A DNA stretch of 64,000 nt from Weeksellaceae bacterium TAE3-ERU29 (GTDB taxonomy: Bacteria; Bacteroidota; Bacteroidia; Flavobacteriales; Weeksellaceae), in NCBI GenBank assembly GCA_019218445.1, contig JAHUUM010000005.1, positions 1 through 64,000 of the forward strand, written 5' to 3'. This document shows, one piece after another, positions 1-64,000 of this stretch; position 1 is the stretch's first letter, and the number at the start of each line of letters is the position of its first letter. The notes beneath the pieces were generated by a model. It ran no database searches. It worked only from the letters and a program-made list of their open reading frames with translations, and had not been told where the DNA came from. The translations under genes and the position numbers were made by a program.

Positions 1-74
1 ATTAAATAATTATTTATTAATAAAATCATCTTATTTTAACTTTTTTGGTATTTGTTTTGTATACATATTTAGTC

Positions 75-1553
75 ATGAAATTTTCTATTATGAAGCACTG
101 GTTTATTTATATATTTTCAATATTCTTTTTATTTTCTTGTACAAGCAAAAAAGAGCCTATTCCCAATAAAGAAAAGGCTGTAATAGAAGAAGAAGCTCCA
201 AAAGTTGAGGTTAGCTTAGGAGACGAGATTCTTATACAAAGTATAAAAATGGGAGCAGACTCTTCTACTACTCATTTTTTTGCCTTTTATCCACAAACTA
301 AATATGACTTTATCAATGGAAAAGAAGCAAATTTTGCTCAAGACTTTCTTTCAGAGTTTAAAAAAGCCTCTGCCAAAGGTAAAGATTCTGTAAATACACA
401 TAATAAACATTTAGAATTCTATCAAGACTTCGATATTTTACAGCAGAATGATAAAGTTTTAGTTTTCATTATCAATAGATACACAACTGAGAATAATGTT
501 ACTACTAAAAAATTATTCACACACTACTTTGATTTAAAAAATAAGAAACAACTAACTCCCGAAAACTTTTTTAAAGATTACAAAACTCTAAAAGAGTTCT
601 CTAAAGTTGCTATAAAAATAGCTCAGGATAGTCTTAGAAACCTTATTCAAGAAGATAAATCAATCAATAAAAAAAATAAAAATATTGTTTTTGACAGTAT
701 CAATAATTTAATTATTAAAGAATCTGAGCCTGTTACCGACAACTATAAAAACATTATTAAATTACCAAACGGGAATTGGAAACTTATCTTTAACAAGTAT
801 ACTATTCCTAATAATACTGAAGCATTAGCCATCACTATTCCTAATAAAATAATAGCAGAATATCTAAAACCTGAATTTTTAGAATTAATGAACAACAGTG
901 CTTTTTCCAAACAAGAAAAACCTGAAATTGTATATAATGAGAGTAATATAGATTGTGATAAGGTACCTTGTGTCGCTCTTACATTTAATGACGGACCATC
1001 TGCTTATACTCCCGAAATTTTAGATATTTTAAAGGAAAACAATGTAAAAGCAACTTTCTTTATATTAGGAAAATCAGCTCAAATTCAATATAAAACTTTA
1101 CAGCGTGCTTTTGAAGAGGGACATGAAATAGAAAATAACACTTGGGATCATAAAAATTTGGTTGGACTTTCTCCTAAAGAAATCAAAAATCAAGTAGAAA
1201 AAACCGATAGTATTTTATTAACATTAATCGGAAAAGAGTCCTCTTATTTAAGACCTCCTTATGGAGCATTGGATAAAAATATAAAAAGTGTTGTTAAAAA
1301 GCCTTTTATCCTTTGGTCTACAAATTCATTAGACTTGCGTTCTAAAGATACACAAGCAATTATAGATACATTAAGTAATACTAAGCCGGGTACGATTATT
1401 TTGGCTGATGACACCCAAAAAGAAACAGTAGATGCTATATCCCAAGTTATTAAAAATTTAAAAGCTAAAGGAATTCATTTCGTAACCGTAAAAAAATTAT
1501 TTGAAGGACAAAATCTTGAAAACGGAAAAAGCTACGATAAAAGGAATAATTAA
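75..1553 (+). CDS. PdaC-like lipoprotein with a degenerate polysaccharide deacetylase (NodB) domain
   Basis: About 492 residues. I start at the ATG at 75 (90 is also possible), because this puts a hydrophobic stretch ending in FLFSC, a lipobox, at the N-terminus. Residues about 45-275 resemble the DUF4163/DUF3298 region found in Bacillus PdaC and RsiV. Residues about 300-480 are a NodB fold. PdaC-type enzymes deacetylate peptidoglycan or chitin-like polymers. Here the motifs are altered: TFDDG reads TFNDG (catalytic Asp to Asn305), the first His of HTxxxH is Asn355 in NNTWDH, and the His of the last motif is Asp445 in ILADD; the RPPYG motif is intact. Two metal ligands and the base therefore look lost, so I infer a non-catalytic wall- or glycan-binding role. 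It is transcribed toward the TonB receptor gene and has no obvious operon partner here. Confidence 0.82.
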   Translation: MKFSIMKHWFIYIFSIFFLFSCTSKKEPIPNKEKAVIEEEAPKVEVSLGDEILIQSIKMGADSSTTHFFAFYPQTKYDFINGKEANFAQDFLSEFKKASAKGKDSVNTHNKHLEFYQDFDILQQNDKVLVFIINRYTTENNVTTKKLFTHYFDLKNKKQLTPENFFKDYKTLKEFSKVAIKIAQDSLRNLIQEDKSINKKNKNIVFDSINNLIIKESEPVTDNYKNIIKLPNGNWKLIFNKYTIPNNTEALAITIPNKIIAEYLKPEFLELMNNSAFSKQEKPEIVYNESNIDCDKVPCVALTFNDGPSAYTPEILDILKENNVKATFFILGKSAQIQYKTLQRAFEEGHEIENNTWDHKNLVGLSPKEIKNQVEKTDSILLTLIGKESSYLRPPYGALDKNIKSVVKKPFILWSTNSLDLRSKDTQAIIDTLSNTKPGTIILADDTQKETVDAISQVIKNLKAKGIHFVTVKKLFEGQNLENGKSYDKRNN

Positions 1554-1879
1554 AAATCGTATAACACGTTTTAAGCCTTATTTTTTCTAAAACCAAAGTC
1601 TCAATACTATGGAGAAAAACATTGCTTAACAAAGCCATCCCGTAAAACTCAAAATAGTAAAACAAAAGTTTCAGTGATGTGGATTAACAAAAGAATAAGC
1701 TATATATGAGATGTTTATAAAATTTATTTAGCTCTAAGAGAGCTATTAAACCTCATTATAAATGCAGGAATCATTATTTTTAAAGTATTTAAATAAATAT
1801 ATAAATTTAGTTTTACTTAAAATATTAAATCCGGGTGTAATTAATTACGCCCGGATTTAGATATAATTTATTAGAAACT
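1554..1879. other. intergenic region between convergent genes
   Basis: AT-rich gap of about 326 bp. It holds a 7-bp hairpin with a 3-nt loop at 1729-1745 (TAGCTCT/AGAGCTA) that lacks a clear T-tract, and the strong terminator listed at 1827-1859. I see no coding potential and no RNA gene in it. Confidence 0.5.
1827..1859 (-). terminator. hairpin terminator of the TonB receptor gene
   Basis: An 11-bp stem AAATCCGGGTG/CGCCCGGATTT with one G-T pair lies 20 bp past the receptor stop codon. The flanking A/T runs make it plausible in both directions between the convergent genes. Confidence 0.75.
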
Positions 1880-4300
1880 TTACAATTTAAACTTAACTCC
1901 GGCACCTATGTTTATTCCCGGTAGTGGCGATAAATACTTCATTAATGAATTTTGCGGTCTTGCTTCTTGGTTTAAAAGGTTTTTACCAAAAACATAATAC
2001 TCAGTTTTAATGTTTGAGATTTCTGAATTATACGAAACTCGAGCATCTAACATCGTAAATTCAGGCATCGGAATTTCTAAGAATAACATTTTTCCTAAAT
2101 ATTTTTGCTCCAAATAATGCTGTGCTCCTATATTTATTTCAAATTTATTTACTTTTCCATCTAAACCAAAACCAAATCTACTGGTCGGCATATTCGGCAT
2201 ATAATCTCCGTCTGTAAATTTACGCTGACTGTTGTCTGATATGTTTTCATTTTTCACTAAATCATAAAAACCACTTATACTCCACTCTCCATAATTTCCG
2301 AAATCATAAGTATATTTTGCATTAAGCTCCATTCCATAAATATCGGTGTCAGACGCTCTCCATTCTTTCACGACTAACCCGTTACGCCCAATCCCCGTAT
2401 GCCCTAAATAGATATAATTTCTATAAAAATTCTTGTATAAGTTCACATCTATTTTTAAACCATAAAGAGAAATACCTCCGCCTATTTCTACCGAATTCAC
2501 AAATTCTTTGTTTAATTTATCATCTCCATTTTCTTCTATCCCGATTGAATAATGGTTATTCCCCGCATATAGTTCGTTCACTTCCGGTGCTCTTTCCGAG
2601 TGAGCATAAGATGCTAATAAATAAGCCTTTTCCGCTACATTTAATAATAACCTACTGCTGAATTGATGTAAATCGTAATTGCGTTCTTGCAATTTTCCTC
2701 CGGCTCTACCTCGTCCTCTTTTATAATTTTTATCTTCAATAACTTTTCGATTTGCGATACCGTATCGGTATCCTAATTGTAAATTAGCAAAAGCATAATT
2801 TAAGTTTTGTACGGTAAAAATACCAAAATCAGAACTTTGGTTATCAGGCAAATATCTTATATTGTATTCGCCGTCTATTGTTCGGTTATTGTACTCTGCT
2901 CCAATTGTTCCGCTTAAATTTTCTAAAGTTTTTTGTTGCAATTCTATTCTTGAGCCATAATTTTTAATATCATATCTACTCTCGGCATAATCACCAATAT
3001 ATTCTTTATTAATTGAAATTTGAGCTAATCCATTAACTTTGATATTTTGGAAGATTAAAATATTTTTATTAATGTCTGCTTTCAAAGAAAAATTATCATT
3101 AAAATTCTTTATACTAACCGGCTCATACGGATAGATTTTTGGCTTTTTATGTGAATGCCCACCATGGCTATGCGTATGTTCATCTTGTTTTGCTTTGGCA
3201 AAAATCGGAACTCCGTAAGATGAATAATTTCGTTGATACGCTCCTCCTATACTAAAATCATCTCCAATGTAACTCAACCCTGCATTGAAATTCACTAAAT
3301 CTGAATGACTATTTGGAATTTCTTTATCTTTTAAAGTAACATAATCGTGAATATTTTTTATCTTTTCTATATATCTATCCTTTATTTGGTCTTGCCCCGG
3401 AATATAATCAGGATTTGGTAAATTTTTCTCATAAGTAAATGTTGGCGGATTAAAGTAAGTTTCATCAAAGGTATACTGGTCTCCTTCGGATAAACCATTG
3501 GACGGATCTTTCATATCCTCTAAAGTTCTAGGGTTTATATAAGGAAAAAGACTGATATTAAATACACTTTCTTTCTCCAACCATACTTGCCCAAGTGCTT
3601 GTAATGCCTCGCGATTATTCACCGTTTTCGGGTCGTACATAAAACCAACTTTTGAACGTCCCGGAATTCTAATTCTTTTAATAAATGCTGAAGAAAATCC
3701 TGCATTCCAGCTTAAATGTTTGCCTATATTCCCGTATAAATTTGCAGCTTGTTTTGTTCCTGAATTACTGCTTCCTTCTAAGTTTACAGTAGCTCCAAAA
3801 GTTTTATCCGCCATTTTATGGGGAATAACATTTGTCACTAAATTTACTGCTCCCCCTATGGCTTTACCACCGTATAAAACAGATGATGAGTTTTTGTTTA
3901 CATCTATTTCCTGAATATCGGTAAGCCCAAATGAAACATTATATTCCGGACTAATTCCTGATAAGTCTGCAATGGAAACTCCGTTATTTAATACTTTTAC
4001 TCTGTTTCCACTTAAACTCCTAATCATCGGTGAACCTGAACCCGGTCCGAAATAAGTATCTTGCACTCCCGATATTTCACTCAATAAATCGCCTAAACTC
4101 AAACTATGTTTTTTCTCTATTTCTTTCTGATTTAGAGAGGATTTCATATCTATTTTTGTCTTTAATGGCTTATTACCTTTTATTTTTATATGAGGTAGAA
4201 TAATTGTATCGTTTTCTATTTTTGGTTCTATAGATTTCGCATTTAATCCGTTAGTTATTGTAATTGATGCGATTATTAATAATATATATTTGAATTTCAT
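1880..4300 (-). CDS. TonB-dependent outer-membrane receptor with His-rich loop (ZnuD-like)
   Basis: The reading frame extends to 4390, but the ATG at 4300 is the better start: it gives a classic signal peptide (MKFKYILLIIASITITNGLNA). A plug domain follows at about residues 30-140 (LGDLLSEISGV, YGGKAIGGAVNLVT), then a 22-strand-type barrel ending in a C-terminal aromatic/Leu segment. There is no carboxypeptidase-regulatory N-domain, so it is not a SusC-type receptor. A predicted extracellular loop near residues 372-385 reads DEHTHSHGGHSH, like the metal-trapping loop of the zinc receptor ZnuD. I infer uptake of zinc or another transition metal; siderophore or heme uptake remains possible. The gene upstream encodes a small HCxxCH protein, which supports a metal theme. 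Confidence 0.85.
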   Translation of the reverse strand: MKFKYILLIIASITITNGLNAKSIEPKIENDTIILPHIKIKGNKPLKTKIDMKSSLNQKEIEKKHSLSLGDLLSEISGVQDTYFGPGSGSPMIRSLSGNRVKVLNNGVSIADLSGISPEYNVSFGLTDIQEIDVNKNSSSVLYGGKAIGGAVNLVTNVIPHKMADKTFGATVNLEGSSNSGTKQAANLYGNIGKHLSWNAGFSSAFIKRIRIPGRSKVGFMYDPKTVNNREALQALGQVWLEKESVFNISLFPYINPRTLEDMKDPSNGLSEGDQYTFDETYFNPPTFTYEKNLPNPDYIPGQDQIKDRYIEKIKNIHDYVTLKDKEIPNSHSDLVNFNAGLSYIGDDFSIGGAYQRNYSSYGVPIFAKAKQDEHTHSHGGHSHKKPKIYPYEPVSIKNFNDNFSLKADINKNILIFQNIKVNGLAQISINKEYIGDYAESRYDIKNYGSRIELQQKTLENLSGTIGAEYNNRTIDGEYNIRYLPDNQSSDFGIFTVQNLNYAFANLQLGYRYGIANRKVIEDKNYKRGRGRAGGKLQERNYDLHQFSSRLLLNVAEKAYLLASYAHSERAPEVNELYAGNNHYSIGIEENGDDKLNKEFVNSVEIGGGISLYGLKIDVNLYKNFYRNYIYLGHTGIGRNGLVVKEWRASDTDIYGMELNAKYTYDFGNYGEWSISGFYDLVKNENISDNSQRKFTDGDYMPNMPTSRFGFGLDGKVNKFEINIGAQHYLEQKYLGKMLFLEIPMPEFTMLDARVSYNSEISNIKTEYYVFGKNLLNQEARPQNSLMKYLSPLPGINIGAGVKFKL

Positions 4301-4380
4301 TGTTAAATATTTAATAATTGATACAACACTATCATACGCACAATAACAATACTTTATTAACTTTTGATTAATATAGTAGT

Positions 4381-4397
4381 TCATGTGCAATACATGA
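4381..4397. promoter_or_regulatory. candidate operator: perfect 6-bp dyad
   Basis: TCATGT-5 nt-ACATGA lies about 80 bp upstream of the receptor start codon. The position suits a repressor site, possibly for Zur or Fur, but the sequence matches no consensus I am sure of. Confidence 0.25.
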
Positions 4398-4451
4398 GCG
4401 CAGTATTTTTGATTGATAAAAAATGTATAATTGAACGAATAGTATTGCTCT

Positions 4452-4507
4452 TAACTTATTTCTAATTTTTAGAAATAAGTTATACAACCTTAATTAAAAA
4501 AATTAAG
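4452..4507. other. two adjacent hairpins between the small metal-protein gene and the receptor
   Basis: The first stem is 13 bp (TAACTTATTTCTA with its complement, 5-nt loop, 4452-4482). The second is 7 bp (CTTAATT/AATTAAG, 4489-4507). They could attenuate or terminate transcription running from the small gene at 4858 into the receptor gene. Confidence 0.45.
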
Positions 4508-4546
4508 AGTTATTGAATTTACTATTATCCGCTTAAAATCTAATAT

Positions 4547-4858
4547 TTAACTATTTACGGGTGGGCCACGAAGTCTGTCTATAGCTATTACTGAAGTAGT
4601 CGAAAGCTCAAGAAAAAAAGGAGTACTATTTTTTTCGTAAAACTCTAAAAACGGTTTAGGTACAGAAATAGGCTCATTATCCAAAGGCGTAAGCACAGAG
4701 AAATGGCATATTGTACAATGGTCATTTAAAGTAACTCCTAATTTATCTGAATGGAAATTGTCCTCATTATACATGTGAAAAGTCTTCACACCTAATGAGA
4801 ATACTATTATTAGTAAAAATAGTATTGGTTTTATATTTATCCTACTCCTTTTATCCAT
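4547..4858 (-). CDS. small secreted or membrane-anchored HCxxCH protein
   Basis: 103 residues with an N-terminal hydrophobic helix at about residues 10-25. The HCTICH motif at 47-52 plus His28 and His36 would suit binding of one metal ion. Flavobacterial genomes often carry small proteins of this kind directly upstream of TonB receptors; their function is not established and I do not recognise a named family beyond a loose DUF2946 resemblance. Here the gene precedes the His-loop receptor, separated by about 250 bp containing two hairpins, so co-regulation is likely and co-transcription possible. A metal-handling role is inference from motif and context only. Confidence 0.7.
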   Translation of the reverse strand: MDKRSRINIKPILFLLIIVFSLGVKTFHMYNEDNFHSDKLGVTLNDHCTICHFSVLTPLDNEPISVPKPFLEFYEKNSTPFFLELSTTSVIAIDRLRGPPVNS

Positions 4859-4873
4859 TCTATTTAAAGGATT

Positions 4874-4882
4874 GCAAAAATA
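4874..4882 (-). promoter_or_regulatory. -7 promoter element of the HCxxCH gene
   Basis: Read on the minus strand this is TATTTTTGC, matching the Bacteroidota -7 consensus TAnnTTTG. It lies 15 bp before the start codon. Confidence 0.5.
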
Positions 4883-5000
4883 TAAAAATTGTCTATAATT
4901 AAAAATTTATTCTTTAGTCATAACTAATATTCTTAATATTTTATTTTAATAAATATTTTTTATAATCACTTAGTTTCTTTTTAGAATAATTGATTTATTG

Positions 5001-5008
5001 TAATTTTG
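5001..5008 (+). promoter_or_regulatory. -7 promoter element of lysS
   Basis: TAATTTTG fits the TAnnTTTG consensus 33 bp before the lysS ATG. No convincing -33 TTTG is visible. Confidence 0.5.
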
Positions 5009-5041
5009 TGCTTTTGTAGAAATAAATAAAATTTAAAAACA

Positions 5042-6730
5042 ATGGCATTATCTGAACAAGAACAAATACGCCGAGATAAATTACAACAAATTAGAGATTT
5101 AGGAATTAATCCTTATCCGGCGGAAGGCTTTGATGTAACTGAAACGACTCAGTCTGTAAAAGAAAACTTTGAAGAAGGAAAAAAAGTGAAACTTGCAGGG
5201 AGATTAATGGCAAGACGTATTCAGGGAAAAGCCTCATTTGCTGAATTGCAAGATGCCGAAGGAAGAGTTCAGATTTATTTTAATCGAGATGAGATTTGCA
5301 CCGGAGAAGATAAATCAAAATATAACGAGCTTTATAAAAAACTTTTAGATATAGGAGATTTCGTAGGAATTGAGGGAGAATTATTCAAAACTCAAGTGGG
5401 GGAAAAAACTGTTATGGTAAAAGATTTCACTTTATTGAGTAAATCTTTAAAACCACTTCCGTTACCAAAAGTAGATGCAGAAGGGAATGTTCATGACGGA
5501 TTTAATGATCCTGAAATGCGTTACAGACAGCGTTATGCAGATTTAGTGGTAAACCCTCACGTAAAAGAGATTTTTAATAAACGTTCTCGTTTATTTACTG
5601 CTATGAGGAATTTCTTTAACGAAAGAGGTTATTTTGAGGTGGAAACGCCAATTCTTCAGCCAATTCCGGGGGGAGCAGCGGCACGCCCGTTTGTGACTCA
5701 GCACAATGCATTAAACATTCCTTTATATATGCGTATTGCAAACGAATTATATCTGAAAAGATTAATCGTTGGTGGTTTTGATGGAGTGTATGAGTTTTCT
5801 AAAAATTTCCGTAACGAGGGAATGGATAGAACGCATAATCCTGAGTTTACAGCTATGGAAATTTATGTTTCTTATAAAGATTACAACTGGATGATGGACT
5901 TTACCGAAAAACTGATAGAGCATTGTGCCATAGCAGTTAACGGAACAACGAAAGCTACATTCGGAGAATATGAAATCGACTTTAAAGCTCCATATAAGCG
6001 AGTAACGATGAGAGATGCTATTCTTGAATTTACAGGTTTTGATATTTTAGATAAGTCTGAAGATGAGTTAAGAGAGGCTGCAAAATCTATGGGAATTGAG
6101 GTGGATGATACAATGGGTAAAGGGAAATTAATTGATGAAATTTTTGGAGAAAAATGTGAAGGAAATTACATTCAACCAACTTTCATTACAGATTATCCTA
6201 AAGAAATGTCTCCGCTTACTAAAATGCACCGTGACAATCCTGAACTTACAGAACGTTTTGAGTTAATGGTGTGTGGAAAAGAAATTGCAAATGCTTATTC
6301 TGAGCTAAACGACCCAATCGACCAAAGAGAGCGTTTTGAAGACCAATTAAAACTTTCTGAAAAAGGAGATGATGAGGCAATGTTTATAGATCAAGATTTC
6401 TTGAGAGCCTTGGAATATGGAATGCCACCAACAGCAGGTTTAGGTATTGGAATGGATAGATTGATTATGTTTTTAACTAATCAACAGTCTATTCAGGAAG
6501 TTCTATTTTTCCCACAAATGAAACCTGAGGTTAAGAAAATAGCTTTAACCGCAGAGGAAAAAACTATTTTAGATATTTTGAAAAAAGAAAAAAGAATGGT
6601 TTTAGACGAATTGAAATCTCAAAGCGGTTTATCTAATAAAAAGTGGGATAAGTCTATTAAGTCACTGAATAAAAATAAACTAACTAAAGTAGAAAAAACT
6701 GATGAAGGTTTATTTGTAGAAATTTTGTAA
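5042..6730 (+). CDS. lysS: lysyl-tRNA synthetase, class II
   Basis: 562 residues. It charges tRNA-Lys with lysine in the cytoplasm. The N-terminal OB-fold anticodon-binding domain (about 55-150) is followed by the class II core. Motif 2 is FRNEGMDRTHNPEF and motif 3 is GLGIGMDRL near residue 465. After the usual end (VLFFPQMKPE) there is an extra tail of about 60 residues rich in Lys and Glu that resembles a small winged-helix-like domain; this extension occurs in other flavobacterial LysS proteins. The ATG at 5042 has an A-rich leader. The gene stands alone, with the divergent HCxxCH gene upstream. Confidence 0.97.
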   Translation: MALSEQEQIRRDKLQQIRDLGINPYPAEGFDVTETTQSVKENFEEGKKVKLAGRLMARRIQGKASFAELQDAEGRVQIYFNRDEICTGEDKSKYNELYKKLLDIGDFVGIEGELFKTQVGEKTVMVKDFTLLSKSLKPLPLPKVDAEGNVHDGFNDPEMRYRQRYADLVVNPHVKEIFNKRSRLFTAMRNFFNERGYFEVETPILQPIPGGAAARPFVTQHNALNIPLYMRIANELYLKRLIVGGFDGVYEFSKNFRNEGMDRTHNPEFTAMEIYVSYKDYNWMMDFTEKLIEHCAIAVNGTTKATFGEYEIDFKAPYKRVTMRDAILEFTGFDILDKSEDELREAAKSMGIEVDDTMGKGKLIDEIFGEKCEGNYIQPTFITDYPKEMSPLTKMHRDNPELTERFELMVCGKEIANAYSELNDPIDQRERFEDQLKLSEKGDDEAMFIDQDFLRALEYGMPPTAGLGIGMDRLIMFLTNQQSIQEVLFFPQMKPEVKKIALTAEEKTILDILKKEKRMVLDELKSQSGLSNKKWDKSIKSLNKNKLTKVEKTDEGLFVEIL

Positions 6731-6788
6731 GATAACTGCTTTTTCAATTATTAACCATAAATTATTTTAATAATAAAAATTTTGGCGT

Positions 6789-6797
6789 TAATTTTGC
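6789..6797 (+). promoter_or_regulatory. -7 promoter element of the MliC-like lipoprotein gene
   Basis: TAATTTTGC lies 25 bp before the ATG at 6822. Transcription would begin at about 6802-6805, which rules out the in-frame ATG at 6801 and decides the start. Confidence 0.55.
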
Positions 6798-6821
6798 ATC
6801 GTGATTATAAAATATAATAAA

Positions 6822-7232
6822 ATGAAAAAAATTAAAACAGTAGCATTGGCTAGTACAGTATTATTAGCATTTGCTTGTAACAAAAAAGAAGCAACTCCTG
6901 TAGATCCTGCAACAAATCAGGATACTATTAATGTAGTGGAGGAAGATGTAGTAGTGGAAGCTCCGGTAGCAGCTGAGCCTGAAGCTATTTCTACTCAAAC
7001 TTACGAAGGAGACGGACAAAAAGTAGTAGCTACTTATATGGGAGATGACGCAGGAAATATGAGCGTTAAATTAGAAGTTGACGGACAAACTATCGTTTTA
7101 CCGCAAACTGAAGCTTGGGCAAAAGGTGCTATCTACGGAGACGGTACTACTGAGTTTACTAATAAAGGACAGATTGATCAAGCTGTTTTAGTATTAGATG
7201 GTAAAACTTATAATATGAATTTAGTTAAATAG
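6822..7232 (+). CDS. MliC-like lipoprotein (possible lysozyme-inhibitor fold)
   Basis: 136 residues from the ATG at 6822. The signal peptide MKKIKTVALASTVLLAFAC ends in a lipobox. A low-complexity acidic linker (residues about 25-55, VEEDVVVEAPVAAEPE) leads to a domain of about 75 residues. That domain follows the MliC/PliC pattern: YEGDGQKVVATY, LEVDGQTIVLPQ, GAIYGDGTTEFTNKG, AVLVLDGKTY. MliC family members are periplasmic inhibitors of C-type lysozyme. The usual disulfide cysteines and the conserved SG of SGxRY are not present, so inhibition is not assured. It is monocistronic, with its own promoter and a strong terminator. Confidence 0.75.
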   Translation: MKKIKTVALASTVLLAFACNKKEATPVDPATNQDTINVVEEDVVVEAPVAAEPEAISTQTYEGDGQKVVATYMGDDAGNMSVKLEVDGQTIVLPQTEAWAKGAIYGDGTTEFTNKGQIDQAVLVLDGKTYNMNLVK

Positions 7233-7252
7233 TCATTTGACTTTATTAGTAA

Positions 7253-7280
7253 AAAATCCGCTTGAATCTAAGCGGATTTT
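7253..7280 (+). terminator. intrinsic terminator after the MliC-like gene
   Basis: A perfect 11-bp stem AAAATCCGCTT/AAGCGGATTTT with a 6-nt loop is followed by a T-tract, 20 bp past the stop codon. Confidence 0.85.
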
Positions 7281-7568
7281 TTTATTCTTTAGTTTTTAAT
7301 AGGAACTTTATTGCTTTCTAAAACTCCATCAAAAATTTAGATACTCTAATCAGTAGGAGGTATAATAAAATAGTCTTTTCTTCGGTCATTATTTGATATT
7401 AATAGAATATAAACTTCCTTTAAGTTACTCTGTATATTCTTATTGAAATCAAGTTCACCTGCAAGTAGCGCTATATTGATTAATCTCATTAAAGCTCACT
7501 AAAAGCCCTACTAAAATTAGTAAATAGCAAAAGGTTAAAATATTAAAAGTGATTTTTGTTTTCATCAT
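7279..7568 (-). pseudogene. decayed copy of the small secreted-protein gene found at 10511-10894
   Basis: The first about 42 bp (7279-7320), just outside the coding part, match 10442-10484 with a single visible difference (AAT/AAC AGGAACTTTATTGC). The match then continues through the 3' end of the gene: on the minus strand this copy still ends KDYFIIPPTD-stop against KDYFIMPPTG-stop in the intact gene, and it retains the segment around TCTTCGGTCAT and GATATTAATA. Internal deletions of tens of bases break the frame. A start and a signal-peptide-like beginning (ATG at 7565, MKTKITFNILT) remain, but the frame stops after about 36 codons. Together with the intact copy it brackets the helicase gene. 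Confidence 0.8.
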
Positions 7569-7632
7569 TGCATATTAGCAAGATTTCTATTTTATTAAAA
7601 TTTATTTGTACACCTTGTTTCAATTGAGAATT

Positions 7633-10344
7633 TTACTTCCATCTAGTTACGCGTTCAGCCTTTTTCTCAAATTGGGCAGATAATGATTTTACTCTTGATT
7701 TCAAAAGTAATTTTCGTCCTTCGATTGTTCGTGTAAAAATTAAATCACAAGAACCGACAAGTCTTTCCCATTGGTTTTTAAAATATTCTGCCAATTTTTT
7801 ATTTCGTCCGAGTATTTCAGGAACAGAATGATAGTCTTTTTGTTTTATAAATAACAAAAATTTACTTTTCCTGACAATTACATATCGAGGATTGTCAATA
7901 GGTGAAATCACTTCTTTTAAGGCATTTATAAAAGTGGATTTATCGAAAGCTGTACCACCTTTCAAATGACAGAAAACAGTCCCAAAATCATCAACAGAAG
8001 TTTTTACAATTAATTTAGAATAGTCGGTTTTTATGCTCCCCACCTTAACTAATGAGCTTAAAAGCGCCTCTCCGATTTGTTGAATATCTTTTGATATATC
8101 TCGGTATTTTAAATACAATCTAAAGGTTTTTATTGTAAGCCCACCAAAATAAAACATTCCCATGACTACAAAAATCATAAGAAAAATATACAAATCTCGA
8201 ATAGTTCTTATCTTATGTATTATTCTTCCAAGACCGCTTAAAACTTCTAATCCAAAACCAACCAAACCTAAGCCTAAAGTGGTAAAAAGATAACGAATAG
8301 TGTTATTGAAGTACAGAGACTTAACCGCTTTGTATTCTTTTTCCTCAGAAAATGGAATTTTAATTTCTTGGATAAGTGTTTCGCCCGTTTCAAGAGCTAT
8401 TTTCCACCTATTTTTTAGATTCTCTCTATTTTCGGCATAAGAAAACATCTCTGTATTCTTTTTCTCTGCTTCTTTTTTATGATGAATCTTTTCGGGTAAA
8501 TTTAGACGTCCTATTCCATTTTCAATTCCGGGGTTTTCTTTGAATGAGACACCCACAAAACTTTTAAATCGTCTTTTTAATAAATCAAAATCATCTCCAC
8601 CCGTTTTGGAAGTACTGTCGATACAGACTAAGTGCCAGATATTTGCTGTTTTTTCGTTATTCCCTTTTTGTGTTCTAATGGCTCTGCCTCGCATTTGATT
8701 AGAAAGTACAAAAGAACCTACATAACTCGCCAAGATTAAAGCGTTGATTGCCGGGGCGTCCCAACCTTCACCCAATAAAGATTTAGTTCCAACCAAAACT
8801 TGAATTTCTCCTGATTCAAAAATTTGAGTTACGATACGGACAATATCATGTTTGAGTTGCTCGGTTTGTTTAATTAAAATATAATTATCATCAAAAGGAA
8901 CAGGACTCGAATTGATTTGCGTAATTCCGTATTTTAATGCCTTTGTTTTAAACGCAGAATAAGCACTAATCGGCATAATAATAATTGAGCCCGTAAGCAC
9001 TGCAATTTTCTTATTGTCAGCGTTTTCTCGCCTTAATTTTTCAAAAATTGGAATAACACCTATTTTATTTAATTCAAGATTATTTTCAGGTGCATTAGTG
9101 TAAAATTCTTCGCGTATAAAGTCTGAGAGAATAACCAAGCGTAAATCATTGTTTAAATTTCTATATTCAAAATCAACAATTTCTTTGATGCTGTTTAGTT
9201 TACTAATACTTGAAGTCAAAAATCCTGTTACTCGGTTGTTGTGCGAAAAATTAATCTGTCGCCTTTCAATCGCACCATATCGTCTTAATCGATTTTCGAG
9301 TATTTTTCTGTGTTCTTCAAATGCCTTAAAATGTTCATTTTCTTTATAAAGATAGAAATCTAAAAGTGTTTCAATCCATTCATAATCAAGTTTTGGGATT
9401 TTAAATTTTTTATCACCTATAACTTCAAGATGAGTTTCAGAGATTTCTTTTTTATTTGAATTTAAAAATATTAAACAAGCCGAATAATAAGACAAATTGT
9501 TATAAATCCAATCTAAATGCTCTGTGGGATTTTGCCAAATTGGGAGCTGTTCTATTGCCTGAATAATAATTTCATCATTTTTGATTTCTTGAAAAAGTTT
9601 TTCAATATTTTGCCTAAACTCAACAATTTTTTTGTTTTCTTTTTCAGTAGGAAAAGTGAAATGAACGTAATCCTGATGCGGGCATAAATCCCCTTCAATC
9701 ACTAATTCCGGCACAGAAATTTCTGTATCTACAAGTCCGTTTAAATCAATATAACGTTGCCATTCCGTGGCGGTTACATCATAAGGAGGAGTAGCTGTTA
9801 AACCAACAATAACGGGGTCTAATTTCTCTTTAATCTGTATAAGTGTTTGCCACCAGTCATTTTTTAAATGGTGTGCCTCATCTACGACAATCGTCTGAAT
9901 ATTTTGAGATTTTAAAAGTCGTACAATATGATTAAGCTCTGACTTAGATTTTTTTGTATTTTCCTCCTCTTTATTATTGTTTTCTTCCTCGTTAGTGTTC
10001 CAATTATTACAAGCCGAATGAAGTCCCTGATAAGTTACTACGGTTAGGAATTTTGGATTGCGAATATCTCTCGAAATCCAATCCGGAGTTAAATCGGTTT
10101 GAAGAAAAAGTTCACAAAATCTTTGTATCCATTGATTACGGATAGCGATTGTCGGGGCAAGTATTAAAGTCGGTTTATTCAGCCTAACAGCGACTTCAAG
10201 CCCCAATACGGTTTTGCCCGAACCCGGTGGAGCAATTACATGTAAATGTCGGTCAGATAAATGATTTTGTAACTCATCAAGCACTCGTTGTTGGTATTTT
10301 CGCCAACTATATTTGAATTTTATGTCTTTTGGATATTCTTTCAA
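7633..10344 (-). CDS. membrane-anchored DEAH-type superfamily 2 helicase
   Basis: 903 residues. The SF2 motifs are in order: Walker A APPGSGKT (38-45), DEAH at 155-158, motif III-like GLTATPP (181-187), motif V GEGWDAP (525-531) and motif VI QMRGRAIRTQKG (550-561). This is the ResIII/DEAD layout of nucleic-acid translocases. After the helicase core come two hydrophobic segments (about 683-705 and 718-737) and a C-terminal domain of about 160 residues that I do not recognise, ending in a basic helix. A helicase core joined to transmembrane helices is unusual for housekeeping enzymes. It sits alone between two copies of another gene, with no methylase or nuclease neighbour. A defence role against phage or plasmids is a reasonable inference, not shown. 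Confidence 0.88.
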   Translation of the reverse strand: MKEYPKDIKFKYSWRKYQQRVLDELQNHLSDRHLHVIAPPGSGKTVLGLEVAVRLNKPTLILAPTIAIRNQWIQRFCELFLQTDLTPDWISRDIRNPKFLTVVTYQGLHSACNNWNTNEEENNNKEEENTKKSKSELNHIVRLLKSQNIQTIVVDEAHHLKNDWWQTLIQIKEKLDPVIVGLTATPPYDVTATEWQRYIDLNGLVDTEISVPELVIEGDLCPHQDYVHFTFPTEKENKKIVEFRQNIEKLFQEIKNDEIIIQAIEQLPIWQNPTEHLDWIYNNLSYYSACLIFLNSNKKEISETHLEVIGDKKFKIPKLDYEWIETLLDFYLYKENEHFKAFEEHRKILENRLRRYGAIERRQINFSHNNRVTGFLTSSISKLNSIKEIVDFEYRNLNNDLRLVILSDFIREEFYTNAPENNLELNKIGVIPIFEKLRRENADNKKIAVLTGSIIIMPISAYSAFKTKALKYGITQINSSPVPFDDNYILIKQTEQLKHDIVRIVTQIFESGEIQVLVGTKSLLGEGWDAPAINALILASYVGSFVLSNQMRGRAIRTQKGNNEKTANIWHLVCIDSTSKTGGDDFDLLKRRFKSFVGVSFKENPGIENGIGRLNLPEKIHHKKEAEKKNTEMFSYAENRENLKNRWKIALETGETLIQEIKIPFSEEKEYKAVKSLYFNNTIRYLFTTLGLGLVGFGLEVLSGLGRIIHKIRTIRDLYIFLMIFVVMGMFYFGGLTIKTFRLYLKYRDISKDIQQIGEALLSSLVKVGSIKTDYSKLIVKTSVDDFGTVFCHLKGGTAFDKSTFINALKEVISPIDNPRYVIVRKSKFLLFIKQKDYHSVPEILGRNKKLAEYFKNQWERLVGSCDLIFTRTIEGRKLLLKSRVKSLSAQFEKKAERVTRWK

Positions 10345-10510
10345 CTTATTTGTGCTTGTTTTAATTTGTGGTTAAAAGTACGGATTTTTTGATAACTACG
10401 TAAATTCAGCCCGTAATTCAATATACACCTCATGTAAGCAATTTTTTATTCTTTAGTTTTTAACAGGAACTTTATTGCTTTCTAACGTTCTATCAAATTT
10501 TTAAATAATT

Positions 10511-10894
10511 CTAACCAGTAGGAGGCATAATGAAATAATCTTTTAAATATTTCTGAAAATACTCTTCTCTTCGGTCATCATTTATATAATTTTTATCATC
10601 TGATATTAATAAAATATAGACCTCTTTTAAATTATTCTGTGAATTTTTATTGAAATAAGATTGCAAGGTTTCATACTCAAATAAACGTACCAATGGTATG
10701 CCTATATTGTATAATGCAATATATAATTGATATGTTTTTTCTTGCTTTTTTTGATAGGTTGCCGAAAGATACTTAAATGTTTCCAGAGATAAATGGTCTT
10801 CCTTTAGTTTTACTTGCACAGCATCTACTTGCTGACCTTTTACAAAGCTAATTATTAAATAGAATAAAATCACAAAGTATTTACATTTATTCAT
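10511..10894 (-). CDS. small secreted protein of unknown function
   Basis: 127 residues. The start gives a signal peptide (MNKCKYFVILFYLIISFVKG) cleaved before QQVDAV. The mature part is about 105 residues, charged and probably helical, with no cysteine and no motif I recognise, and ends PPTG. A degraded second copy lies at 7279-7568, so this gene was duplicated together with its 3' flank. The intact copy is downstream of the yqiA-like gene with a 117-bp gap and could be read from its own promoter. Confidence 0.7.
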   Translation of the reverse strand: MNKCKYFVILFYLIISFVKGQQVDAVQVKLKEDHLSLETFKYLSATYQKKQEKTYQLYIALYNIGIPLVRLFEYETLQSYFNKNSQNNLKEVYILLISDDKNYINDDRREEYFQKYLKDYFIMPPTG

Positions 10895-11011
10895 GGGGTT
10901 TTATTTTACAAAAAATGACTCACTTAACAAACTCAAATATAGGAAATTATATCCTACACTCAAAAAAATCATAAAAACAGAATTTCTCTATTGAAAAAAA
11001 CGCATTACTTA

Positions 11012-11503
11012 CTAAGACAAAACCTTATCAAAAAAATACTTTAACTCCTCTTTAAAAATATTAATCGGGAGGGAATGTTGCATTTGTTTTCGCCAATGAA
11101 TTTCTATAAAATCCTCTGAGTTTTTTTCATTATTGAGTATCTCAAAACTTTTATACGGATTTACAATTTCATCTTTTGCACCAATCACAGCGAGTAAAAA
11201 ATTCTCCCGAACAGGCAAATCAGGTAAGTTCATATAATCTTCTACAAACGGCAATGCAGGATTAAAAACCAAAGCCGGAACACGCAATAATCCTGAAAGA
11301 TAATACCCTACTAAACCTCCTGCACTTGAACCGATTATAAAACCAATATCTTTATATTCAGTCAATAATTTATCTAAAACTTTTGGGTCGTTTTCATAAT
11401 CTAACTGAGGTGCAGAAATATTAAATCCGTATTCCTCCAAAACCTCTCTTCTATCGTCATGAAGTGTAGAATTTAATCCATGTAAATACAATACATTTTT
11501 CAT
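11012..11503 (-). CDS. YqiA-like alpha/beta-hydrolase esterase
   Basis: 163 residues, the length expected for the YqiA/UPF0227 family of small cytoplasmic esterases. The oxyanion region LYLHGLNS opens the protein. The nucleophile elbow GSSAG places the catalytic Ser at residue 60, IGAKDEIV supplies the Asp, and MQHSLP near the C-terminus supplies the His. The start codon overlaps the wecC stop by one base (TAATG), so it is translationally coupled as the last gene of the five-gene operon. The substrate is unknown; removal of an ester from an envelope sugar or a metabolite would suit the context but is inference. Confidence 0.85.
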   Translation of the reverse strand: MKNVLYLHGLNSTLHDDRREVLEEYGFNISAPQLDYENDPKVLDKLLTEYKDIGFIIGSSAGGLVGYYLSGLLRVPALVFNPALPFVEDYMNLPDLPVRENFLLAVIGAKDEIVNPYKSFEILNNEKNSEDFIEIHWRKQMQHSLPINIFKEELKYFFDKVLS

Positions 11504-12717
11504 TATTGATTGTCTTTTTTTATTCCGCAGAAATCAAGAATTACTTTATTTTCATCTATTTCTAAATTTTTAAACTCATTATGAGCAACCAAAAATGCAA
11601 TAATATCGGCTTGTTTTACAGCGGTTTTATAATCGGTTAGTTTAAAAACTTTATGCGTTGTAATATTGGGTTCTACGATAAAATAATCCTCGTCTTGAGC
11701 ATCTTGTAAAACTTTCTGAACAATATATTTTGCGGGTGATTCTCTTAAATCATCAATATTTGGTTTAAAAGCCAATCCCATTAATGCCACAGACGGATTT
11801 TTTCCGAATTTAATATTAAAATCTCTCTGAGCTTTTTTGATTTGCTCGGCACACCAAAACGATTTATAATTATTAATTTCTCTCGCCTTACCGATTAATT
11901 GCGATTCCATAGGAAAATCCGACAAAATAAAATACGGGTCAACGGCAATGCAATGCCCACCTACTCCACAACCGGGTTGCAAAATATTGACTCTCGGGTG
12001 TTTATTCGCCAATCGAATAAGCTCCCAAACGTCTATTTCCGCTTTTTCACAAATAAGTGAAAGTTCATTGGCAAAAGCAATCTGAACGTCCCGAGATGAG
12101 TTCTCGGTAAGTTTACACATTTCTGCTGTTTTTGCATTGGTTTTATGCAATTCTCCTTTTACAAATTGCTCATAAAACTGAATGGCTTTTTGCGTAGATT
12201 CCTCGTTTATTCCACCAATCACGCGGTCGTTATTCACAAGTTCATAAATAATATTTCCCGGCAAAACACGCTCGGGACAATAGGCAAAATAAATTTTATT
12301 CTTTAATTCAGGACGCTGAGAAATTACTAAATTCAGCATTCTTTCGGTTGTTCCAACGGGCGAAGTAGATTCAATTATAACTAAATCTTCTTCTTTTAAA
12401 ATAGGAATAATTGATGAAATGGCTTCTTCTACAAAAGAAGTATCCGGCTCGTGATTCCCCTTAAAAGGCGTAGGCACAACGATTAAATAAACATTGGCTC
12501 TTTCAGGTTTTAGAGAGGCTTTTAATAAATCAGCTTTTACCGATTTCTCTACAACTTCCTTTAAATCAGGTTCAAAAATATGAATTTCTCCACGATTAAT
12601 GGTTTCCACCACTTCCTCGTTTATATCCACACCCAAAACTTTTATCCCGTTGTCCGCGAGTAAAGCCGAAGTGGGCAAACCGATATACCCTAAACCTAAA
12701 ACAACTACATCTTCCAT
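11503..12717 (-). CDS. wecC: UDP-N-acetyl-D-mannosamine dehydrogenase
   Basis: 404 residues. It oxidises UDP-ManNAc to UDP-ManNAcA in two NAD-dependent steps. The N-terminal Rossmann motif is VLGLGYIGLP (residues 6-15). The catalytic Cys is C256 in GCGVGGHCIAVDP. The C-terminal UDP-binding domain carries GLAFKPNIDDLRESPA. Length and motifs match WecC rather than UDP-glucose dehydrogenase, and the adjacent epimerase gene supports this. It overlaps wecB upstream and the esterase downstream by one base each (TAATG), so the three are tightly coupled. The product feeds surface polysaccharide or glycan synthesis; no polysaccharide assembly genes follow in this window. Confidence 0.93.
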   Translation of the reverse strand: MEDVVVLGLGYIGLPTSALLADNGIKVLGVDINEEVVETINRGEIHIFEPDLKEVVEKSVKADLLKASLKPERANVYLIVVPTPFKGNHEPDTSFVEEAISSIIPILKEEDLVIIESTSPVGTTERMLNLVISQRPELKNKIYFAYCPERVLPGNIIYELVNNDRVIGGINEESTQKAIQFYEQFVKGELHKTNAKTAEMCKLTENSSRDVQIAFANELSLICEKAEIDVWELIRLANKHPRVNILQPGCGVGGHCIAVDPYFILSDFPMESQLIGKAREINNYKSFWCAEQIKKAQRDFNIKFGKNPSVALMGLAFKPNIDDLRESPAKYIVQKVLQDAQDEDYFIVEPNITTHKVFKLTDYKTAVKQADIIAFLVAHNEFKNLEIDENKVILDFCGIKKDNQ

Positions 12718-13841
12718 TAATTTTTCAAATTTTTCATAAAACTAATAATTCTTTCACAAGCCTTTCCGTCCCCATACGGATTGTGCAATTCCTTCATTTG
12801 ATTATAAAAATCACTGTCTTCTAACAATTTAGAAGTATTTTCTATAATTTTCTCCTCATCTGTCCCCACCAAAAGCACTGTCCCCTCTTCCACCGCTTCG
12901 GGACGTTCGGTATTGTTTCGTGTTACTAAAACAGGTTTTCCCAAACTCGGGGCTTCTTCCTGAATTCCTCCACTGTCGGTAATAATTATTTTTGAATGAT
13001 TCATCAGCCAAATAAAATCTTGATACGCCAATGGTTTTATCAATAAAATATTATCCGTTTTGCCTAAAATCTTATGTACGGGATTTTGCACTTTTGGGTT
13101 TAAATGAACGGGATAAATAAAGACTTTATCCTTATATTTTTGAGCTAATTTTAAAATCGCACTGCAAATATGCTCTATTCCCTCACCAAAGTTTTCTCGG
13201 CGATGTCCTGTTATTAAAATCACCTCTCTGCCATTTATTTTTTGCTCTAAACTTAAAATAAATTCAGACGGATTTTCTTTGGCTTTTTCCACAGATTGCA
13301 AAAGAGCATCTATCACAGTATTTCCCGTAACAATGATATTTTCAGATAAAATTCCTTCCGAGATTAAATTTTCTTTGGCTTTTTGAGTCGGAGCAAAATG
13401 ATAATTCGTCATTCTGGACGTCACTTGTCGGTTCATTTCCTCAGGATAAGGCGATTTTAAATTATTTGTCCTTAGTCCCGCCTCTATATGGCAAATTTTT
13501 GACTGATGATAAAAACTCGCCATTGCCGATGCCATGCTGGTGGTTGTGTCCCCGTGAACGAAAACGTAATCAGGCTGAAAGTCCTCTAAAACGCTTTTTA
13601 AATGCAGTAAAATATCTGAAGTAAGTGTGTACAAATTCTGATTAGGACGCATTAAATTCAAATCAAAATCAGGCTTGATTTGGAAAAAATCTAAAACTTG
13701 GTCGAGCATTTCTCTATGCTGAGCCGTTACACAAACTTTGGTTTCAAAATTGGTGTTGTCACTTAAAAATGCTTTTACCAAAGGCGACATTTTTATCGCC
13801 TCGGGACGCGTTCCAAAAACAATGAGTATTCTTTTCTTCAT
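12717..13841 (-). CDS. wecB: UDP-N-acetylglucosamine 2-epimerase (non-hydrolysing)
   Basis: 374 residues. It interconverts UDP-GlcNAc and UDP-ManNAc, supplying WecC. Visible family signatures are FGTRPEAIKMSPL at the N-terminus, HVEAGLRT-like HIEAGLRTNNLKSPYPEE, GHRRENFGEGI, and DSGGIQEEAPSLGKPVLVTR followed by NTERPEA. It begins 10 bp after the metallophosphatase gene and ends overlapping wecC, so it is the third gene of the operon. Cytoplasmic. Confidence 0.95.
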   Translation of the reverse strand: MKKRILIVFGTRPEAIKMSPLVKAFLSDNTNFETKVCVTAQHREMLDQVLDFFQIKPDFDLNLMRPNQNLYTLTSDILLHLKSVLEDFQPDYVFVHGDTTTSMASAMASFYHQSKICHIEAGLRTNNLKSPYPEEMNRQVTSRMTNYHFAPTQKAKENLISEGILSENIIVTGNTVIDALLQSVEKAKENPSEFILSLEQKINGREVILITGHRRENFGEGIEHICSAILKLAQKYKDKVFIYPVHLNPKVQNPVHKILGKTDNILLIKPLAYQDFIWLMNHSKIIITDSGGIQEEAPSLGKPVLVTRNNTERPEAVEEGTVLLVGTDEEKIIENTSKLLEDSDFYNQMKELHNPYGDGKACERIISFMKNLKN

Positions 13842-13851
13842 TCAAAAGAAA

Positions 13852-14775
13852 TTAAACAAAATTAGAACTGATTTCTAAACGGGAGGTTGCTACTTTTTTG
13901 GATTGATTAAAACTATCAAAATAGAAGTCAAATCTTCCTAAATACAATCCAGCCCAACCTACTTGATTAATAATCACAGATTTTCCTTCCGCATTGGCTA
14001 CTTCTACGGGATTCTTTAAAAAAGTGTGTGTATGCCCTCCAATTATTAAATCTATATCTTTTGTTTTTGCAGCCAAAACATGGTCAGACACTTTATCGCT
14101 GTCATATTTAAAACCTAAATGAGAAAGACAAATGATTAAATCACATTTCTTTTCTTTTAGTTCTTTGGTCATTTGCTGAGCAATTTCTATCGGGTCTAAG
14201 TATTTAGTTTCTCCGTAATTAGCTTTTTCTACTAAGCCATGCAGCTCCACTCCTACTCCAAAAATGCCGACTTTTATTCCGTCTTTTACAAAAATCTGAT
14301 ACGGGATTGTTCGTCCGTCCAGAATCGTATTTTTAAAATCGTAGTTAGAACAAATAAAATTAAAATTAGCATGTTTTAATTGCTTTTCAAAGCCTTTTAA
14401 ACCATTATCAAAATCATGATTTCCCATAGTTGCGGCATCATATCCCATTTTTGACATGAGCTTAAACTCCAACTCTCCTCCAAAAAAGTTAAAATAAGGT
14501 GTTCCCTGAAAAATATCTCCGGCATCTAATAACAATACATTTTTTTCTTCTCTACGAATTTTGTTTATTAAAGTAGCTCTACGTGCAAAACCTCCTTTAT
14601 TAGAATATTTTGGGTTTTCCGAAAGCTCAAACGGCTCTATTCTACTATGCTGGTCGTTGGTATGTAAAATCGTGATTTTTTTACTTTTCGATTTTGCCCA
14701 AGCAGGAAGTGTAGGCACTAAAGTTAAAGCAGAAGCCGCAACTGTATTTTGAATAAATTTTCTTCTTGAAATCAT
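13852..14775 (-). CDS. Tat-exported metallophosphatase, N-terminal half of a split 5'-nucleotidase/UDP-sugar hydrolase
   Basis: 307 residues. The N-terminus is a twin-arginine signal (SRRKFIQ followed by a hydrophobic stretch ending PAWA). The calcineurin-like metal motifs are all present: TNDQH, DAGDIFQG, GNHDFDNG, LSHLG and GGHTHTF. In UshA-type enzymes this domain is followed by a substrate-binding domain in the same chain; here that domain is encoded by the preceding gene only 3 bp away. The pair would hydrolyse nucleotides or UDP-sugars in the periplasm. Such splits are common in the Bacteroidota, so I treat it as genuine rather than a frameshift. Confidence 0.9.
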   Translation of the reverse strand: MISRRKFIQNTVAASALTLVPTLPAWAKSKSKKITILHTNDQHSRIEPFELSENPKYSNKGGFARRATLINKIRREEKNVLLLDAGDIFQGTPYFNFFGGELEFKLMSKMGYDAATMGNHDFDNGLKGFEKQLKHANFNFICSNYDFKNTILDGRTIPYQIFVKDGIKVGIFGVGVELHGLVEKANYGETKYLDPIEIAQQMTKELKEKKCDLIICLSHLGFKYDSDKVSDHVLAAKTKDIDLIIGGHTHTFLKNPVEVANAEGKSVIINQVGWAGLYLGRFDFYFDSFNQSKKVATSRLEISSNFV

Positions 14776-14778
14776 AAG

Positions 14779-15513
14779 TTATGGTAAATAGCGAGGGGTT
14801 AAGTCCACTTTTAATGTGTCGTTTTTCTTAAATTCATCTATAAAAATATCTCTCAACTTTAACTTTAAGTCGATTTTTTCTTCGGGATTAGTAAAGAAAT
14901 CCATTCCATCTCCTCCTTTCTGTAAATAATCGTTTGTGATTACCCAGTAGGATTTATTAATATCAAATGGTTTGTCTTTTAAATATAAATTCAAATCTTT
15001 TCCGTCCAAAGAAAAACTAAATCCTGATATAGGATGTCCAACTCTATGTTCTTTTAAATAATCAATCATCTTCATGAAATCTTTTCCGCTTAATTTTACA
15101 ACAACTGCAGAGTTCTCAAAGGGCATCAGCTCAAAAATACTTCTCACGGTAATATTCCCGGGAGTAAAAGTTCGCCGAATCCCACCATGATTTAATAAAG
15201 CGACATCTATCTGTTTATTATATTTTTTATTAAATATTTCGTTACCTGCCTCTAACAATTGGTCTGCCAATAAATTAGCCAAATTGGCATTTAAACCTTT
15301 TTCTAATTTATAAGGATTATAGGTTAAAAACTGTTCCATTTGAGCATCTAATTGTTCTTTATATGGCTCTATTGCTTTTACCATTTCCGGATTAGGCTCA
15401 AATTCATCGGTTATACTTATTTCTTTTTTATCAACAGTTTTGCTTACATAAAGCTTATGCTGACAACCGAATAGTGTAACTAAAAGTACAATTATAGAAA
15501 TGCCTTTTTTCAT
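14779..15513 (-). CDS. lipoprotein with 5'-nucleotidase C-terminal substrate-binding domain
   Basis: 244 residues. The signal peptide ends LVTLFGC, a lipobox, so the protein is membrane-anchored in the periplasm. It carries the 5_nucleotid_C signatures LNHGGIR, GNITVRSIFELMPFEN and NDYLQKGGDGMDFF, which bind the nucleoside part of the substrate. It lacks the catalytic metallophosphatase domain, which is supplied by the next gene after a 3-bp gap. It is the first gene of the operon that continues with wecB, wecC and the esterase. The partners use different export routes (Sec lipoprotein here, Tat there), so they must assemble outside the cytoplasm. Confidence 0.9.
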   Translation of the reverse strand: MKKGISIIVLLVTLFGCQHKLYVSKTVDKKEISITDEFEPNPEMVKAIEPYKEQLDAQMEQFLTYNPYKLEKGLNANLANLLADQLLEAGNEIFNKKYNKQIDVALLNHGGIRRTFTPGNITVRSIFELMPFENSAVVVKLSGKDFMKMIDYLKEHRVGHPISGFSFSLDGKDLNLYLKDKPFDINKSYWVITNDYLQKGGDGMDFFTNPEEKIDLKLKLRDIFIDEFKKNDTLKVDLTPRYLP

Positions 15514-15558
15514 TTTTTATATTTTTTAATCAAGACTAAAAAAGAATTCTAAATTCCT

Positions 15559-16626
15559 TTATTGGTTCTGATATTTTTTAATAAGTGTCATCCAGTCTAA
15601 AGTTTTTAAACTACTAATAAGAACAGGATTGACTTGTGATACTAATTTTGAATCTTTTGGAAAACAATAGCCAAAATAGTCTTTTCTTAAAATATAAGGT
15701 ATTGTTTGTATTTCCTTTTTGAGCCCTAATTGCTCTATTTCATAAAGCATTAACGGCTCATCGTACACAAAAATTTGAGAAGCTTCATTTTTTAGATTTA
15801 AAATCCCTTGTTTTACGGATGAAACAGGCAAATAGTCTATACGATAAGATTGTAAATAGTCTGCCGAGCTGGAATCCTCAACAGTTTCTACTTTAAACTT
15901 ACTTAAATCGTTTACAGATTTTATTTCTTCATTTAAGTTTTGAACTGTTAAAGAAGAGGCAATCCCCGCTGTTAAACTGGAAATAGTTACTACGGCTATA
16001 AACATCCAAATAATACCAATGAACCTCCCCATTGTAGTTTGTGGAGCTTTATCTCCATAACCTACAGTTGTCATAGTTACGGCACTCCACCAAAATGCTT
16101 GCCCTATGCCTTTCCATTTCCCTACACCAAATTGCTCTTTATTTTTCTTGCGTTCAAAAATCCAAATTAGAAATCCGAAAATAAATATAACACCTATTAA
16201 TATTCCTACTGCTGAAATAAATCTCCAGCTCCATAAATTTAAAAAGGTATTCCAAACTGATGACTGGTCTTTTCTTGCCATTACAGTATTCGAAATAAAA
16301 TAGGGTTGTGTAAAATCATATTTTACGGCCCTTTCTTCTGTTACTGTAATCGGGTTTATACTAAAATCTACCTCTCTTTTCTCTATAGCATCCATTAATT
16401 CAGGTAGAGAGTTATATAATTTATACTCGTATTTCCACTCAAGTACACTGTTTACCAATTGCCAAGAGTCTACACTTAATCCTCTAAATCCTGTATGTGA
16501 CTTTTCTACAAACGGTGGTGCTATTTTTAATCCTATTATTACTTTTTTTGTACTTACTTCTTGTTGAGCATTAATAATTTTTAGAGAACAGATGAATATG
16601 CACAGAAATAATAAAACTTTATTCAT
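15559..16626 (-). CDS. ionotropic glutamate receptor-type potassium channel (GluR0-like)
   Basis: I take the ATG at 16626, which gives a clean signal peptide (MNKVLLFLCIFICSLKIINA); 16644 is also in frame. The order is ligand-binding lobe 1, a membrane helix, a pore loop with the K+ filter TVGYGD, a second helix (GIIWMFIAVVTISSLTAGIA) and ligand-binding lobe 2. In numbering from 16644, the pore motif is at 193-198 and the helices at about 143-163 and 206-229. This is the layout of the cyanobacterial channel GluR0: a periplasmic SBP_bac_3 domain split by a minimal K+ pore. It should open on binding an amino acid or similar ligand. It lies between CcsBA and the nucleotidase operon with no evident partner. 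Confidence 0.9.
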   Translation of the reverse strand: MNKVLLFLCIFICSLKIINAQQEVSTKKVIIGLKIAPPFVEKSHTGFRGLSVDSWQLVNSVLEWKYEYKLYNSLPELMDAIEKREVDFSINPITVTEERAVKYDFTQPYFISNTVMARKDQSSVWNTFLNLWSWRFISAVGILIGVIFIFGFLIWIFERKKNKEQFGVGKWKGIGQAFWWSAVTMTTVGYGDKAPQTTMGRFIGIIWMFIAVVTISSLTAGIASSLTVQNLNEEIKSVNDLSKFKVETVEDSSSADYLQSYRIDYLPVSSVKQGILNLKNEASQIFVYDEPLMLYEIEQLGLKKEIQTIPYILRKDYFGYCFPKDSKLVSQVNPVLISSLKTLDWMTLIKKYQNQ

Positions 16627-16709
16627 TTTTACAAATCTTCTCATATTCCAAAGATAATGTTTTTAATAAAATTATTAATTATTAAAATCCTTTTCTTTTT
16701 TGTTGAAAT

Positions 16710-19700
16710 CTATAACGTATTATGATGTATTTTTTTCAACCATGATTTATGTGCGAAGTAAGATGCTATAGTAAGTATTAAAAAGAATACTACAGTTATT
16801 GGCACCCAAGCAGGAATTGGTATTTTATCTCCGGCGGCATAAGTATGTAAGCCACTTAAATAATAATTCACCCCGAAATAAGTCATAATAGGTGAAGCTA
16901 TTGCCCATAAAGAGGCTATATTAAAAGTGAAATTCCCTTTTAATCCCGGCACCAATCGCATATGTAATACAATGGCATAAACAATAATTGAAATATATGC
17001 CCATGTTTCTTTAGGATCCCAACTCCAATAACGCCCCCAACTTTCATTTGCCCACATTCCACCTAAAAATGTTCCTATAGTAAGAGTGAAAATTCCTATG
17101 ATAAGAGCCATTTCGTTTACGATTGTCAGTTCCTTTATTGTTTTTTCGAATTTTTTTGTTGGTTTAAAGAAATATAATACTAAGGCAAAAATAGATATCA
17201 CTGCTCCCAACCCAAAGAAACCATAACTTGCTGTAATAATTGCTACATGAATTATTAGCCAATAAGATTTAAGTACAGGAACTAATGGTGTTATTTCCGG
17301 GTCCAATAATGAAGAGCCATGTGCAAACCCCATCATAATTACAGCCACAAAACAACCTGCGGCAGGTAAAAAAGCATTTCCGTTTCGGTATAAAATTCCT
17401 CCGGCTAAAACACCTACCCAAGATATAAAAATAACCGCCTCATAACCGTTTGTCCATGGAGCATGCCCTGAAATATACCATCTTAATCCCAAACCTACTG
17501 CATGGACTAAAAACACCGCCAATCCTGCAATAAGTACAATATTTATAGTCTTACTTATATAAGGTTTCTCAAATAATAGCTGTAAAAAAGCCAATATTAA
17601 AAGTAAGGTTCCGACTACAGAATAAGCAATCATTACCCAAAAGAAAGGCTCAAAATGATTATAAAATACTTCTATATTTACCTTTGTTTGTGGAGGGACA
17701 ACATCTTTCCCCCATTTTTGCTGATATGCCCCTATTTCATCTGCAACATTATTTACAGCTTTCCAATCATTATTTTTTTGAGCTTTCCTTAAATTATTAA
17801 AATATTTATTGAAAAAAGCCAATGCAACAGTGTCTATATCTAAAGTCTCTCCTTGTTTTATCCAACTTGTCCAAGCATGGTTTTCATCATTTTGAATAGG
17901 AATCATTTTTAAATAATACCCTTTTGCAATATTATCTAAAATCGTAAATCTTTCTGTTACGTTTATAACTTCTTTATCATACTGAGTTTTTTCTGAAGGC
18001 TTTTTTCTGAAAGCTTCTGCATAGTCTTTTGTTAATAAGAATTCTCCTGTTTTTAAATCAACTAAGTTTAATAAAGAGGTGTGTCCTGTTTCATCTACTT
18101 TTAATTTTTTTAAAGTTTTAGAACCAATTTTATCACTCACTCTTATGATAGGAGCTTTTGCCCATAAAGCAGGATCTTGTTGAACGGACATAAACCATGC
18201 TACCGCCGGTAATCCGTAAAAAGCATCTTTTTTATAAATCTTTCTTAGTAATTCTAATGCATGTGTTCCCAACGGTTTGATTCTACCTCTATCGTCCTGA
18301 ACCAATAAGTGATTTAATTTCTCAACATGCTCTTTATTAAAATGAATATTTTTTACAACATCTTCTCCTTTTTCTATAGTTGACCCTAATTCTTTTTCTG
18401 TTTGGCTAAATAGGTTCATCTCCTGTTCATGCGAGTGGTCGTGATCATGATGATGCTCTACAGCATTAATGCTATCTACATTAGGCGAATGAACTTGCGT
18501 ATTCTGAGCATTCAAATTATAGGATAAACCAAATAGCAAAACGAACCAAATATAATTTTTTCTACCTAAATTCTTCAACATTTTATGAAGATTTGTAAAG
18601 CGAGAGCCTTTCCAAAATAAAGTTAAAAACATACCTAAAAATAGCATTGCATAACCTATATAACTAATAATAGTTCCCGGTCTGTCTTGATTAACGGATA
18701 ATCGTGTTCCCAATTGATCCGGATCATATCCCGATTGAAAGAATCTATATCCTCCATAATCTAAAACATTATTCATATAAATTCTGTAATTTGTTTCTTT
18801 TCCTTTATCTATTAATGTGATTTCACTCGCGAAAGACGATGGATTCTCAGACCCCGGATAACTATCTAATTGAAAGTCTCTCAATTTAATCGCAAATGGT
18901 GTTTTAATCTCTTTTGAACCAAACCCCATCGCTACTAATAATCCGTTTATTTCTTTTCTAACACTTAAGTTTGAATCTCCTTGACCTCCTCTCAATACTA
19001 AAGTATCTCTCACTTCACCATCATTATATTCAATCAAAACAACATTACTATTCACTTGGTCTTTTGGATTATTTTTATCGCCCGGCATAAAAGCCAATTG
19101 TCCTTTAAAAGGTTCTTTTGCTATCACAAAATTTACTGGACCTATCTGATACATAGAACGTAACGAAAGGTCTTGCAAGCTATCTATATAAACTTTCTTA
19201 ATACTCTGAGTAAAAGCAACAGAATCTACTATTTTTCCCACTTGCTGACCACTCATACTCATACTCTGTCCTTCCAACGGAGATTTCATTTTAATTCCTT
19301 GTTCGGTGCTTTGTAATTGGATTGTTCCTTCAATAGGATTATTAAAAGTGAACATTGCTCCGCCTATTTCCTTTATTTCTCCCTCTTGTAAATAATTTAT
19401 ATTTCTTCCACCCGCTCCCATAGTTACCACTTCTATGGTCTGTTTTCCTTCTCCGTATATAATTGTATCTTTCGCTAATGGAATATAATCTAAAGACTTT
19501 AGTTTTATCTCCTTATTTTTATATTTATATTTTTGACTGAAAGTTCTTTTGAAAGGAAAAGAGGTATTTTTACCATTGAAAAATGACATTGTATAAGGCG
19601 TTTCATATGCTAAAAGATCCTGACTATCGTAAAGGTTCATTTTAACATATGTTTTACTTGAGATAATTGTATTAGAGGTATCCCCTTCTCTAATATTCAT

Positions 19701-20009
19701 CATTCCTTCTACAGAGAATAAATGCGTATAAGCTGCTCCTATAAACATTACAATAAATGCTAAATGAAACAGTAATAGTGACCATTTTTCTCTACGCCAC
19801 AATCTGTATCTTTTTATATTTACTGCAAAATTGATGATTAATAATACTTGCAATAAATTAAACCACCAACTATAATAAATCATTTCTTTGGCGGCCGGAG
19901 TACCATAATCATTTTCTACAAAAGTTGCTATTGCCATGGATATCGCATAAACAAAAAGCATCATAGACATTGCTCTTGTGGAAAATAATAATTTATCTAA
20001 AAACTTCAT
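16710..20009 (-). CDS. ccsBA: cytochrome c biogenesis protein, fused ResB-CcsA (CcsBA)
   Basis: 1099 residues. System II synthetase that moves heme across the membrane and attaches it to apocytochromes c. The N-terminal ResB half has membrane helices near 10-30, 45-65 and 75-95, a large periplasmic domain and another helix near 450. The C-terminal CcsA half has many helices and the heme-handling motif WGRYWSWDPKETW. The fused form of this length is typical of the Bacteroidota. A linker near residues 515-530 is His-rich (HHHDHDHSHEQE), which is not part of the catalytic core and could bind metal or heme. It has its own promoter and is not part of a visible operon. Confidence 0.95.
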   Translation of the reverse strand: MKFLDKLLFSTRAMSMMLFVYAISMAIATFVENDYGTPAAKEMIYYSWWFNLLQVLLIINFAVNIKRYRLWRREKWSLLLFHLAFIVMFIGAAYTHLFSVEGMMNIREGDTSNTIISSKTYVKMNLYDSQDLLAYETPYTMSFFNGKNTSFPFKRTFSQKYKYKNKEIKLKSLDYIPLAKDTIIYGEGKQTIEVVTMGAGGRNINYLQEGEIKEIGGAMFTFNNPIEGTIQLQSTEQGIKMKSPLEGQSMSMSGQQVGKIVDSVAFTQSIKKVYIDSLQDLSLRSMYQIGPVNFVIAKEPFKGQLAFMPGDKNNPKDQVNSNVVLIEYNDGEVRDTLVLRGGQGDSNLSVRKEINGLLVAMGFGSKEIKTPFAIKLRDFQLDSYPGSENPSSFASEITLIDKGKETNYRIYMNNVLDYGGYRFFQSGYDPDQLGTRLSVNQDRPGTIISYIGYAMLFLGMFLTLFWKGSRFTNLHKMLKNLGRKNYIWFVLLFGLSYNLNAQNTQVHSPNVDSINAVEHHHDHDHSHEQEMNLFSQTEKELGSTIEKGEDVVKNIHFNKEHVEKLNHLLVQDDRGRIKPLGTHALELLRKIYKKDAFYGLPAVAWFMSVQQDPALWAKAPIIRVSDKIGSKTLKKLKVDETGHTSLLNLVDLKTGEFLLTKDYAEAFRKKPSEKTQYDKEVINVTERFTILDNIAKGYYLKMIPIQNDENHAWTSWIKQGETLDIDTVALAFFNKYFNNLRKAQKNNDWKAVNNVADEIGAYQQKWGKDVVPPQTKVNIEVFYNHFEPFFWVMIAYSVVGTLLLILAFLQLLFEKPYISKTINIVLIAGLAVFLVHAVGLGLRWYISGHAPWTNGYEAVIFISWVGVLAGGILYRNGNAFLPAAGCFVAVIMMGFAHGSSLLDPEITPLVPVLKSYWLIIHVAIITASYGFFGLGAVISIFALVLYFFKPTKKFEKTIKELTIVNEMALIIGIFTLTIGTFLGGMWANESWGRYWSWDPKETWAYISIIVYAIVLHMRLVPGLKGNFTFNIASLWAIASPIMTYFGVNYYLSGLHTYAAGDKIPIPAWVPITVVFFLILTIASYFAHKSWLKKIHHNTL

Positions 20010-20025
20010 TCTAAATCTTCTTTGT

Positions 20026-20034
20026 GCAAAAATA
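20026..20034 (-). promoter_or_regulatory. -7 promoter element of ccsBA
   Basis: Minus-strand TATTTTTGC, a full match to TAnnTTTG, 16 bp before the start codon. Confidence 0.5.
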
Positions 20035-20111
20035 AGGTTTTAAAGATAGCATAAAAATTTATATCTTAATTTAAATTTATTCTTTATGCCATATTAAATT
20101 TTAGATAAAAT

Positions 20112-20147
20112 AAAAATCGGCATTGCTTGTTAGCAATGCCGATTTTT
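20112..20147. terminator. strong intrinsic terminator after the small barrel gene
   Basis: A perfect 15-bp stem AAAAATCGGCATTGC with its complement and a 6-nt loop, flanked by A and T runs. It ends transcription of the gene at 20665-20165. Confidence 0.9.
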
Positions 20148-20164
20148 ATTAAATAAATTTTCTA

Positions 20165-20665
20165 TTACAATTTGTAAGTAATTCCAAGTCTACCTCCTGA
20201 TACATTACTTCCTCCACCAAATTGAAGATTAACTCCAAAGTTTGGAGAGAAGAAATATCTTGCTCCTACTTGTCCTCCAGGATTAATACCATTATTACCT
20301 CCTAAATCAATATTGTTAACTTTATCATTATAACTCCAGTTATAATAAACTAAGCTAGCTCCTGCATAAAGATCCCATTCAGCAGGTAATTCTAAAATTC
20401 TATTAAAGTGATAGTTCCCATTTGCTCCTATACCAAAAACAGAAAAGTTAGTACTGTAATTGTTATAGTTATTTACTGAAGCATAAGAAACTTCTCCTCC
20501 TACAGAAATATCATCTGTAACAAAGTAATCTGCTCCTACATAAACAGGAACTCCTTTCCAAGAATCAAATCCAACTCCTGCATCAATTTGAGCCGTCCCT
20601 TGCTGTGCGTTAACTGCTCCGGTAATACCTAAAGCAACAACCATACTTAATAATACTTTTTTCAT
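20165..20665 (-). CDS. small outer-membrane beta-barrel protein
   Basis: 166 residues. The signal peptide is cleaved at VNAQQ. The mature chain shows alternating strands rich in Gly, Tyr and Asn (VPVYVGADYFVTDDISVGGEVSY, WDLYAGASLVYYNWSY) and ends GGRLGITYKL, the pattern of an 8-stranded OmpA/OmpW-like barrel closing at a C-terminal hydrophobic residue. The family has no single function. It has its own promoter (20683-20691) and terminator, so it is monocistronic and may be well expressed. Confidence 0.85.
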   Translation of the reverse strand: MKKVLLSMVVALGITGAVNAQQGTAQIDAGVGFDSWKGVPVYVGADYFVTDDISVGGEVSYASVNNYNNYSTNFSVFGIGANGNYHFNRILELPAEWDLYAGASLVYYNWSYNDKVNNIDLGGNNGINPGGQVGARYFFSPNFGVNLQFGGGSNVSGGRLGITYKL

Positions 20666-20682
20666 ATCTTAATTAATTTTGT

Positions 20683-20691
20683 GCAAATTTA
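20683..20691 (-). promoter_or_regulatory. -7 promoter element of the small barrel gene
   Basis: Minus-strand TAAATTTGC, matching TAnnTTTG, 17 bp before the start codon. Confidence 0.5.
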
Positions 20692-20728
20692 ATTATATTT
20701 TTTTATTTAAAAACTTTTTCGCCTTTTA

Positions 20729-22069
20729 TTAATTCATTCCGGGTAATTTATTCCCCATCATTTTCATCATATTTTTCCCTTGACTTGACTGCATAAACTT
20801 CATCATTTTACCCATCTGAGTAAATTGTTTCAATAATTGGTTTACATCTTGAACTGATCTTCCGCAACCTTTTGCAATTCGTCTTTTTCTACTGGCATCA
20901 ATGATATTCGGGTTTTCTCTTTCTGCCGGAGTCATAGAGTAAATAATTGCCTCTACATATTTAAAGGCATCATCATCTATCTCCACACCTTTTAAGGCTT
21001 TTCCTGCTCCCGGAATCATTCCTAACAAATCTTTCATATTTCCCATACGTTTAATCTGCTTGATTTGTTTTAGGAAATCATTAAAGTCAAATTTATTTTT
21101 AGCAATTTTCTTTTGAAGTTTTCTTGCTTCTTCTTCGTCAAATTGCTCTTGTGCTCTTTCTACTAAGGAAATAACATCCCCCATTCCCAAAATTCTATCT
21201 GCCATTCGGCTTGGGTGGAAAACATCTAATTTATCTAATTTCTCTCCGGTAGATATAAATTTAATGGGTTTATCTACAACTGTTCTAATGGTTAAAGCTG
21301 CTCCACCACGCGTATCACCATCTAATTTGGTTAATACAACTCCATCATAATCTAAAACTTCATTAAAGGTTTTTGCAGTATTCACCGCATCTTGCCCTGT
21401 CATGGAATCTACTACAAATAATGTTTCAGTTGGTTTTATAGCGTTGTGCACATTACGGATTTCTTCCATCATCATTTGGTCAATCGCCAAACGCCCTGCA
21501 GTATCTACAATAATTACATTATTGTTATTTTGTGTAGCTTGTTTCAAAGCATTTTGAGCAATCTCCACAGGATTATTATTACCTTCTTCTGTATAAACCG
21601 GAACGTCTATTTGTTCCCCTAAAACTTTTAGCTGATTAATCGCCGCCGGTCTATAAACATCTCCTGCTACTAATAATGGTTTTTTACTTTTTTTCTTTTT
21701 TAAGAAATTAGCTAATTTCCCTGAAAATGTGGTTTTACCCGAACCTTGTAAACCTGCAATTAGAATAATGGTAGGATTGGCAGAAATATCTAATTCCTTA
21801 GTTTCACCTCCCATAAGTTCCGCCATCTCATCATGAACAATTTTTGTCATTAATTGCCCCGGTTGCAGGGTTGTTAACACGTTTTGTCCAAGTGCTTTCT
21901 CTTTTACGGTATTGGTAAAATCTTTTGCTACTTTGTAACTAACATCGGCATCTACTAAAGCTCTTCTTATTTCTTTAATAGTTTCTGCAACGTTTATTTC
22001 TGAGATATGACCATGACCTTTTAAGGTATGTAACGCATTGTCTAATTTATCCTGTAAGCTTTGAAACAT
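20729..22069 (-). CDS. ffh: signal recognition particle GTPase
   Basis: 446 residues, the standard length for SRP54/Ffh. It binds signal sequences at the ribosome and delivers nascent chains to FtsY at the membrane. The N domain (about 1-90) leads to the G domain with GLQGSGKTTFSGKL, DTAGRL, TKLDGD and GTGEKLDKL-like STGEKLDKLDVF. The Met-rich M domain ends GKNMMKMMGNKLPGMN. I did not find its 4.5S RNA in this window. Confidence 0.97.
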   Translation of the reverse strand: MFQSLQDKLDNALHTLKGHGHISEINVAETIKEIRRALVDADVSYKVAKDFTNTVKEKALGQNVLTTLQPGQLMTKIVHDEMAELMGGETKELDISANPTIILIAGLQGSGKTTFSGKLANFLKKKKSKKPLLVAGDVYRPAAINQLKVLGEQIDVPVYTEEGNNNPVEIAQNALKQATQNNNNVIIVDTAGRLAIDQMMMEEIRNVHNAIKPTETLFVVDSMTGQDAVNTAKTFNEVLDYDGVVLTKLDGDTRGGAALTIRTVVDKPIKFISTGEKLDKLDVFHPSRMADRILGMGDVISLVERAQEQFDEEEARKLQKKIAKNKFDFNDFLKQIKQIKRMGNMKDLLGMIPGAGKALKGVEIDDDAFKYVEAIIYSMTPAERENPNIIDASRKRRIAKGCGRSVQDVNQLLKQFTQMGKMMKFMQSSQGKNMMKMMGNKLPGMN

Positions 22070-22129
22070 TCTTTTTGTATTTGATTAAAAATTAAATCGC
22101 TAATGATTTTTCTAAATCATTCGGGGATT

Positions 22130-22138
22130 GCAAATTTA
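22130..22138 (-). promoter_or_regulatory. -7 promoter element of ffh
   Basis: Minus-strand TAAATTTGC, 60 bp before the ffh start codon and downstream of the TerB-like gene. It would uncouple ffh from the upstream genes. Confidence 0.4.
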
Positions 22139-22171
22139 CGTATTTTTATGTAAGTATAAAAACGTGAATTA

Positions 22172-22537
22172 TTACTGTTGAGTATCTTTATTTTTGAATT
22201 CTCTAACTAAAATTCTATAAAAACTATTTTCTTCAGGAGTAATTTCCTCATCTGCTCTAATTAGCTTTTTAGCAAAATTCAATAACTCTTTTCTCTCCTC
22301 AGCAGTAGAATCATCATAAAAATCATCTACTTTTTTAATGAAATGATTTTTCACATCCTCATCTTCTATCAGAATTAATTCATCTAATTCATTATCTAAA
22401 TTGATAGGAAAAGGAGCTTCCTCGCTTAAATATTCTCTTATTATATTATCCGCTCTGGAATCAAAACTGTTGTCTACCGTAGATAAAATCATTAATATAT
22501 GATATCCTGCAATTGTTTTATTTGATTTTTTACTCAT
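22172..22537 (-). CDS. small TerB-like helical protein
   Basis: 121 residues, no signal peptide, acidic and predicted all-helical. The segment IRADEEITPEENSFYRIL near residues 93-110 follows the pattern of TerB-type domains (ADGEIxxxE). The same domain occurs as a stand-alone protein in many flavobacteria, where its role is unknown. It begins 11 bp after the ABC-F gene, so the two are probably one transcript. A tellurite-resistance function should not be assumed from the family name. Confidence 0.7.
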   Translation of the reverse strand: MSKKSNKTIAGYHILMILSTVDNSFDSRADNIIREYLSEEAPFPINLDNELDELILIEDEDVKNHFIKKVDDFYDDSTAEERKELLNFAKKLIRADEEITPEENSFYRILVREFKNKDTQQ

Positions 22538-22548
22538 GTTTTATTTTT

Positions 22549-24426
22549 TTATAATTTCTCTGTCCATTTTTCCCATTCCTCCATTTTAGATTGTAATTCA
22601 TTTTTCTTATTTTCATACAATTCTAATTTTTCCGGTGTTGGGTTTTCTTCTAAAAAATTGCTTTCCATTTTAGCTATTTCTGCTTCTACATCTGCTATTT
22701 CTGCTTCTAAATTAGCGATTTTATTTTTAATTTTCTTATCCTCCCTTCTATCTTCTGTATTTTCTTTTTTTACTTCAACCGGTTTTACTACCTCCACTTT
22801 CTCTATTTCTCGCATATTGGCAGCTTTTCGGTATTCTAAATACTCATCTATATCTCCTAAGAATTCTTTTACCTCTCCATCTTTAAACTCTACAATTTTA
22901 TCTGCTAATCCGCTCAAAAATTCCCTGTCGTGAGAAACTAATATTAATGTTCCCTCATAGCTGTTAAGTGCATTTTTCAGAATTTCTTTAGACTGAATAT
23001 CTAAGTGGTTCGTCGGCTCATCCATTATTAAAACATTGGACGGATGCAATAATAATTTAGCCAAAGCCAAACGGTTTCGTTCTCCTCCTGAAAGGACTTT
23101 CACTCTTTTTTCTGCTGTTTCTCCACTAAATAGAAATGCTCCCAAAACATCCCTTACTCGCGGACGTGTTTTCTCCGTTGCTGCATGTTCTGCCTCGTCT
23201 AAAACTGTACGAGTATCTACTAAAACATGGTGCTGATTCTGTGCAAAATAACCAATTTCCACATTATGCCCGTGTTTTATTTCTCCCTCATAATCTAACT
23301 CCCCTACAATACATCTGGCAAGCGTTGTTTTACCTTGTCCGTTTTGCCCAACAAATGCAACTTTTTCTCCACGAACAATTTCTAAATCTACATTTTTAAA
23401 AATATTTTTAGTCCCGAAAGATTTAGAGACATCTTCTAAATTAAAAACTACTTTTCCCGAACGTTGCGAAGCCTCAAATTTGATATTCATACTATGAACA
23501 TCTTCATTTTCTACTTCAATTACATCTATTCTATCCAGCTTTTTCTGTAATGATTTTGCAGTGGATGCCTTAGATGCTTTTGCTCTAAACTTATCAATTA
23601 ATTGTTCAGTATGTTTTATGTATTGCTCTTGGTTTTTCTTTTCTGCCTTTAATTGCTCACGTCGCTCATCTCTTAATTGAATATATCTGGAATAATTCGC
23701 TTTGTAATCATGCACTTTTCTGTTGGCAACTTCCAAAGTTCTATTGGTAATATTATCTAAAAATAATTTATCGTGAGACACCAATATAATTGCTCCCTCA
23801 TAATTTTTTAAGAAATCCTCTAACCATAAAATAGAGTCTATGTCTAAGTGGTTAGTCGGCTCATCGAGTAGCATTACATCATGCTTTTGGAGTAAAAGTT
23901 TAGCCAACTCTACACGCATTCTCCATCCTCCCGAAAATTCAGAAGTTAGTCTATCAAAATCTTGATTTTTAAAGCCTAACCCTTTTAAAACTCGTTCTAT
24001 ATCAGCATCTTTTGTATAGCCGCCTAATAATGTATAACGCTCAGTTAAATGACTGATATCATGTATTAAATCGTTATACTCTTCACTTTCGTAATCGGTT
24101 CTAGTAGTTAATTGATGATTTACTTCATCTATTTTTTCTTGCAAATAGTTTAATTGTACAAAAGCCTGTGACGCTTCTTCCCAAATAGTTCTACCTTCTA
24201 CAAAATCTATGTCTTGAGATAAATAACCTACACTTATTTCCCCTTCGTAAATTACTTCTCCTTCAGACGGATTTTGTTTTTTAGATAAAATTTTGAGTAA
24301 AGTGGACTTCCCTGCTCCATTTTTACCGGCAAGTCCTGCTCTGTCTCCTTTGTTTATTCTAAATGTGACTCCATCAAATAAATAATTCCCTGCAAAGTGT
24401 ACACCTAAGTTTTGTGCTTGTAACAT
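22549..24426 (-). CDS. ABC-F family ATPase
   Basis: 625 residues with two ABC domains and no membrane segments. Walker A motifs are GKNGAGKST and GQNGQGKTT; signature motifs are FSGGWRMRVELAKLL and LSGGERNRLALAKLL; Walker B segments are VMLLDEPTNHLDI and VLIMDEPTNHLDI. A charged linker rich in Lys and Arg lies between the domains, and the last about 80 residues form a coiled coil. ABC-F proteins act on the ribosome, in translation control or antibiotic protection. This looks like a housekeeping member (YdiF/YheS type), but I cannot assign the subfamily exactly. Confidence 0.93.
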   Translation of the reverse strand: MLQAQNLGVHFAGNYLFDGVTFRINKGDRAGLAGKNGAGKSTLLKILSKKQNPSEGEVIYEGEISVGYLSQDIDFVEGRTIWEEASQAFVQLNYLQEKIDEVNHQLTTRTDYESEEYNDLIHDISHLTERYTLLGGYTKDADIERVLKGLGFKNQDFDRLTSEFSGGWRMRVELAKLLLQKHDVMLLDEPTNHLDIDSILWLEDFLKNYEGAIILVSHDKLFLDNITNRTLEVANRKVHDYKANYSRYIQLRDERREQLKAEKKNQEQYIKHTEQLIDKFRAKASKASTAKSLQKKLDRIDVIEVENEDVHSMNIKFEASQRSGKVVFNLEDVSKSFGTKNIFKNVDLEIVRGEKVAFVGQNGQGKTTLARCIVGELDYEGEIKHGHNVEIGYFAQNQHHVLVDTRTVLDEAEHAATEKTRPRVRDVLGAFLFSGETAEKRVKVLSGGERNRLALAKLLLHPSNVLIMDEPTNHLDIQSKEILKNALNSYEGTLILVSHDREFLSGLADKIVEFKDGEVKEFLGDIDEYLEYRKAANMREIEKVEVVKPVEVKKENTEDRREDKKIKNKIANLEAEIADVEAEIAKMESNFLEENPTPEKLELYENKKNELQSKMEEWEKWTEKL

Positions 24427-24430
24427 TTTG

Positions 24431-24438
24431 CAAAAATA
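24431..24438 (-). promoter_or_regulatory. -7 promoter element of the ABC-F gene, giving a near-leaderless mRNA
   Basis: Minus-strand TATTTTTG ends 4 bp before the ATG. Transcription would start at or very near the start codon. Confidence 0.4.
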
Positions 24439-24605
24439 AGTTTTTTTATCAATTTTAAATTATTTAAGTTATAAGTTAATTTTTAAAAATTTTGTTTTAT
24501 TAAAAAACTGACAATCGACATAACACCTACTTTCATAACTAAAGAAAAAGTATAATCAATATAATTTATTAAGAAATGTAGCGTTTAAGTAAAGAGTTTC
24601 TTACA

Positions 24606-24634
24606 TTTGAACCAGTTTAAACCAAGTATGTTTA
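24606..24634 (+). promoter_or_regulatory. promoter of the TPR-barrel-hemB operon
   Basis: A -33 TTTG (24606-24609), 17-bp spacer and TATGTTTA (24627-24634), close to the TTTG/TAnnTTTG consensus, 20 bp before the ATG at 24655. Confidence 0.45.
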
Positions 24635-24654
24635 TACCGCAAAACTTTTAAAAT

Positions 24655-27624
24655 ATGCGAAAAGATAAAATATTGATTGCGATGCTGATGAGTGGAGTCG
24701 GCTTTATTTCCGCTCAGACTAATCAGATTAATTTTGATGATAATGCCGTTTTTAGAAAAGCTAAAAATTTATTCTATACCGAGACTTTTTTAGCAGCAAA
24801 TTATGAATTTGAAAATGCTCTGAAAAATGAGGATTTGAATCTTGCAAATACTGAGGCGACAGAATATTATTCAGCTCTTACCAACTTAATTAATGATAAA
24901 CAAGGGGCAGAAGAGCAATTTTTAGCCTTTCAAGAAAAATACCCAAAAAGTGTTTATACAGATAACGGAAGTTGGGAACTCGGGAGTTTTTATCTAAAAA
25001 AAGGCAACTTTGATAAGGCTTATAAATATCTCACATTAAACAAAATAGAAGATTTAACCGCAAGAAAAAGAAATGAGTATCAGTTTAAGTTAGGTTACGT
25101 AAATTTAATGAAGGGCAATAACGACCAAGCTCTTACGTACTTAGAACCACTGACAAACTCAGATACTTTTGAAGATGAGGCAAATTTTTATGTAGGGCAT
25201 ATTTATTATGGGCGTAGAGATTTCGCAAAAGCAATGCAGTATTTTAATGCGGTAAGACAAAATAATCCTTCGTATGAAGATAAAGTTTTGCCTTATTTAG
25301 TGCAAATTGAATTCAATGAAGGCGAATATGAAAAGGCTATCAGTGACGGAAAATTACTTTTAGCGAAAAATCACACTTCATTTATTCAGTCGGAAGTTTC
25401 TAAGATTATTGGTGAAAGTTATTTTAAACTAAAAGATTACAGTGCGGCAATTCCTTATTTAGAAAAATATCAGGGAAAAATGTCGAACTCCGACTATTAT
25501 CAATTAGGTTACGCATATTACGAACAAAAAGATTATCAAAAAGCGGTTTCTTACTTCAATAAGATTGTAAATCAAAAAGATGCTTGGGCTCAAACAGCTT
25601 ACTTTCAGTTAGGAAATGCTTATTTAAAAACCAATCAAAAACAAGAGGCATTATCAGCTTATCATTCTGCCGCGAATATGGCGTATGACCAAAAAATTCA
25701 GGAAGATGCCTTTTATAATTACGCAAAATTGAGTTATGATGTAGGAAATCCTTATCAACCAGCCACAACAGTTTTACAGAGTTTTGTAGAAAAATATCCA
25801 AATTCCAAATATAAAAATGAAATCAATACTTACTTAATTGATGAACTTATATCGGGCGGAAACTATAAAAATGCGATTAAAATTTTAGCAAAAATCAATC
25901 ATAAGGACAGTCAAATTAGAGAAGCAGAGCAACTTGCTTCATTCCTATACGGAACAGAATTATTTAAAGAAAATAAATTTCCTCAGGCTAAAACTTATTT
26001 AGAAAATGCCGTAGAAAACAACACAAAAGCCGAAATTACCCAAAGAGCTTATTTCTGGTTGGGCGAAATCGCTTACCGACAAGGAAATTATACAGAAGCA
26101 GCTAAAAACTTCGAGAAATTTAAAACTTACAGAACAACCGTTCCGGAAAGTAAAGAAATTAACTATCAGTTAGGTTATGCTTATTTAAAATTGAAGAAAT
26201 TTGAGGCATCTGCACAAGCATTTAAAACTTATTTGGCAACCAATCCTCCGGGTAACTTTAAAGCCGATGCAAAATTAAGACTTGCCGACAGCTATGTGGG
26301 TACAAAAAACACTAACTCTGCATTAGAACTTTATGATGAAGTAGCCAAAGGCAACATCGGAAATATAGACGAAGCCGTGTATAACAAAGCGGTACTTTTA
26401 GGTGTAAACGGAGATTTAAAGGCAAAAGCTCAAGCATTAGAGAAATTTGTGGTAAATTATCCTGTTTCAAGGTTTAACGACAACGCTCAGTTAGAGTTAG
26501 CCGACACTTACATTCAGTTAAAAGAAACCAATAAAGCTCTTTTAATCTTAGATAATTTAATCAAAATAGACAACAATGAGCTGAAAGCCGAGGCAAGATT
26601 ACGCAAAGGTTTGGTGCTTTATAACAATAAAAATAATAAAGATGCTTTAACAGAGTTTCAGTTAATCGTGAAGGAATCGCCAAGAAGTAATTTGGCTTAC
26701 CAAGCGATAGAGAATGCCAAAAGAATTTATCTGGACAACGGTGATTTTAAAGGCTTTGAGGATTGGGCAAAAACCATAGATTTCTATACTGTAAACACTT
26801 CTGAAATAGAAAGCTTAGCCTTTGATGATGCAATGCGTAAATTCGATGCTAAAAATTATAATGAAGCGATTAACCTTCTGCAAAATTTCATTAATCAATA
26901 TCCTAACGGAAACCATGTAAACGAGGCAAATTATGCATTGGGAGAATCTTATTATCAAACCAATGCTTATGATAAAGCCATTCAACCTTTATCTGAGTCC
27001 GCCAAATTTGACACTGAAAATAAAGGCGATGCTTTGTTGCGTTTATCTCAGATTTATTTATCTCAAAATCAAAACACAAAGGCTCTTTTAACTTTAGAAA
27101 ATTTATATGATGTTTCTAACAAAAATGCTTATCGTTCTTTTGCCGAAGTGAATTTAATGCGTCTTTACAGCAAAAACGGAAATCACGATAAAGCCGTTGC
27201 AATGGCTGATAAAGTTTTAGCCAATAAAAAGAATGAAAGTTCTGTTATTCAAGAGGCTCAACTGACAAAAGCGAGAAGTCTTTTTGTCAAAAATGATACC
27301 GCAGAGGCTAAGAAAATATACAGCTCTCTGGAAAACGCGGGAAGTAACGCCGTGAAAGCGGAGGCTTTATATTACAAGGCATACTTTTTAAACAAGGATA
27401 AAAATTATAAAAAATCAAATGAAGTTATTTTTGATTTAGCTTCAAAATATTCCGAACAGCAATTATGGGGCAGTCAGGCTTTAGTGTTAATGGCGGAAAA
27501 TTATTACAAATTAGGAGATTTATATCAGGCAAATTTCACGTTGAATAGCGCAATTGATAATTACCAAGAATTCCCTGAAGTAATTGCGAAAGCTAAAGCT
27601 CTTAAAAAACAAATTAATAAATAA
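24655..27624 (+). CDS. large periplasmic tetratricopeptide-repeat protein
   Basis: 989 residues with a signal peptide ending ISAQT. The rest is a superhelix of TPR units throughout, with recurrent patterns such as AYYEQKDYQKAVSYFNKI, FWLGEIAYRQGNYTEAAKNF and YALGESYYQTNAYDKAI. TPR arrays bind partner proteins. It is followed after 8 bp by an outer-membrane barrel gene, a pairing seen widely in the Bacteroidota, so a role in assembling or serving that barrel is likely. The precise function of the pair is not known to me. Confidence 0.9.
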   Translation: MRKDKILIAMLMSGVGFISAQTNQINFDDNAVFRKAKNLFYTETFLAANYEFENALKNEDLNLANTEATEYYSALTNLINDKQGAEEQFLAFQEKYPKSVYTDNGSWELGSFYLKKGNFDKAYKYLTLNKIEDLTARKRNEYQFKLGYVNLMKGNNDQALTYLEPLTNSDTFEDEANFYVGHIYYGRRDFAKAMQYFNAVRQNNPSYEDKVLPYLVQIEFNEGEYEKAISDGKLLLAKNHTSFIQSEVSKIIGESYFKLKDYSAAIPYLEKYQGKMSNSDYYQLGYAYYEQKDYQKAVSYFNKIVNQKDAWAQTAYFQLGNAYLKTNQKQEALSAYHSAANMAYDQKIQEDAFYNYAKLSYDVGNPYQPATTVLQSFVEKYPNSKYKNEINTYLIDELISGGNYKNAIKILAKINHKDSQIREAEQLASFLYGTELFKENKFPQAKTYLENAVENNTKAEITQRAYFWLGEIAYRQGNYTEAAKNFEKFKTYRTTVPESKEINYQLGYAYLKLKKFEASAQAFKTYLATNPPGNFKADAKLRLADSYVGTKNTNSALELYDEVAKGNIGNIDEAVYNKAVLLGVNGDLKAKAQALEKFVVNYPVSRFNDNAQLELADTYIQLKETNKALLILDNLIKIDNNELKAEARLRKGLVLYNNKNNKDALTEFQLIVKESPRSNLAYQAIENAKRIYLDNGDFKGFEDWAKTIDFYTVNTSEIESLAFDDAMRKFDAKNYNEAINLLQNFINQYPNGNHVNEANYALGESYYQTNAYDKAIQPLSESAKFDTENKGDALLRLSQIYLSQNQNTKALLTLENLYDVSNKNAYRSFAEVNLMRLYSKNGNHDKAVAMADKVLANKKNESSVIQEAQLTKARSLFVKNDTAEAKKIYSSLENAGSNAVKAEALYYKAYFLNKDKNYKKSNEVIFDLASKYSEQQLWGSQALVLMAENYYKLGDLYQANFTLNSAIDNYQEFPEVIAKAKALKKQINK

Positions 27625-27632
27625 AATCATTC

Positions 27633-29390
27633 ATGAAAAAGATATTAACTTTTAGTTTAATCGGCGTTTCTTCTTTCATATTTGCTCAAATAAAACAAGG
27701 CGAAGTAATCGTGAAAGGAGAAAATCAAATAAAACAGGGAGAAGTTACCGTTCAGCGAAATTATGAACCAGACGTAACAGCTGTCGAGAAAATAAAACAA
27801 ACACCAAAAGTGGAAGTTCCAAAATCTCAAAAAGAATCTATTTCTTATAATTTGGTAGATATTGAAGCAGCATCTGATTTCCAAACCTCCCCAATTAGTC
27901 CGGAAAAATTACCAATTAACGACAATCCTCTTTATAATAATTACATAAAAGCAGGATACGGGAATAATTCAACTTTAAAACTTGATGCGTTTTTAAATCA
28001 TAATTTAACTTTGGATAAATCTATCGGGTTAAACGCATCTTATCTCGGCACAAAAGCAAATTTGAATGATTACAACGTATTTACCAATACAAATGAATCA
28101 AAGTTAAATGCCGAAGGATTCTTTAATTATAATCTGCAAGATGCTCTGTTTACGGTAAAAACAGGTGCGGGTATTCACCGATTAAATCTTTACGGAATCC
28201 CTGAAAGCTCAGAACTTACAGCTAATGAAGTGAATGATGTAACCCAAAGATTTACAGATGTTTTTGCAAAAGCTAATTATGACAAGTTCAATGGAGAGTT
28301 TTTCAAAAATGCCAATACAAAAGCCTATTTCTTCAATAATAATTTCGGAAGTAATGAATTAGGTTTTAATGCCAATACAAAATTAAATACGGGAGATTTA
28401 TACGAAGCCGACTTTTTCGGAGGGTTAATTCTTGGCGGAAAAACGGGCGTTAACTTACATTACAGCCATACAAATTTTGATGATAAATTTACTCCAAGCA
28501 CTAAATTTAATTTCTTAAATATAGGAGCTACACCTCAATTAGAAATCAAAAATGATGTTTTCAACTTATCTGCCGGAGTGAACTTACAATACGTAAACAA
28601 TTCTAATAAGGGAGAAAATAAATTTCATTTGTTCCCAAATGCTCAAATAAAAATTATTGCAGTTCCTGAATTCGCAATTTACGGAGGAATCACGGGAGGC
28701 GTAAACATGAATACTTACCAAAGTTTTGCAAAGGCAAATCCATACATTCAGCCAAGTCAGGATTTAAGACCTACGATTAATCAATTTGAGTTTTTTGGAG
28801 GAATTGCCGGTGATATCGGGAGTAACTTTAAATACAACGCAAAAGCAGGATTCCAAAGCCTGAAAGATGAGTTCTTCTTTGTTAAAAATAATTACTCAAA
28901 AACTCCGCAAGAACCAAGATCATTTACTTATGCAAATAGCTTTGTTACAATGTATGACGATGTAAAAAGAACTTATATAACAGGTGTTATTAACTATGTG
29001 GGAGTAGAAAAATTAGAATTAGGAGCTTCTGTAAACTTACAGGCTTATGTTTTGGATAATTTAGAAAATGCTTACGAAAAACCTGCTTTGAGTGGAGAAG
29101 TTACAGCCCAATATTCTATGTTAGGAGAAAGATTGATTTTAGGTGGAAATTTATTATTGAAAGGTTCAAGAAAAGGCTTAACCTATGTTGGTCAATGGGA
29201 AAATGCTCAGCAAGAAACAGTGGATTTAAAGTCTTATATGGATTTGAATTTTAACGCTCATTTCTTATTAAACAACCAATGGACTATATTTGCAGAAGCT
29301 AATAATATTTTAAATAACAATTACGAACGCTTTGCCGATTACAGAGTCCAAGGACTTAATGTTTTAGGCGGTGTTCAATATAAATTTTAA
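27633..29390 (+). CDS. TonB-receptor-like outer-membrane barrel without plug
   Basis: 585 residues. Signal peptide MKKILTFSLIGVSSFIFAQ. The mature N-terminus repeats IKQGEV twice, then carries RNYEPDVTAVEKIKQTPKVE, a segment typical of the barrel family paired with long TPR proteins. From about residue 95 there are alternating amphipathic strands (YIKAGYGNNSTLKLDAFLNH and so on) to a C-terminal GGVQYKF. There is no TonB plug domain, so active transport through a TonB cycle is unlikely as for a classical receptor. It is the middle gene of a three-gene operon with spacings of 8 and 5 bp. Confidence 0.85.
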   Translation: MKKILTFSLIGVSSFIFAQIKQGEVIVKGENQIKQGEVTVQRNYEPDVTAVEKIKQTPKVEVPKSQKESISYNLVDIEAASDFQTSPISPEKLPINDNPLYNNYIKAGYGNNSTLKLDAFLNHNLTLDKSIGLNASYLGTKANLNDYNVFTNTNESKLNAEGFFNYNLQDALFTVKTGAGIHRLNLYGIPESSELTANEVNDVTQRFTDVFAKANYDKFNGEFFKNANTKAYFFNNNFGSNELGFNANTKLNTGDLYEADFFGGLILGGKTGVNLHYSHTNFDDKFTPSTKFNFLNIGATPQLEIKNDVFNLSAGVNLQYVNNSNKGENKFHLFPNAQIKIIAVPEFAIYGGITGGVNMNTYQSFAKANPYIQPSQDLRPTINQFEFFGGIAGDIGSNFKYNAKAGFQSLKDEFFFVKNNYSKTPQEPRSFTYANSFVTMYDDVKRTYITGVINYVGVEKLELGASVNLQAYVLDNLENAYEKPALSGEVTAQYSMLGERLILGGNLLLKGSRKGLTYVGQWENAQQETVDLKSYMDLNFNAHFLLNNQWTIFAEANNILNNNYERFADYRVQGLNVLGGVQYKF

Positions 29391-29395
29391 CATTT

Positions 29396-30376
29396 ATGTA
29401 TCCATACCAAAGAAATAGACGAACACGCAGTAATTCATCTATTCGCAATATTGTGAGAGAAACCTCACTAAGTACCAATGATTTAATGCTTCCACTTTTT
29501 ATAATGGAAGGTGAAAATCTAAAAGAGGAAATTCCAAGTATGCCGGGTGTTTTCCGAATGACTTTAGATATCTTGGAACAAGAAATAAAAGAAGTTTGGG
29601 AATTAGGAATTCAGGCAGTAAATATTTATTGTAAAGTTCCCGATGAATTAAAAGATAATAAAGGAACTGAGGCTTTAAATCCAAACGGATTGATGCAAAG
29701 AGCAATAAAAACCATTAAAAAAGTTCAACCCGAAATATTGGTTTTTACCGATGTTGCTTTAGACCCAACCTCTTCTTACGGACATGATGGAATTGTAGAA
29801 AACGGAGAGATTTTAAACGATGAAACTGTGGAAGTTTTAGCAAAAATGGCTCTTTCTCATGCTGAAGCAGGTGCTGATTTTATAGCTCCATCCGACATGA
29901 TGGACGGTAGAATTCTTGCCATTCGTGAAATTTTGGAACAAAACGGATTTCACAATGTGGGAATTATGAGTTATACCGCAAAATATGCCAGTTCGTTTTA
30001 TGGTCCGTTCCGTGATGCTTTAGATTCTGCTCCGGGATTTGGAGACAAGAAAACTTACCAAATGGATTACGCCAATATTTTAGAGGCTTACCACGAAGCT
30101 GAAAATGATATGATTGAAGGTGCTGATATGCTTATGGTAAAACCCGGAATGCCTTATCTTGACGTAATTTACAGAATGAAAGAATATACCAAAATGCCAA
30201 TTGCAGTTTACCAAGTAAGTGGTGAATATGCCATGCTGAGAGCTGCGGCAGAAAAAGGTTGGTTAGACTTCGAGAAATGTTTAATGGAATCTATGTTTGC
30301 ATTTAAACGTGCCGGAGCCGATTTAATTAATACTTATTATGCCAAAGAAGTTGCCAAGATTTTGAGTGAAAAATAA
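29396..30376 (+). CDS. hemB: delta-aminolevulinic acid dehydratase (porphobilinogen synthase)
   Basis: 326 residues. It condenses two 5-aminolevulinate molecules to porphobilinogen in heme synthesis. The Schiff-base lysines are K196 (SYTAKYASSFYGPFRDA) and K249 (LMVKPGMPYLD). At residues 119-132 the sequence DVALDPTSSYGHDG has Asp and Ser where zinc enzymes have the three-cysteine site, so this is the Mg-dependent, zinc-independent type. It starts 5 bp after the barrel gene and is the last gene of that operon, ending at a clear terminator. Confidence 0.97.
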   Translation: MYPYQRNRRTRSNSSIRNIVRETSLSTNDLMLPLFIMEGENLKEEIPSMPGVFRMTLDILEQEIKEVWELGIQAVNIYCKVPDELKDNKGTEALNPNGLMQRAIKTIKKVQPEILVFTDVALDPTSSYGHDGIVENGEILNDETVEVLAKMALSHAEAGADFIAPSDMMDGRILAIREILEQNGFHNVGIMSYTAKYASSFYGPFRDALDSAPGFGDKKTYQMDYANILEAYHEAENDMIEGADMLMVKPGMPYLDVIYRMKEYTKMPIAVYQVSGEYAMLRAAAEKGWLDFEKCLMESMFAFKRAGADLINTYYAKEVAKILSEK

Positions 30377-30383
30377 AATAATC

Positions 30384-30423
30384 ATCCCGTACTAAAAATT
30401 TTATGAAACTTTTTGTACGGGAT
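30384..30423. terminator. terminator between convergent hemB and the GHMP kinase gene
   Basis: Stem ATCCCGTAC/GTACGGGAT extended by AAAAA/TTTTT with a single-base bulge. It can serve both strands. Confidence 0.8.
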
Positions 30424-30430
30424 AATTATT

Positions 30431-31339
30431 TTACAGAATTAAATCTTTGTATTTAATAATTGTATTATATCCTTTTGCTTTAAAATAATCGAGGTTTTTA
30501 TTTAAAGATGAAACCATAATGAAATCACCCCCCCAAGCTCCTAAACTTTTTATAGAACCGCCCGTATAATCAGAGAAAAGTTTTTCTTTTACAGTCGGAA
30601 TTCCTAAATGATTACTTAATAACTCCTCATGCAAATCCAATAATTGATTAAAGTTTTCAAGAGAATTTACATTCACTAAATCTTCCGAAATTTCAGAGAT
30701 TTTATTTATTAAAATTTCATCTTTCTCCAAATTTCTATACATTTTTATTCCTTCCCTACTATTTTGCTTTTGATTAAGATATACAAAAAACAAATGTTCG
30801 TGAAAACTCGGATAAAAATCTACTTTTTCAATTTTAGGATTGATTCTGTTTCGTTCGTAATAAATCGGCTGATTATTTACTGCACAAGCTAAATCATAAC
30901 CACTCCCACCAAAAGTTTTCTCCAATAATTCATACGGATTTACTTTTGCCCAATCACTTAATAAAGCGATTAAAGTCGAACTCGAACCCAACCCCCAATT
31001 TTTCGGAAAATCTAATTTAGTTTTGAATTTTAGTCCTTTTAAATTTAGATTAGGCTTTAAAAGTAATAACTCCTTTAAAATCTTCATTAAAAAAAGAGCC
31101 GGCTCTTCTTTTGTCGTATTTTTTAAAAGAATATTATTAGAATCTATTTCATACTCCACCGAAAACCACAAAGAACTATCACTTAATTCAGCTTCCCATA
31201 AAAAATTAGAAGTTTCTTCTAATTTAGAAACTTCTAATTTTTGTCCTAACCGACAAGGCAAACATAAAGCTTTTGCACCATCTAAAACTACATATTCTGC
31301 TGTTAAAAGCAATTTACCATTAGCCTTATATTCTTGCAT
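30431..31339 (-). CDS. GYDIA-family GHMP kinase (mevalonate-kinase-like)
   Basis: 302 residues. It has the GHMP pattern: an N-terminal sugar/mevalonate-kinase fold, the ATP loop NWGLGSSSTLIALL near residue 115, and the family tag GGSGYDLACAVNN. Members are small-molecule kinases; in the Bacteroidota they lie among isoprenoid or fatty-acid genes and may act in the mevalonate route, but the substrate is not settled. The gene begins 17 bp after fabD and is probably co-transcribed with it. Confidence 0.85.
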   Translation of the reverse strand: MQEYKANGKLLLTAEYVVLDGAKALCLPCRLGQKLEVSKLEETSNFLWEAELSDSSLWFSVEYEIDSNNILLKNTTKEEPALFLMKILKELLLLKPNLNLKGLKFKTKLDFPKNWGLGSSSTLIALLSDWAKVNPYELLEKTFGGSGYDLACAVNNQPIYYERNRINPKIEKVDFYPSFHEHLFFVYLNQKQNSREGIKMYRNLEKDEILINKISEISEDLVNVNSLENFNQLLDLHEELLSNHLGIPTVKEKLFSDYTGGSIKSLGAWGGDFIMVSSLNKNLDYFKAKGYNTIIKYKDLIL

Positions 31340-31356
31340 AAATTTAAAATATTCCT

Positions 31357-32232
31357 TTATTGAATTCCTGAAACTTCAGCTTTTCTATCAACTTTTTTAA
31401 TTAAACCTTGTAAAGTTTTCCCCGGACCTACTTCTACAAACTCTGTAATTCCATCTTTCAGCATTTGCTGAACAGTCTGTGTCCATTTTACGGGAGCAGT
31501 TAATTGAGCAATTAAATTTTCCTTAATCTCTAACGCATCTTTCACTCCGTAAGCCGTTACATTTTGATAAACAGGACAAATCGGATTATTAAATGTTGTA
31601 TTTTCTATTGCTTTTTGTAAATCTTCTTTTGCCGGTTCCATTAACGGAGAGTGAAAAGCTCCACCCACCGGTAAAATCAAAGCTCTTTTTGCTCCTGCTT
31701 CTTTCAATTTTTCACAAGCTTTTTCTACAGCCTCTACCTCTCCTGAAATTACCAATTGTCCCGGACAGTTATAATTAGCTGCTACTACTATTCCATCTAC
31801 ATTTTCACAAACTTCTTCAATTAAATTATCTTCTAAACCTAAAATAGCCGCCATGGTAGATTTTTTCAACTCACAAGCTTTTTGCATTGCATTTGCTCTT
31901 TTAGAAACTAACTTTAACCCATCTTCAAAAGTTAATACTTCAGTAGCCACTAAAGCAGACAATTCACCTAAAGAGTGCCCTGCTACTGCATCCGGAGAGA
32001 AATTTTCTATTGTTTTTGCAGCTGCAATAGAATGTAAAAATACTGCCGGTTGCGTTACATTGGTTTGTTTTAAGTCTTCGGCAGCCCCATTGAACATTAT
32101 TTCACTAATATTAAAACCTAAAATATCATTGGCTTTTTCAAATAAATCTTTAACTATTGGATTAGTATCATATAAATCTTTACCCATTCCGGTAAATTGT
32201 GCTCCTTGTCCAGGAAAAACATATGCTTTCAT
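31357..32232 (-). CDS. fabD: malonyl-CoA:ACP transacylase
   Basis: 291 residues. It loads malonyl groups on acyl carrier protein for fatty-acid synthesis. N-terminal FPGQGAQFTGMG, catalytic Ser87 in AGHSLGE, Arg in the KRANAMQKA segment, and the catalytic His in GGAFHSPLM are all in place. Length is normal for the family. A -7 element lies just upstream (32250-32257), and the GHMP kinase gene follows in the same direction. Confidence 0.96.
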   Translation of the reverse strand: MKAYVFPGQGAQFTGMGKDLYDTNPIVKDLFEKANDILGFNISEIMFNGAAEDLKQTNVTQPAVFLHSIAAAKTIENFSPDAVAGHSLGELSALVATEVLTFEDGLKLVSKRANAMQKACELKKSTMAAILGLEDNLIEEVCENVDGIVVAANYNCPGQLVISGEVEAVEKACEKLKEAGAKRALILPVGGAFHSPLMEPAKEDLQKAIENTTFNNPICPVYQNVTAYGVKDALEIKENLIAQLTAPVKWTQTVQQMLKDGITEFVEVGPGKTLQGLIKKVDRKAEVSGIQ

Positions 32233-32249
32233 TTGTATTTAATTTTTAA

Positions 32250-32257
32250 CAAATATA
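32250..32257 (-). promoter_or_regulatory. -7 promoter element of fabD
   Basis: Minus-strand TATATTTG, 17 bp before the fabD start codon. Confidence 0.45.
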
Positions 32258-32262
32258 TTAAA

Positions 32263-32331
32263 TTAAACATACAATAATAAAGTAAAAATAGGAAATATGA
32301 ATGCTATAAATATGAATAATAATTTTTTCAT
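32263..32331 (-). CDS. possible 22-residue hydrophobic peptide
   Basis: ATG-initiated open frame reading MKKLLFIFIAFIFPIFTLLL followed by YV and a stop. It looks like a lone signal peptide or a single membrane helix. It could be a small membrane protein, a leftover of a decayed exported-protein gene, or chance in AT-rich DNA. It lies between the fabD promoter and the terminator of the gene upstream. Confidence 0.2.
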   Translation of the reverse strand: MKKLLFIFIAFIFPIFTLLLYV

Positions 32332-32397
32332 AGATTATTTATTTACTTAAAATGAATGCTTAAAAATTGAAAAAGGGGACTTTATATAATTATAAAT

Positions 32398-32432
32398 AAA
32401 GTACCTAAAAACAATATATTTTTAGATACTTT
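32398..32432 (-). terminator. terminator of the small exported-protein cluster
   Basis: A 14-bp stem (AAAGTACCTAAAAA with TTTTTAGATACTTT) whose only mismatch becomes a G-U pair in the minus-strand RNA, showing it is built for that strand. It lies 30 bp past the stop of the gene at 32463. Confidence 0.65.
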
Positions 32433-32462
32433 AAAATTATTTTTTAATAAATTTTCAATTCA

Positions 32463-33038
32463 TCACTTCTCTCGTGTGAGAATTACCGTAGGAATTAAGT
32501 AATCATAGTTTTCTTTATCTCTGCAAAAGCCTATATATTTAGCATAGGCCATTCTAACTTTATTAGGGTTTTTAGGGTCTATCCTCAGATATATGTCTCC
32601 AAAATCTTGACAATCTCCACCATCAAACATCATTACATAACCTCCTGATTCAAAATTAAATCCATAGGGTATAGCCTTGTACTCCGGCAAATTAAATGTA
32701 TTGAGAACTTCCTTTCCGGATATAGTAATCTTCATTTTTCCTATTAACCTATCTGCTTTTGGTGTTTCTTTTCCAAACTTTATTTTTTTTATGAGTTGTA
32801 ATTTAAAAGTTTTATTTTGGTATTTTCCCGTCCAAGTACCTACAAAGCTATCCAAGCGATGATCGACATCTTTTAGGTATGTATTATCGCTATCTCTTAA
32901 GCATTGTTTTGTAGGTTCATTTATTCGTTCTGTAAGACATTTTTCATAATCTGTTAAAGAGATTACTGTTTGTGCTTTGCAACCAATCCCGACGATTATA
33001 AGCAATGCTAATGTGATTTTTTTTATTTGATTTCTCAT
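32463..33038 (-). CDS. small exported lipoprotein, DUF6705-like
   Basis: 191 residues. The signal sequence ends LALLIIVGIGC with a lipobox-like Cys. The mature protein contains LDSFVGTWTGKYQNKTFKLQL, a pattern I associate with DUF6705 proteins of Chryseobacterium relatives, then a beta-rich domain with two Cys-containing turns (GGDCQDFGD, GFCRDKENY). Function unknown. It is the last of three small exported-protein genes on this strand, separated by gaps of about 100 bp, which is typical of a lineage-specific accessory cluster. Confidence 0.7.
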   Translation of the reverse strand: MRNQIKKITLALLIIVGIGCKAQTVISLTDYEKCLTERINEPTKQCLRDSDNTYLKDVDHRLDSFVGTWTGKYQNKTFKLQLIKKIKFGKETPKADRLIGKMKITISGKEVLNTFNLPEYKAIPYGFNFESGGYVMMFDGGDCQDFGDIYLRIDPKNPNKVRMAYAKYIGFCRDKENYDYLIPTVILTREK

Positions 33039-33142
33039 GTTTCTTAATATTTTTGTAAATAAATATTATTCATTCTACGGACACTCAATAGCTGTAAGAG
33101 AGTTTCCGGAACCACTATTTGTGCTTTACCTATTATTTTTTA

Positions 33143-33526
33143 TTATTCCTTATGAAAATGTATAGACCAACCACGTATAGGTTTTATTTCATAAAACTTA
33201 TTATTTATGCGTTCAACTATGAATACTCTAGCAGTATTATTATTTAGCTCTCTAAGTTTATCTAAAGAGATAAAGCATATATTTTTTAATTGGTCATAAT
33301 TAATTTTCTTCTTTTTATAAACTAATGGATCGTAAACGAAGACAAAAGTTCCTTTTTCCCTAATTTCGAATCTTTCGATGTAGGAAGATTCATCTGTAGG
33401 AACTTTTATTTTAAAATTATGTTTATACGAATTATAGTCTAAATAAACACTTTTTTTGTGCTGACTAAATATACTAGCACAAAAAAAACAGATAATTATT
33501 GTAAAATACTTTTTTTTCATAGACAT
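33143..33526 (-). CDS. small secreted protein of unknown function
   Basis: 127 residues (or 125 from the second ATG). The signal peptide is MKKKYFTIIICFFCASIFSQ. The mature part is basic with alternating strand-like segments (FKIKVPTDESSYIERFEIRE, GTFVFVYDPLVYKKKK) and ends IHFHKE. I do not recognise a family. It lies between two other small exported proteins and shares no obvious sequence with them. Confidence 0.6.
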   Translation of the reverse strand: MSMKKKYFTIIICFFCASIFSQHKKSVYLDYNSYKHNFKIKVPTDESSYIERFEIREKGTFVFVYDPLVYKKKKINYDQLKNICFISLDKLRELNNNTARVFIVERINNKFYEIKPIRGWSIHFHKE

Positions 33527-33629
33527 TTTCCTTTTTTGTTGAAATCTTTAGCTATTTTTATTAATCAAAGTTTACCTTTTAATTTTATCAAAAGTTTGTC
33601 TCCAATATTCACTTCAGGATAATATATAA

Positions 33630-34040
33630 CTATAATTTATCTACACGATATAATTGATAATATCCATTCTCTTTTTCTGCACAAACTTCTATTCCTGAAA
33701 TATTATGACATGTAATATCTAAATAATTCATTGGAGTATAATCCTTTCCTCTAATAATTAATCTAACCATAGGAATTAATTTAGCCTTTTTAAATACTTG
33801 TCCAATGAAAACACCATCTTCCATTTCATTTCTGTTCACAATAATTTTATACTTCTTAGACTTTATTTTAGCATCATAAGCATAAATAGCATACCAATTC
33901 TTTCCTAGATAATCTATTTCAGAAACTCTAATATCAGTCACAATATCTTTTAAGAAATAGTCTTTCTTATCTTGTTTTACATTCAGTAAAGAACAAGATG
34001 AAAGAACAAAATAAAATAAAATTAAATATCTCATTTTCAT
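33630..34040 (-). CDS. small lipoprotein of unknown function
   Basis: 136 residues. The N-terminus MKMRYLILFYFVLSSCSLL is a lipoprotein signal with Cys16. The mature domain is probably beta-rich (NWYAIYAYDAKIKSKKYKIIV) and has a Cys pair (ITCHNISGIEVCAEKENGYY). No family recognised. First gene of the three-gene exported cluster; upstream is a long AT-rich gap without genes. Confidence 0.6.
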   Translation of the reverse strand: MKMRYLILFYFVLSSCSLLNVKQDKKDYFLKDIVTDIRVSEIDYLGKNWYAIYAYDAKIKSKKYKIIVNRNEMEDGVFIGQVFKKAKLIPMVRLIIRGKDYTPMNYLDITCHNISGIEVCAEKENGYYQLYRVDKL

Positions 34041-34619
34041 ATTATGAAATTTTCAATATACATAAAGCGAATTTAGTATATTATTAATGAATATACATAT
34101 TATTTTTAAATTAATTATTATAATTTATTTCGTAATATCTCTCATGAATTTTATTCTATATCTTCCTTGTATTTATTTATTAAATTTTTAGCTTATTCTT
34201 TTATAAATAATATTTTATTAGACATAACTTTAACTTTTTATTTTTTATATTAATCGCTAACTCTATTGCTTTGTCTTTTTGTTTAAGATTATCTATATAA
34301 TCATCTTTTCATAGAGAGGAATAAAGCTATAACAATAATATTAAAACAAAAATATTTTACTTTTAAAACTTTGTAGCCATGATTTTTTATAAACAAAGAG
34401 TAAAGAAGATAAAAATAAAGAAATGATACCGAGTCTTGAATTAATAATATTTTTATCGTTGATTTAACATCTTTATATTAATTTAAAAGATTTAAATGCT
34501 TTGTTTTTTTGAAGAATAACAAAAATATTCTATAGATAAATTAATTTATATTTTATTTAAATTCAGATTTATTTACTTAAAGAAAACATTCAGTTAACAT
34601 TAAATTAAAGTTTTCCTTT
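34041..34619. other. AT-rich gap, possibly decayed coding DNA
   Basis: About 580 bp with no intact gene on either strand. On the minus strand, 34201-34305 is an open stretch of 34 codons and a stop with no start codon (DDYIDNLKQKDKAIELAINI...), which could be a remnant. No RNA gene or strong hairpin is visible. Confidence 0.4.
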
Positions 34620-34628
34620 TATTTTTGC
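34620..34628 (+). promoter_or_regulatory. -7 promoter element of the phosphate permease gene
   Basis: TATTTTTGC, matching TAnnTTTG, 22 bp before the ATG at 34651. Confidence 0.5.
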
Positions 34629-34650
34629 CGATATTATTATAAACCATTTT

Positions 34651-36939
34651 ATGGAAAATTTATATATTTTTATTGTAGGTCTTTTATTTTGTTTAGCCAT
34701 TTTTGATTTGGTTGTAGGTGTTTCTAATGATGCCGTAAACTTTCTAAACTCAGCAATTGGGTCTAAAGCCGCAAAATGGCGGACAATTATGATTATTGCC
34801 AGTGTAGGTATTATGCTGGGTGCTATGACTTCCGGAGGAATGATGGAAGTTGCCCGAAAAGGTATTTTCAATCCTCAGCATTTCTACTTTGAGGAAATTA
34901 TGGTATTATTTTTAGCCGTAATGGTAACAGACATTATTTTATTAGATATTTTCAATACTTTAGCCTTGCCTACTTCCACAACCGTTTCTATTGTATTTGA
35001 GATACTTGGAGCATCACTGGCACTTGCTACCATAAAAGTATTAAAAGGAGGCTTACCAATGACTTATTTATTCAATCATGATAATCCTGATGCAGGAATT
35101 ATTGGTTTTATGAACTGGGCAAAAGCAGGTGAAATAGTTTCGGGTATTTTACTATCTGTTGTAATAGCCTTTACTATAGGAGCTATTGTTCAATTTATCT
35201 CAAGATTTCTTTTCTCTTTTGAGTATCAAAAGAAAATGAAATTTTTAGGGTCTATTTTTACAGGGATAGCACTTACTGCTTTGTCTTATTTCTTATTATT
35301 TAAAGGAATGAAAAACATCTCTATTCCTGCTGTAGTAGATTTTATACATGCGATAGACCAGCATTTAATTTACTTCGGAATTGGAGCTGTTATATTATTT
35401 TCTGTAATAACATTTATTATTCAGAAATTCAATAAGAACCCTCTTAAAATTGTTGTTCTTTTTGGTACATTCTCTTTAGCAATGGCATTTGCAGGAAACG
35501 ATTTAGTAAACTTTATTGGTGTTCCTATTGCAGGATGGCAATCATATAATATATGGGCCTCTTCTGGAGTATCACCTGAAGCATTACAAATGACAGGTTT
35601 AGCAGGGAAAGTAGAAACCCCTTATCTTTTATTAGTAGGAGCAGGAGTTGTTATGACTCTTACACTTTGGTTTTCTAAAAAAGCTCGTTCTGTAACCGAA
35701 ACAGAGGTGAAATTAGGAGCTCAAAATGAGGTAGATGAAAGATTTAAACCAAATATTGTTGCCAGAGGAATTGTCAATACTACTACTGCACTTAATAAAG
35801 GTTTTACAACTATAATGCCTAAAATGGTAACAAATCAGATATCTAAAAGATTTAAACCTGTAGACTTTATAGAAAGTAATGAAGAGGTAGCTCATTTTGA
35901 TTTAATTAGAGCTTCTGTTAACTTATTAACCGCTGCTATTTTAATTTCTGCTGCTACAAGTATGAAATTGCCATTATCTACTACCTATGTTTCTTTCATG
36001 GTAGCTATGGGTACATCTTTGGCAGATAGAGCTTGGGGAAGAGAAAGTGCTGTATATCGTGTTGCCGGAGTTATGAATGTCATTGGCGGTTGGTTTTTAA
36101 CAGCTATTATCGCATTATCTGTTGCTGCTATTGGTGCTTGTATTATGTACTTCGGAGGTTTATATGGTATCATATTATTAGTATCGGTAGTTGCTTTTGT
36201 TATCTACAAATCGTCTAAGCACCATGCAATTTCTTTAAAAAGAAAGAAATATTCTGAAAGTAAAACCAGCATCAACTATAAAGATGTAGACCAAACAATG
36301 ATACATTTAACAGATAATGTATATGAAGCATTAAGTGATATTAAAAAAATCATTAAACTTACTGATAGCGGAATTTCTAAAGAAAGTAAAAAAGATTTAA
36401 AAAAGGCTAATGAAACTTTAGTTCAGTTGCACGAAGAATATGCAATGGTAAAAAGTGGATTGTTTAAAATTATAAAGAAAAATAAATCAGACGAGAGTAC
36501 TTCTGCTCAATTATATTTACTTACTTATGACTTAATGCAAGATATGTTGCAAAGTGTAGATTTAATTGTAGATTCAGCGACTACTCACGTAAAAAACAAT
36601 CACAAACCTTTAACAGCAGATCAATACAAGAATTTAAATGAAATTAAGAATCAACTTGATAAATATTTAAATTTCTTACAGACGGTTATACAAAACGGAG
36701 ATTTCTCCCAAAGAAATTTAGATGAAATTAAAATCTTAAAAGGTATATTCTTAAAACAAATAGAAAATGCTACAAGTGAACAAATAAATGGAGTTATGCA
36801 TAAGCAATATGGCTTTAAAAATACTTCTCTTTACTTTACCCTACTATTAGAGCTAAAAGATTTAGTAGCTGTTGCCGCTCGATTTGTTAAACTATATTCA
36901 AGAATATATAAGGAAGGAAAAATAACTAAACTTAGATAA
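34651..36939 (+). CDS. PiT-family inorganic phosphate permease with C-terminal PhoU-like domain
   Basis: 762 residues. The first about 530 residues are membrane helices carrying the two PiT signatures, VGVSNDAVNFLNSAIGS at about residue 25 and AFAGNDLVNFIGVPIAG at about 287, which form the phosphate path with H+ or Na+ coupling. The last about 220 residues are cytoplasmic and helical (residues 540-750), resembling PhoU/DUF47 regulators that in other species are separate proteins. The fusion is common in the Bacteroidota. It is transcribed alone and ends at a strong terminator. Confidence 0.93.
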   Translation: MENLYIFIVGLLFCLAIFDLVVGVSNDAVNFLNSAIGSKAAKWRTIMIIASVGIMLGAMTSGGMMEVARKGIFNPQHFYFEEIMVLFLAVMVTDIILLDIFNTLALPTSTTVSIVFEILGASLALATIKVLKGGLPMTYLFNHDNPDAGIIGFMNWAKAGEIVSGILLSVVIAFTIGAIVQFISRFLFSFEYQKKMKFLGSIFTGIALTALSYFLLFKGMKNISIPAVVDFIHAIDQHLIYFGIGAVILFSVITFIIQKFNKNPLKIVVLFGTFSLAMAFAGNDLVNFIGVPIAGWQSYNIWASSGVSPEALQMTGLAGKVETPYLLLVGAGVVMTLTLWFSKKARSVTETEVKLGAQNEVDERFKPNIVARGIVNTTTALNKGFTTIMPKMVTNQISKRFKPVDFIESNEEVAHFDLIRASVNLLTAAILISAATSMKLPLSTTYVSFMVAMGTSLADRAWGRESAVYRVAGVMNVIGGWFLTAIIALSVAAIGACIMYFGGLYGIILLVSVVAFVIYKSSKHHAISLKRKKYSESKTSINYKDVDQTMIHLTDNVYEALSDIKKIIKLTDSGISKESKKDLKKANETLVQLHEEYAMVKSGLFKIIKKNKSDESTSAQLYLLTYDLMQDMLQSVDLIVDSATTHVKNNHKPLTADQYKNLNEIKNQLDKYLNFLQTVIQNGDFSQRNLDEIKILKGIFLKQIENATSEQINGVMHKQYGFKNTSLYFTLLLELKDLVAVAARFVKLYSRIYKEGKITKLR

Positions 36940-36973
36940 TAATATTTAGTGTTTTTAATATTACTCAAATGAA

Positions 36974-37008
36974 AAAAAGCTATCTCAATAAATTTGAGAT
37001 GGCTTTTT
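36974..37008 (+). terminator. intrinsic terminator after the phosphate permease gene
   Basis: A 15-bp stem AAAAAGCTATCTCAA/TTGAGATGGCTTTTT with one G-T pair, followed by T residues. Confidence 0.85.
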
Positions 37009-37100
37009 TATTTTGCTCGTATTCCCTTGTTATTAAAAAGTCTCAGAGCGTTTTTGTGGGTATTGAATACTTTCTTTTTATAATCTTAAGCAATTATTAT

Positions 37101-37775
37101 TTAAAAATAATTAGCTACATCAAACAAATTGTCTAAGACAATATCCGGATGATATACAGATATAGGTTCATTATAATTATAACCATAAGTAAGTCCAATA
37201 GAATTCATTTTTGCATTTTGAGCTGCTAAAATATCATTCTTGGAATCTCCTACCATAATTGCTTTTTCCGGTAAAACGTTTAACTCTTCACACACATGCA
37301 AAAGTGGTTCTGGGTTTGGCTTTTTAGTTGGTAGAGAATCTGCTCCTATCCATAAACTAAAAAACTGTTTTATCCCGATAAACTCTAATAAAGGTTCAAT
37401 AAAATCAAATGGCTTATTAGTTACAATTGCCATTTTTATATTACGCTCTCTTAATAGATTCAAAGTATCTATTACTCCTTTATAAGCATAAGTATTTATA
37501 GTTAAATTATTTTTGTAATTTTTTAAATAAACAGTCATCACATCAGAAAAATCCAATGCTTTCTCTTCTCCTTTTTCTTTAAAAGCCGCCTCTAAAGCTC
37601 TTTCCATTAACTTTTCTGCACCATTCCCCACCCAGGCACGAATTTTATCTTCATTAAAATTAGGTAAAGAAAGTTCGGTTAAAGTATCGTTTACACCAAG
37701 TGTAATATCGGGAACACTATCAATTAAAGTCCCATCTAAATCGAATATAAAAAGTTCTTTGTTAGATAAATTCAT
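37101..37775 (-). CDS. gph: HAD-family phosphatase, phosphoglycolate phosphatase type
   Basis: 224 residues. The HAD nucleophile motif FDLDGTLIDS opens the protein; AIVTNKP is motif II, KPNPEPLL supplies the Lys, and MVGDSKNDILAA is motif IV. The helical cap between motifs I and II is of the Gph/PGP type. It would remove phosphate from 2-phosphoglycolate or related small molecules; HAD substrate prediction is loose. The start overlaps the stop of the DUF2059 gene by 4 bp (ATGA), so the two are coupled. Confidence 0.88.
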   Translation of the reverse strand: MNLSNKELFIFDLDGTLIDSVPDITLGVNDTLTELSLPNFNEDKIRAWVGNGAEKLMERALEAAFKEKGEEKALDFSDVMTVYLKNYKNNLTINTYAYKGVIDTLNLLRERNIKMAIVTNKPFDFIEPLLEFIGIKQFFSLWIGADSLPTKKPNPEPLLHVCEELNVLPEKAIMVGDSKNDILAAQNAKMNSIGLTYGYNYNEPISVYHPDIVLDNLFDVANYF

Positions 37776-38212
37776 TTCTGATTATTTTTTTGTTTTATTG
37801 CTGATAGTTCCTCTACTATTTCCTGAGCTATTTTCAGTCCCCATTGTTGTCCTGCCTGCATAGATTCCACAGAAACTTGTGGTGTTACTTTTCTTACTTT
37901 TTGACCGATTGGTGTTTTATAAAATTTAACTAATTGATCTATTTCTGCTTCAGTATAGTATTTATCATAAACGGGTACAATAAGATTTATCAATTCATTT
38001 GTATCTATTTTATTTTTAAATTTGTCCCAATAAGATTGAGGAACATTCGGGTACTGTGCTTTTACTTGCTCTATCAAAACAGGCAACATTTGCTTCATTG
38101 AATCCGTTGCACCCATAAGTTCTAATAACTCTTTTGTCTTAACCTCTTTTGAAGTCTGTGCATTTACATTTACAAAAAAGCAAACAGATGCAATAAGTAA
38201 TAATTTTTTCAT
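37772..38212 (-). CDS. secreted DUF2059 protein
   Basis: 146 residues with signal peptide MKKLLLIASVCFFVNVNA. The mature helical domain has the DUF2059 pattern: LMGATDSMKQMLPVLIEQ, YDKYYTEAEIDQLVKFYKTPIGQKVRK. Function unknown. It lies upstream of and overlaps gph, and follows speB after 30 bp, so all three may share a transcript. Confidence 0.85.
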   Translation of the reverse strand: MKKLLLIASVCFFVNVNAQTSKEVKTKELLELMGATDSMKQMLPVLIEQVKAQYPNVPQSYWDKFKNKIDTNELINLIVPVYDKYYTEAEIDQLVKFYKTPIGQKVRKVTPQVSVESMQAGQQWGLKIAQEIVEELSAIKQKNNQK

Positions 38213-38242
38213 AATAATTAATTTTCTATAAAGATAGATATT

Positions 38243-39091
38243 CTATTTTGTAAACTGATATGCCAACATTTTATAATATAGTTTAGCTGCTAAAAAGTCT
38301 GATGATTTTTCATTTTCATTCGGTGCTAACTCTACAATATCAAATCCAACAACATTTTTTTGTTGAATTACTTTTTTCAATAATTTTAAGGTAGGATACC
38401 ACTCTAAACCTCCCGGCTCCGGTGTTCCCGTAGACGGACAAATTGAGGGATCAAACCCGTCTAAATCTATTGTAATATAAACAGGATTATCTCCTAATCT
38501 ATTAAATACATCTTCTATCCAATTTGGATTCTCTGCAATTTCATGAGCAAAAAATACATTCTCTCTTTTTAAATATTGTACCTCATCGGTATCCATACTT
38601 CTTATCCCTACTTGTACTAAATGTTGTGTCTCATTTGCCTCAAAAACAGCACATGCATGATTGCATTTACTTCCATGATACTCTGGTCTTAAATCTGTAT
38701 GAGCATCAAACTGAAGTACTGTAATGTTTCCATATTTTTCACCAAAAGCTCTGATACTTCCTATCGAAATTGAATGCTCTCCACCAAAAAGTGTAACAAA
38801 TTTATCATCATCCAAATACTTTTTCACTCTATCATGAACAGCTTCTGCCATAGCCTCCGGCGTAGAATCCTCAGTAACAGGATTATCTAAAAATATACCA
38901 TGTTTATAAGGCTCTGATTGGGTTTCTATATCATAAATCTCCATGTTATCTGAGGCGTCTAAAAAAGCCTCCGGACCTTTATCAGCTCCTTTTACCCAGG
39001 TACTTGTGCCATCATACGGAACGGGAATTAATACGGCTTTTGCTGTTTCATACTTTCCGTATTTTTCCTCTACTCCTGCAAATATTCTCAT
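38243..39091 (-). CDS. speB: agmatinase / ureohydrolase family
   Basis: 282 residues. The dinuclear manganese ligands are visible: GGEHS, FDAHTDLR, and TIDLDGFDPSICPSTGTPEPGG. The length and the SICPSTGTPEPGG segment favour agmatinase (agmatine to putrescine and urea) over arginase, though guanidinobutyrase or related activities cannot be excluded. No arginine decarboxylase gene is in this window. It has a -7 element at 39122-39129. Confidence 0.85.
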   Translation of the reverse strand: MRIFAGVEEKYGKYETAKAVLIPVPYDGTSTWVKGADKGPEAFLDASDNMEIYDIETQSEPYKHGIFLDNPVTEDSTPEAMAEAVHDRVKKYLDDDKFVTLFGGEHSISIGSIRAFGEKYGNITVLQFDAHTDLRPEYHGSKCNHACAVFEANETQHLVQVGIRSMDTDEVQYLKRENVFFAHEIAENPNWIEDVFNRLGDNPVYITIDLDGFDPSICPSTGTPEPGGLEWYPTLKLLKKVIQQKNVVGFDIVELAPNENEKSSDFLAAKLYYKMLAYQFTK

Positions 39092-39121
39092 GTTAATTTT
39101 GTTATTTTAGTTTTACAATGC

Positions 39122-39129
39122 CAAAAATA
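39122..39129 (-). promoter_or_regulatory. -7 promoter element of speB
   Basis: Minus-strand TATTTTTG, 30 bp before the start codon. Confidence 0.45.
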
Positions 39130-39182
39130 AAGTATATATCTGTATTTATTAAATATTTTCACTTTATTCTGCTTTTAAATAT

Positions 39183-39210
39183 AAAAAGCCACCCAAAAGG
39201 TGGCCTTTTT
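39183..39210 (-). terminator. terminator after gapA
   Basis: Stem AAAAAGCCACC/GGTGGCCTTTTT with one bulged G, 20 bp past the gapA stop codon. Confidence 0.8.
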
Positions 39211-39229
39211 ATTACTATTTACGTAACTA

Positions 39230-40234
39230 TTATAAATTAGCAAAATACTCTAAAGTACGAATTAATTGAGCTGTATAAGACATCTCATTATCGTACCAAG
39301 AAACTGTTTTTACTAATTGTTTATCACCTACAGTCATTACTTTAGTTTGAGTAGCATCAAATAAAGAACCGTAAGTAATACCTACTACGTCAGAAGAAAC
39401 GATTGGGTCTTCTGTATATCCGTAAGAATCATTAGCAGCTTCTTTCATAGCAGCATTGATTTCTTCTACAGATGTTTTCTTTTCTAAAACAGTTACTAAC
39501 TCAGTTAAAGATCCTGTTGGAGTTGGAACACGCTGAGCAGCTCCGTCTAATTTTCCGTTTAATTCAGGAATTACTAAACCAATTGCTTTAGCTGCACCTG
39601 TAGAGTTAGGAACGATGTTTACCGCTGCTGCACGAGCTCTACGGAAATCTCCTTTTCTGTGTGGAGCATCTAATGTGTTTTGGTCTCCAGTATAAGCGTG
39701 GATTGTAGTCATTAAACCTTCTACAATTCCAAATTTATCGTTTAATACTTGAGCCATTGGAGCTAAACAGTTTGTAGTACAAGATGCACCTGAAATAACT
39801 GTTTCGTCACCTTTTAAAATGTCGTGGTTCACATTAAATACTACTGTAGGAACATCATTTCCTCCAGGAGCTGAAATCACAACTCTTTTTGCTCCTCCTT
39901 TTAAGTGCAATTCTGCTTTTTCTTTTGTAGCAAAGAAACCTGTACACTCTAATACAATATCAACTCCTAAATCACCCCAAGGTAATTCTTCCGGATTTGG
40001 ATTCGCTAAAACTTTAACTTCTTTTCCGTTTACTTTAAAAGCACCATCTAATACTTCTACATCTCCGTTAAAACGTCCTTGTGTAGAATCATATTTTAAT
40101 AAGTGAGCTAATTGTTTTGAGTCTGTTAAATCATTGATTGCTACCACTTCTAATCCTTCAACTTCTTGAATTCTACGAAATGCTAAACGACCAATACGTC
40201 CAAAACCATTGATACCAACTTTTACATTTGCCAT
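39230..40234 (-). CDS. gapA: glyceraldehyde-3-phosphate dehydrogenase
   Basis: 334 residues. Phosphorylating, glycolytic enzyme. GFGRIGRL at residues 10-17 and Asp35 in AINDLTD indicate NAD use; the catalytic Cys is C152 in SCTTNC; the His lies in HAYTGDQ. Other segments ([17 protein letters not shown]) are canonical. It begins 43 bp after the pfkA stop, so the two glycolytic genes form a likely operon, and it ends at a terminator. Confidence 0.97.
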
Positions 40235-40277
40235 AATAATTATTTATTTAATATTAATTTAATTTGTTTTTTATTCT

Positions 40278-41264
40278 TTAACGAGCAAGCATTTCTGCTA
40301 CTCTAATTAGTTCTACATCTATTTCATTATGTTCTTGAATAGCCTCTTCAAAAGGAGTATAAACTATTTTATTGCTTCTTATTCCTGCCATTAAGTTTGT
40401 TTTTCCTGCTATTAATCCTTCTACTGCAGCAATACCTAAACGGCTGGCTAACACTCGGTCTGCACAACTCGGCATTCCTCCTCTTTGTATATGCCCCAAA
40501 ACAGTCACTCTAATATCATAGGTAGGATATTTGATTTTAGTAAATTTTGCTATATCATAAATATTACCTAATTCTTCTCCTTCTGCTACAACTACAATAC
40601 TGGATGATTTACCTTTTATTTGTCCCTTATCCAATGCTCTAAACATTTCTTCTATTTCATCCTTTCTTTCAGGAATTAAAATGTCTTGAGCCCCTGCAGC
40701 TATTCCACTGTTTAAAGCAATAAACCCTGCATCTCTACCCATAACCTCTATAAAGAAAACTCGGTTATGTGATTGTGCTGTATCTCTAATTTTATCTATT
40801 GCTTCTACTACAGTATTTAATGCAGTATCATAACCAATCGTATAATCCGTTCCGAAAATATCATTATCTATAGTTCCGGGAATACCAATTACAGGAATAC
40901 CAAATTCTTCATGAAATATTTTAGCTCCGGTAAAAGAGCCATCTCCTCCAATAACAACTAAGGCATCTATTTCATTTTTTTGTATATTAGTGAAAGCCTT
41001 TTCTCTTCCTTCTTTAGTTTTAAATTCCATAGAGCGAGCTGTTTTAAGAATCGTCCCCCCTCTATTTATTATATTACTCACACTTCTTGGCCCTAATGCT
41101 ACAATATCATTATTAATTAAGCCTTCATAACCTAATCTTATCCCTTTTGTTTTGATGCCATGATAGTCTGCAGATCTTACTACAGCTCTTAATGCTGCGT
41201 TCATTCCGGGAGCATCACCTCCGGAAGTCATTACTCCAATAGTGTTTATTTTTTTTACCGACAT
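40278..41264 (-). CDS. pfkA: ATP-dependent 6-phosphofructokinase
   Basis: 328 residues. It phosphorylates fructose 6-phosphate. GGDAPGMNAALRAVVR lies at the N-terminus, and GGDGSFTGA has the Gly of ATP-dependent enzymes (PPi enzymes have Asp there). The catalytic segment is PGTIDNDIFGTDYTIG, and MGRDAGFIA and GHIQRGG follow. The length matches bacterial PfkA. First gene of the pfkA-gapA pair, with a -7 element upstream. Confidence 0.97.
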   Translation of the reverse strand: MSVKKINTIGVMTSGGDAPGMNAALRAVVRSADYHGIKTKGIRLGYEGLINNDIVALGPRSVSNIINRGGTILKTARSMEFKTKEGREKAFTNIQKNEIDALVVIGGDGSFTGAKIFHEEFGIPVIGIPGTIDNDIFGTDYTIGYDTALNTVVEAIDKIRDTAQSHNRVFFIEVMGRDAGFIALNSGIAAGAQDILIPERKDEIEEMFRALDKGQIKGKSSSIVVVAEGEELGNIYDIAKFTKIKYPTYDIRVTVLGHIQRGGMPSCADRVLASRLGIAAVEGLIAGKTNLMAGIRSNKIVYTPFEEAIQEHNEIDVELIRVAEMLAR

Positions 41265-41282
41265 ATATTATCTTTAATATTA

Positions 41283-41290
41283 CAAATATA
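41283..41290 (-). promoter_or_regulatory. -7 promoter element of pfkA
   Basis: Minus-strand TATATTTG, 18 bp before the start codon. Confidence 0.5.
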
Positions 41291-41344
41291 ATGAATTTTA
41301 TCGTTTTTAGAATAATTAATAAATATGATTTATTTTATATATTA

Positions 41345-41872
41345 TCATTCTTCTTTTTTCTTCTCTTTTTCAAAATCTAAAGATAACGAATTCACACAAT
41401 ACCTCAGTCCGGTATTTGTAGGCCCATCATTAAAGACGTGTCCTAAATGAGAACCACAATTCCCACATAAAATTTCCATGCGTGTCATTCCATGAGAACG
41501 ATCTAAACGTTCTACTATTTTTCCTTTTTCTATTTCTTCATCAAAGCTTGGCCAACCACAATGACTATCAAACTTAGAAGATGACGAGAATAACTTCTCT
41601 CCACAAGCAGCACATTTATAAACTCCTTCTTCAAAGTGCATATTATATTTTCCGGTAAACGGACGTTCTGTTCCGGCTTCTCTTAAAACATAATATTGCT
41701 CCGGTGTTAATTCTTTCTTCCATTCACTTTCCGGCTTTTCCATTTTGAATATAAATTCTTTCTTCTTCATTTGTGATTTATTTTCTTGTGATTTTACTCT
41801 GTTCTGACAGGATACAATTAAAATAATTGCCATCGCCCCTAACCAAATTCTATTTAGGATAATTTTTTTCAT
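41345..41872 (-). CDS. msrB: exported methionine-R-sulfoxide reductase
   Basis: 175 residues. The N-terminus [22 protein letters not shown] is a lipoprotein signal, so this MsrB repairs oxidised methionines outside the cytoplasm. The zinc site is CAACG and CGNCG; the catalytic Cys is in [17 protein letters not shown] and GHVFNDGP are also conserved. The gene starts 23 bp inside the 3' end of aroB, so the two are co-transcribed, although the functions are unrelated. Confidence 0.93.
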
Positions 41873-43064
41873 AAAAGTTTATTGCATTTTTTATTTCATC
41901 AAAAGTACATTCCTCCCCATAAGGAGAACAATCTCCGATACTGTGAAGCATTACAAATTTCACTTTTCCTGCTTCATTTTTTTTATCATGTAGCATTAAT
42001 TGTTGTAACTCTTCAATAACCGGAATTTCTTTATAAGGAAATATTTCAGAAATATGATAAAATATTTCATCAAACTCCTCTTTACTCAACAATCCCTTTT
42101 GCCAAGATAGGTAGCTTTCTAATACTAAGCCAATTGCTACTGCCTCTCCATGTGTAATATAAGGATCATCTTCTATCTCCTCTTTAAAGGATAAATCTTC
42201 TTCCTCTTCAAAAAATTCTTCTTCAGACTCCTCTAACTCTAAAGCCTCGCCCAAAATATCATCAAAAATTCCTTCTAATTCTAATGGGATATTTTCTCGC
42301 TCCAATTCATATTTGTCATCACCTTCTTCTAAATTTAAATAATAGGTTTCTATGGCATGTCCTATTGTGTGACCTGCATTCAGGATTTTTCTTAAACTCT
42401 GTTCAGTCGGGTCTTGCTCTACCACATTTATTTTTATTTTTACCGAATCCTCTATAGCATCAACAATATTCTCAGGAGTAATTTTTTCTAATTTAGTCAA
42501 GTTTTTCCAATGTTTTTTATCTTGGATTAAACCATGTTTCAGCATTTCTGCAAAACCAGAAATAATTTGTCTTTGTGGTAATGTATTTAAAAAAGCAGGA
42601 TGAATAATCACCATCTGTGGCTGAGCAAAGACGCCTATTTGATTTTTTAAACCTTTATGGTCTATCCCTGTTTTCCCTCCGGCAGAAGCATCTACCATTG
42701 ATAGCAAAGTAGTAGGAATATTTACAAAATCAATTCCTCTTTTATAAATGGAAGCTACAAATCCTCCAAAATCAGTGATAACTCCTCCTCCTAAATTTAT
42801 TAAAAGTCCTTTTCGGTCTACCCCTATTTCACTAAATGTTTCTAAAACAGAATCTACAAAAAAGAGTTGTTTAGAACTTTCTCCCGAAGGAATTTCTATA
42901 AATTCTACATCGTTTAATTTATCGGTATATTCCAACAATTCAGGCAAACAGCAATCGTGTGTATTCTCGTCTACCAAAACTACTATATTGGTGTATTTTT
43001 TATCGTCTATTAATTTATCTAACGCTTGAAATCCGTTCTCAAAATATACGGGTGCTTGTTTCAT
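41850..43064 (-). CDS. aroB: 3-dehydroquinate synthase with a long acidic insertion
   Basis: 404 residues against about 350-360 usual. It converts DAHP to 3-dehydroquinate in the shikimate pathway. NAD-binding [12 protein letters not shown] (91-102) and zinc ligands E173 (FAEMLKHG), H231 (AGHTIGHA) and H305 (THGEAVAIG) are present. In typical enzymes the second and third ligand segments are separated by about 15-20 residues; here there are 74. The extra about 58 residues (about 243-302) are very acidic ([19 protein letters not shown]). The frame is open through it and the motifs resume exactly, so it is a real insert, not a frameshift. Confidence 0.93.
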
Positions 43065-43080
43065 TTTCTAATCTTTGCTA

Positions 43081-43088
43081 CAAAAATA
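43081..43088 (-). promoter_or_regulatory. -7 promoter element of aroB-msrB
   Basis: Minus-strand TATTTTTG, 16 bp before the aroB start codon. Confidence 0.5.
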
Positions 43089-43129
43089 AATTATTTAAAA
43101 TATTAAAGCATAAATATAACCTAAAACTA

Positions 43130-43160
43130 TTGCAAAAAATTTAGTAAAAAGCTAAATTTG
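43130..43160 (+). promoter_or_regulatory. promoter of the proline dehydrogenase gene
   Basis: TTG at 43130-43132, a 20-bp spacer and TAAATTTG at 43153-43160, 22 bp before the ATG. Confidence 0.5.
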
Positions 43161-43182
43161 TTTAATTGCTAAATATTACTGA

Positions 43183-44337
43183 ATGCATTTTTTTGAAAAC
43201 ACTAAAGTAGCTTTTAAAAGTAAATCTAATTATGAATTAAAAAGGGCTCACTTTTTATTTAAAGCTGTAAATTATAATTTCCTTGTAAATATAGGTGCAG
43301 CTACATTACCTTGGGCTAAGAATATTCCCGGAGTTAAGTATCTTATAAAAAATACAATATACGATCATTTTTGTGGAGGAGAAACAAGAGATGAATCTTT
43401 AAAAACCGTAGATAAATTATTTAAACATAACGTAAAAAGTATTTTAGATTATTCGATTGAGGGTAAAGAAGAGGAATCTGCTTATGACAATTGCTTTCAA
43501 GAAATTTTGGCTCTAATTGATTTAGCTGAAAATAATCCTAAAATTCCATTTGTTGTTTTTAAACCTACCGGTTACGGAAATATCAAGGTTTATGAAAAAG
43601 TAGGAAGTAACGCAACTTTAACTAAGAAAAAACAAAAAGCTTGGGAGAATATTAAAAGACGCTTTTTTGAAACTTGCCAAAAAGCTCATGATAAGAATGT
43701 AATCATTATGATTGATGCCGAAGAATCTTGGATGCAAACTGCCGCAGATGACTTAGCCGAAGAAATGATGCAAACTTTTAATAAAGAAAAAGTTACGGTA
43801 TTAAATACTTTACAAATGTATCGTCACGACAGATTAGAATATCTTAAAAATCAATATGAGAAAGCGGTACAAAATAATTATTTTCTAGGATTTAAGATAG
43901 TTCGTGGTGCTTACATGGAAAAAGAGCGAGAAAGAGCTGAAAAAAGAGGCTACCCCTCTCCTATTCAACCTGATAAAGCAAGTACTGATAATGATTATAA
44001 TACTGCTCTTTCGTTTATTTTAGAACACCCCGATCGTATTTTTCTTTTCGCAGGAACTCATAATGAAAGAAGTTGCTTACTTTTAAAAGAAAAAGCAGAG
44101 AATCTTAAATCTAATAATAATATCTGGTTCGGTCAATTATTCGGGATGAGTGATAATATTAGTTTTGTTTTGAGCGAAAATGGATATAATGTAGCAAAAT
44201 ATGTCCCGTATGGCCCTGTAAAAGAAGTAATTCCTTATTTGATAAGACGTGCACAGGAAAACACCTCAGTAGCCGGACAATCTAACCGAGAATTAATGCT
44301 CATCGAAAAAGAATTAAAACGAAGAAAAGAGGACTAA
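43183..44337 (+). CDS. proline dehydrogenase
   Basis: 384 residues, a stand-alone PRODH (not the PutA fusion). It oxidises proline to pyrroline-5-carboxylate with FAD and passes electrons to quinone. Family segments: SILDYSIEGK, KPTGYGN, IDAEESWMQ, FKIVRGAYMEKERERA and the C-terminal PYGPVKEVIPYLIRRAQEN with the substrate-binding Arg pair. No P5C dehydrogenase gene is adjacent. It is monocistronic with its own promoter and terminator. Confidence 0.94.
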   Translation: MHFFENTKVAFKSKSNYELKRAHFLFKAVNYNFLVNIGAATLPWAKNIPGVKYLIKNTIYDHFCGGETRDESLKTVDKLFKHNVKSILDYSIEGKEEESAYDNCFQEILALIDLAENNPKIPFVVFKPTGYGNIKVYEKVGSNATLTKKKQKAWENIKRRFFETCQKAHDKNVIIMIDAEESWMQTAADDLAEEMMQTFNKEKVTVLNTLQMYRHDRLEYLKNQYEKAVQNNYFLGFKIVRGAYMEKERERAEKRGYPSPIQPDKASTDNDYNTALSFILEHPDRIFLFAGTHNERSCLLLKEKAENLKSNNNIWFGQLFGMSDNISFVLSENGYNVAKYVPYGPVKEVIPYLIRRAQENTSVAGQSNRELMLIEKELKRRKED

Positions 44338-44355
44338 TAAGTTTATAACTAAAAG

Positions 44356-44383
44356 TAACAGAGTATGAATTTATACTCTGTTA
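44356..44383 (+). terminator. intrinsic terminator after proline dehydrogenase
   Basis: A perfect 11-bp stem TAACAGAGTAT/ATACTCTGTTA with a 6-nt loop followed by a T-run. It lies between convergent genes. Confidence 0.85.
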
Positions 44384-44406
44384 TTTTTTATAGTTCTTTT
44401 AAATTC

Positions 44407-45489
44407 TTATAACCATTTTTTCTTTTTATAATAGAATATCATAGCAACCGCCATGGCGATCATAACTGCCCAAGTAATAGGATAACCATATGGGTTATTT
44501 AAAAAGCTCATATATTTAAAATTCATTCCGTAAACTCCTACAATAAAAGTAAGTGGAATAAATACAGTGGAAATAATCGTTAGAGTTTTCATAATACTAT
44601 TCATACGATTACTTACCGAACTCATATACATATCCATCAATCCGAGAAGCATTTCAGTATAAATATCTAAATTCTCTATAACATGTATGATATGGTCATA
44701 TAAATCTTGAAAATACAATGAAGTATCTGCCGTTATAATAGGATGTGTTGTTTTTTCTAATCTGCTGATGACTTCTCGCAATGGATATATAGAGCGTCTA
44801 ATAGACATAGCTTCTCTTTTCATATCCTGAATAGAGCTGATCATTGATTCTTGGGGAGATTCTATAATCTGATCTTCAAAATCTTCTACTTTTTCGGTTA
44901 GCTTTTCAAGTACAATAAAGAAGTTATCTACAACAGCATCCATTAAACTGAAAAATAAATAATCAATACCTTTTTTTCTTAAAAAACTATCTTTTTCATT
45001 TAGTCTTTTCCTAATTTCATTAAATATGTCTTTTTTATTTTCCTGAAATGTGATTAAATAATTCTCTCCCAATATAAAAGCTAAATGTTCTTTTCTTATA
45101 GTTTCATCCTCTTTAAAGTAAAGCATTTTTATGATTAATAAAATATTATTAGTCATAAATTCCACTTTAGAACGATGTTGTGTATCTAAAATATCTTCTA
45201 AAAATAAATTATTGATAGAAGTAAATTTCCCCAATTTCGCAACTTCTTTAATATTGCTTAATCCGGTTACATTTAACCAAGTATATCTGTCTTTTTTTAG
45301 AGTATTTAAAGCCTCTTCTGTTTTTGTAAAGATTTGTACAAAGCAATCGTTCTCATCATAAGAATACACTTCTATTCTAAAACCATCAGTATTTTCTTGC
45401 TCTCCCATATACACCAAAGCTCCGGGAGGCAATCCTAATTTCTTTGCCCTGGATATTCTTTTTCTCCTTTGTTTAAGAGGCTTCCCCAT
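44407..45489 (-). CDS. corA: CorA-type magnesium/cobalt channel
   Basis: 360 residues. A cytoplasmic N-terminal domain with a long helical stalk (about 1-295) leads to two C-terminal membrane helices (STVFIPLTFIVGVYGMNF and ITWAVMIAMAVAMIFYY). The YGMNF loop carries the GMN selectivity motif, and the last residues are basic (KKKKW). It forms a pentameric Mg2+ channel gated by internal Mg2+. It starts 9 bp after lon, so the two may be one transcript. Confidence 0.94.
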   Translation of the reverse strand: MGKPLKQRRKRISRAKKLGLPPGALVYMGEQENTDGFRIEVYSYDENDCFVQIFTKTEEALNTLKKDRYTWLNVTGLSNIKEVAKLGKFTSINNLFLEDILDTQHRSKVEFMTNNILLIIKMLYFKEDETIRKEHLAFILGENYLITFQENKKDIFNEIRKRLNEKDSFLRKKGIDYLFFSLMDAVVDNFFIVLEKLTEKVEDFEDQIIESPQESMISSIQDMKREAMSIRRSIYPLREVISRLEKTTHPIITADTSLYFQDLYDHIIHVIENLDIYTEMLLGLMDMYMSSVSNRMNSIMKTLTIISTVFIPLTFIVGVYGMNFKYMSFLNNPYGYPITWAVMIAMAVAMIFYYKKKKWL

Positions 45490-45498
45490 ACAGATAAA

Positions 45499-47910
45499 TT
45501 AATTCTTTAGTAAAGCAATATCTAATACTTCTTGCATGGTTTCTACATAATGGAATTTTAAACCTTTTAAATAATGATCTTCTATCTCGTTTATATCTTT
45601 TTGGTTTTGATTGCAGAGAATTATTTCTTTAATTCCGGCACGTTTTGCCGCTAATATTTTTTCTTTAATTCCCCCAACAGGCAATACTTTTCCACGCAGA
45701 GTAATTTCACCTGTCATGGCTAAATTACTTTTCACTTTACGACGTGTAAAGGTTGAAACAATCGAAGTAAGCATTGTAATCCCCGCAGACGGACCGTCTT
45801 TTGGCACTGCACCTTCCGGCACGTGAACATGGATATTACTTCCTTCAATTTTATCTAACGGAATTCCAAATTGTTTGTGATTTGCTTTTACATATTCCAA
45901 AGCAATTTGAGCAGATTCTTTCATTACTTTACCCAAATTTCCCGTCATAGAAAGATTCCCTTTTCCTTTAGATAAAATCGATTCTATAAAGAGGATATCA
46001 CCGCCAACACTTGTCCATGCGAGTCCGGTAACCACTCCCGGCACTTTGTTATTTTCGTATCGGTTAGATTCTCGCGGAGTTCCTAAAACTTCCTCTATTT
46101 TCTCTTTGGACATTTTAGGCTCTATCTCTTTTTCCATCGCAACATCTTTGGCTAAATTCCTTACTAATTTTGCAATTCGTTTTTCCAAAGTACGAACACC
46201 GGACTCCCGTGTATAACCGTCTACTACAAATTCAAGTTCTTTTTTATTTAATTTTAAATCTGTTTTCTTTAAACCATGTTCTTCTAATTGCTTAGGCAAT
46301 AAATACTTTTTAGCTATTTCGATTTTTTCTTCTACCGTATAACCGTTCACTTGTACCATTTCCATACGATCTCTTAACGGAGCGGGAATCTCTGAAATAT
46401 CATTTGCTGTTGCAATAAACATAACTTTAGACAAATCGTAACCTTGCTCCAAATAATTATCGTAAAAACTTGAATTTTGCTCAGGATCTAAAACCTCTAA
46501 CATAGCAGAAGTCGGATCACCGTGATTACCACGTCCCATTTTATCTATTTCATCTAAAATAAATACAGGATTGGAATATCCGGCTTTTTTTATGTTTTGT
46601 AAAATTCTTCCCGGCATAGCACCAATATAAGTTTTACGGTGTCCTCTAATTTCCGACTCATCATGCAAACCACCAAGCGACATTCTTTGATATTCTCTAT
46701 TAAGTGCTTTTGCAATAGATTTTCCTAAAGATGTTTTCCCCACTCCCGGAGGACCATATAAACACAAAATAGGGGATTTCATATCACCTTTCAGTTTTAA
46801 AACTGCTAAATATTCTAAAATCCTTTCTTTTACTTTTTCTAAACCGTAATGATCTTGATCCAATATTTTTTTTGCTCTATTAATATCTAATTTATCCTTA
46901 GAAACTTTTCCCCAAGGCAAATCCAGCATAAACTCTAAATAATTTCGCTGAATAGAATACTCTGGCATTTGAGCGTTTAAGCGTTGCATTCTGCTTATTT
47001 CTTTATTAAAATGCTCAGCAGTTTCCTTACTCCATTTTTGTTTAGAAGCTCTCGTTTTTAATTCATCAATCTCTCTATCTGTATTAAAACCTCCGCCTAA
47101 TTCTTCTTGAATTGTACGCATTTGCTGATTCAAGAAATATTCACGTTGTTGCTGATCCATTTCATAGCGAGTCTTAGATTGAATATCATTTTTCAATTCT
47201 AATTTTTGCATCTCTACGTTCAAATGACGAAGCGTTTTTATAGCTCTTTCCTTTAAGTCGTTCTCTTTAAGTAAAGTTTGTTTTTCGGTTACTTTTAAAT
47301 CCATGTTTGAGCCTACAAAATTCACTAAAAAAGTAGGGCTTTCTATGGTATTAATCGCAAAACTTGCCTCAGACGGCATATTCGGATTATTTTTTATAAT
47401 ACGTATAGAAACATCTTTTATAGACTCTATGATAGCATTATACTCATCGTCTTCATCAATCGGACGAGCTTCTTTCAATAAATCTATTTTAGCCTTAAAA
47501 TAAGGAGTTTCAGCGGTTACCTCTTTTATTTTAAATCGTCTTAATCCTTGTAAGATAACCGTTGTATTGCCGTCAGGCATTTTTATCATTTTATGAATCT
47601 TGGCAACCGTTCCCACCTCTGATAAATCTTCAGCTTTTGGCTCATCTATTTTAATATCTTTTTGAGAAGTTACTCCAATTACTTCCTTATTTTTATAAGC
47701 CTCTTTCAATAATTTGATAGATTTATCTCTTCCTGCTGTAATTGGAATCACAACTCCGGGAAAAAGCACTGTATTTCTCAGTGGTAAAATAGCCAATTCA
47801 TCAGGAGTATCGGCATTAAGCAAATTATCCTCTTCCTCCTTACTTAATAAAGGAATAAATTCAGATTCTTCTGTTATATTTTCTTGAAATGTCAAATTGT
47901 CTAATTTCAT
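45499..47910 (-). CDS. lon: ATP-dependent protease Lon
   Basis: 803 residues. The N-terminal LON domain (about 35-235) is followed by a coiled-coil linker, the AAA module with [15 protein letters not shown] and [12 protein letters not shown], and the protease domain with the Ser-Lys dyad S708 (KDGPSAGI) and K751 (GGIKEKIL). It degrades misfolded and regulatory proteins in the cytoplasm. Length and motifs are normal. Confidence 0.97.
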
Positions 47911-48123
47911 ATATTATTTATTGCTGTGAAAACTAAAATAATGACGATATGTCATAACTCTATTAAAAATATAATTTTTTAAATAATTGATTTTTAATAG
48001 ATTAAAATATTTAGAGTTTTCATTAAATTGCGACCTATAATAAAGTCAAAAGCTGTGCCGTAAGGTACAAATATTTGACTAAAAAATACCTCGGAGATAG
48101 CTGTAAAATGGATTTTTATTAGT

Positions 48124-48131
48124 TATATTTG
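48124..48131 (+). promoter_or_regulatory. -7 promoter element of the LRR gene
   Basis: TATATTTG, 76 bp before the ATG at 48208, implying a leader of about 70 nt in which no stable fold is obvious. Confidence 0.35.
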
Positions 48132-48207
48132 TTAAATATTACATAAAAACAATTATTAGTAATAAATACAACGATAGGTTAAACTCATACTTAACAAAAT
48201 TAAAACT

Positions 48208-49308
48208 ATGAAAAAAATACTATTATTAAGCCTTATCATCATAAGCAATATAGCATACGGGCAGAAAGATAAAAAAGCTCAAGATGAAATCTACCAATGG
48301 GTAACCTCTTTTGATGACTATAAAAATTTGAGTAAAGAAGAAGTTTTTGCCTTAAAAAAACTTGACCTCAGTTTTAAACATATAGACAAATTACCTTCGA
48401 GTATTAGTGTTTTAACAAATTTGGAAATATTGTACTTAGATAGTAATCAATTAAACAGTCTACCGGAAAGTATAGGCAATTTAGCCAATTTACAACTATT
48501 GGATTTAGGTAAAAATCAATTAAACAGTCTACCGGAAAGTATAGGCAATTTAGCCAATTTGAAAAAATTGAGATTAAGAGAAAATCAATTAAGTAACCTT
48601 CCGGAAAGTATAGGCAATTTAACCAATTTGAAAGAATTGAGATTAAAAGAAAATCAATTAAATAACCTTCCGGAAAGTATAGGAAGTTTAATCAATTTAC
48701 AACTATTGGATTTAAGAAGAAATAAGTTAAACAATCTACCTGAAAGTATAAGTAATTTAAAGAAGTTACAGTATTTGACTTTAAGTAGAAATCAACTAAA
48801 TAATATTCCTGAAAGTATTGGTAATCTAACAGAGTTACAGTATTTAGATTTGAGTAGAAATCAACTAAATAATATTCCGGAAAATATTATTGGTAATTTA
48901 ATAAAATTACAGGATTTAGATTTGAGTAGAAATCAACTAAATAACATTCCGAAAAGTATTGGTAATCTAACAGAGTTACTGTATTTGGATTTGAGTGATA
49001 ATCAACTAAATAATATTCCTGAAAGTATTGGGAATTTAACTAAGTTACGGAAATTAAATTTATATTGGAACAAATTAAGCAATATTCCTGAAAGTATTGG
49101 GAATTTAACTAAGTTACGGAAACTGGATTTGTACTCCAATAAACTAAAAAGTCTTCCCGAAAGCATAGGTAATTTAAAAAATTTAAAGGAGATAATTTTA
49201 GGAGCTAACGAATTCTCTAATAATGAAGAAGAAAAAATAAAAAACCTTGTTCCTAAACAATGTAACGTGGATTTTCAAATAAAAATAATTCCACAATCAC
49301 CACTATAA
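48208..49308 (+). CDS. secreted leucine-rich-repeat protein
   Basis: 366 residues. Signal peptide MKKILLLSLIIISNIAYG. From about residue 50 to 335 there are about twelve 23-residue LRRs with consensus LxxLxLSxNQLNNIPESIGNLT; one unit (near residue 230) has an extra Ile (PENIIGNL). The C-terminal about 25 residues leave the repeat. LRR solenoids bind proteins or glycans; the target is unknown. No type IX sorting domain is visible at the C-terminus. Repeats are nearly identical at DNA level, suggesting recent unit gain. A terminator follows the gene. Confidence 0.92.
   Translation: MKKILLLSLIIISNIAYGQKDKKAQDEIYQWVTSFDDYKNLSKEEVFALKKLDLSFKHIDKLPSSISVLTNLEILYLDSNQLNSLPESIGNLANLQLLDLGKNQLNSLPESIGNLANLKKLRLRENQLSNLPESIGNLTNLKELRLKENQLNNLPESIGSLINLQLLDLRRNKLNNLPESISNLKKLQYLTLSRNQLNNIPESIGNLTELQYLDLSRNQLNNIPENIIGNLIKLQDLDLSRNQLNNIPKSIGNLTELLYLDLSDNQLNNIPESIGNLTKLRKLNLYWNKLSNIPESIGNLTKLRKLDLYSNKLKSLPESIGNLKNLKEIILGANEFSNNEEEKIKNLVPKQCNVDFQIKIIPQSPL
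48421..49190 (+). repeat. tandem 69-bp coding repeats in the LRR gene
   Basis: Each 69-bp unit encodes one 23-residue LRR. Stretches of over 30 bp are identical between neighbours, for example the block starting near 49018 and again 69 bp later. Sub-families (LNSLPES early, LNNIPES later) indicate local duplication or gene conversion. Confidence 0.8.
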
Positions 49309-49374
49309 GTAATACAGCATACAAAAAATGATAATAACAAATTAGGAATAAAATATCATTGATTAATAAAAAAC

Positions 49375-49402
49375 AAAAGCCGTTTTTCACGAAACGGCTT
49401 TT
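49375..49402. terminator. bidirectional terminator between the LRR gene and glyS
   Basis: A perfect 11-bp stem AAAAGCCGTTT/AAACGGCTTTT with a 6-nt loop between convergent genes. Confidence 0.85.
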
Positions 49403-49421
49403 CCTATTATAAATAAAAATA

Positions 49422-50966
49422 TTACTTCAATTTTTTAAGTAAAGATTTCATACTTACCTTTTCGCTTAGAATAGCGTTAAGTTCAGAAATTTTCACACGT
49501 TTTTGCTCCATGGTATCTCTATCTCTTATCGTAACCGATTCATCATTTAAAGAATCATGGTCTACGGTAATACAGAACGGAGTCCCAACCGCGTCATGTC
49601 TTCTGTAACGTTTTCCTATACTGTCTTTTTCGTCATATTCCACATTAAAATCGAACTCTAAATCAGTCATGATTTTTTGAGCCAATTCAGGCAAGCCGTC
49701 TTTTTTCACCAATGGTAAAATCGCTGCTTTTACAGGAGCCAAAGCAGGAGGAAGTTTTAAAACAACACGCTCGTTTCCGTCTTCTAATTGTTCAGTTTTT
49801 AAGCTGTTAGAGAAAACGGCTAAGAACATTCTGTCCAGCCCGATAGAGGTTTCCAAAACATAAGGCACATAACTTTCTTTTCTTTCAGGGTCGAAATACT
49901 GAATTTTTTTACCTGAATATTCTTGATGCTGACCTAAATCAAAGTTTGTTCGTGAATGAATTCCTTCCAATTCCTTAAATCCAAACGGAAATTTAAACTC
50001 AATATCTGCCGCCGCATTAGCGTAGTGAGCCAATTTTTCATGGTCATGGAATCGGTAATTATCTTCGCCCAAGCCTAAATTTAAGTGCCATTGCAAACGT
50101 TTGTTTTTCCATTCTTCGTAGGCTTCCATTTCTGTTCCCGGAGCAATAAAAAACTGCATTTCCATTTGTTCAAACTCACGCATTCTGAAAATAAATTGTC
50201 TTGCAACAATCTCATTTCTAAAGGCTTTCCCTATTTGAGCAATCCCGAACGGAATTTTCATTCTTCCCGTACGCTGAACATTTAAGAAATTTACGAAAAT
50301 ACCTTGTGCAGTTTCAGGTCTTAAATAAAGTGTAGTGGCAGAATCAGCGGTAGAACCTAATTTCGTACCGAACATTAAATTAAATTGTCTTACATCTGTC
50401 CAGTTTTTAGAACCGCTCACAGGACAAGCAATCCCTAACTCTTCAATTAAATTTTTAACATCGGCTAAATCATTTTTAGTTAAAGAATCTCCTAATCTTT
50501 TAGAAATTCTCTCGATATCTTCTTTGTAACCCACAACGCGCGGATTGGTTTGCAAATACATTTCTTTATCGAAACTCTCACCAAAACGTTTAGCTGCTTT
50601 AGTTACTTCTTTCTCAATTTTCCCTTCGATTTTTGCAATGTGTTCTTCTACCAAAACATCGGCACGATAACGCTTTTTAGAATCTTTGTTATCTATCATT
50701 GGGTCATTAAACGCATCTACGTGTCCGGACGCTTTCCAAGTGGTTGGGTGCATAAAAATAGCCGCATCTATTCCTACAATATTCTCGTGTAACTGCACCA
50801 TAGATTTCCACCAATATTCCTTGATGTTATTTTTTAACTGAACCCCATTTTGTCCATAATCATAAGTCGCCGCTAAACCGTCGTAAATCTCGCTGGACGG
50901 GAAAATAAAACCATATTCTTTTGCGTGACTGATTACATTTTTTAAAGCATCTTCTTGTTGTGACAT
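49422..50966 (-). CDS. glyS: glycyl-tRNA synthetase (dimeric type)
   Basis: 514 residues of the eukaryote-like alpha2 type. It charges tRNA-Gly. FPSSEIYDGLAATYDYGQNG at the N-terminus binds substrate; class II motif 2 is FRNEIVARQFIFRMREFEQME; motif 3 is ETSIGLDRMFLAV; the C-terminal anticodon-binding domain covers about 405-510. A -7 element at 50989-50996 serves it. Confidence 0.96.
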   Translation of the reverse strand: MSQQEDALKNVISHAKEYGFIFPSSEIYDGLAATYDYGQNGVQLKNNIKEYWWKSMVQLHENIVGIDAAIFMHPTTWKASGHVDAFNDPMIDNKDSKKRYRADVLVEEHIAKIEGKIEKEVTKAAKRFGESFDKEMYLQTNPRVVGYKEDIERISKRLGDSLTKNDLADVKNLIEELGIACPVSGSKNWTDVRQFNLMFGTKLGSTADSATTLYLRPETAQGIFVNFLNVQRTGRMKIPFGIAQIGKAFRNEIVARQFIFRMREFEQMEMQFFIAPGTEMEAYEEWKNKRLQWHLNLGLGEDNYRFHDHEKLAHYANAAADIEFKFPFGFKELEGIHSRTNFDLGQHQEYSGKKIQYFDPERKESYVPYVLETSIGLDRMFLAVFSNSLKTEQLEDGNERVVLKLPPALAPVKAAILPLVKKDGLPELAQKIMTDLEFDFNVEYDEKDSIGKRYRRHDAVGTPFCITVDHDSLNDESVTIRDRDTMEQKRVKISELNAILSEKVSMKSLLKKLK

Positions 50967-50988
50967 AGTACCTATTTCTTTACGGGCT

Positions 50989-50996
50989 CAAAATTA
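50989..50996 (-). promoter_or_regulatory. -7 promoter element of glyS
   Basis: Minus-strand TAATTTTG, 22 bp before the start codon. Confidence 0.5.
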
Positions 50997-51093
50997 ACAA
51001 AACTTTTTTGAAGTTACCGACTTTTATTGCTTTTAATTGAGTTTTACCGAGTTTAAAAAAATAAGTTATTTCTGAACTTCTGTTTTTTATTAA

Positions 51094-51127
51094 TGAGTGC
51101 AACCCTAAAATAAATTCAGGGTGACAG
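51094..51127 (+). repeat. solitary partial copy of the 105-bp repeat
   Basis: GAGTGCAACCCTAAAATAAA continuing to CAGGGTGACA matches the first third of the array units at 52341-53490, in the same orientation. It includes the stem CCCT..A/T..AGGG region. It lies next to the 3' end of the MerR gene, whereas the array lies at the other end of the MerR-hydrolase-DUF2798 module. Confidence 0.8.
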
Positions 51128-51136
51128 TTAATAACT

Positions 51137-51454
51137 CTATCCTTTTTTTAGTTTTTTAAATGTTTCTTCAATCATTTCCATTCTTTTTGCTACTTTTTCA
51201 GCAGAGGCGTCTAATGTATAGCCTTCCTCTAAAAGCTCTTTAATCAAAAGGATTTTCTTTATGTTTTTATAATCGTAACGCCTATTTCTTCCTTCTTCTT
51301 CCGTTAGGCTGTGTATAATTCCTTTCTCTTCCCAATAGCGAATTTGTCGGGTTGGAATTTCGGTTATTTGAGAAACTTCGCCTATTCCTACAATCACTTT
51401 CTCAAGAAAATCAAAATCAAAAGATACTTCTAACTCTTTTTTATTATTGCTCAT
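51137..51454 (-). CDS. MerR-family transcriptional regulator
   Basis: 105 residues, shorter than most MerR proteins. Residues 14-85 are the MerR winged helix: IGEVSQITEIPTRQIRYWEEKGI, then EGRNRRYDYKNIKKILLIKELLEEGYTL. The remaining about 20 residues form only a short dimerisation helix, with no cysteines and no effector-binding domain, so the signal is unclear. It is divergent from the hydrolase gene across 94 bp and probably controls it. Confidence 0.9.
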   Translation of the reverse strand: MSNNKKELEVSFDFDFLEKVIVGIGEVSQITEIPTRQIRYWEEKGIIHSLTEEEGRNRRYDYKNIKKILLIKELLEEGYTLDASAEKVAKRMEMIEETFKKLKKG

Positions 51455-51548
51455 TTTGTAATTAATTTACAATTTATGTTGCAAATGTAAAAAGAATATA
51501 TTTTCTTTGCAATTGTAAATAATCTACAATATTTTAAAATAAATTACA
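51455..51548. promoter_or_regulatory. divergent promoter region with candidate MerR operator
   Basis: The 94-bp region holds TTTACAATT near 51467 and AATTGTAAA near 51514 as a wide inverted pair, with an inner near-palindrome AAAGAATATATTTTCTTT around 51491-51509. One of these is likely the MerR site. Confidence 0.4.
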
Positions 51549-52130
51549 ATGAAAGCATTATTACTTATTGAATGTCAGAATGAATGGCTGTCGCCCAAAG
51601 GGAAACTCCAAAAATTAATAGAGGATAAAGACTTATTTGAGACCTCTGTAACAAATATCGAAAAGGTGCTTAATCACGCTCGAAGTCTAAAAATGCCTAT
51701 CGCACATGTGGGTTTACGCTTTCAAAAAAATTATCCCGAATTAGCGAACGGAAAAAGTGGTTTGAATAAAGTAATTCCAATCGTCGGAACTTTTCCTTTG
51801 CATGAGTTTGGCTCTCAATTTTATAAAACTTTTGAGCCTATTGAGGGGGAATTTATTGTGACAGGAAGAACAGGTGCAAGTGGTTTTGCGGGGTCTAATT
51901 TAGATATTTGGCTGAGAAATAATAAAATAGAGGACATTTATTTAGTGGGTTATGCGACGCATGTTTGTGTAGAAAGCACTTTGCGAGAAGCTCACGATAA
52001 AGGATATAATCCTATTTTAATTCAAGACGCGACTTCGGCTTTTAATCAAATGCAACAAGATTATGTTGTGAACGAAATCGTGCATCATTTTGGGGAACAT
52101 ATAAAAACGGAAGATTTTACAAATGAATAA
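51549..52130 (+). CDS. isochorismatase-like cysteine hydrolase with altered triad
   Basis: 193 residues with the isochorismatase fold. The nucleophile Cys is in YATHVCVEST, and GFAGSNLDIWL and LIQDATSAF are typical. The usual triad Asp (IDxQN) is Glu in LLIECQNEW, and the usual Lys appears as Arg in GRTGASGF. Family members hydrolyse nicotinamide, carbamoyl-sarcosine or other amides; the substrate here is unknown and activity may be altered. Its stop overlaps the DUF2798 start by 8 bp, and it is divergent from merR, suggesting an inducible pair. Confidence 0.88.
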   Translation: MKALLLIECQNEWLSPKGKLQKLIEDKDLFETSVTNIEKVLNHARSLKMPIAHVGLRFQKNYPELANGKSGLNKVIPIVGTFPLHEFGSQFYKTFEPIEGEFIVTGRTGASGFAGSNLDIWLRNNKIEDIYLVGYATHVCVESTLREAHDKGYNPILIQDATSAFNQMQQDYVVNEIVHHFGEHIKTEDFTNE

Positions 52131-52332
52131 ACATTTAAAACAAACCTTTCGATTTGTTTTCCTTATTGCGACACCTCTTTGTTTGGTGAATAGTTTTATT
52201 TTTAGTTTCGGTAAACCTGATTTTTTATATGAATGGTTGAGTCGATTTATTATAAACTATTCCCTCACTTTTCCTCAAGCTGTTTGCTATGTTTCGATAA
52301 TAAAGTGGGTTGATAATAAAAGAAAATTATAA
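52123..52332 (+). CDS. small DUF2798-type membrane protein
   Basis: 69 residues with two predicted membrane helices (FRFVFLIATPLCLVNSFIFSF and WLSRFIINYSLTFPQAVCYV) and a basic C-terminus. It fits the DUF2798 pattern, whose function is unknown. It overlaps the hydrolase gene by 8 bp and ends 8 bp before the repeat array. Confidence 0.75.
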   Translation: MNKHLKQTFRFVFLIATPLCLVNSFIFSFGKPDFLYEWLSRFIINYSLTFPQAVCYVSIIKWVDNKRKL

Positions 52333-52340
52333 TAGTTTGT

Positions 52341-53490
52341 ACAACCCCGAAATAAATTCAGGGTAACAATTAGAACGTGTCATTCTGAACTCGTTTCAGA
52401 ATCTCATCTAATGAGAAAATAATCATTAAAACGTGATAAGTGAGTGCGACCCTGAAATAAATTCAGAGGGACAACCGAAATGTGCCATTCTGAACTTGTT
52501 TCAGAATCTCATCTGATAGGAAAATAAATATTAAAACATGATAAGCGAGTGCGACCCTGAAATGAATTCAGAGGGACAACCGAAATGTGTCATTCTGAAC
52601 TTGTTTCAGAATCTCATCAGGTAAGAAAATAATCATTAAAACGTGATAAGCGTGTGCGACCCTGAAATAAATTCAGGGTGACAATCAGGACGTGTTATTC
52701 TAAACTCATTTCAGAATCTCAGCTAATGAGAAAATAATCATTAAAACGTGATAAATGTGTGCTACCCTAAAATAAATTCAGAGGGACAACCGAAATGTGT
52801 CATTCTGAACTTGTTTCAGAATCTCATCAAATGAGGAAATAATCATTAAAACGTGATAAGTGAGTGCGACCCTGAAATGAATTCAGAGGGACAACCGAAA
52901 TGTGTCATTCTAAACTTGTTTCAGAATCTCATCAAATGAGAAAATAATCATTAAAACATGATAAGCGTGTGCGACCCTAAAATAAATTCAGGGTGACAAT
53001 TAGAGCGTGTCATTCTGAACTCGTTTCAGAATCTCATCTGATTAGAAAATAATCATTAAAACGTGATAAGCGTGTGCGACCCTGAAATAAATTCAGGGTA
53101 ACAATTAGAACGTGTTATTCTAAACTCATTTCAGAATCTCATCTAATGAGAAAATAATCATTAAAACGTGATAAACGTGTGCGACCCCGAAATAAATTCA
53201 GGGTAACAATTAGAGCGTGTCATGCTAAACTCTTTTCAGAATCTCATCTAATGAGAAAATAATCATTAAAACGTGATAAGCGTGTGAGACCCCGAAATGA
53301 ATTCAGAGGGACAACCGAAATGTGTCATTCTGAACTTGTTTCAGAATCTCATCAAATGAGGAAATAATCATTAAAACGTGATAAGTGAGTGCGACCCTGA
53401 AATAAATTCAGGGTGACAATCAGGACGTGTCATTCTGGACTTGTTTCAGAATCTCAGCTAATGAGAAAATAATCATTAAAACGTGATAGC
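52341..53490. repeat. eleven tandem 105-bp repeats, each with three hairpins
   Basis: The landmark GATAAG recurs at 52435, 52540, 52645 and every 105 bp without exception to 53485. Each unit holds CCCTGAA-5 nt-TTCAGGG, then ATTCTGAA/TTTCAGAAT arms, then TCTCAT-CTA-ATGAGA, and ends near TAATCATTAAAACGTGATAAG. Units fall into two types: A (CAGGGTGACAATTAG) and B (CAGAGGGACAACCGAAATG), in the order A B B A B B A A A B A. Stops occur in every frame, so it is not coding. It fills the gap between the convergent DUF2798 and mltG genes. Confidence 0.92.
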
Positions 53491-53555
53491 GTGTACAACC
53501 CTCTAATAAAAACTACTCTTGAGAAATTCACGGAAGTCAATTATCATATGCAACC

Positions 53556-54572
53556 TTAGTTTATATTATTTTCTTTTAGCCAATTTCTATATTTCTCTGC
53601 ATTTTTTAAATGTTCCGCATAACTATTGGTAAAATTATGATAACCGGGTCTGTCGGGGTCTGCACAAAAGAAAATATAATCGTGTTTTTCGGGTTTTAGT
53701 ACAGCATCTATTGCCGTGGTATTTGGTAAACAAATAGGTGCAGGTGGAAGTCCGTAATTTAGATAAGTATTATAAGCCGATAAAGTTTTTAAATGTTTAT
53801 GATACACTCTTTGCACTTTCTCGGTAAAGCCATGTTGTAATTTGTAAGCGTAAACAGAAGTTGGGTCAGCCTCTAATTTTCTACCTTGTTTTAAGCGATT
53901 TAAGTAAGCTCCGGCAACCATTGCTTGTTCGTCTGCTTTTGGCGATTCCATTTGAACAATAGATGCTAATGTGAAAACTTCTAATTCACTCATGCCGGAT
54001 TTTTTTAATAAATCTTTTCTTTCTTTGTTCCAAAATCTATCATGTTCTTTTATCATTCTATCCACGAACATTTTACCGTCTGTTAGCCAAAGAAAATTAT
54101 AAGTATCTGGAATAAAATATATTTTGACAGTTTCCATATCCAAGCCTTCTTCTTTAAATTTCGGATTTTCTAAAATCGCATTTGTAATAGAAGTAGAATC
54201 GGCAATTATATTTTTAGAAGCATCTCTTGCCAAATGAAAAATAGTAGGAGAATTAGGAATTCTCAATTTTATTTCTTCTTGTTTTCCGGTGATTAAATTA
54301 TTAACCAATTGCTCATTGGAAAACTCAGTTGATAATTTATATTTTCCTGCTTTTACATGTTTGTCATAATCTTTTGTTTGAGCGTAAGCATCAAATTTGT
54401 CTATATCACTCATATAAGGTTTTAGAGAGTCTAAAACCGCTTGATAAGTTGAGTTTTTCGGAATGTAAAGATACCCGTCTTCAGTTATAAGTTTACTTGA
54501 TTTATAAAAGTAACCGCAACTTTGCACCATAAAAATTACGGCAATCAGTAATAAAATATTTTTAATCTTCAT
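53556..54572 (-). CDS. mltG: endolytic peptidoglycan transglycosylase MltG
   Basis: 338 residues. Cleaves nascent glycan strands at the membrane. The N-terminus is a hydrophobic segment ending VQSCG, which could act as an anchor or lipobox. The YceG domain shows LASIVQMESPK (catalytic Glu in MES), AGAYLNRLKQGRKLEADPTSVYA, and NYGLPPAPICLP near the end. It starts directly after the dapF stop, so the two form an operon. Confidence 0.94.
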   Translation of the reverse strand: MKIKNILLLIAVIFMVQSCGYFYKSSKLITEDGYLYIPKNSTYQAVLDSLKPYMSDIDKFDAYAQTKDYDKHVKAGKYKLSTEFSNEQLVNNLITGKQEEIKLRIPNSPTIFHLARDASKNIIADSTSITNAILENPKFKEEGLDMETVKIYFIPDTYNFLWLTDGKMFVDRMIKEHDRFWNKERKDLLKKSGMSELEVFTLASIVQMESPKADEQAMVAGAYLNRLKQGRKLEADPTSVYAYKLQHGFTEKVQRVYHKHLKTLSAYNTYLNYGLPPAPICLPNTTAIDAVLKPEKHDYIFFCADPDRPGYHNFTNSYAEHLKNAEKYRNWLKENNIN

Positions 54573-55349
54573 TTATTTAATTTCAATTTCTCCTTCAAAT
54601 GATTTTTGAGCCGGTCCGATTAAAAAGACATCAGAATAAATCCCATTACTCTCATTAAATTCTACTTCTAAATTTCCGCCCAAAGCTTCTATAAAGACTT
54701 TATTTTTATTGGTTTTCCCTAAAGCGTTTAATGTAATGGCACACGCGGTAACACCTGTTCCGCACGATAAGGTTTCGTCTTCTACGCCACGTTCATAGGT
54801 TCTTACTTTTATTTTGTTATCATTTAATATTTCAACAAAATTTACATTGCTTCCTTCAGGGTATAAATCTGAGTATCTTATATTTGCTCCTTCTTTTTTA
54901 ACGTCAATTTCTGCTGTATTTTCTACAAAAACTACATGATGAGGTGAACCTGTATTTAAAAATGTATAATCTTTATTTTTATTGATAGTATCTACATCTA
55001 TCATTTGCAGTTTAATGTTATCTCCTGTAAATTCGGCAGAATGTAATCCGTCTATGGCATCAAACTCAATTGAATTTCCATTCGCTAAACCTAAATCTTG
55101 CAAAAATCGGGCAAAACATCTTCCACCATTTCCACACATGGTACTTTCGTTCCCGTCGGAGTTAAAATAACGCATACCATAGAGATTATCGGACTTTCTT
55201 AGAGTAATTAATCCGTCTGCTCCAATTCCGAATCTACGATTACAAAGAAATTCTATTATTTTTGTTTTGTAAGGAAAGACATTTTGTCGGTCATCAATCA
55301 TTACAAAATCATTTCCCGCTCCTTGATATTTATAAAAATGCAACTTCAT
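54573..55349 (-). CDS. dapF: diaminopimelate epimerase
   Basis: 258 residues. It converts LL- to meso-diaminopimelate for lysine and peptidoglycan synthesis. The two active-site cysteines are C72 (MCGNGGRC) and C196 (LSCGTGVTAC), and GAGNDFVMID opens the protein. First gene of the dapF-mltG pair, which joins precursor synthesis and glycan processing. Confidence 0.96.
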   Translation of the reverse strand: MKLHFYKYQGAGNDFVMIDDRQNVFPYKTKIIEFLCNRRFGIGADGLITLRKSDNLYGMRYFNSDGNESTMCGNGGRCFARFLQDLGLANGNSIEFDAIDGLHSAEFTGDNIKLQMIDVDTINKNKDYTFLNTGSPHHVVFVENTAEIDVKKEGANIRYSDLYPEGSNVNFVEILNDNKIKVRTYERGVEDETLSCGTGVTACAITLNALGKTNKNKVFIEALGGNLEVEFNESNGIYSDVFLIGPAQKSFEGEIEIK

Positions 55350-55535
55350 TTTGCGAAGATATAAATTTAGAAATTATATTTTTGAATAAAATTTGATTTA
55401 ACAGATTATTCTAAATAAATATGGTTGCTATATTCTCCTTATTGAAGATAATTTGTTAAAACACTTATTTAAATTTAAAATAATTCAATAAGTGTTAAAT
55501 CAGGTTAAACTTTCCTCAGTTTTTGCCGATGGTAC

Positions 55536-55543
55536 TAAATTTG
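55536..55543 (+). promoter_or_regulatory. -7 promoter element of htrA
   Basis: TAAATTTG, 37 bp before the ATG. A TTTG at 55522 is too close to serve as the -33 element. Confidence 0.45.
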
Positions 55544-55580
55544 ACTTTACAAAAACCAAAGAAGGAAAAATTTTTTAATC

Positions 55581-57152
55581 ATGAAAAATATATTAAAATA
55601 TGCTTTAGTAGGTGTTGTGAGTGCAGGTACTACTTACGGACTTATAGAATACTCACAAACAAGTAATCCATTTCAAAATGGATCATCTATCGTAACACAA
55701 GCGGATGATAGTAATAAAGACGGACATTTTGCTACTTACGACTACGTTTCTAACGGAACTGTAATGCCTGATTTTACTAAGGCAGCAGAAAGTTCTGTAA
55801 ATGCTGTGGTGAGTATTACAAATTTTGGAGATGCTGCGGAAATGAGAAGAGGTCGCCAACAAGGTGCTTCTCCATTTGATTTCTTTAACGATCCATTTTT
55901 TGATCAGTTTTTTGGACCGCAAAGACCGGATAGAGGAAATAGGCCAGGTCAAAATAAAAAACAAGATACAGATAATGACCCTATTCCAATGGGAGCTGGT
56001 TCTGGTGTAATTGTTTCTGCTGACGGATATATTGTCACAAATAATCACGTGATAAAAGATGCTACTAAATTAGAAGTTACATTAAATAATAAGCAAACTT
56101 ATACCGCAAAATTAATTGGTACAGACCCTAATACAGATTTAGCGTTATTAAAAATAGATGAAGATAATTTGCCTTTCTTATCTTTTTATAATTCAGATAA
56201 TTTAAAAGTAGGAGAGTGGGTATTGGCAGTTGGTAATCCTTTTTCATTAAACTCTACTGTTACAGCAGGTATTGTAAGTGCCAAAGGAAGAGGTATAGAT
56301 ATTTTGAGTAGAAATAGCGATCACCCAATAGAATCATTTATTCAAACAGATGCGGCTATTAATCCCGGAAACTCTGGTGGTGCTTTAATTAATACAAATG
56401 GTCATTTAGTAGGAATTAATACTGCTATTCTTTCGCAAACAGGTTCTTATGCCGGTTATGGTTTTGCTATTCCATCTAACTTAGTGAAGAAAGTAATTAA
56501 TGATATCAAGAATTACGGAATGGTACAACGAGGATACATTGGTATTCAAGGATTTGATTTATCTGATGACTTAAGAGTAAAAGCTTATAATAAAGATAAA
56601 GGAACAAACTTAAAATCAGGTAGAGGTATTTATGTGACAGATGTAGCACCTGAAGGTGGAGCTATAGAAGCAGGAATAGAAGTGGGTGACATCATTACTA
56701 AAATTGACGGAGAAGATATAAGCACATTCTCTACACTTTCTTTTGCTGTGGGTAGAAAAAATCCGGGAGATAAAGTAAATGTTGAAGTCGTAAGAGACGG
56801 GAAAAAGAGAAACTATGATGTAGTTTTAAGAGATTTAAAAGGGAATGCTAAAATTAGATCTAAAGAAGATTTAAGTGTTACGGAAAGATTAGGTGTTAGT
56901 CTTAAACCTCTTACCGATAAACAAAAAGTACGTTACGGAATCAACAGTGGCGTAGTGGTGACAGGCTTACAAAACAACAGCCAGTTTGCTAAAATAGGAA
57001 TTAACGAAGGTTATATAATCCTAAAAATTAACGGTAAAGAAGTAAACAGCGAAAAAGATATAAATAAAATATTGAAAAATTATAAAGGAAATGTATCTGT
57101 AAACTTTGTAGATAGATACGGTAGAATATATACGCAAGGATTTGCTCTATAA
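55581..57152 (+). CDS. periplasmic serine protease of the HtrA/DegP family
   Basis: 523 residues. An N-terminal hydrophobic segment (MKNILKYALVGVVSAGTTYG) exports or anchors it. The trypsin-like domain has the triad H156 (NNHVIKDA), D186 (TDLALLKI) and S265 (NPGNSGGAL). A Gly-Arg-rich loop near 88-130 matches the LA-loop of DegP types. Two PDZ domains follow (about 310-405 and 425-520). It handles misfolded envelope proteins. It stands alone with its own promoter and a terminator after it. Confidence 0.95.
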   Translation: MKNILKYALVGVVSAGTTYGLIEYSQTSNPFQNGSSIVTQADDSNKDGHFATYDYVSNGTVMPDFTKAAESSVNAVVSITNFGDAAEMRRGRQQGASPFDFFNDPFFDQFFGPQRPDRGNRPGQNKKQDTDNDPIPMGAGSGVIVSADGYIVTNNHVIKDATKLEVTLNNKQTYTAKLIGTDPNTDLALLKIDEDNLPFLSFYNSDNLKVGEWVLAVGNPFSLNSTVTAGIVSAKGRGIDILSRNSDHPIESFIQTDAAINPGNSGGALINTNGHLVGINTAILSQTGSYAGYGFAIPSNLVKKVINDIKNYGMVQRGYIGIQGFDLSDDLRVKAYNKDKGTNLKSGRGIYVTDVAPEGGAIEAGIEVGDIITKIDGEDISTFSTLSFAVGRKNPGDKVNVEVVRDGKKRNYDVVLRDLKGNAKIRSKEDLSVTERLGVSLKPLTDKQKVRYGINSGVVVTGLQNNSQFAKIGINEGYIILKINGKEVNSEKDINKILKNYKGNVSVNFVDRYGRIYTQGFAL

Positions 57153-57185
57153 TTAAAATCCCATATTTATTTTATTTATAAAAGG

Positions 57186-57220
57186 AAGCCGTCTCAAAAT
57201 TTATTGAAACGGCTTTTTTT
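57186..57220 (+). terminator. intrinsic terminator after htrA
   Basis: A 12-bp stem AAGCCGTCTCAA/TTGAAACGGCTT with one mismatch, followed by a T-tract. Confidence 0.8.
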
Positions 57221-57243
57221 ATTAATTTCTGCTCAATATCCCC

Positions 57244-57552
57244 TTATGGAAGATTGTCAAAATCCTTGCTATAGAAAACTAACTTTCTACGTAAATCCTC
57301 TAATTCAGATTTCATTTTATTCATTCTTTGTAGCATATGTCTCATAGCATCAATTCCTTCAAGATTAATTCCTAAATCATAATGCCAACGACTGAACATT
57401 TCTAATTCCGGAATTATTTCCTCTTCTACAAAAGGTTCATCATCAATGATTTCTATTTTTAAAATTCCCTCTTCACTTAAATTTGTAATGAAAGAATCTT
57501 CTATTTTTGTATAAGTACAAAACTCTTTTATTTTGATATAATTGGGGTTCAT
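57244..57552 (-). CDS. cbpM: chaperone modulator CbpM
   Basis: 102 residues. A MerR-like N-terminal helix-turn-helix fold (IKEFCTYTKIEDSFITNLSEEGIL) and a C-terminal helix with LRRKL. The segment FSRWHYDLGINLEGIDAMRHML is typical of CbpM, which binds the J-domain of CbpA and restrains it. It starts 2 bp after cbpA, so it is the second gene of the operon. Confidence 0.88.
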   Translation of the reverse strand: MNPNYIKIKEFCTYTKIEDSFITNLSEEGILKIEIIDDEPFVEEEIIPELEMFSRWHYDLGINLEGIDAMRHMLQRMNKMKSELEDLRRKLVFYSKDFDNLP

Positions 57553-57554
57553 GA

Positions 57555-58496
57555 TTATTTTATTTTAGCCAGTTCTTCAAATAGTTTTCTTTGTTTATCA
57601 TTCAGATTTTTAGGAATTTCTATATTATAAGTAACATATAAGTTTCCAAATTCTCCGTCTTTTTTATACTTAGGATAACCTTTGTTACTAAGTTTTACTT
57701 TTGTTCCGTTCTGTGTTCCCGGTTTTACTTTTAGTTTTACTTCCCCGTCAAAAGTTTTTAAATTAATTTCTCCTCCCAGAACAGCAGTGTATAAATCAAT
57801 GGTTTCTGTTTTATATAAATTATCCTCTTTTCGAAGAAAAACAGCATCCGGTAAAATATTAAAGGTTATATATAAATCTCCTTTTGGTCCACCGTTTACG
57901 CCATCACCTCCGTAGCCTTTCAATTTAATTTTCTGTCCGTCTGATACTCCTGCCGGAATAGTAATACGAATGGTTTTTCCGTTAATATTTAATTCTTTTT
58001 TATGGGTATGATAAGCATCTTTTAAAGATAGACTTAACTCTGCATTAAAATCCTGACCTTTAAATTTTCTTTTTTGAGATTGAGATCTAAATCCTCCACC
58101 ACCAGAGCCACCAAATAAATCGCTAAAGAAATCAGAAAAACGATCCTCATCGTAGTTTCCTGAATATTGCTCGTTCCATGCTTGTTGTCCGCCGCCAAAA
58201 GGATTTCCACCTCCGTAGCTTCTTCCTGCATTTTGTTTTTGCTGAGCTTTCATTTTCTCTATTTCTTCGGCATGTTTCCAGTTTTCACCATATTCGTCGT
58301 ATTTTTTACGTTTTTCGGGGTCACTTAAAACTTCATTAGCTTCATTTATTTGTTGAAACTTTTCTTGTGCTTTTTTATCGTCCGGATTTAAATCCGGATG
58401 ATATTTTCTTGCTAATTTACGATATGCTTTTTTTATATCTTTATCTGAGGCAGACTTGTTTAAGCCTAAAATTTTATAATAATCTATAAATGCCAT
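57555..58496 (-). CDS. cbpA: DnaJ-like co-chaperone CbpA
   Basis: 313 residues from the ATG at 58496 ([12 protein letters not shown]), preferred over 58505 because J-domains begin this way. The J-domain (1-70) has the HPD motif in KYHPDLNP. A Gly/Phe-rich region (about 95-150) follows, then the two-part C-terminal substrate domain. There is no CxxCxGxG zinc region, so it is a type II co-chaperone like CbpA. It stimulates DnaK. It is paired with cbpM. Confidence 0.92.
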
Positions 58497-58577
58497 TTTG
58501 TACAATTTTGAGTAGTTAAAGGTACTAACTTTTCTTGAAAAAATCGAAGTAAAAAATAAAGGTTTTCTATATAAAAT

Positions 58578-58615
58578 AATAAATCCGATAACTTATTTAA
58601 GCTACCGGACTTATT
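58578..58615 (-). terminator. terminator of the PhnA-like gene
   Basis: An almost continuous 18-bp dyad (AATAAATCCGATAACTTA against TAAGCTACCGGACTTATT). Its three mismatches on the plus strand become G-U pairs in minus-strand RNA, so it acts on the PhnA side. Confidence 0.7.
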
Positions 58616-58638
58616 TTAATGATTTAAAATCTTTTAAA

Positions 58639-58980
58639 TTATGCTTTTTTCACGAATTCAGATTTTAGTCCCATAGAACCAAATCCATCAATTTTACAAT
58701 CTATATTATGATCGCCATCAGTAAGACGAATATTTTTAACTTTTGTACCGGCTTTTATCGGTTTAGATGCTCCTTTTACCGGTAAATCTTTTACAACAAC
58801 TACAGAATCTCCGTCTTGTAGTTCGTTTCCATTAGCATCAAATACTTTACCCTCTTGTTCTTCTTTTGCGGCTAACTCTTCCGGATTCCATTCGTAGAAA
58901 CACTGAGAACATACCATTAATGGTCCGTTTTCGTAAGTGTATTCTGAATCACATTTTGGGCATTTTACTAAATCACTCAT
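58639..58980 (-). CDS. PhnA/YjdM-type zinc-ribbon protein
   Basis: 113 residues. The N-terminus has a zinc ribbon ([21 protein letters not shown]), followed by the compact PhnA domain ([42 protein letters not shown]). The family was once linked to phosphonate use, but the true role of this short form is unknown. It has its own -7 element and terminator. Confidence 0.9.
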
Positions 58981-59000
58981 GTCTTTTTATTTTATTTTGG

Positions 59001-59009
59001 GCAAATATA
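59001..59009 (-). promoter_or_regulatory. -7 promoter element of the PhnA-like gene
   Basis: Minus-strand TATATTTGC, 20 bp before the start codon. Confidence 0.5.
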
Positions 59010-59078
59010 AGTTTATTTTTAAAAATAGATTAATTGCTATTCGTGTTATTATAATTAGTTAGCTTTAAAAAATCAAGG

Positions 59079-60650
59079 TTATAAATAGATATTTACTTTC
59101 TCATCCGGTAATGGAACTGGTTTTCCGTCTTTTTTAGAAGTAGGGATTTGAGCCTTTCTTTCTCTTAAAATATCAGAAAGATGCTTAGCCATTTCTTTTG
59201 CCTTTGCAGGGTTTTGTTTTATAATATTATTTTGTTCTTGTATATCTGCTTTTATGTTGTATAATTCAGCCGGGCGATCATCATAAAAGTAAATAAATTT
59301 ATAATCTCCTTCTCTTAGAGCTGTATAGAAATTAATTCCGTCACCGCTTATTCCCCAGTTATTAGGATAGTTCCAAACTAAAGGACGATTAGGGTTTTCA
59401 GCTTTTTTACCTTTTAAAACAGGAACAAAACTAACTCCATCAATAGTTTGGCTTTGCTGACCTTTAGGAACGGCATTTGCCATTTCTAAAATGGTTGAAT
59501 AAAAATCTTCTATTATTACATTTTCATCAGTTTTAGTATTTGGTTTAGTTACTCCCGGCCATTTAACAATCATTGGCTCACGAATTCCACCTTCATAAAT
59601 TGCACCTTTTCCTGCTCTTAAAGGTAAATTATGCGTTCCTATGCCTCCCGCTCTGGTATGAGCTGTTAATCCACCGTTATCAGACATGAAAAGTATAATT
59701 GTATTCTTATCTAAATTATTTTCTTCAAGATAATCCATGATGTCACCTAAACTCTTATCCATTCCTTCTAAAAGTGTCGCATAAGCAGCTTCTACATCTT
59801 CTAATCCTGCTGCTTTGTATTTGTCTAAAAACCTTTTATCCGGCATAATTGGAGTATGCACCGCATAATGAGCAAAATTTAAAAAGAATGGTTTATTTTC
59901 TTTTACCGATTTTTCTATCTCTTTTTTAGCTTCTAAAGTTAATGCTTCTGTTAAAAATGTATCACTTTGATAATAAGGTTGTAAATCCGGAACATTAGAT
60001 ACGTATTTATCTTTACGTTGGTCCGCATAATTATCCTCTCCATAATAACTTGCCGGTTGTCCCGCAGCGTGTCCTGCTACATTAACATCAAAGCCTAAGT
60101 TACGAGGATTTGCTCCGGAAGTTCCATAGGCTCCAAAATGGGCTTTTCCTACATGGATGGTTTTGTATCCGTTATCGTGTAATACTTTTGGCAATGGTTG
60201 TGGAACGTATACAGAGTTTTGATATTGACTGTCCATTATCATTCCGTTTAAATTCCAATTAGGCTCTTCTAAAGAACTATCATTCTCGGTAGGATTTGTA
60301 TCCTTAAACATAGTCCAATTGGTAACTTTATGGCGTGCAGCGTTCATTCCACTTAATAAACTGACTCTGGATGGCGTAGAAACGGCACAAGCATACGCAT
60401 TTGTAAACATCATTCCTTCCTGAGCTAATCGCTCCATGTTAGGCGTATGATACTTTTTATTAAGTTTTGTTATCTTTTCCCAGAAAGGTAAAGATGTGTC
60501 TTGCCAACCCATATCATCTACCAAAAAAACAATGATGTTTGGCTTGTCTGATTTCTTTTGATGATATTTTACTTTTTGTGCTTTATCAAATGTATTACAA
60601 CTTGAAAATATAGTCGTAGCTATTGCTGCTGAAAGATAACGTAATTTCAT
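59079..60650 (-). CDS. exported Ser-type sulfatase
   Basis: 523 residues. Signal sequence with lipobox (IFSSC, Cys18). The alkaline-phosphatase-like fold has the metal Asp pair in FLVDDMG. The formylglycine signature is S91-T-P-S-R (AVSTPSRVSLLSG), so the residue converted is Ser, not Cys. Further conserved parts are HVGKAHFGA, LFMSDNGG, and the C-terminal substrate sub-domain. It would remove sulfate esters from glycans or other molecules; no glycoside hydrolases are adjacent, so the substrate is open. A Ser-type enzyme needs a radical-SAM maturase (anSME), not seen in this window. Confidence 0.92.
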   Translation of the reverse strand: MKLRYLSAAIATTIFSSCNTFDKAQKVKYHQKKSDKPNIIVFLVDDMGWQDTSLPFWEKITKLNKKYHTPNMERLAQEGMMFTNAYACAVSTPSRVSLLSGMNAARHKVTNWTMFKDTNPTENDSSLEEPNWNLNGMIMDSQYQNSVYVPQPLPKVLHDNGYKTIHVGKAHFGAYGTSGANPRNLGFDVNVAGHAAGQPASYYGEDNYADQRKDKYVSNVPDLQPYYQSDTFLTEALTLEAKKEIEKSVKENKPFFLNFAHYAVHTPIMPDKRFLDKYKAAGLEDVEAAYATLLEGMDKSLGDIMDYLEENNLDKNTIILFMSDNGGLTAHTRAGGIGTHNLPLRAGKGAIYEGGIREPMIVKWPGVTKPNTKTDENVIIEDFYSTILEMANAVPKGQQSQTIDGVSFVPVLKGKKAENPNRPLVWNYPNNWGISGDGINFYTALREGDYKFIYFYDDRPAELYNIKADIQEQNNIIKQNPAKAKEMAKHLSDILRERKAQIPTSKKDGKPVPLPDEKVNIYL

Positions 60651-60755
60651 GGTCTAATCATTTAGATAATAAAGTTAAGGAAATATTACCTTTTGTTCAA
60701 AAGATATAAGCTAATTTAATTACACTTTAGATTAGTAATAAATATTTTAGTATTC

Positions 60756-60763
60756 TATCTTTG
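60756..60763 (+). promoter_or_regulatory. -7 promoter element of the glycosyltransferase cassette
   Basis: TATCTTTG followed by CA, an exact TAnnTTTG match, 26 bp before the ATG at 60790. Confidence 0.5.
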
Positions 60764-60789
60764 CAAAAGAGATATTTTTAATTTTTATT

Positions 60790-61971
60790 ATGTTCAAAAA
60801 ATTATTCAATAATTATAAGATAATAACCATTTTATGGTTTATCGCAGCAATTGTTCCCGTATTTTTAAAATATTTTAAATCCGGAGTTAATAATTATTGG
60901 ATATTTAAGGGAGTTTTTTGGCATACCTTTCATCAGTTACCTTTATACATTCCGTATCCTGAAGAATATTCTGATGTAAATCATTACGGAGTTTTTTTCA
61001 GTGCTATTATTGCACCGTTTGCCATTCTCCCCGATTTTTTAGGAGTAACACTTTGGGTGCTTTTCAATGCTTTTATTTTATATGTAGTTCTCAGAAAACT
61101 ACCGCTGAAAATGAAGCCTATCATTATTATAATGCTTATCTCGGTGCATGAACTATACGGGGCATCGGATATGCAACAATTCAATACCGGGATAGTAGCT
61201 TTGATTGTTCTTACTTACATTCTCATCGAAAGGGGAAAAGAACAATGGGGAACGCTCTCAATTGTTACAGGGTTTCTTACAAAAATATACGGAATTGTAG
61301 GGCTGGCCTTTTTTCCGTTCAGTAAAAATAAAATTCGATTTATTTGGTCGGGCTTATTGTGGTTAGCGGTTTGTTTTGCTTTGCCTATGCTATATTCTTC
61401 ACCGGAATATGTAATCTCTCAATACCAAGATTGGATACATAATATCTCGGAAAAAAATGGGGAGAATCTTTTTTCAATATATCAAAATATCTCTTTAATC
61501 GGGTTTCTGTTTAAAACCGGAATTTATAAAGGAAACACCATTTGGATTATTCTTTGCGGAGCGATTTTATTTGCTCTCCCCTATTTGAGATTTTCGCAGT
61601 ATAAATATCCTTTGTTCAGATTACAATTTCTATCCTCTGTTTTATTATTTTTGGTTTTATTTAGTTCAGGAAGTGAGTCCAGCACCTATATTGTGGCTTA
61701 TATCGGAATAGGAATTTGGTATGTAACTTCACCCAACCCGTATCCTAAATGGAAAAACGTACTTTTAATTTTAGCCATTTTGGCATCATTATCAATTACG
61801 GATTTAGTCCCCAAATATATTAAACACACTTATGTAGTAGCGTATTCTTTGAGAGCCATTCCTCCATTTTTAATATGGATTTCTCTTATTTTAGAAATGT
61901 ATTTTCTTGATTACAAAGACAGAAAGAATATTTTATTGACAAATAAAAATCAATCATTTGGAAAAATTTAG
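60790..61971 (+). CDS. GT-C membrane glycosyltransferase, GT87-like
   Basis: 393 residues with about ten membrane helices. The first periplasmic loop contains the acidic segment PEEYSDVNHYG, as in GT-C enzymes that use polyprenyl-phosphate sugars as donors. The GT87/DUF2029 family includes mycobacterial mannosyltransferases. Its 3' end overlaps the GT2 gene by 14 bp, so the cassette is translationally coupled. I infer that it moves a sugar made by the next two proteins onto lipid A, another glycolipid or a protein at the outer face of the inner membrane; the acceptor is unknown. Confidence 0.85.
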   Translation: MFKKLFNNYKIITILWFIAAIVPVFLKYFKSGVNNYWIFKGVFWHTFHQLPLYIPYPEEYSDVNHYGVFFSAIIAPFAILPDFLGVTLWVLFNAFILYVVLRKLPLKMKPIIIIMLISVHELYGASDMQQFNTGIVALIVLTYILIERGKEQWGTLSIVTGFLTKIYGIVGLAFFPFSKNKIRFIWSGLLWLAVCFALPMLYSSPEYVISQYQDWIHNISEKNGENLFSIYQNISLIGFLFKTGIYKGNTIWIILCGAILFALPYLRFSQYKYPLFRLQFLSSVLLFLVLFSSGSESSTYIVAYIGIGIWYVTSPNPYPKWKNVLLILAILASLSITDLVPKYIKHTYVVAYSLRAIPPFLIWISLILEMYFLDYKDRKNILLTNKNQSFGKI

Positions 61972-62896
61972 TGTAAATATCATTATTCCCTGCTATAATG
62001 AAAAAGGAAATATAGAAAAGCTCGTTACCGAAATCTATAAAGCTATGGATGCCGTATCTGATATGTACGACTATTGTATCACCTTTGTAAATGACGGAAG
62101 TGACGACGGTACTTTAGAATTGCTAATGGAAATGAGCAAGTTAGATAAACGCATTAAATATTTGCATTTCTCTAAAAATTTTGGGCATCAATTAGCTGTA
62201 AAAGCCGGTATTGATTACTCCAAAGAAGATATTGTCATTTCTATGGATGCCGATTTACAGCATCCGCCCGGAATGATTCCTTTGTTATTACAAAAGTGGA
62301 AAGAAGGATTTCAGGTAGTGAATACGTTACGAGTATATCCTGAAAATATCTCAAAAAAGAAAAGATTAACTTCCAGAGGATTTTATAAGATACTGAATTT
62401 CATATCAGAAGAAAAAATTATTGACGGGTCGGCAGATTTTCGTTTAATGGATAAATTGGTTGTGAATATTATCAAAAAAATGGACGAAAGTGAGCCTTTT
62501 CTCAGAGGAATTATCCCTTGGGTAGGATTTTCTCAAACATATGTTCCATATCAAGCACATCAGCGATTCTCAGGGAAAACTAAATATACTATTAAAAAAA
62601 TGTTTTCTCTCGCTATTTCCGGAATGACTTCTTTTAGTGTAAAGCCATTGTATTTTGGAGTTTATTTAGGATTTTTGTTTTCATTTCTTTCTATTTTATA
62701 CGTACCTTACGTTGCGTATTCTTTCATCAACGGAAGTGAAATTTCGGGTTGGGCTTCCTTGATTATGACGATTGTCTTTTTTGGCGGATTACAACTTTCC
62801 ATTTTGGGAATTATCGGAATTTATATCGGGAAAGTATTTAAACAAACTAAAAATCGTCCCAACTACATTGTTCAACATAAAAATTTACAAGAATGA
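61958..62896 (+). CDS. GT2 polyprenyl-phosphate glycosyltransferase (ArnC/DPM1-like)
   Basis: 312 residues. The GT-A domain (1-225) has NIIIPCYNEKGNI, FVNDGSDDGT, SMDADLQHPPGMIP with the DxD site, and the QRFSGKTKYTIKKM segment typical of DPM1/ArnC-type enzymes. Two C-terminal membrane helices follow (YFGVYLGFLFSFLSILYVPY and LIMTIVFFGGLQLSILGIIG). It should attach a sugar from a nucleotide donor to undecaprenyl phosphate at the cytoplasmic face. Its stop overlaps the deacetylase start by 4 bp. Confidence 0.92.
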   Translation: MEKFSVNIIIPCYNEKGNIEKLVTEIYKAMDAVSDMYDYCITFVNDGSDDGTLELLMEMSKLDKRIKYLHFSKNFGHQLAVKAGIDYSKEDIVISMDADLQHPPGMIPLLLQKWKEGFQVVNTLRVYPENISKKKRLTSRGFYKILNFISEEKIIDGSADFRLMDKLVVNIIKKMDESEPFLRGIIPWVGFSQTYVPYQAHQRFSGKTKYTIKKMFSLAISGMTSFSVKPLYFGVYLGFLFSFLSILYVPYVAYSFINGSEISGWASLIMTIVFFGGLQLSILGIIGIYIGKVFKQTKNRPNYIVQHKNLQE

Positions 62897-63657
62897 TTTT
62901 CTTAAGTTTTGATATAGAAGAGTTTGATATGCCAAAGGAATATGGTTTTGATATTCCTTTTGATGACCAAATTCAAATTTCTCAAAAGGGATTGCAATAT
63001 ATTTTGGATTTATTGAAAAAATATAATTGCAAAGCGACTTTTTTCTCTACCGTAATCTTTGCCAATGCAAGTAAAGATTTGGTAAACAGACTGATAAATG
63101 AAGGGCACGAATTAGCTTCACACACCTATTATCATTCAGATTTTGAAAATTCACATTTATTAAAATCTAAAAAAGCATTGGAAGAAGAATTTGGCGTAAC
63201 CATTGAAGGACTGCGTATGCCTCGAATGGCAGAAGTATCTGATAATGAAGTAGAAAAAGCGGGTTATAGATATAATTCTTCCATAAATCCTACTTATTTA
63301 CCGGGACGATATAAGAAAAATCACATTTCGAGAAAATATTTTAAAAGTAATGGTGTTTGGCAAATCCCGACAGCGGTCAGTACGTGGTTTCGTATTCCTC
63401 TATTTTGGTTGAGTTTTCATAATTTCCCTTTGAAAATTTATAAATGGTTAGTCAAAAAAGCTATAAAATCAGAAGGTTATGCGGTTTTATATTTCCACCC
63501 GTGGGAATTTACGGATTTAGACAAAAAAGAATATAACTTTCCTTTTTACGTTCGTAGAAATACAGGTGAAAAAATGGTTTCTCGCTTTGAAAAGCTATTG
63601 CAATGGATACAGAAAAATAATATCAAAACCGAAGTTTGTAAAAATTTGGTGAAGTAA
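62893..63657 (+). CDS. polysaccharide deacetylase family protein (NodB type, NaxD/DUF3473-like)
   Basis: 254 residues, no signal peptide, presumably cytoplasmic. The metal-site motifs are intact: SFDIEEF, SHTYYHSDF (two His), RMPRMAEV, and YFHPWEF near the C-terminus. This contrasts with the changed residues of the lipoprotein at 75-1553. Coupled by ATGA to the GT2 gene. In Francisella a similar enzyme, NaxD, deacetylates undecaprenyl-phosphate-GalNAc before transfer to lipid A; I infer a parallel role here. Confidence 0.9.
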   Translation: MIFLSFDIEEFDMPKEYGFDIPFDDQIQISQKGLQYILDLLKKYNCKATFFSTVIFANASKDLVNRLINEGHELASHTYYHSDFENSHLLKSKKALEEEFGVTIEGLRMPRMAEVSDNEVEKAGYRYNSSINPTYLPGRYKKNHISRKYFKSNGVWQIPTAVSTWFRIPLFWLSFHNFPLKIYKWLVKKAIKSEGYAVLYFHPWEFTDLDKKEYNFPFYVRRNTGEKMVSRFEKLLQWIQKNNIKTEVCKNLVK

Positions 63658-63664
63658 AATCAAT

Positions 63665-63700
63665 AAAAAACGGCTTCCAATAATTGAGAAGCCGTTTTTT
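63665..63700. terminator. bidirectional terminator after the glycosyltransferase cassette
   Basis: A perfect 13-bp stem AAAAAACGGCTTC/GAAGCCGTTTTTT, between the deacetylase gene and the convergent zinc-ribbon-family gene. Confidence 0.9.
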
Positions 63701-63714
63701 CAAATTATTTATTT

Positions 63715-64000
63715 TTAAGCTTTTATAATAGCTTCCATTTTTTCTTTTTGTTCATTAGCTAATTCCGCATCAACCAAAATTCGCCCACTGTGCTCATCTA
63801 AAATGATTTTTTTACGCATAGCAATTTCCATTTGTCTTTGAGGTGGAATTGTAAAGAAAGATCCTGCCGAAGCTCCTCTTTCTAAAGCAACTACTGCTAA
63901 TCCGTTTTTTACAGATGCACGTATTTTTTGATATGCTTTTAATAATTTACCCTCAATTGATTGACTGTACTCTTCTGCTAAAGCATTTAATCTCTCTTCT
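63715..64000 (-). CDS. zinc-ribbon-family (CdsZ-like) coiled-coil protein, 3' part only
   Basis: The 94 visible C-terminal residues run off the window edge. They show the end of a coiled coil, then GASAGSFFTIPPQRQMEIAMRK and IILDEHSGRILVDAELA, which align with the C4 zinc ribbon of this family (CGGCxxxLPPQ and CxxCGRIL). The four Cys positions read as Ala, Ser, Asp or similar here, so this member probably lacks the zinc. Function of the family is not well established. The 5' part lies outside the window. Confidence 0.8.
   Translation of the reverse strand, partial: EERLNALAEEYSQSIEGKLLKAYQKIRASVKNGLAVVALERGASAGSFFTIPPQRQMEIAMRKKIILDEHSGRILVDAELANEQKEKMEAIIKA

Follow-up and report, generated by a model that had tools for sequence, protein, structure and literature searches.

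The stretch of DNA analysed here, 64,000 nucleotides long (the window), carries an SF2 helicase gene that, judged by sequence comparison, is horizontally acquired and mobile and is probably a stranded, decayed gene cassette. We propose that this accessory gene was disseminated among Bacteroidota in the form of an integron-type cassette, as was found for its relatives and as the window copy would have been. The cassettes would carry attC-like hairpin sites of ~125 bp, on which a Xer-like tyrosine recombinase that has no IntI-specific segment would act. The window copy would have come to rest away from any array, flanked by two tandem copies of a small gene that were already there, and would then have lost its attC site to decay. 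The protein may be a membrane-tethered, ATP-driven DNA translocase or helicase that works at the inner membrane on DNA entering the cell (from phages, plasmids or transformation), its C-terminal domain serving as effector or recognition part; for this role of the protein we argue from its architecture, the patchy distribution and the company of other cassettes. We assign this explanation as a whole a probability of roughly 55%. Table 1 lists the features of the locus.

Table 1. Features of the helicase locus in the window (positions are those of the whole window).
Feature	Position	Strand	Basis or remark
SF2 (ResIII/DEAH) helicase gene, with a membrane segment and a C-terminal domain of no recognised family	7633..10344	-	903 codons, TTG start
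Walker A motif APPGSGKT, residues 38-45	10210..10233	-	invariant in 21 homologues
Motif II DEAHH, residues 155-159	9868..9882	-	motif check and homologue comparison
Motif VI QMRGRAIR, residues 550-557	8674..8697	-	motif check and homologue comparison
Clear transmembrane segment, residues 720-738	8131..8187	-	hydropathy; weaker hydrophobic stretch just before
Conserved C-terminal domain, residues 746-903	7636..8109	-	no match in Pfam, NCBIfam, PDB sequences
Probable attC 5' arm remnant (AACAAGGTGTA)	7609..7619	-	11 nt, about 13-14 nt beyond helicase stop
Degenerate cassette leader (TTTAACCACAAATTAAAAC...)	10346..10376	-	same length as L012's GTTGGGCGTAAATTTAAAC...; weak
Intact small secreted-protein gene X, orphan	10511..10894	-	ORF and comparison with X'
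X', decayed paralogue of small gene X	7279..7568	-	alignment to X, in-frame stops
X 3' flank	10442..10485	.	43/44 identical to 7278-7321
X' 3' flank	7278..7321	.	43/44 identical to 10442-10485

The helicase open reading frame is uninterrupted, and its TTG start is common to its family. All motifs expected of the SF2 DEAH/ResIII group were found (APPGSGKT, DEAHH, TATPP, GEGWDAP and QMRGRAIR), with Walker A, DEAH, motif III and motif VI intact, which bears out the complete core described in the initial annotation. The two membrane helices claimed there held in part: one is clear (residues 720-738, KD hydropathy 2.27), and the preceding one is weak. The C-terminal domain had been called unrecognised and stays so, since profile searches of PDB, Pfam and NCBIfam gave nothing credible for this region. 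Structure predictions were too poor for a fold search, with pLDDT values of 42 for the full helicase and 49 for the C-terminal domain alone. This domain is 78-83% identical to its counterparts in two homologues (L017 and L011; L numbers denote loci and G numbers genomes), whereas the transmembrane segment is only 55-62% identical. Conservation of the C-terminal domain thus comes close to that of the core, unlike that of the membrane part, which makes a specific task for this domain probable. The dN/dS values of 0.07-0.09 against relatives indicate that the gene is kept functional under strong purifying selection.

Near full-length homologues are patchy in their occurrence. Seven of 99 relatives have one, as do 48 of 397 family f3 genomes and 54 of the 296 genomes from the window's own family; all three congeners lack the gene. 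Close homologues, with 72-82% identity, are scattered over Bacteroidota orders in discordance with LysS. Two Cyclobacteriaceae copies are 81% and 77% identical to the window helicase, where LysS is 64% identical; the copies of own-family genomes G013, G038, G048 and G1346 reach only 46-52%, where LysS is 73-77% identical. Helicase identities so out of step with LysS point to horizontal transfer. In the tree, the window copy falls within a clade of ten rows, eight of which are cassette-borne copies (SH-aLRT 95). Together with the congener absence, the patchiness and the LysS discordance, this placement upholds the earlier view of a mobile gene. An empty-site comparison within the genus was impossible, as lysS and the hydrolase gene are not adjacent in the congeners. 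A 40% homologue stands alone on a Paenibacillus plasmid. Viral contigs yielded no relative with the architecture of the helicase; one candidate (L068) turned out to be an ordinary intein-bearing phage helicase.

The helicase might instead be a genome-maintenance enzyme, engaged at the membrane in repair or the processing of DNA and not in defence, a reading that we consider unlikely but the best placed of the alternatives. It draws on two stable clades that reside at conserved sites, one beside hemB and one beside a uracil-DNA glycosylase (UDG) gene. At 21 loci of family f3 the helicase is divergent from hemB, and at 26 loci, in genus g21 and at L032, a UDG-superfamily glycosylase gene precedes it on the same strand at a distance of ~45 bp (UDG match, E 1.1e-15). 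These two resident lineages count against an anti-phage role and would suit a housekeeping one, as would the strong purifying selection. The tree places the window copy outside both of them, and in the mobile clade the helicase is solitary, without a conserved neighbour, which, like the patchy occurrence, argues against maintenance. The core does resemble XPB, RadD and Hef, and shares with these SF2 ResIII/DEAH helicases and with the Dnd restriction helicase (TIGR04095) a RecA-like core with motifs I, II, III, V and VI. However, the match is confined to the core and far under the cut-offs (XPB 43, RadD 22 and Hef 37 bits against 610-720), as it is for every NCBIfam repair model, and the window protein, unlike all four, also has a membrane segment and a C-terminal domain of no recognised family. 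From the architecture, the patchiness and the cassette company we regard a defence role as more likely than repair, and an anti-phage role as plausible. As side observations, the glycosylase of the UDG-side lineage (L100-L124, L032) is SMUG2-like, and some loci of the hemB-side lineage (L048, L077-L097) carry a RAYT-like transposase and a hemF-like sequence downstream.

The case for a cassette comes from the relatives. In the mobile clade, conserved sequence continues past the helicase reading frame. Cassette-type copies, which make up most of the close homologues, start with GTT and a core, and the complement of this core (the R' sequence) occurs just after the stop codon. The cores at the two ends covary (GTTGGGCGTAAG/CCTACGCCCAAC, GTTAGGCGTAAG/CCTACGCCTAAC and GTTGTGGCCAAT/ACTGGCCACAAC), so that complementarity is kept through compensatory changes in L010, L013, L014, L069 and L071. 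Cassette ends are degraded in L011, L016 and L028, and L017, L029, L070 and L072 have none. Between L010 and L013, a match of 2909 bp at 88% identity ends at CGTT on either side. A covariance model of attC, built from the array sites of genome G500 described below, matched sequences flanking the homologues with E-values from 9e-28 to 1e-3; such sites flank the helicases of L013, L028, L069 and L071, and weakly that of L016. Six of seven attC-like sites fold as single-stranded DNA with z-scores from -2.1 to -4.5; Rfam returned no attC-type match. The mobile clade thus shows attC-like hairpin sites flanking the gene and occurring in arrays of one orientation. Three further elements were seen at these loci. 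A MntA/HepT-type toxin-antitoxin pair lies directly downstream of one helicase cassette (L016:2982-3615), and IS91-type transposase fragments with a broken tyrosine recombinase, named by eye from their translations, lie upstream of another (L013:1-5133). A group II intron match (Rfam RF02001; L015:118-317) stands ~1.2 kb before a third helicase; some group II introns insert at attC sites.

Arrays were searched for with a pattern of 15 nt from the attC-like 5' arm, 13 of its bases fixed. In G500 it occurred 28 times, always on one strand and 27 times within two clusters, and the reversed control gave no occurrence. The clusters hold 28 and 18 full attC-like sites of ~125 bp each, chromosomal and in the same orientation (within C1:2215001-2270000 and 2730001-2800000; L155-L161), and longer gaps between sites probably hide unrecognised ones. 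A helicase homologue (L069) borders the second cluster, next to the array of 28 sites, and it is this array that has a recombinase at its head. The R' core pairs with the cassette's own start at a mean of 4.3-4.5 of 6 positions, against 2.3-2.5 for random pairs, and at 6/6 for most adjacent sites. None of 32 scored cassette bodies had a longer reading frame on the reverse strand. Some cassettes have no reading frame, being units of 434 bp that recur several times. Some gene cassettes are present in both arrays. Elsewhere, G725 has 19 attC-model sites in 20 kb, and in G021 (C87:145001-158408; L163) a recombinase is followed by eight attC-like sites with small genes on the same strand.

As in an integron platform, an integrase-like gene stands at the array head, in G500 (L158:3622-4794, 390 aa) and in G021 (L163:3324-4505, 393 aa); in G1398 (L132) an attC-like site likewise adjoins a recombinase. 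From these positions, the Xer-like recombinases are likely to be the enzymes that move the cassettes. The array-head proteins of G500 and G021 match Xer/IntI families below every cut-off. Against the IntI model TIGR02249 the score is 197 bits with a cut-off of 265, and model positions 179-237 stay unaligned. In an alignment of IntI4 with the G500 protein, ~45 residues (IntI4 199-246) have no counterpart, so that the additional domain specific to IntI is missing. No IntI above the curated cut-off was detected in 13 genomes.

The arrays thus share with integrons (IntI-attC) cassettes that mostly hold a single gene and all point the same way, sites that are imperfect palindromes and whose R'/R'' cores pair with the cassette's own start, a tyrosine recombinase at the array head and repeated cassettes without reading frames. 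Unlike integrons, they have a recombinase that falls under the TIGR02249 and NF040815 cut-offs and is shorter by the IntI-specific residues, and their cores are variable instead of a fixed GTTRRRY. On balance we favour the view that Bacteroidota carry an unrecognised class of chromosomal integrons, with dozens of cassettes, ~125-bp attC sites of variable core and a Xer-like recombinase without the IntI-specific domain, and that the membrane helicase family is a widely shared, probably defensive cassette of this class. Such integrons would be missed by the usual detection owing to the lack of that domain. Within Bacteroidetes proper, the only complete integron that IntegronFinder 2.0 reported was one from Salinibacter (PMC9024848), the published taxon-specific attC models leave out the phylum (PMC8352920), and a review names Bacteroidetes among integron carriers without detail (PMC8618304). 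We found no description of such cassette arrays in the literature searched, which covered sources other than subscription journals and preprints. If our view is right, the arrays would be an overlooked path by which single genes are transferred in a large phylum reported to be nearly integron-free, would raise the question whether integrons can work without the IntI-specific domain, and would offer a catalogue of cassette genes, several of them resembling defence genes.

In the window itself, only probable traces of a cassette are left. The motif AACANNGTGTA has a single match when both strands of the 64 kb are searched (0.31 expected); it lies on the helicase strand, and its distance from the stop codon is close to that of cassette copies, such as L071, where the same motif follows 20 nt after the helicase stop. 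At the other end, weak homology to the leader of L012 begins just after the variable core. The R' core of the window does not pair with the core of its leader, and an intact attC after the helicase was not found: the best match of the attC model over positions 4001-16000 had an E-value of 0.12 and covered the inner part only. Nowhere in the window genome does the 5' arm pattern occur. By its sequence, the window helicase is thus probably a cassette that has been stranded and has decayed.

The initial annotation had described the helicase as bracketed by an intact and a degraded copy of a small gene with a nearly identical 3' flank, and this layout was confirmed. Duplicated stretches are 7278-7343 versus 10442-10507 (88%), 7345-7379 versus 10510-10544 (89%) and 7388-7449 versus 10595-10656 (82%). 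The two flanks of the helicase match with an E-value of 6e-31, and as only one of 539 control segments of the same size has such a repeat, the duplication is not due to chance. X' is a pseudogene with four in-frame stops and 57% amino-acid identity over residues 61-125. The 5' halves of X and X' give no convincing alignment, which makes the duplication look old; from the sequence, we infer that the two are diverged paralogues older than the helicase insertion. X had no match in 58 other genomes, and a similarity to HamA (17.5 bits, E 5e-4) was treated as a chance match.

The window copy might also have arrived by a duplication-linked event, that is, by homologous or illegitimate recombination between the flanking direct repeats, separately from the cassette relatives. 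We hold this to be rather improbable, a little more so than a maintenance role. Helicase copies do lie between direct repeats (E<1e-12) in the window and in L011, L014, L017, L030 and L046, at odds with the rarity among controls, and at L017 it is a host gene whose 3' end is repeated. Yet the kinds of repeat vary by site, those of L011 being attC-like sequence that ends at the cassette boundary, and we therefore rejected direct repeats as a single common insertion mechanism. The failure of the 5' halves of the two small-gene copies to align and the attC-arm remnant in the right place also speak against a duplication-linked arrival. The tandem duplication suggested earlier as the route of arrival is accordingly not supported: integron-type cassettes are the form in which the relatives move, and the duplication seems to predate the arrival and to have no connection with it. 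At L017, which is from Flavobacterium filum (L017:9820-9960 and 12728-12870), a second copy of the upstream gene's 3' end (94%, 143 bp) directly follows the helicase stop, which does not resemble a cassette insertion.

That the helicase belongs to a multi-gene system whose partner lies elsewhere or was lost is quite improbable, for the glycosylase at the g21 loci is set against the lack of a conserved neighbour in the mobile clade and beside the Paenibacillus plasmid copy. With PADLOC 2.0, neither a whole-protein match nor the expected partners were found, and matches were confined to the helicase core; no known defence system covers this gene, in keeping with the earlier proposal of an undescribed system. 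PbeA (PDLC02707) matches the core (E 2.5e-15), but the best-scoring stretch spans only residues 6-265 of 902, and its partner genes are missing here. Among the other G500 cassettes, three of ten match PADLOC defence families (DrmC-like PLD, PDC-S59 and DzbB).
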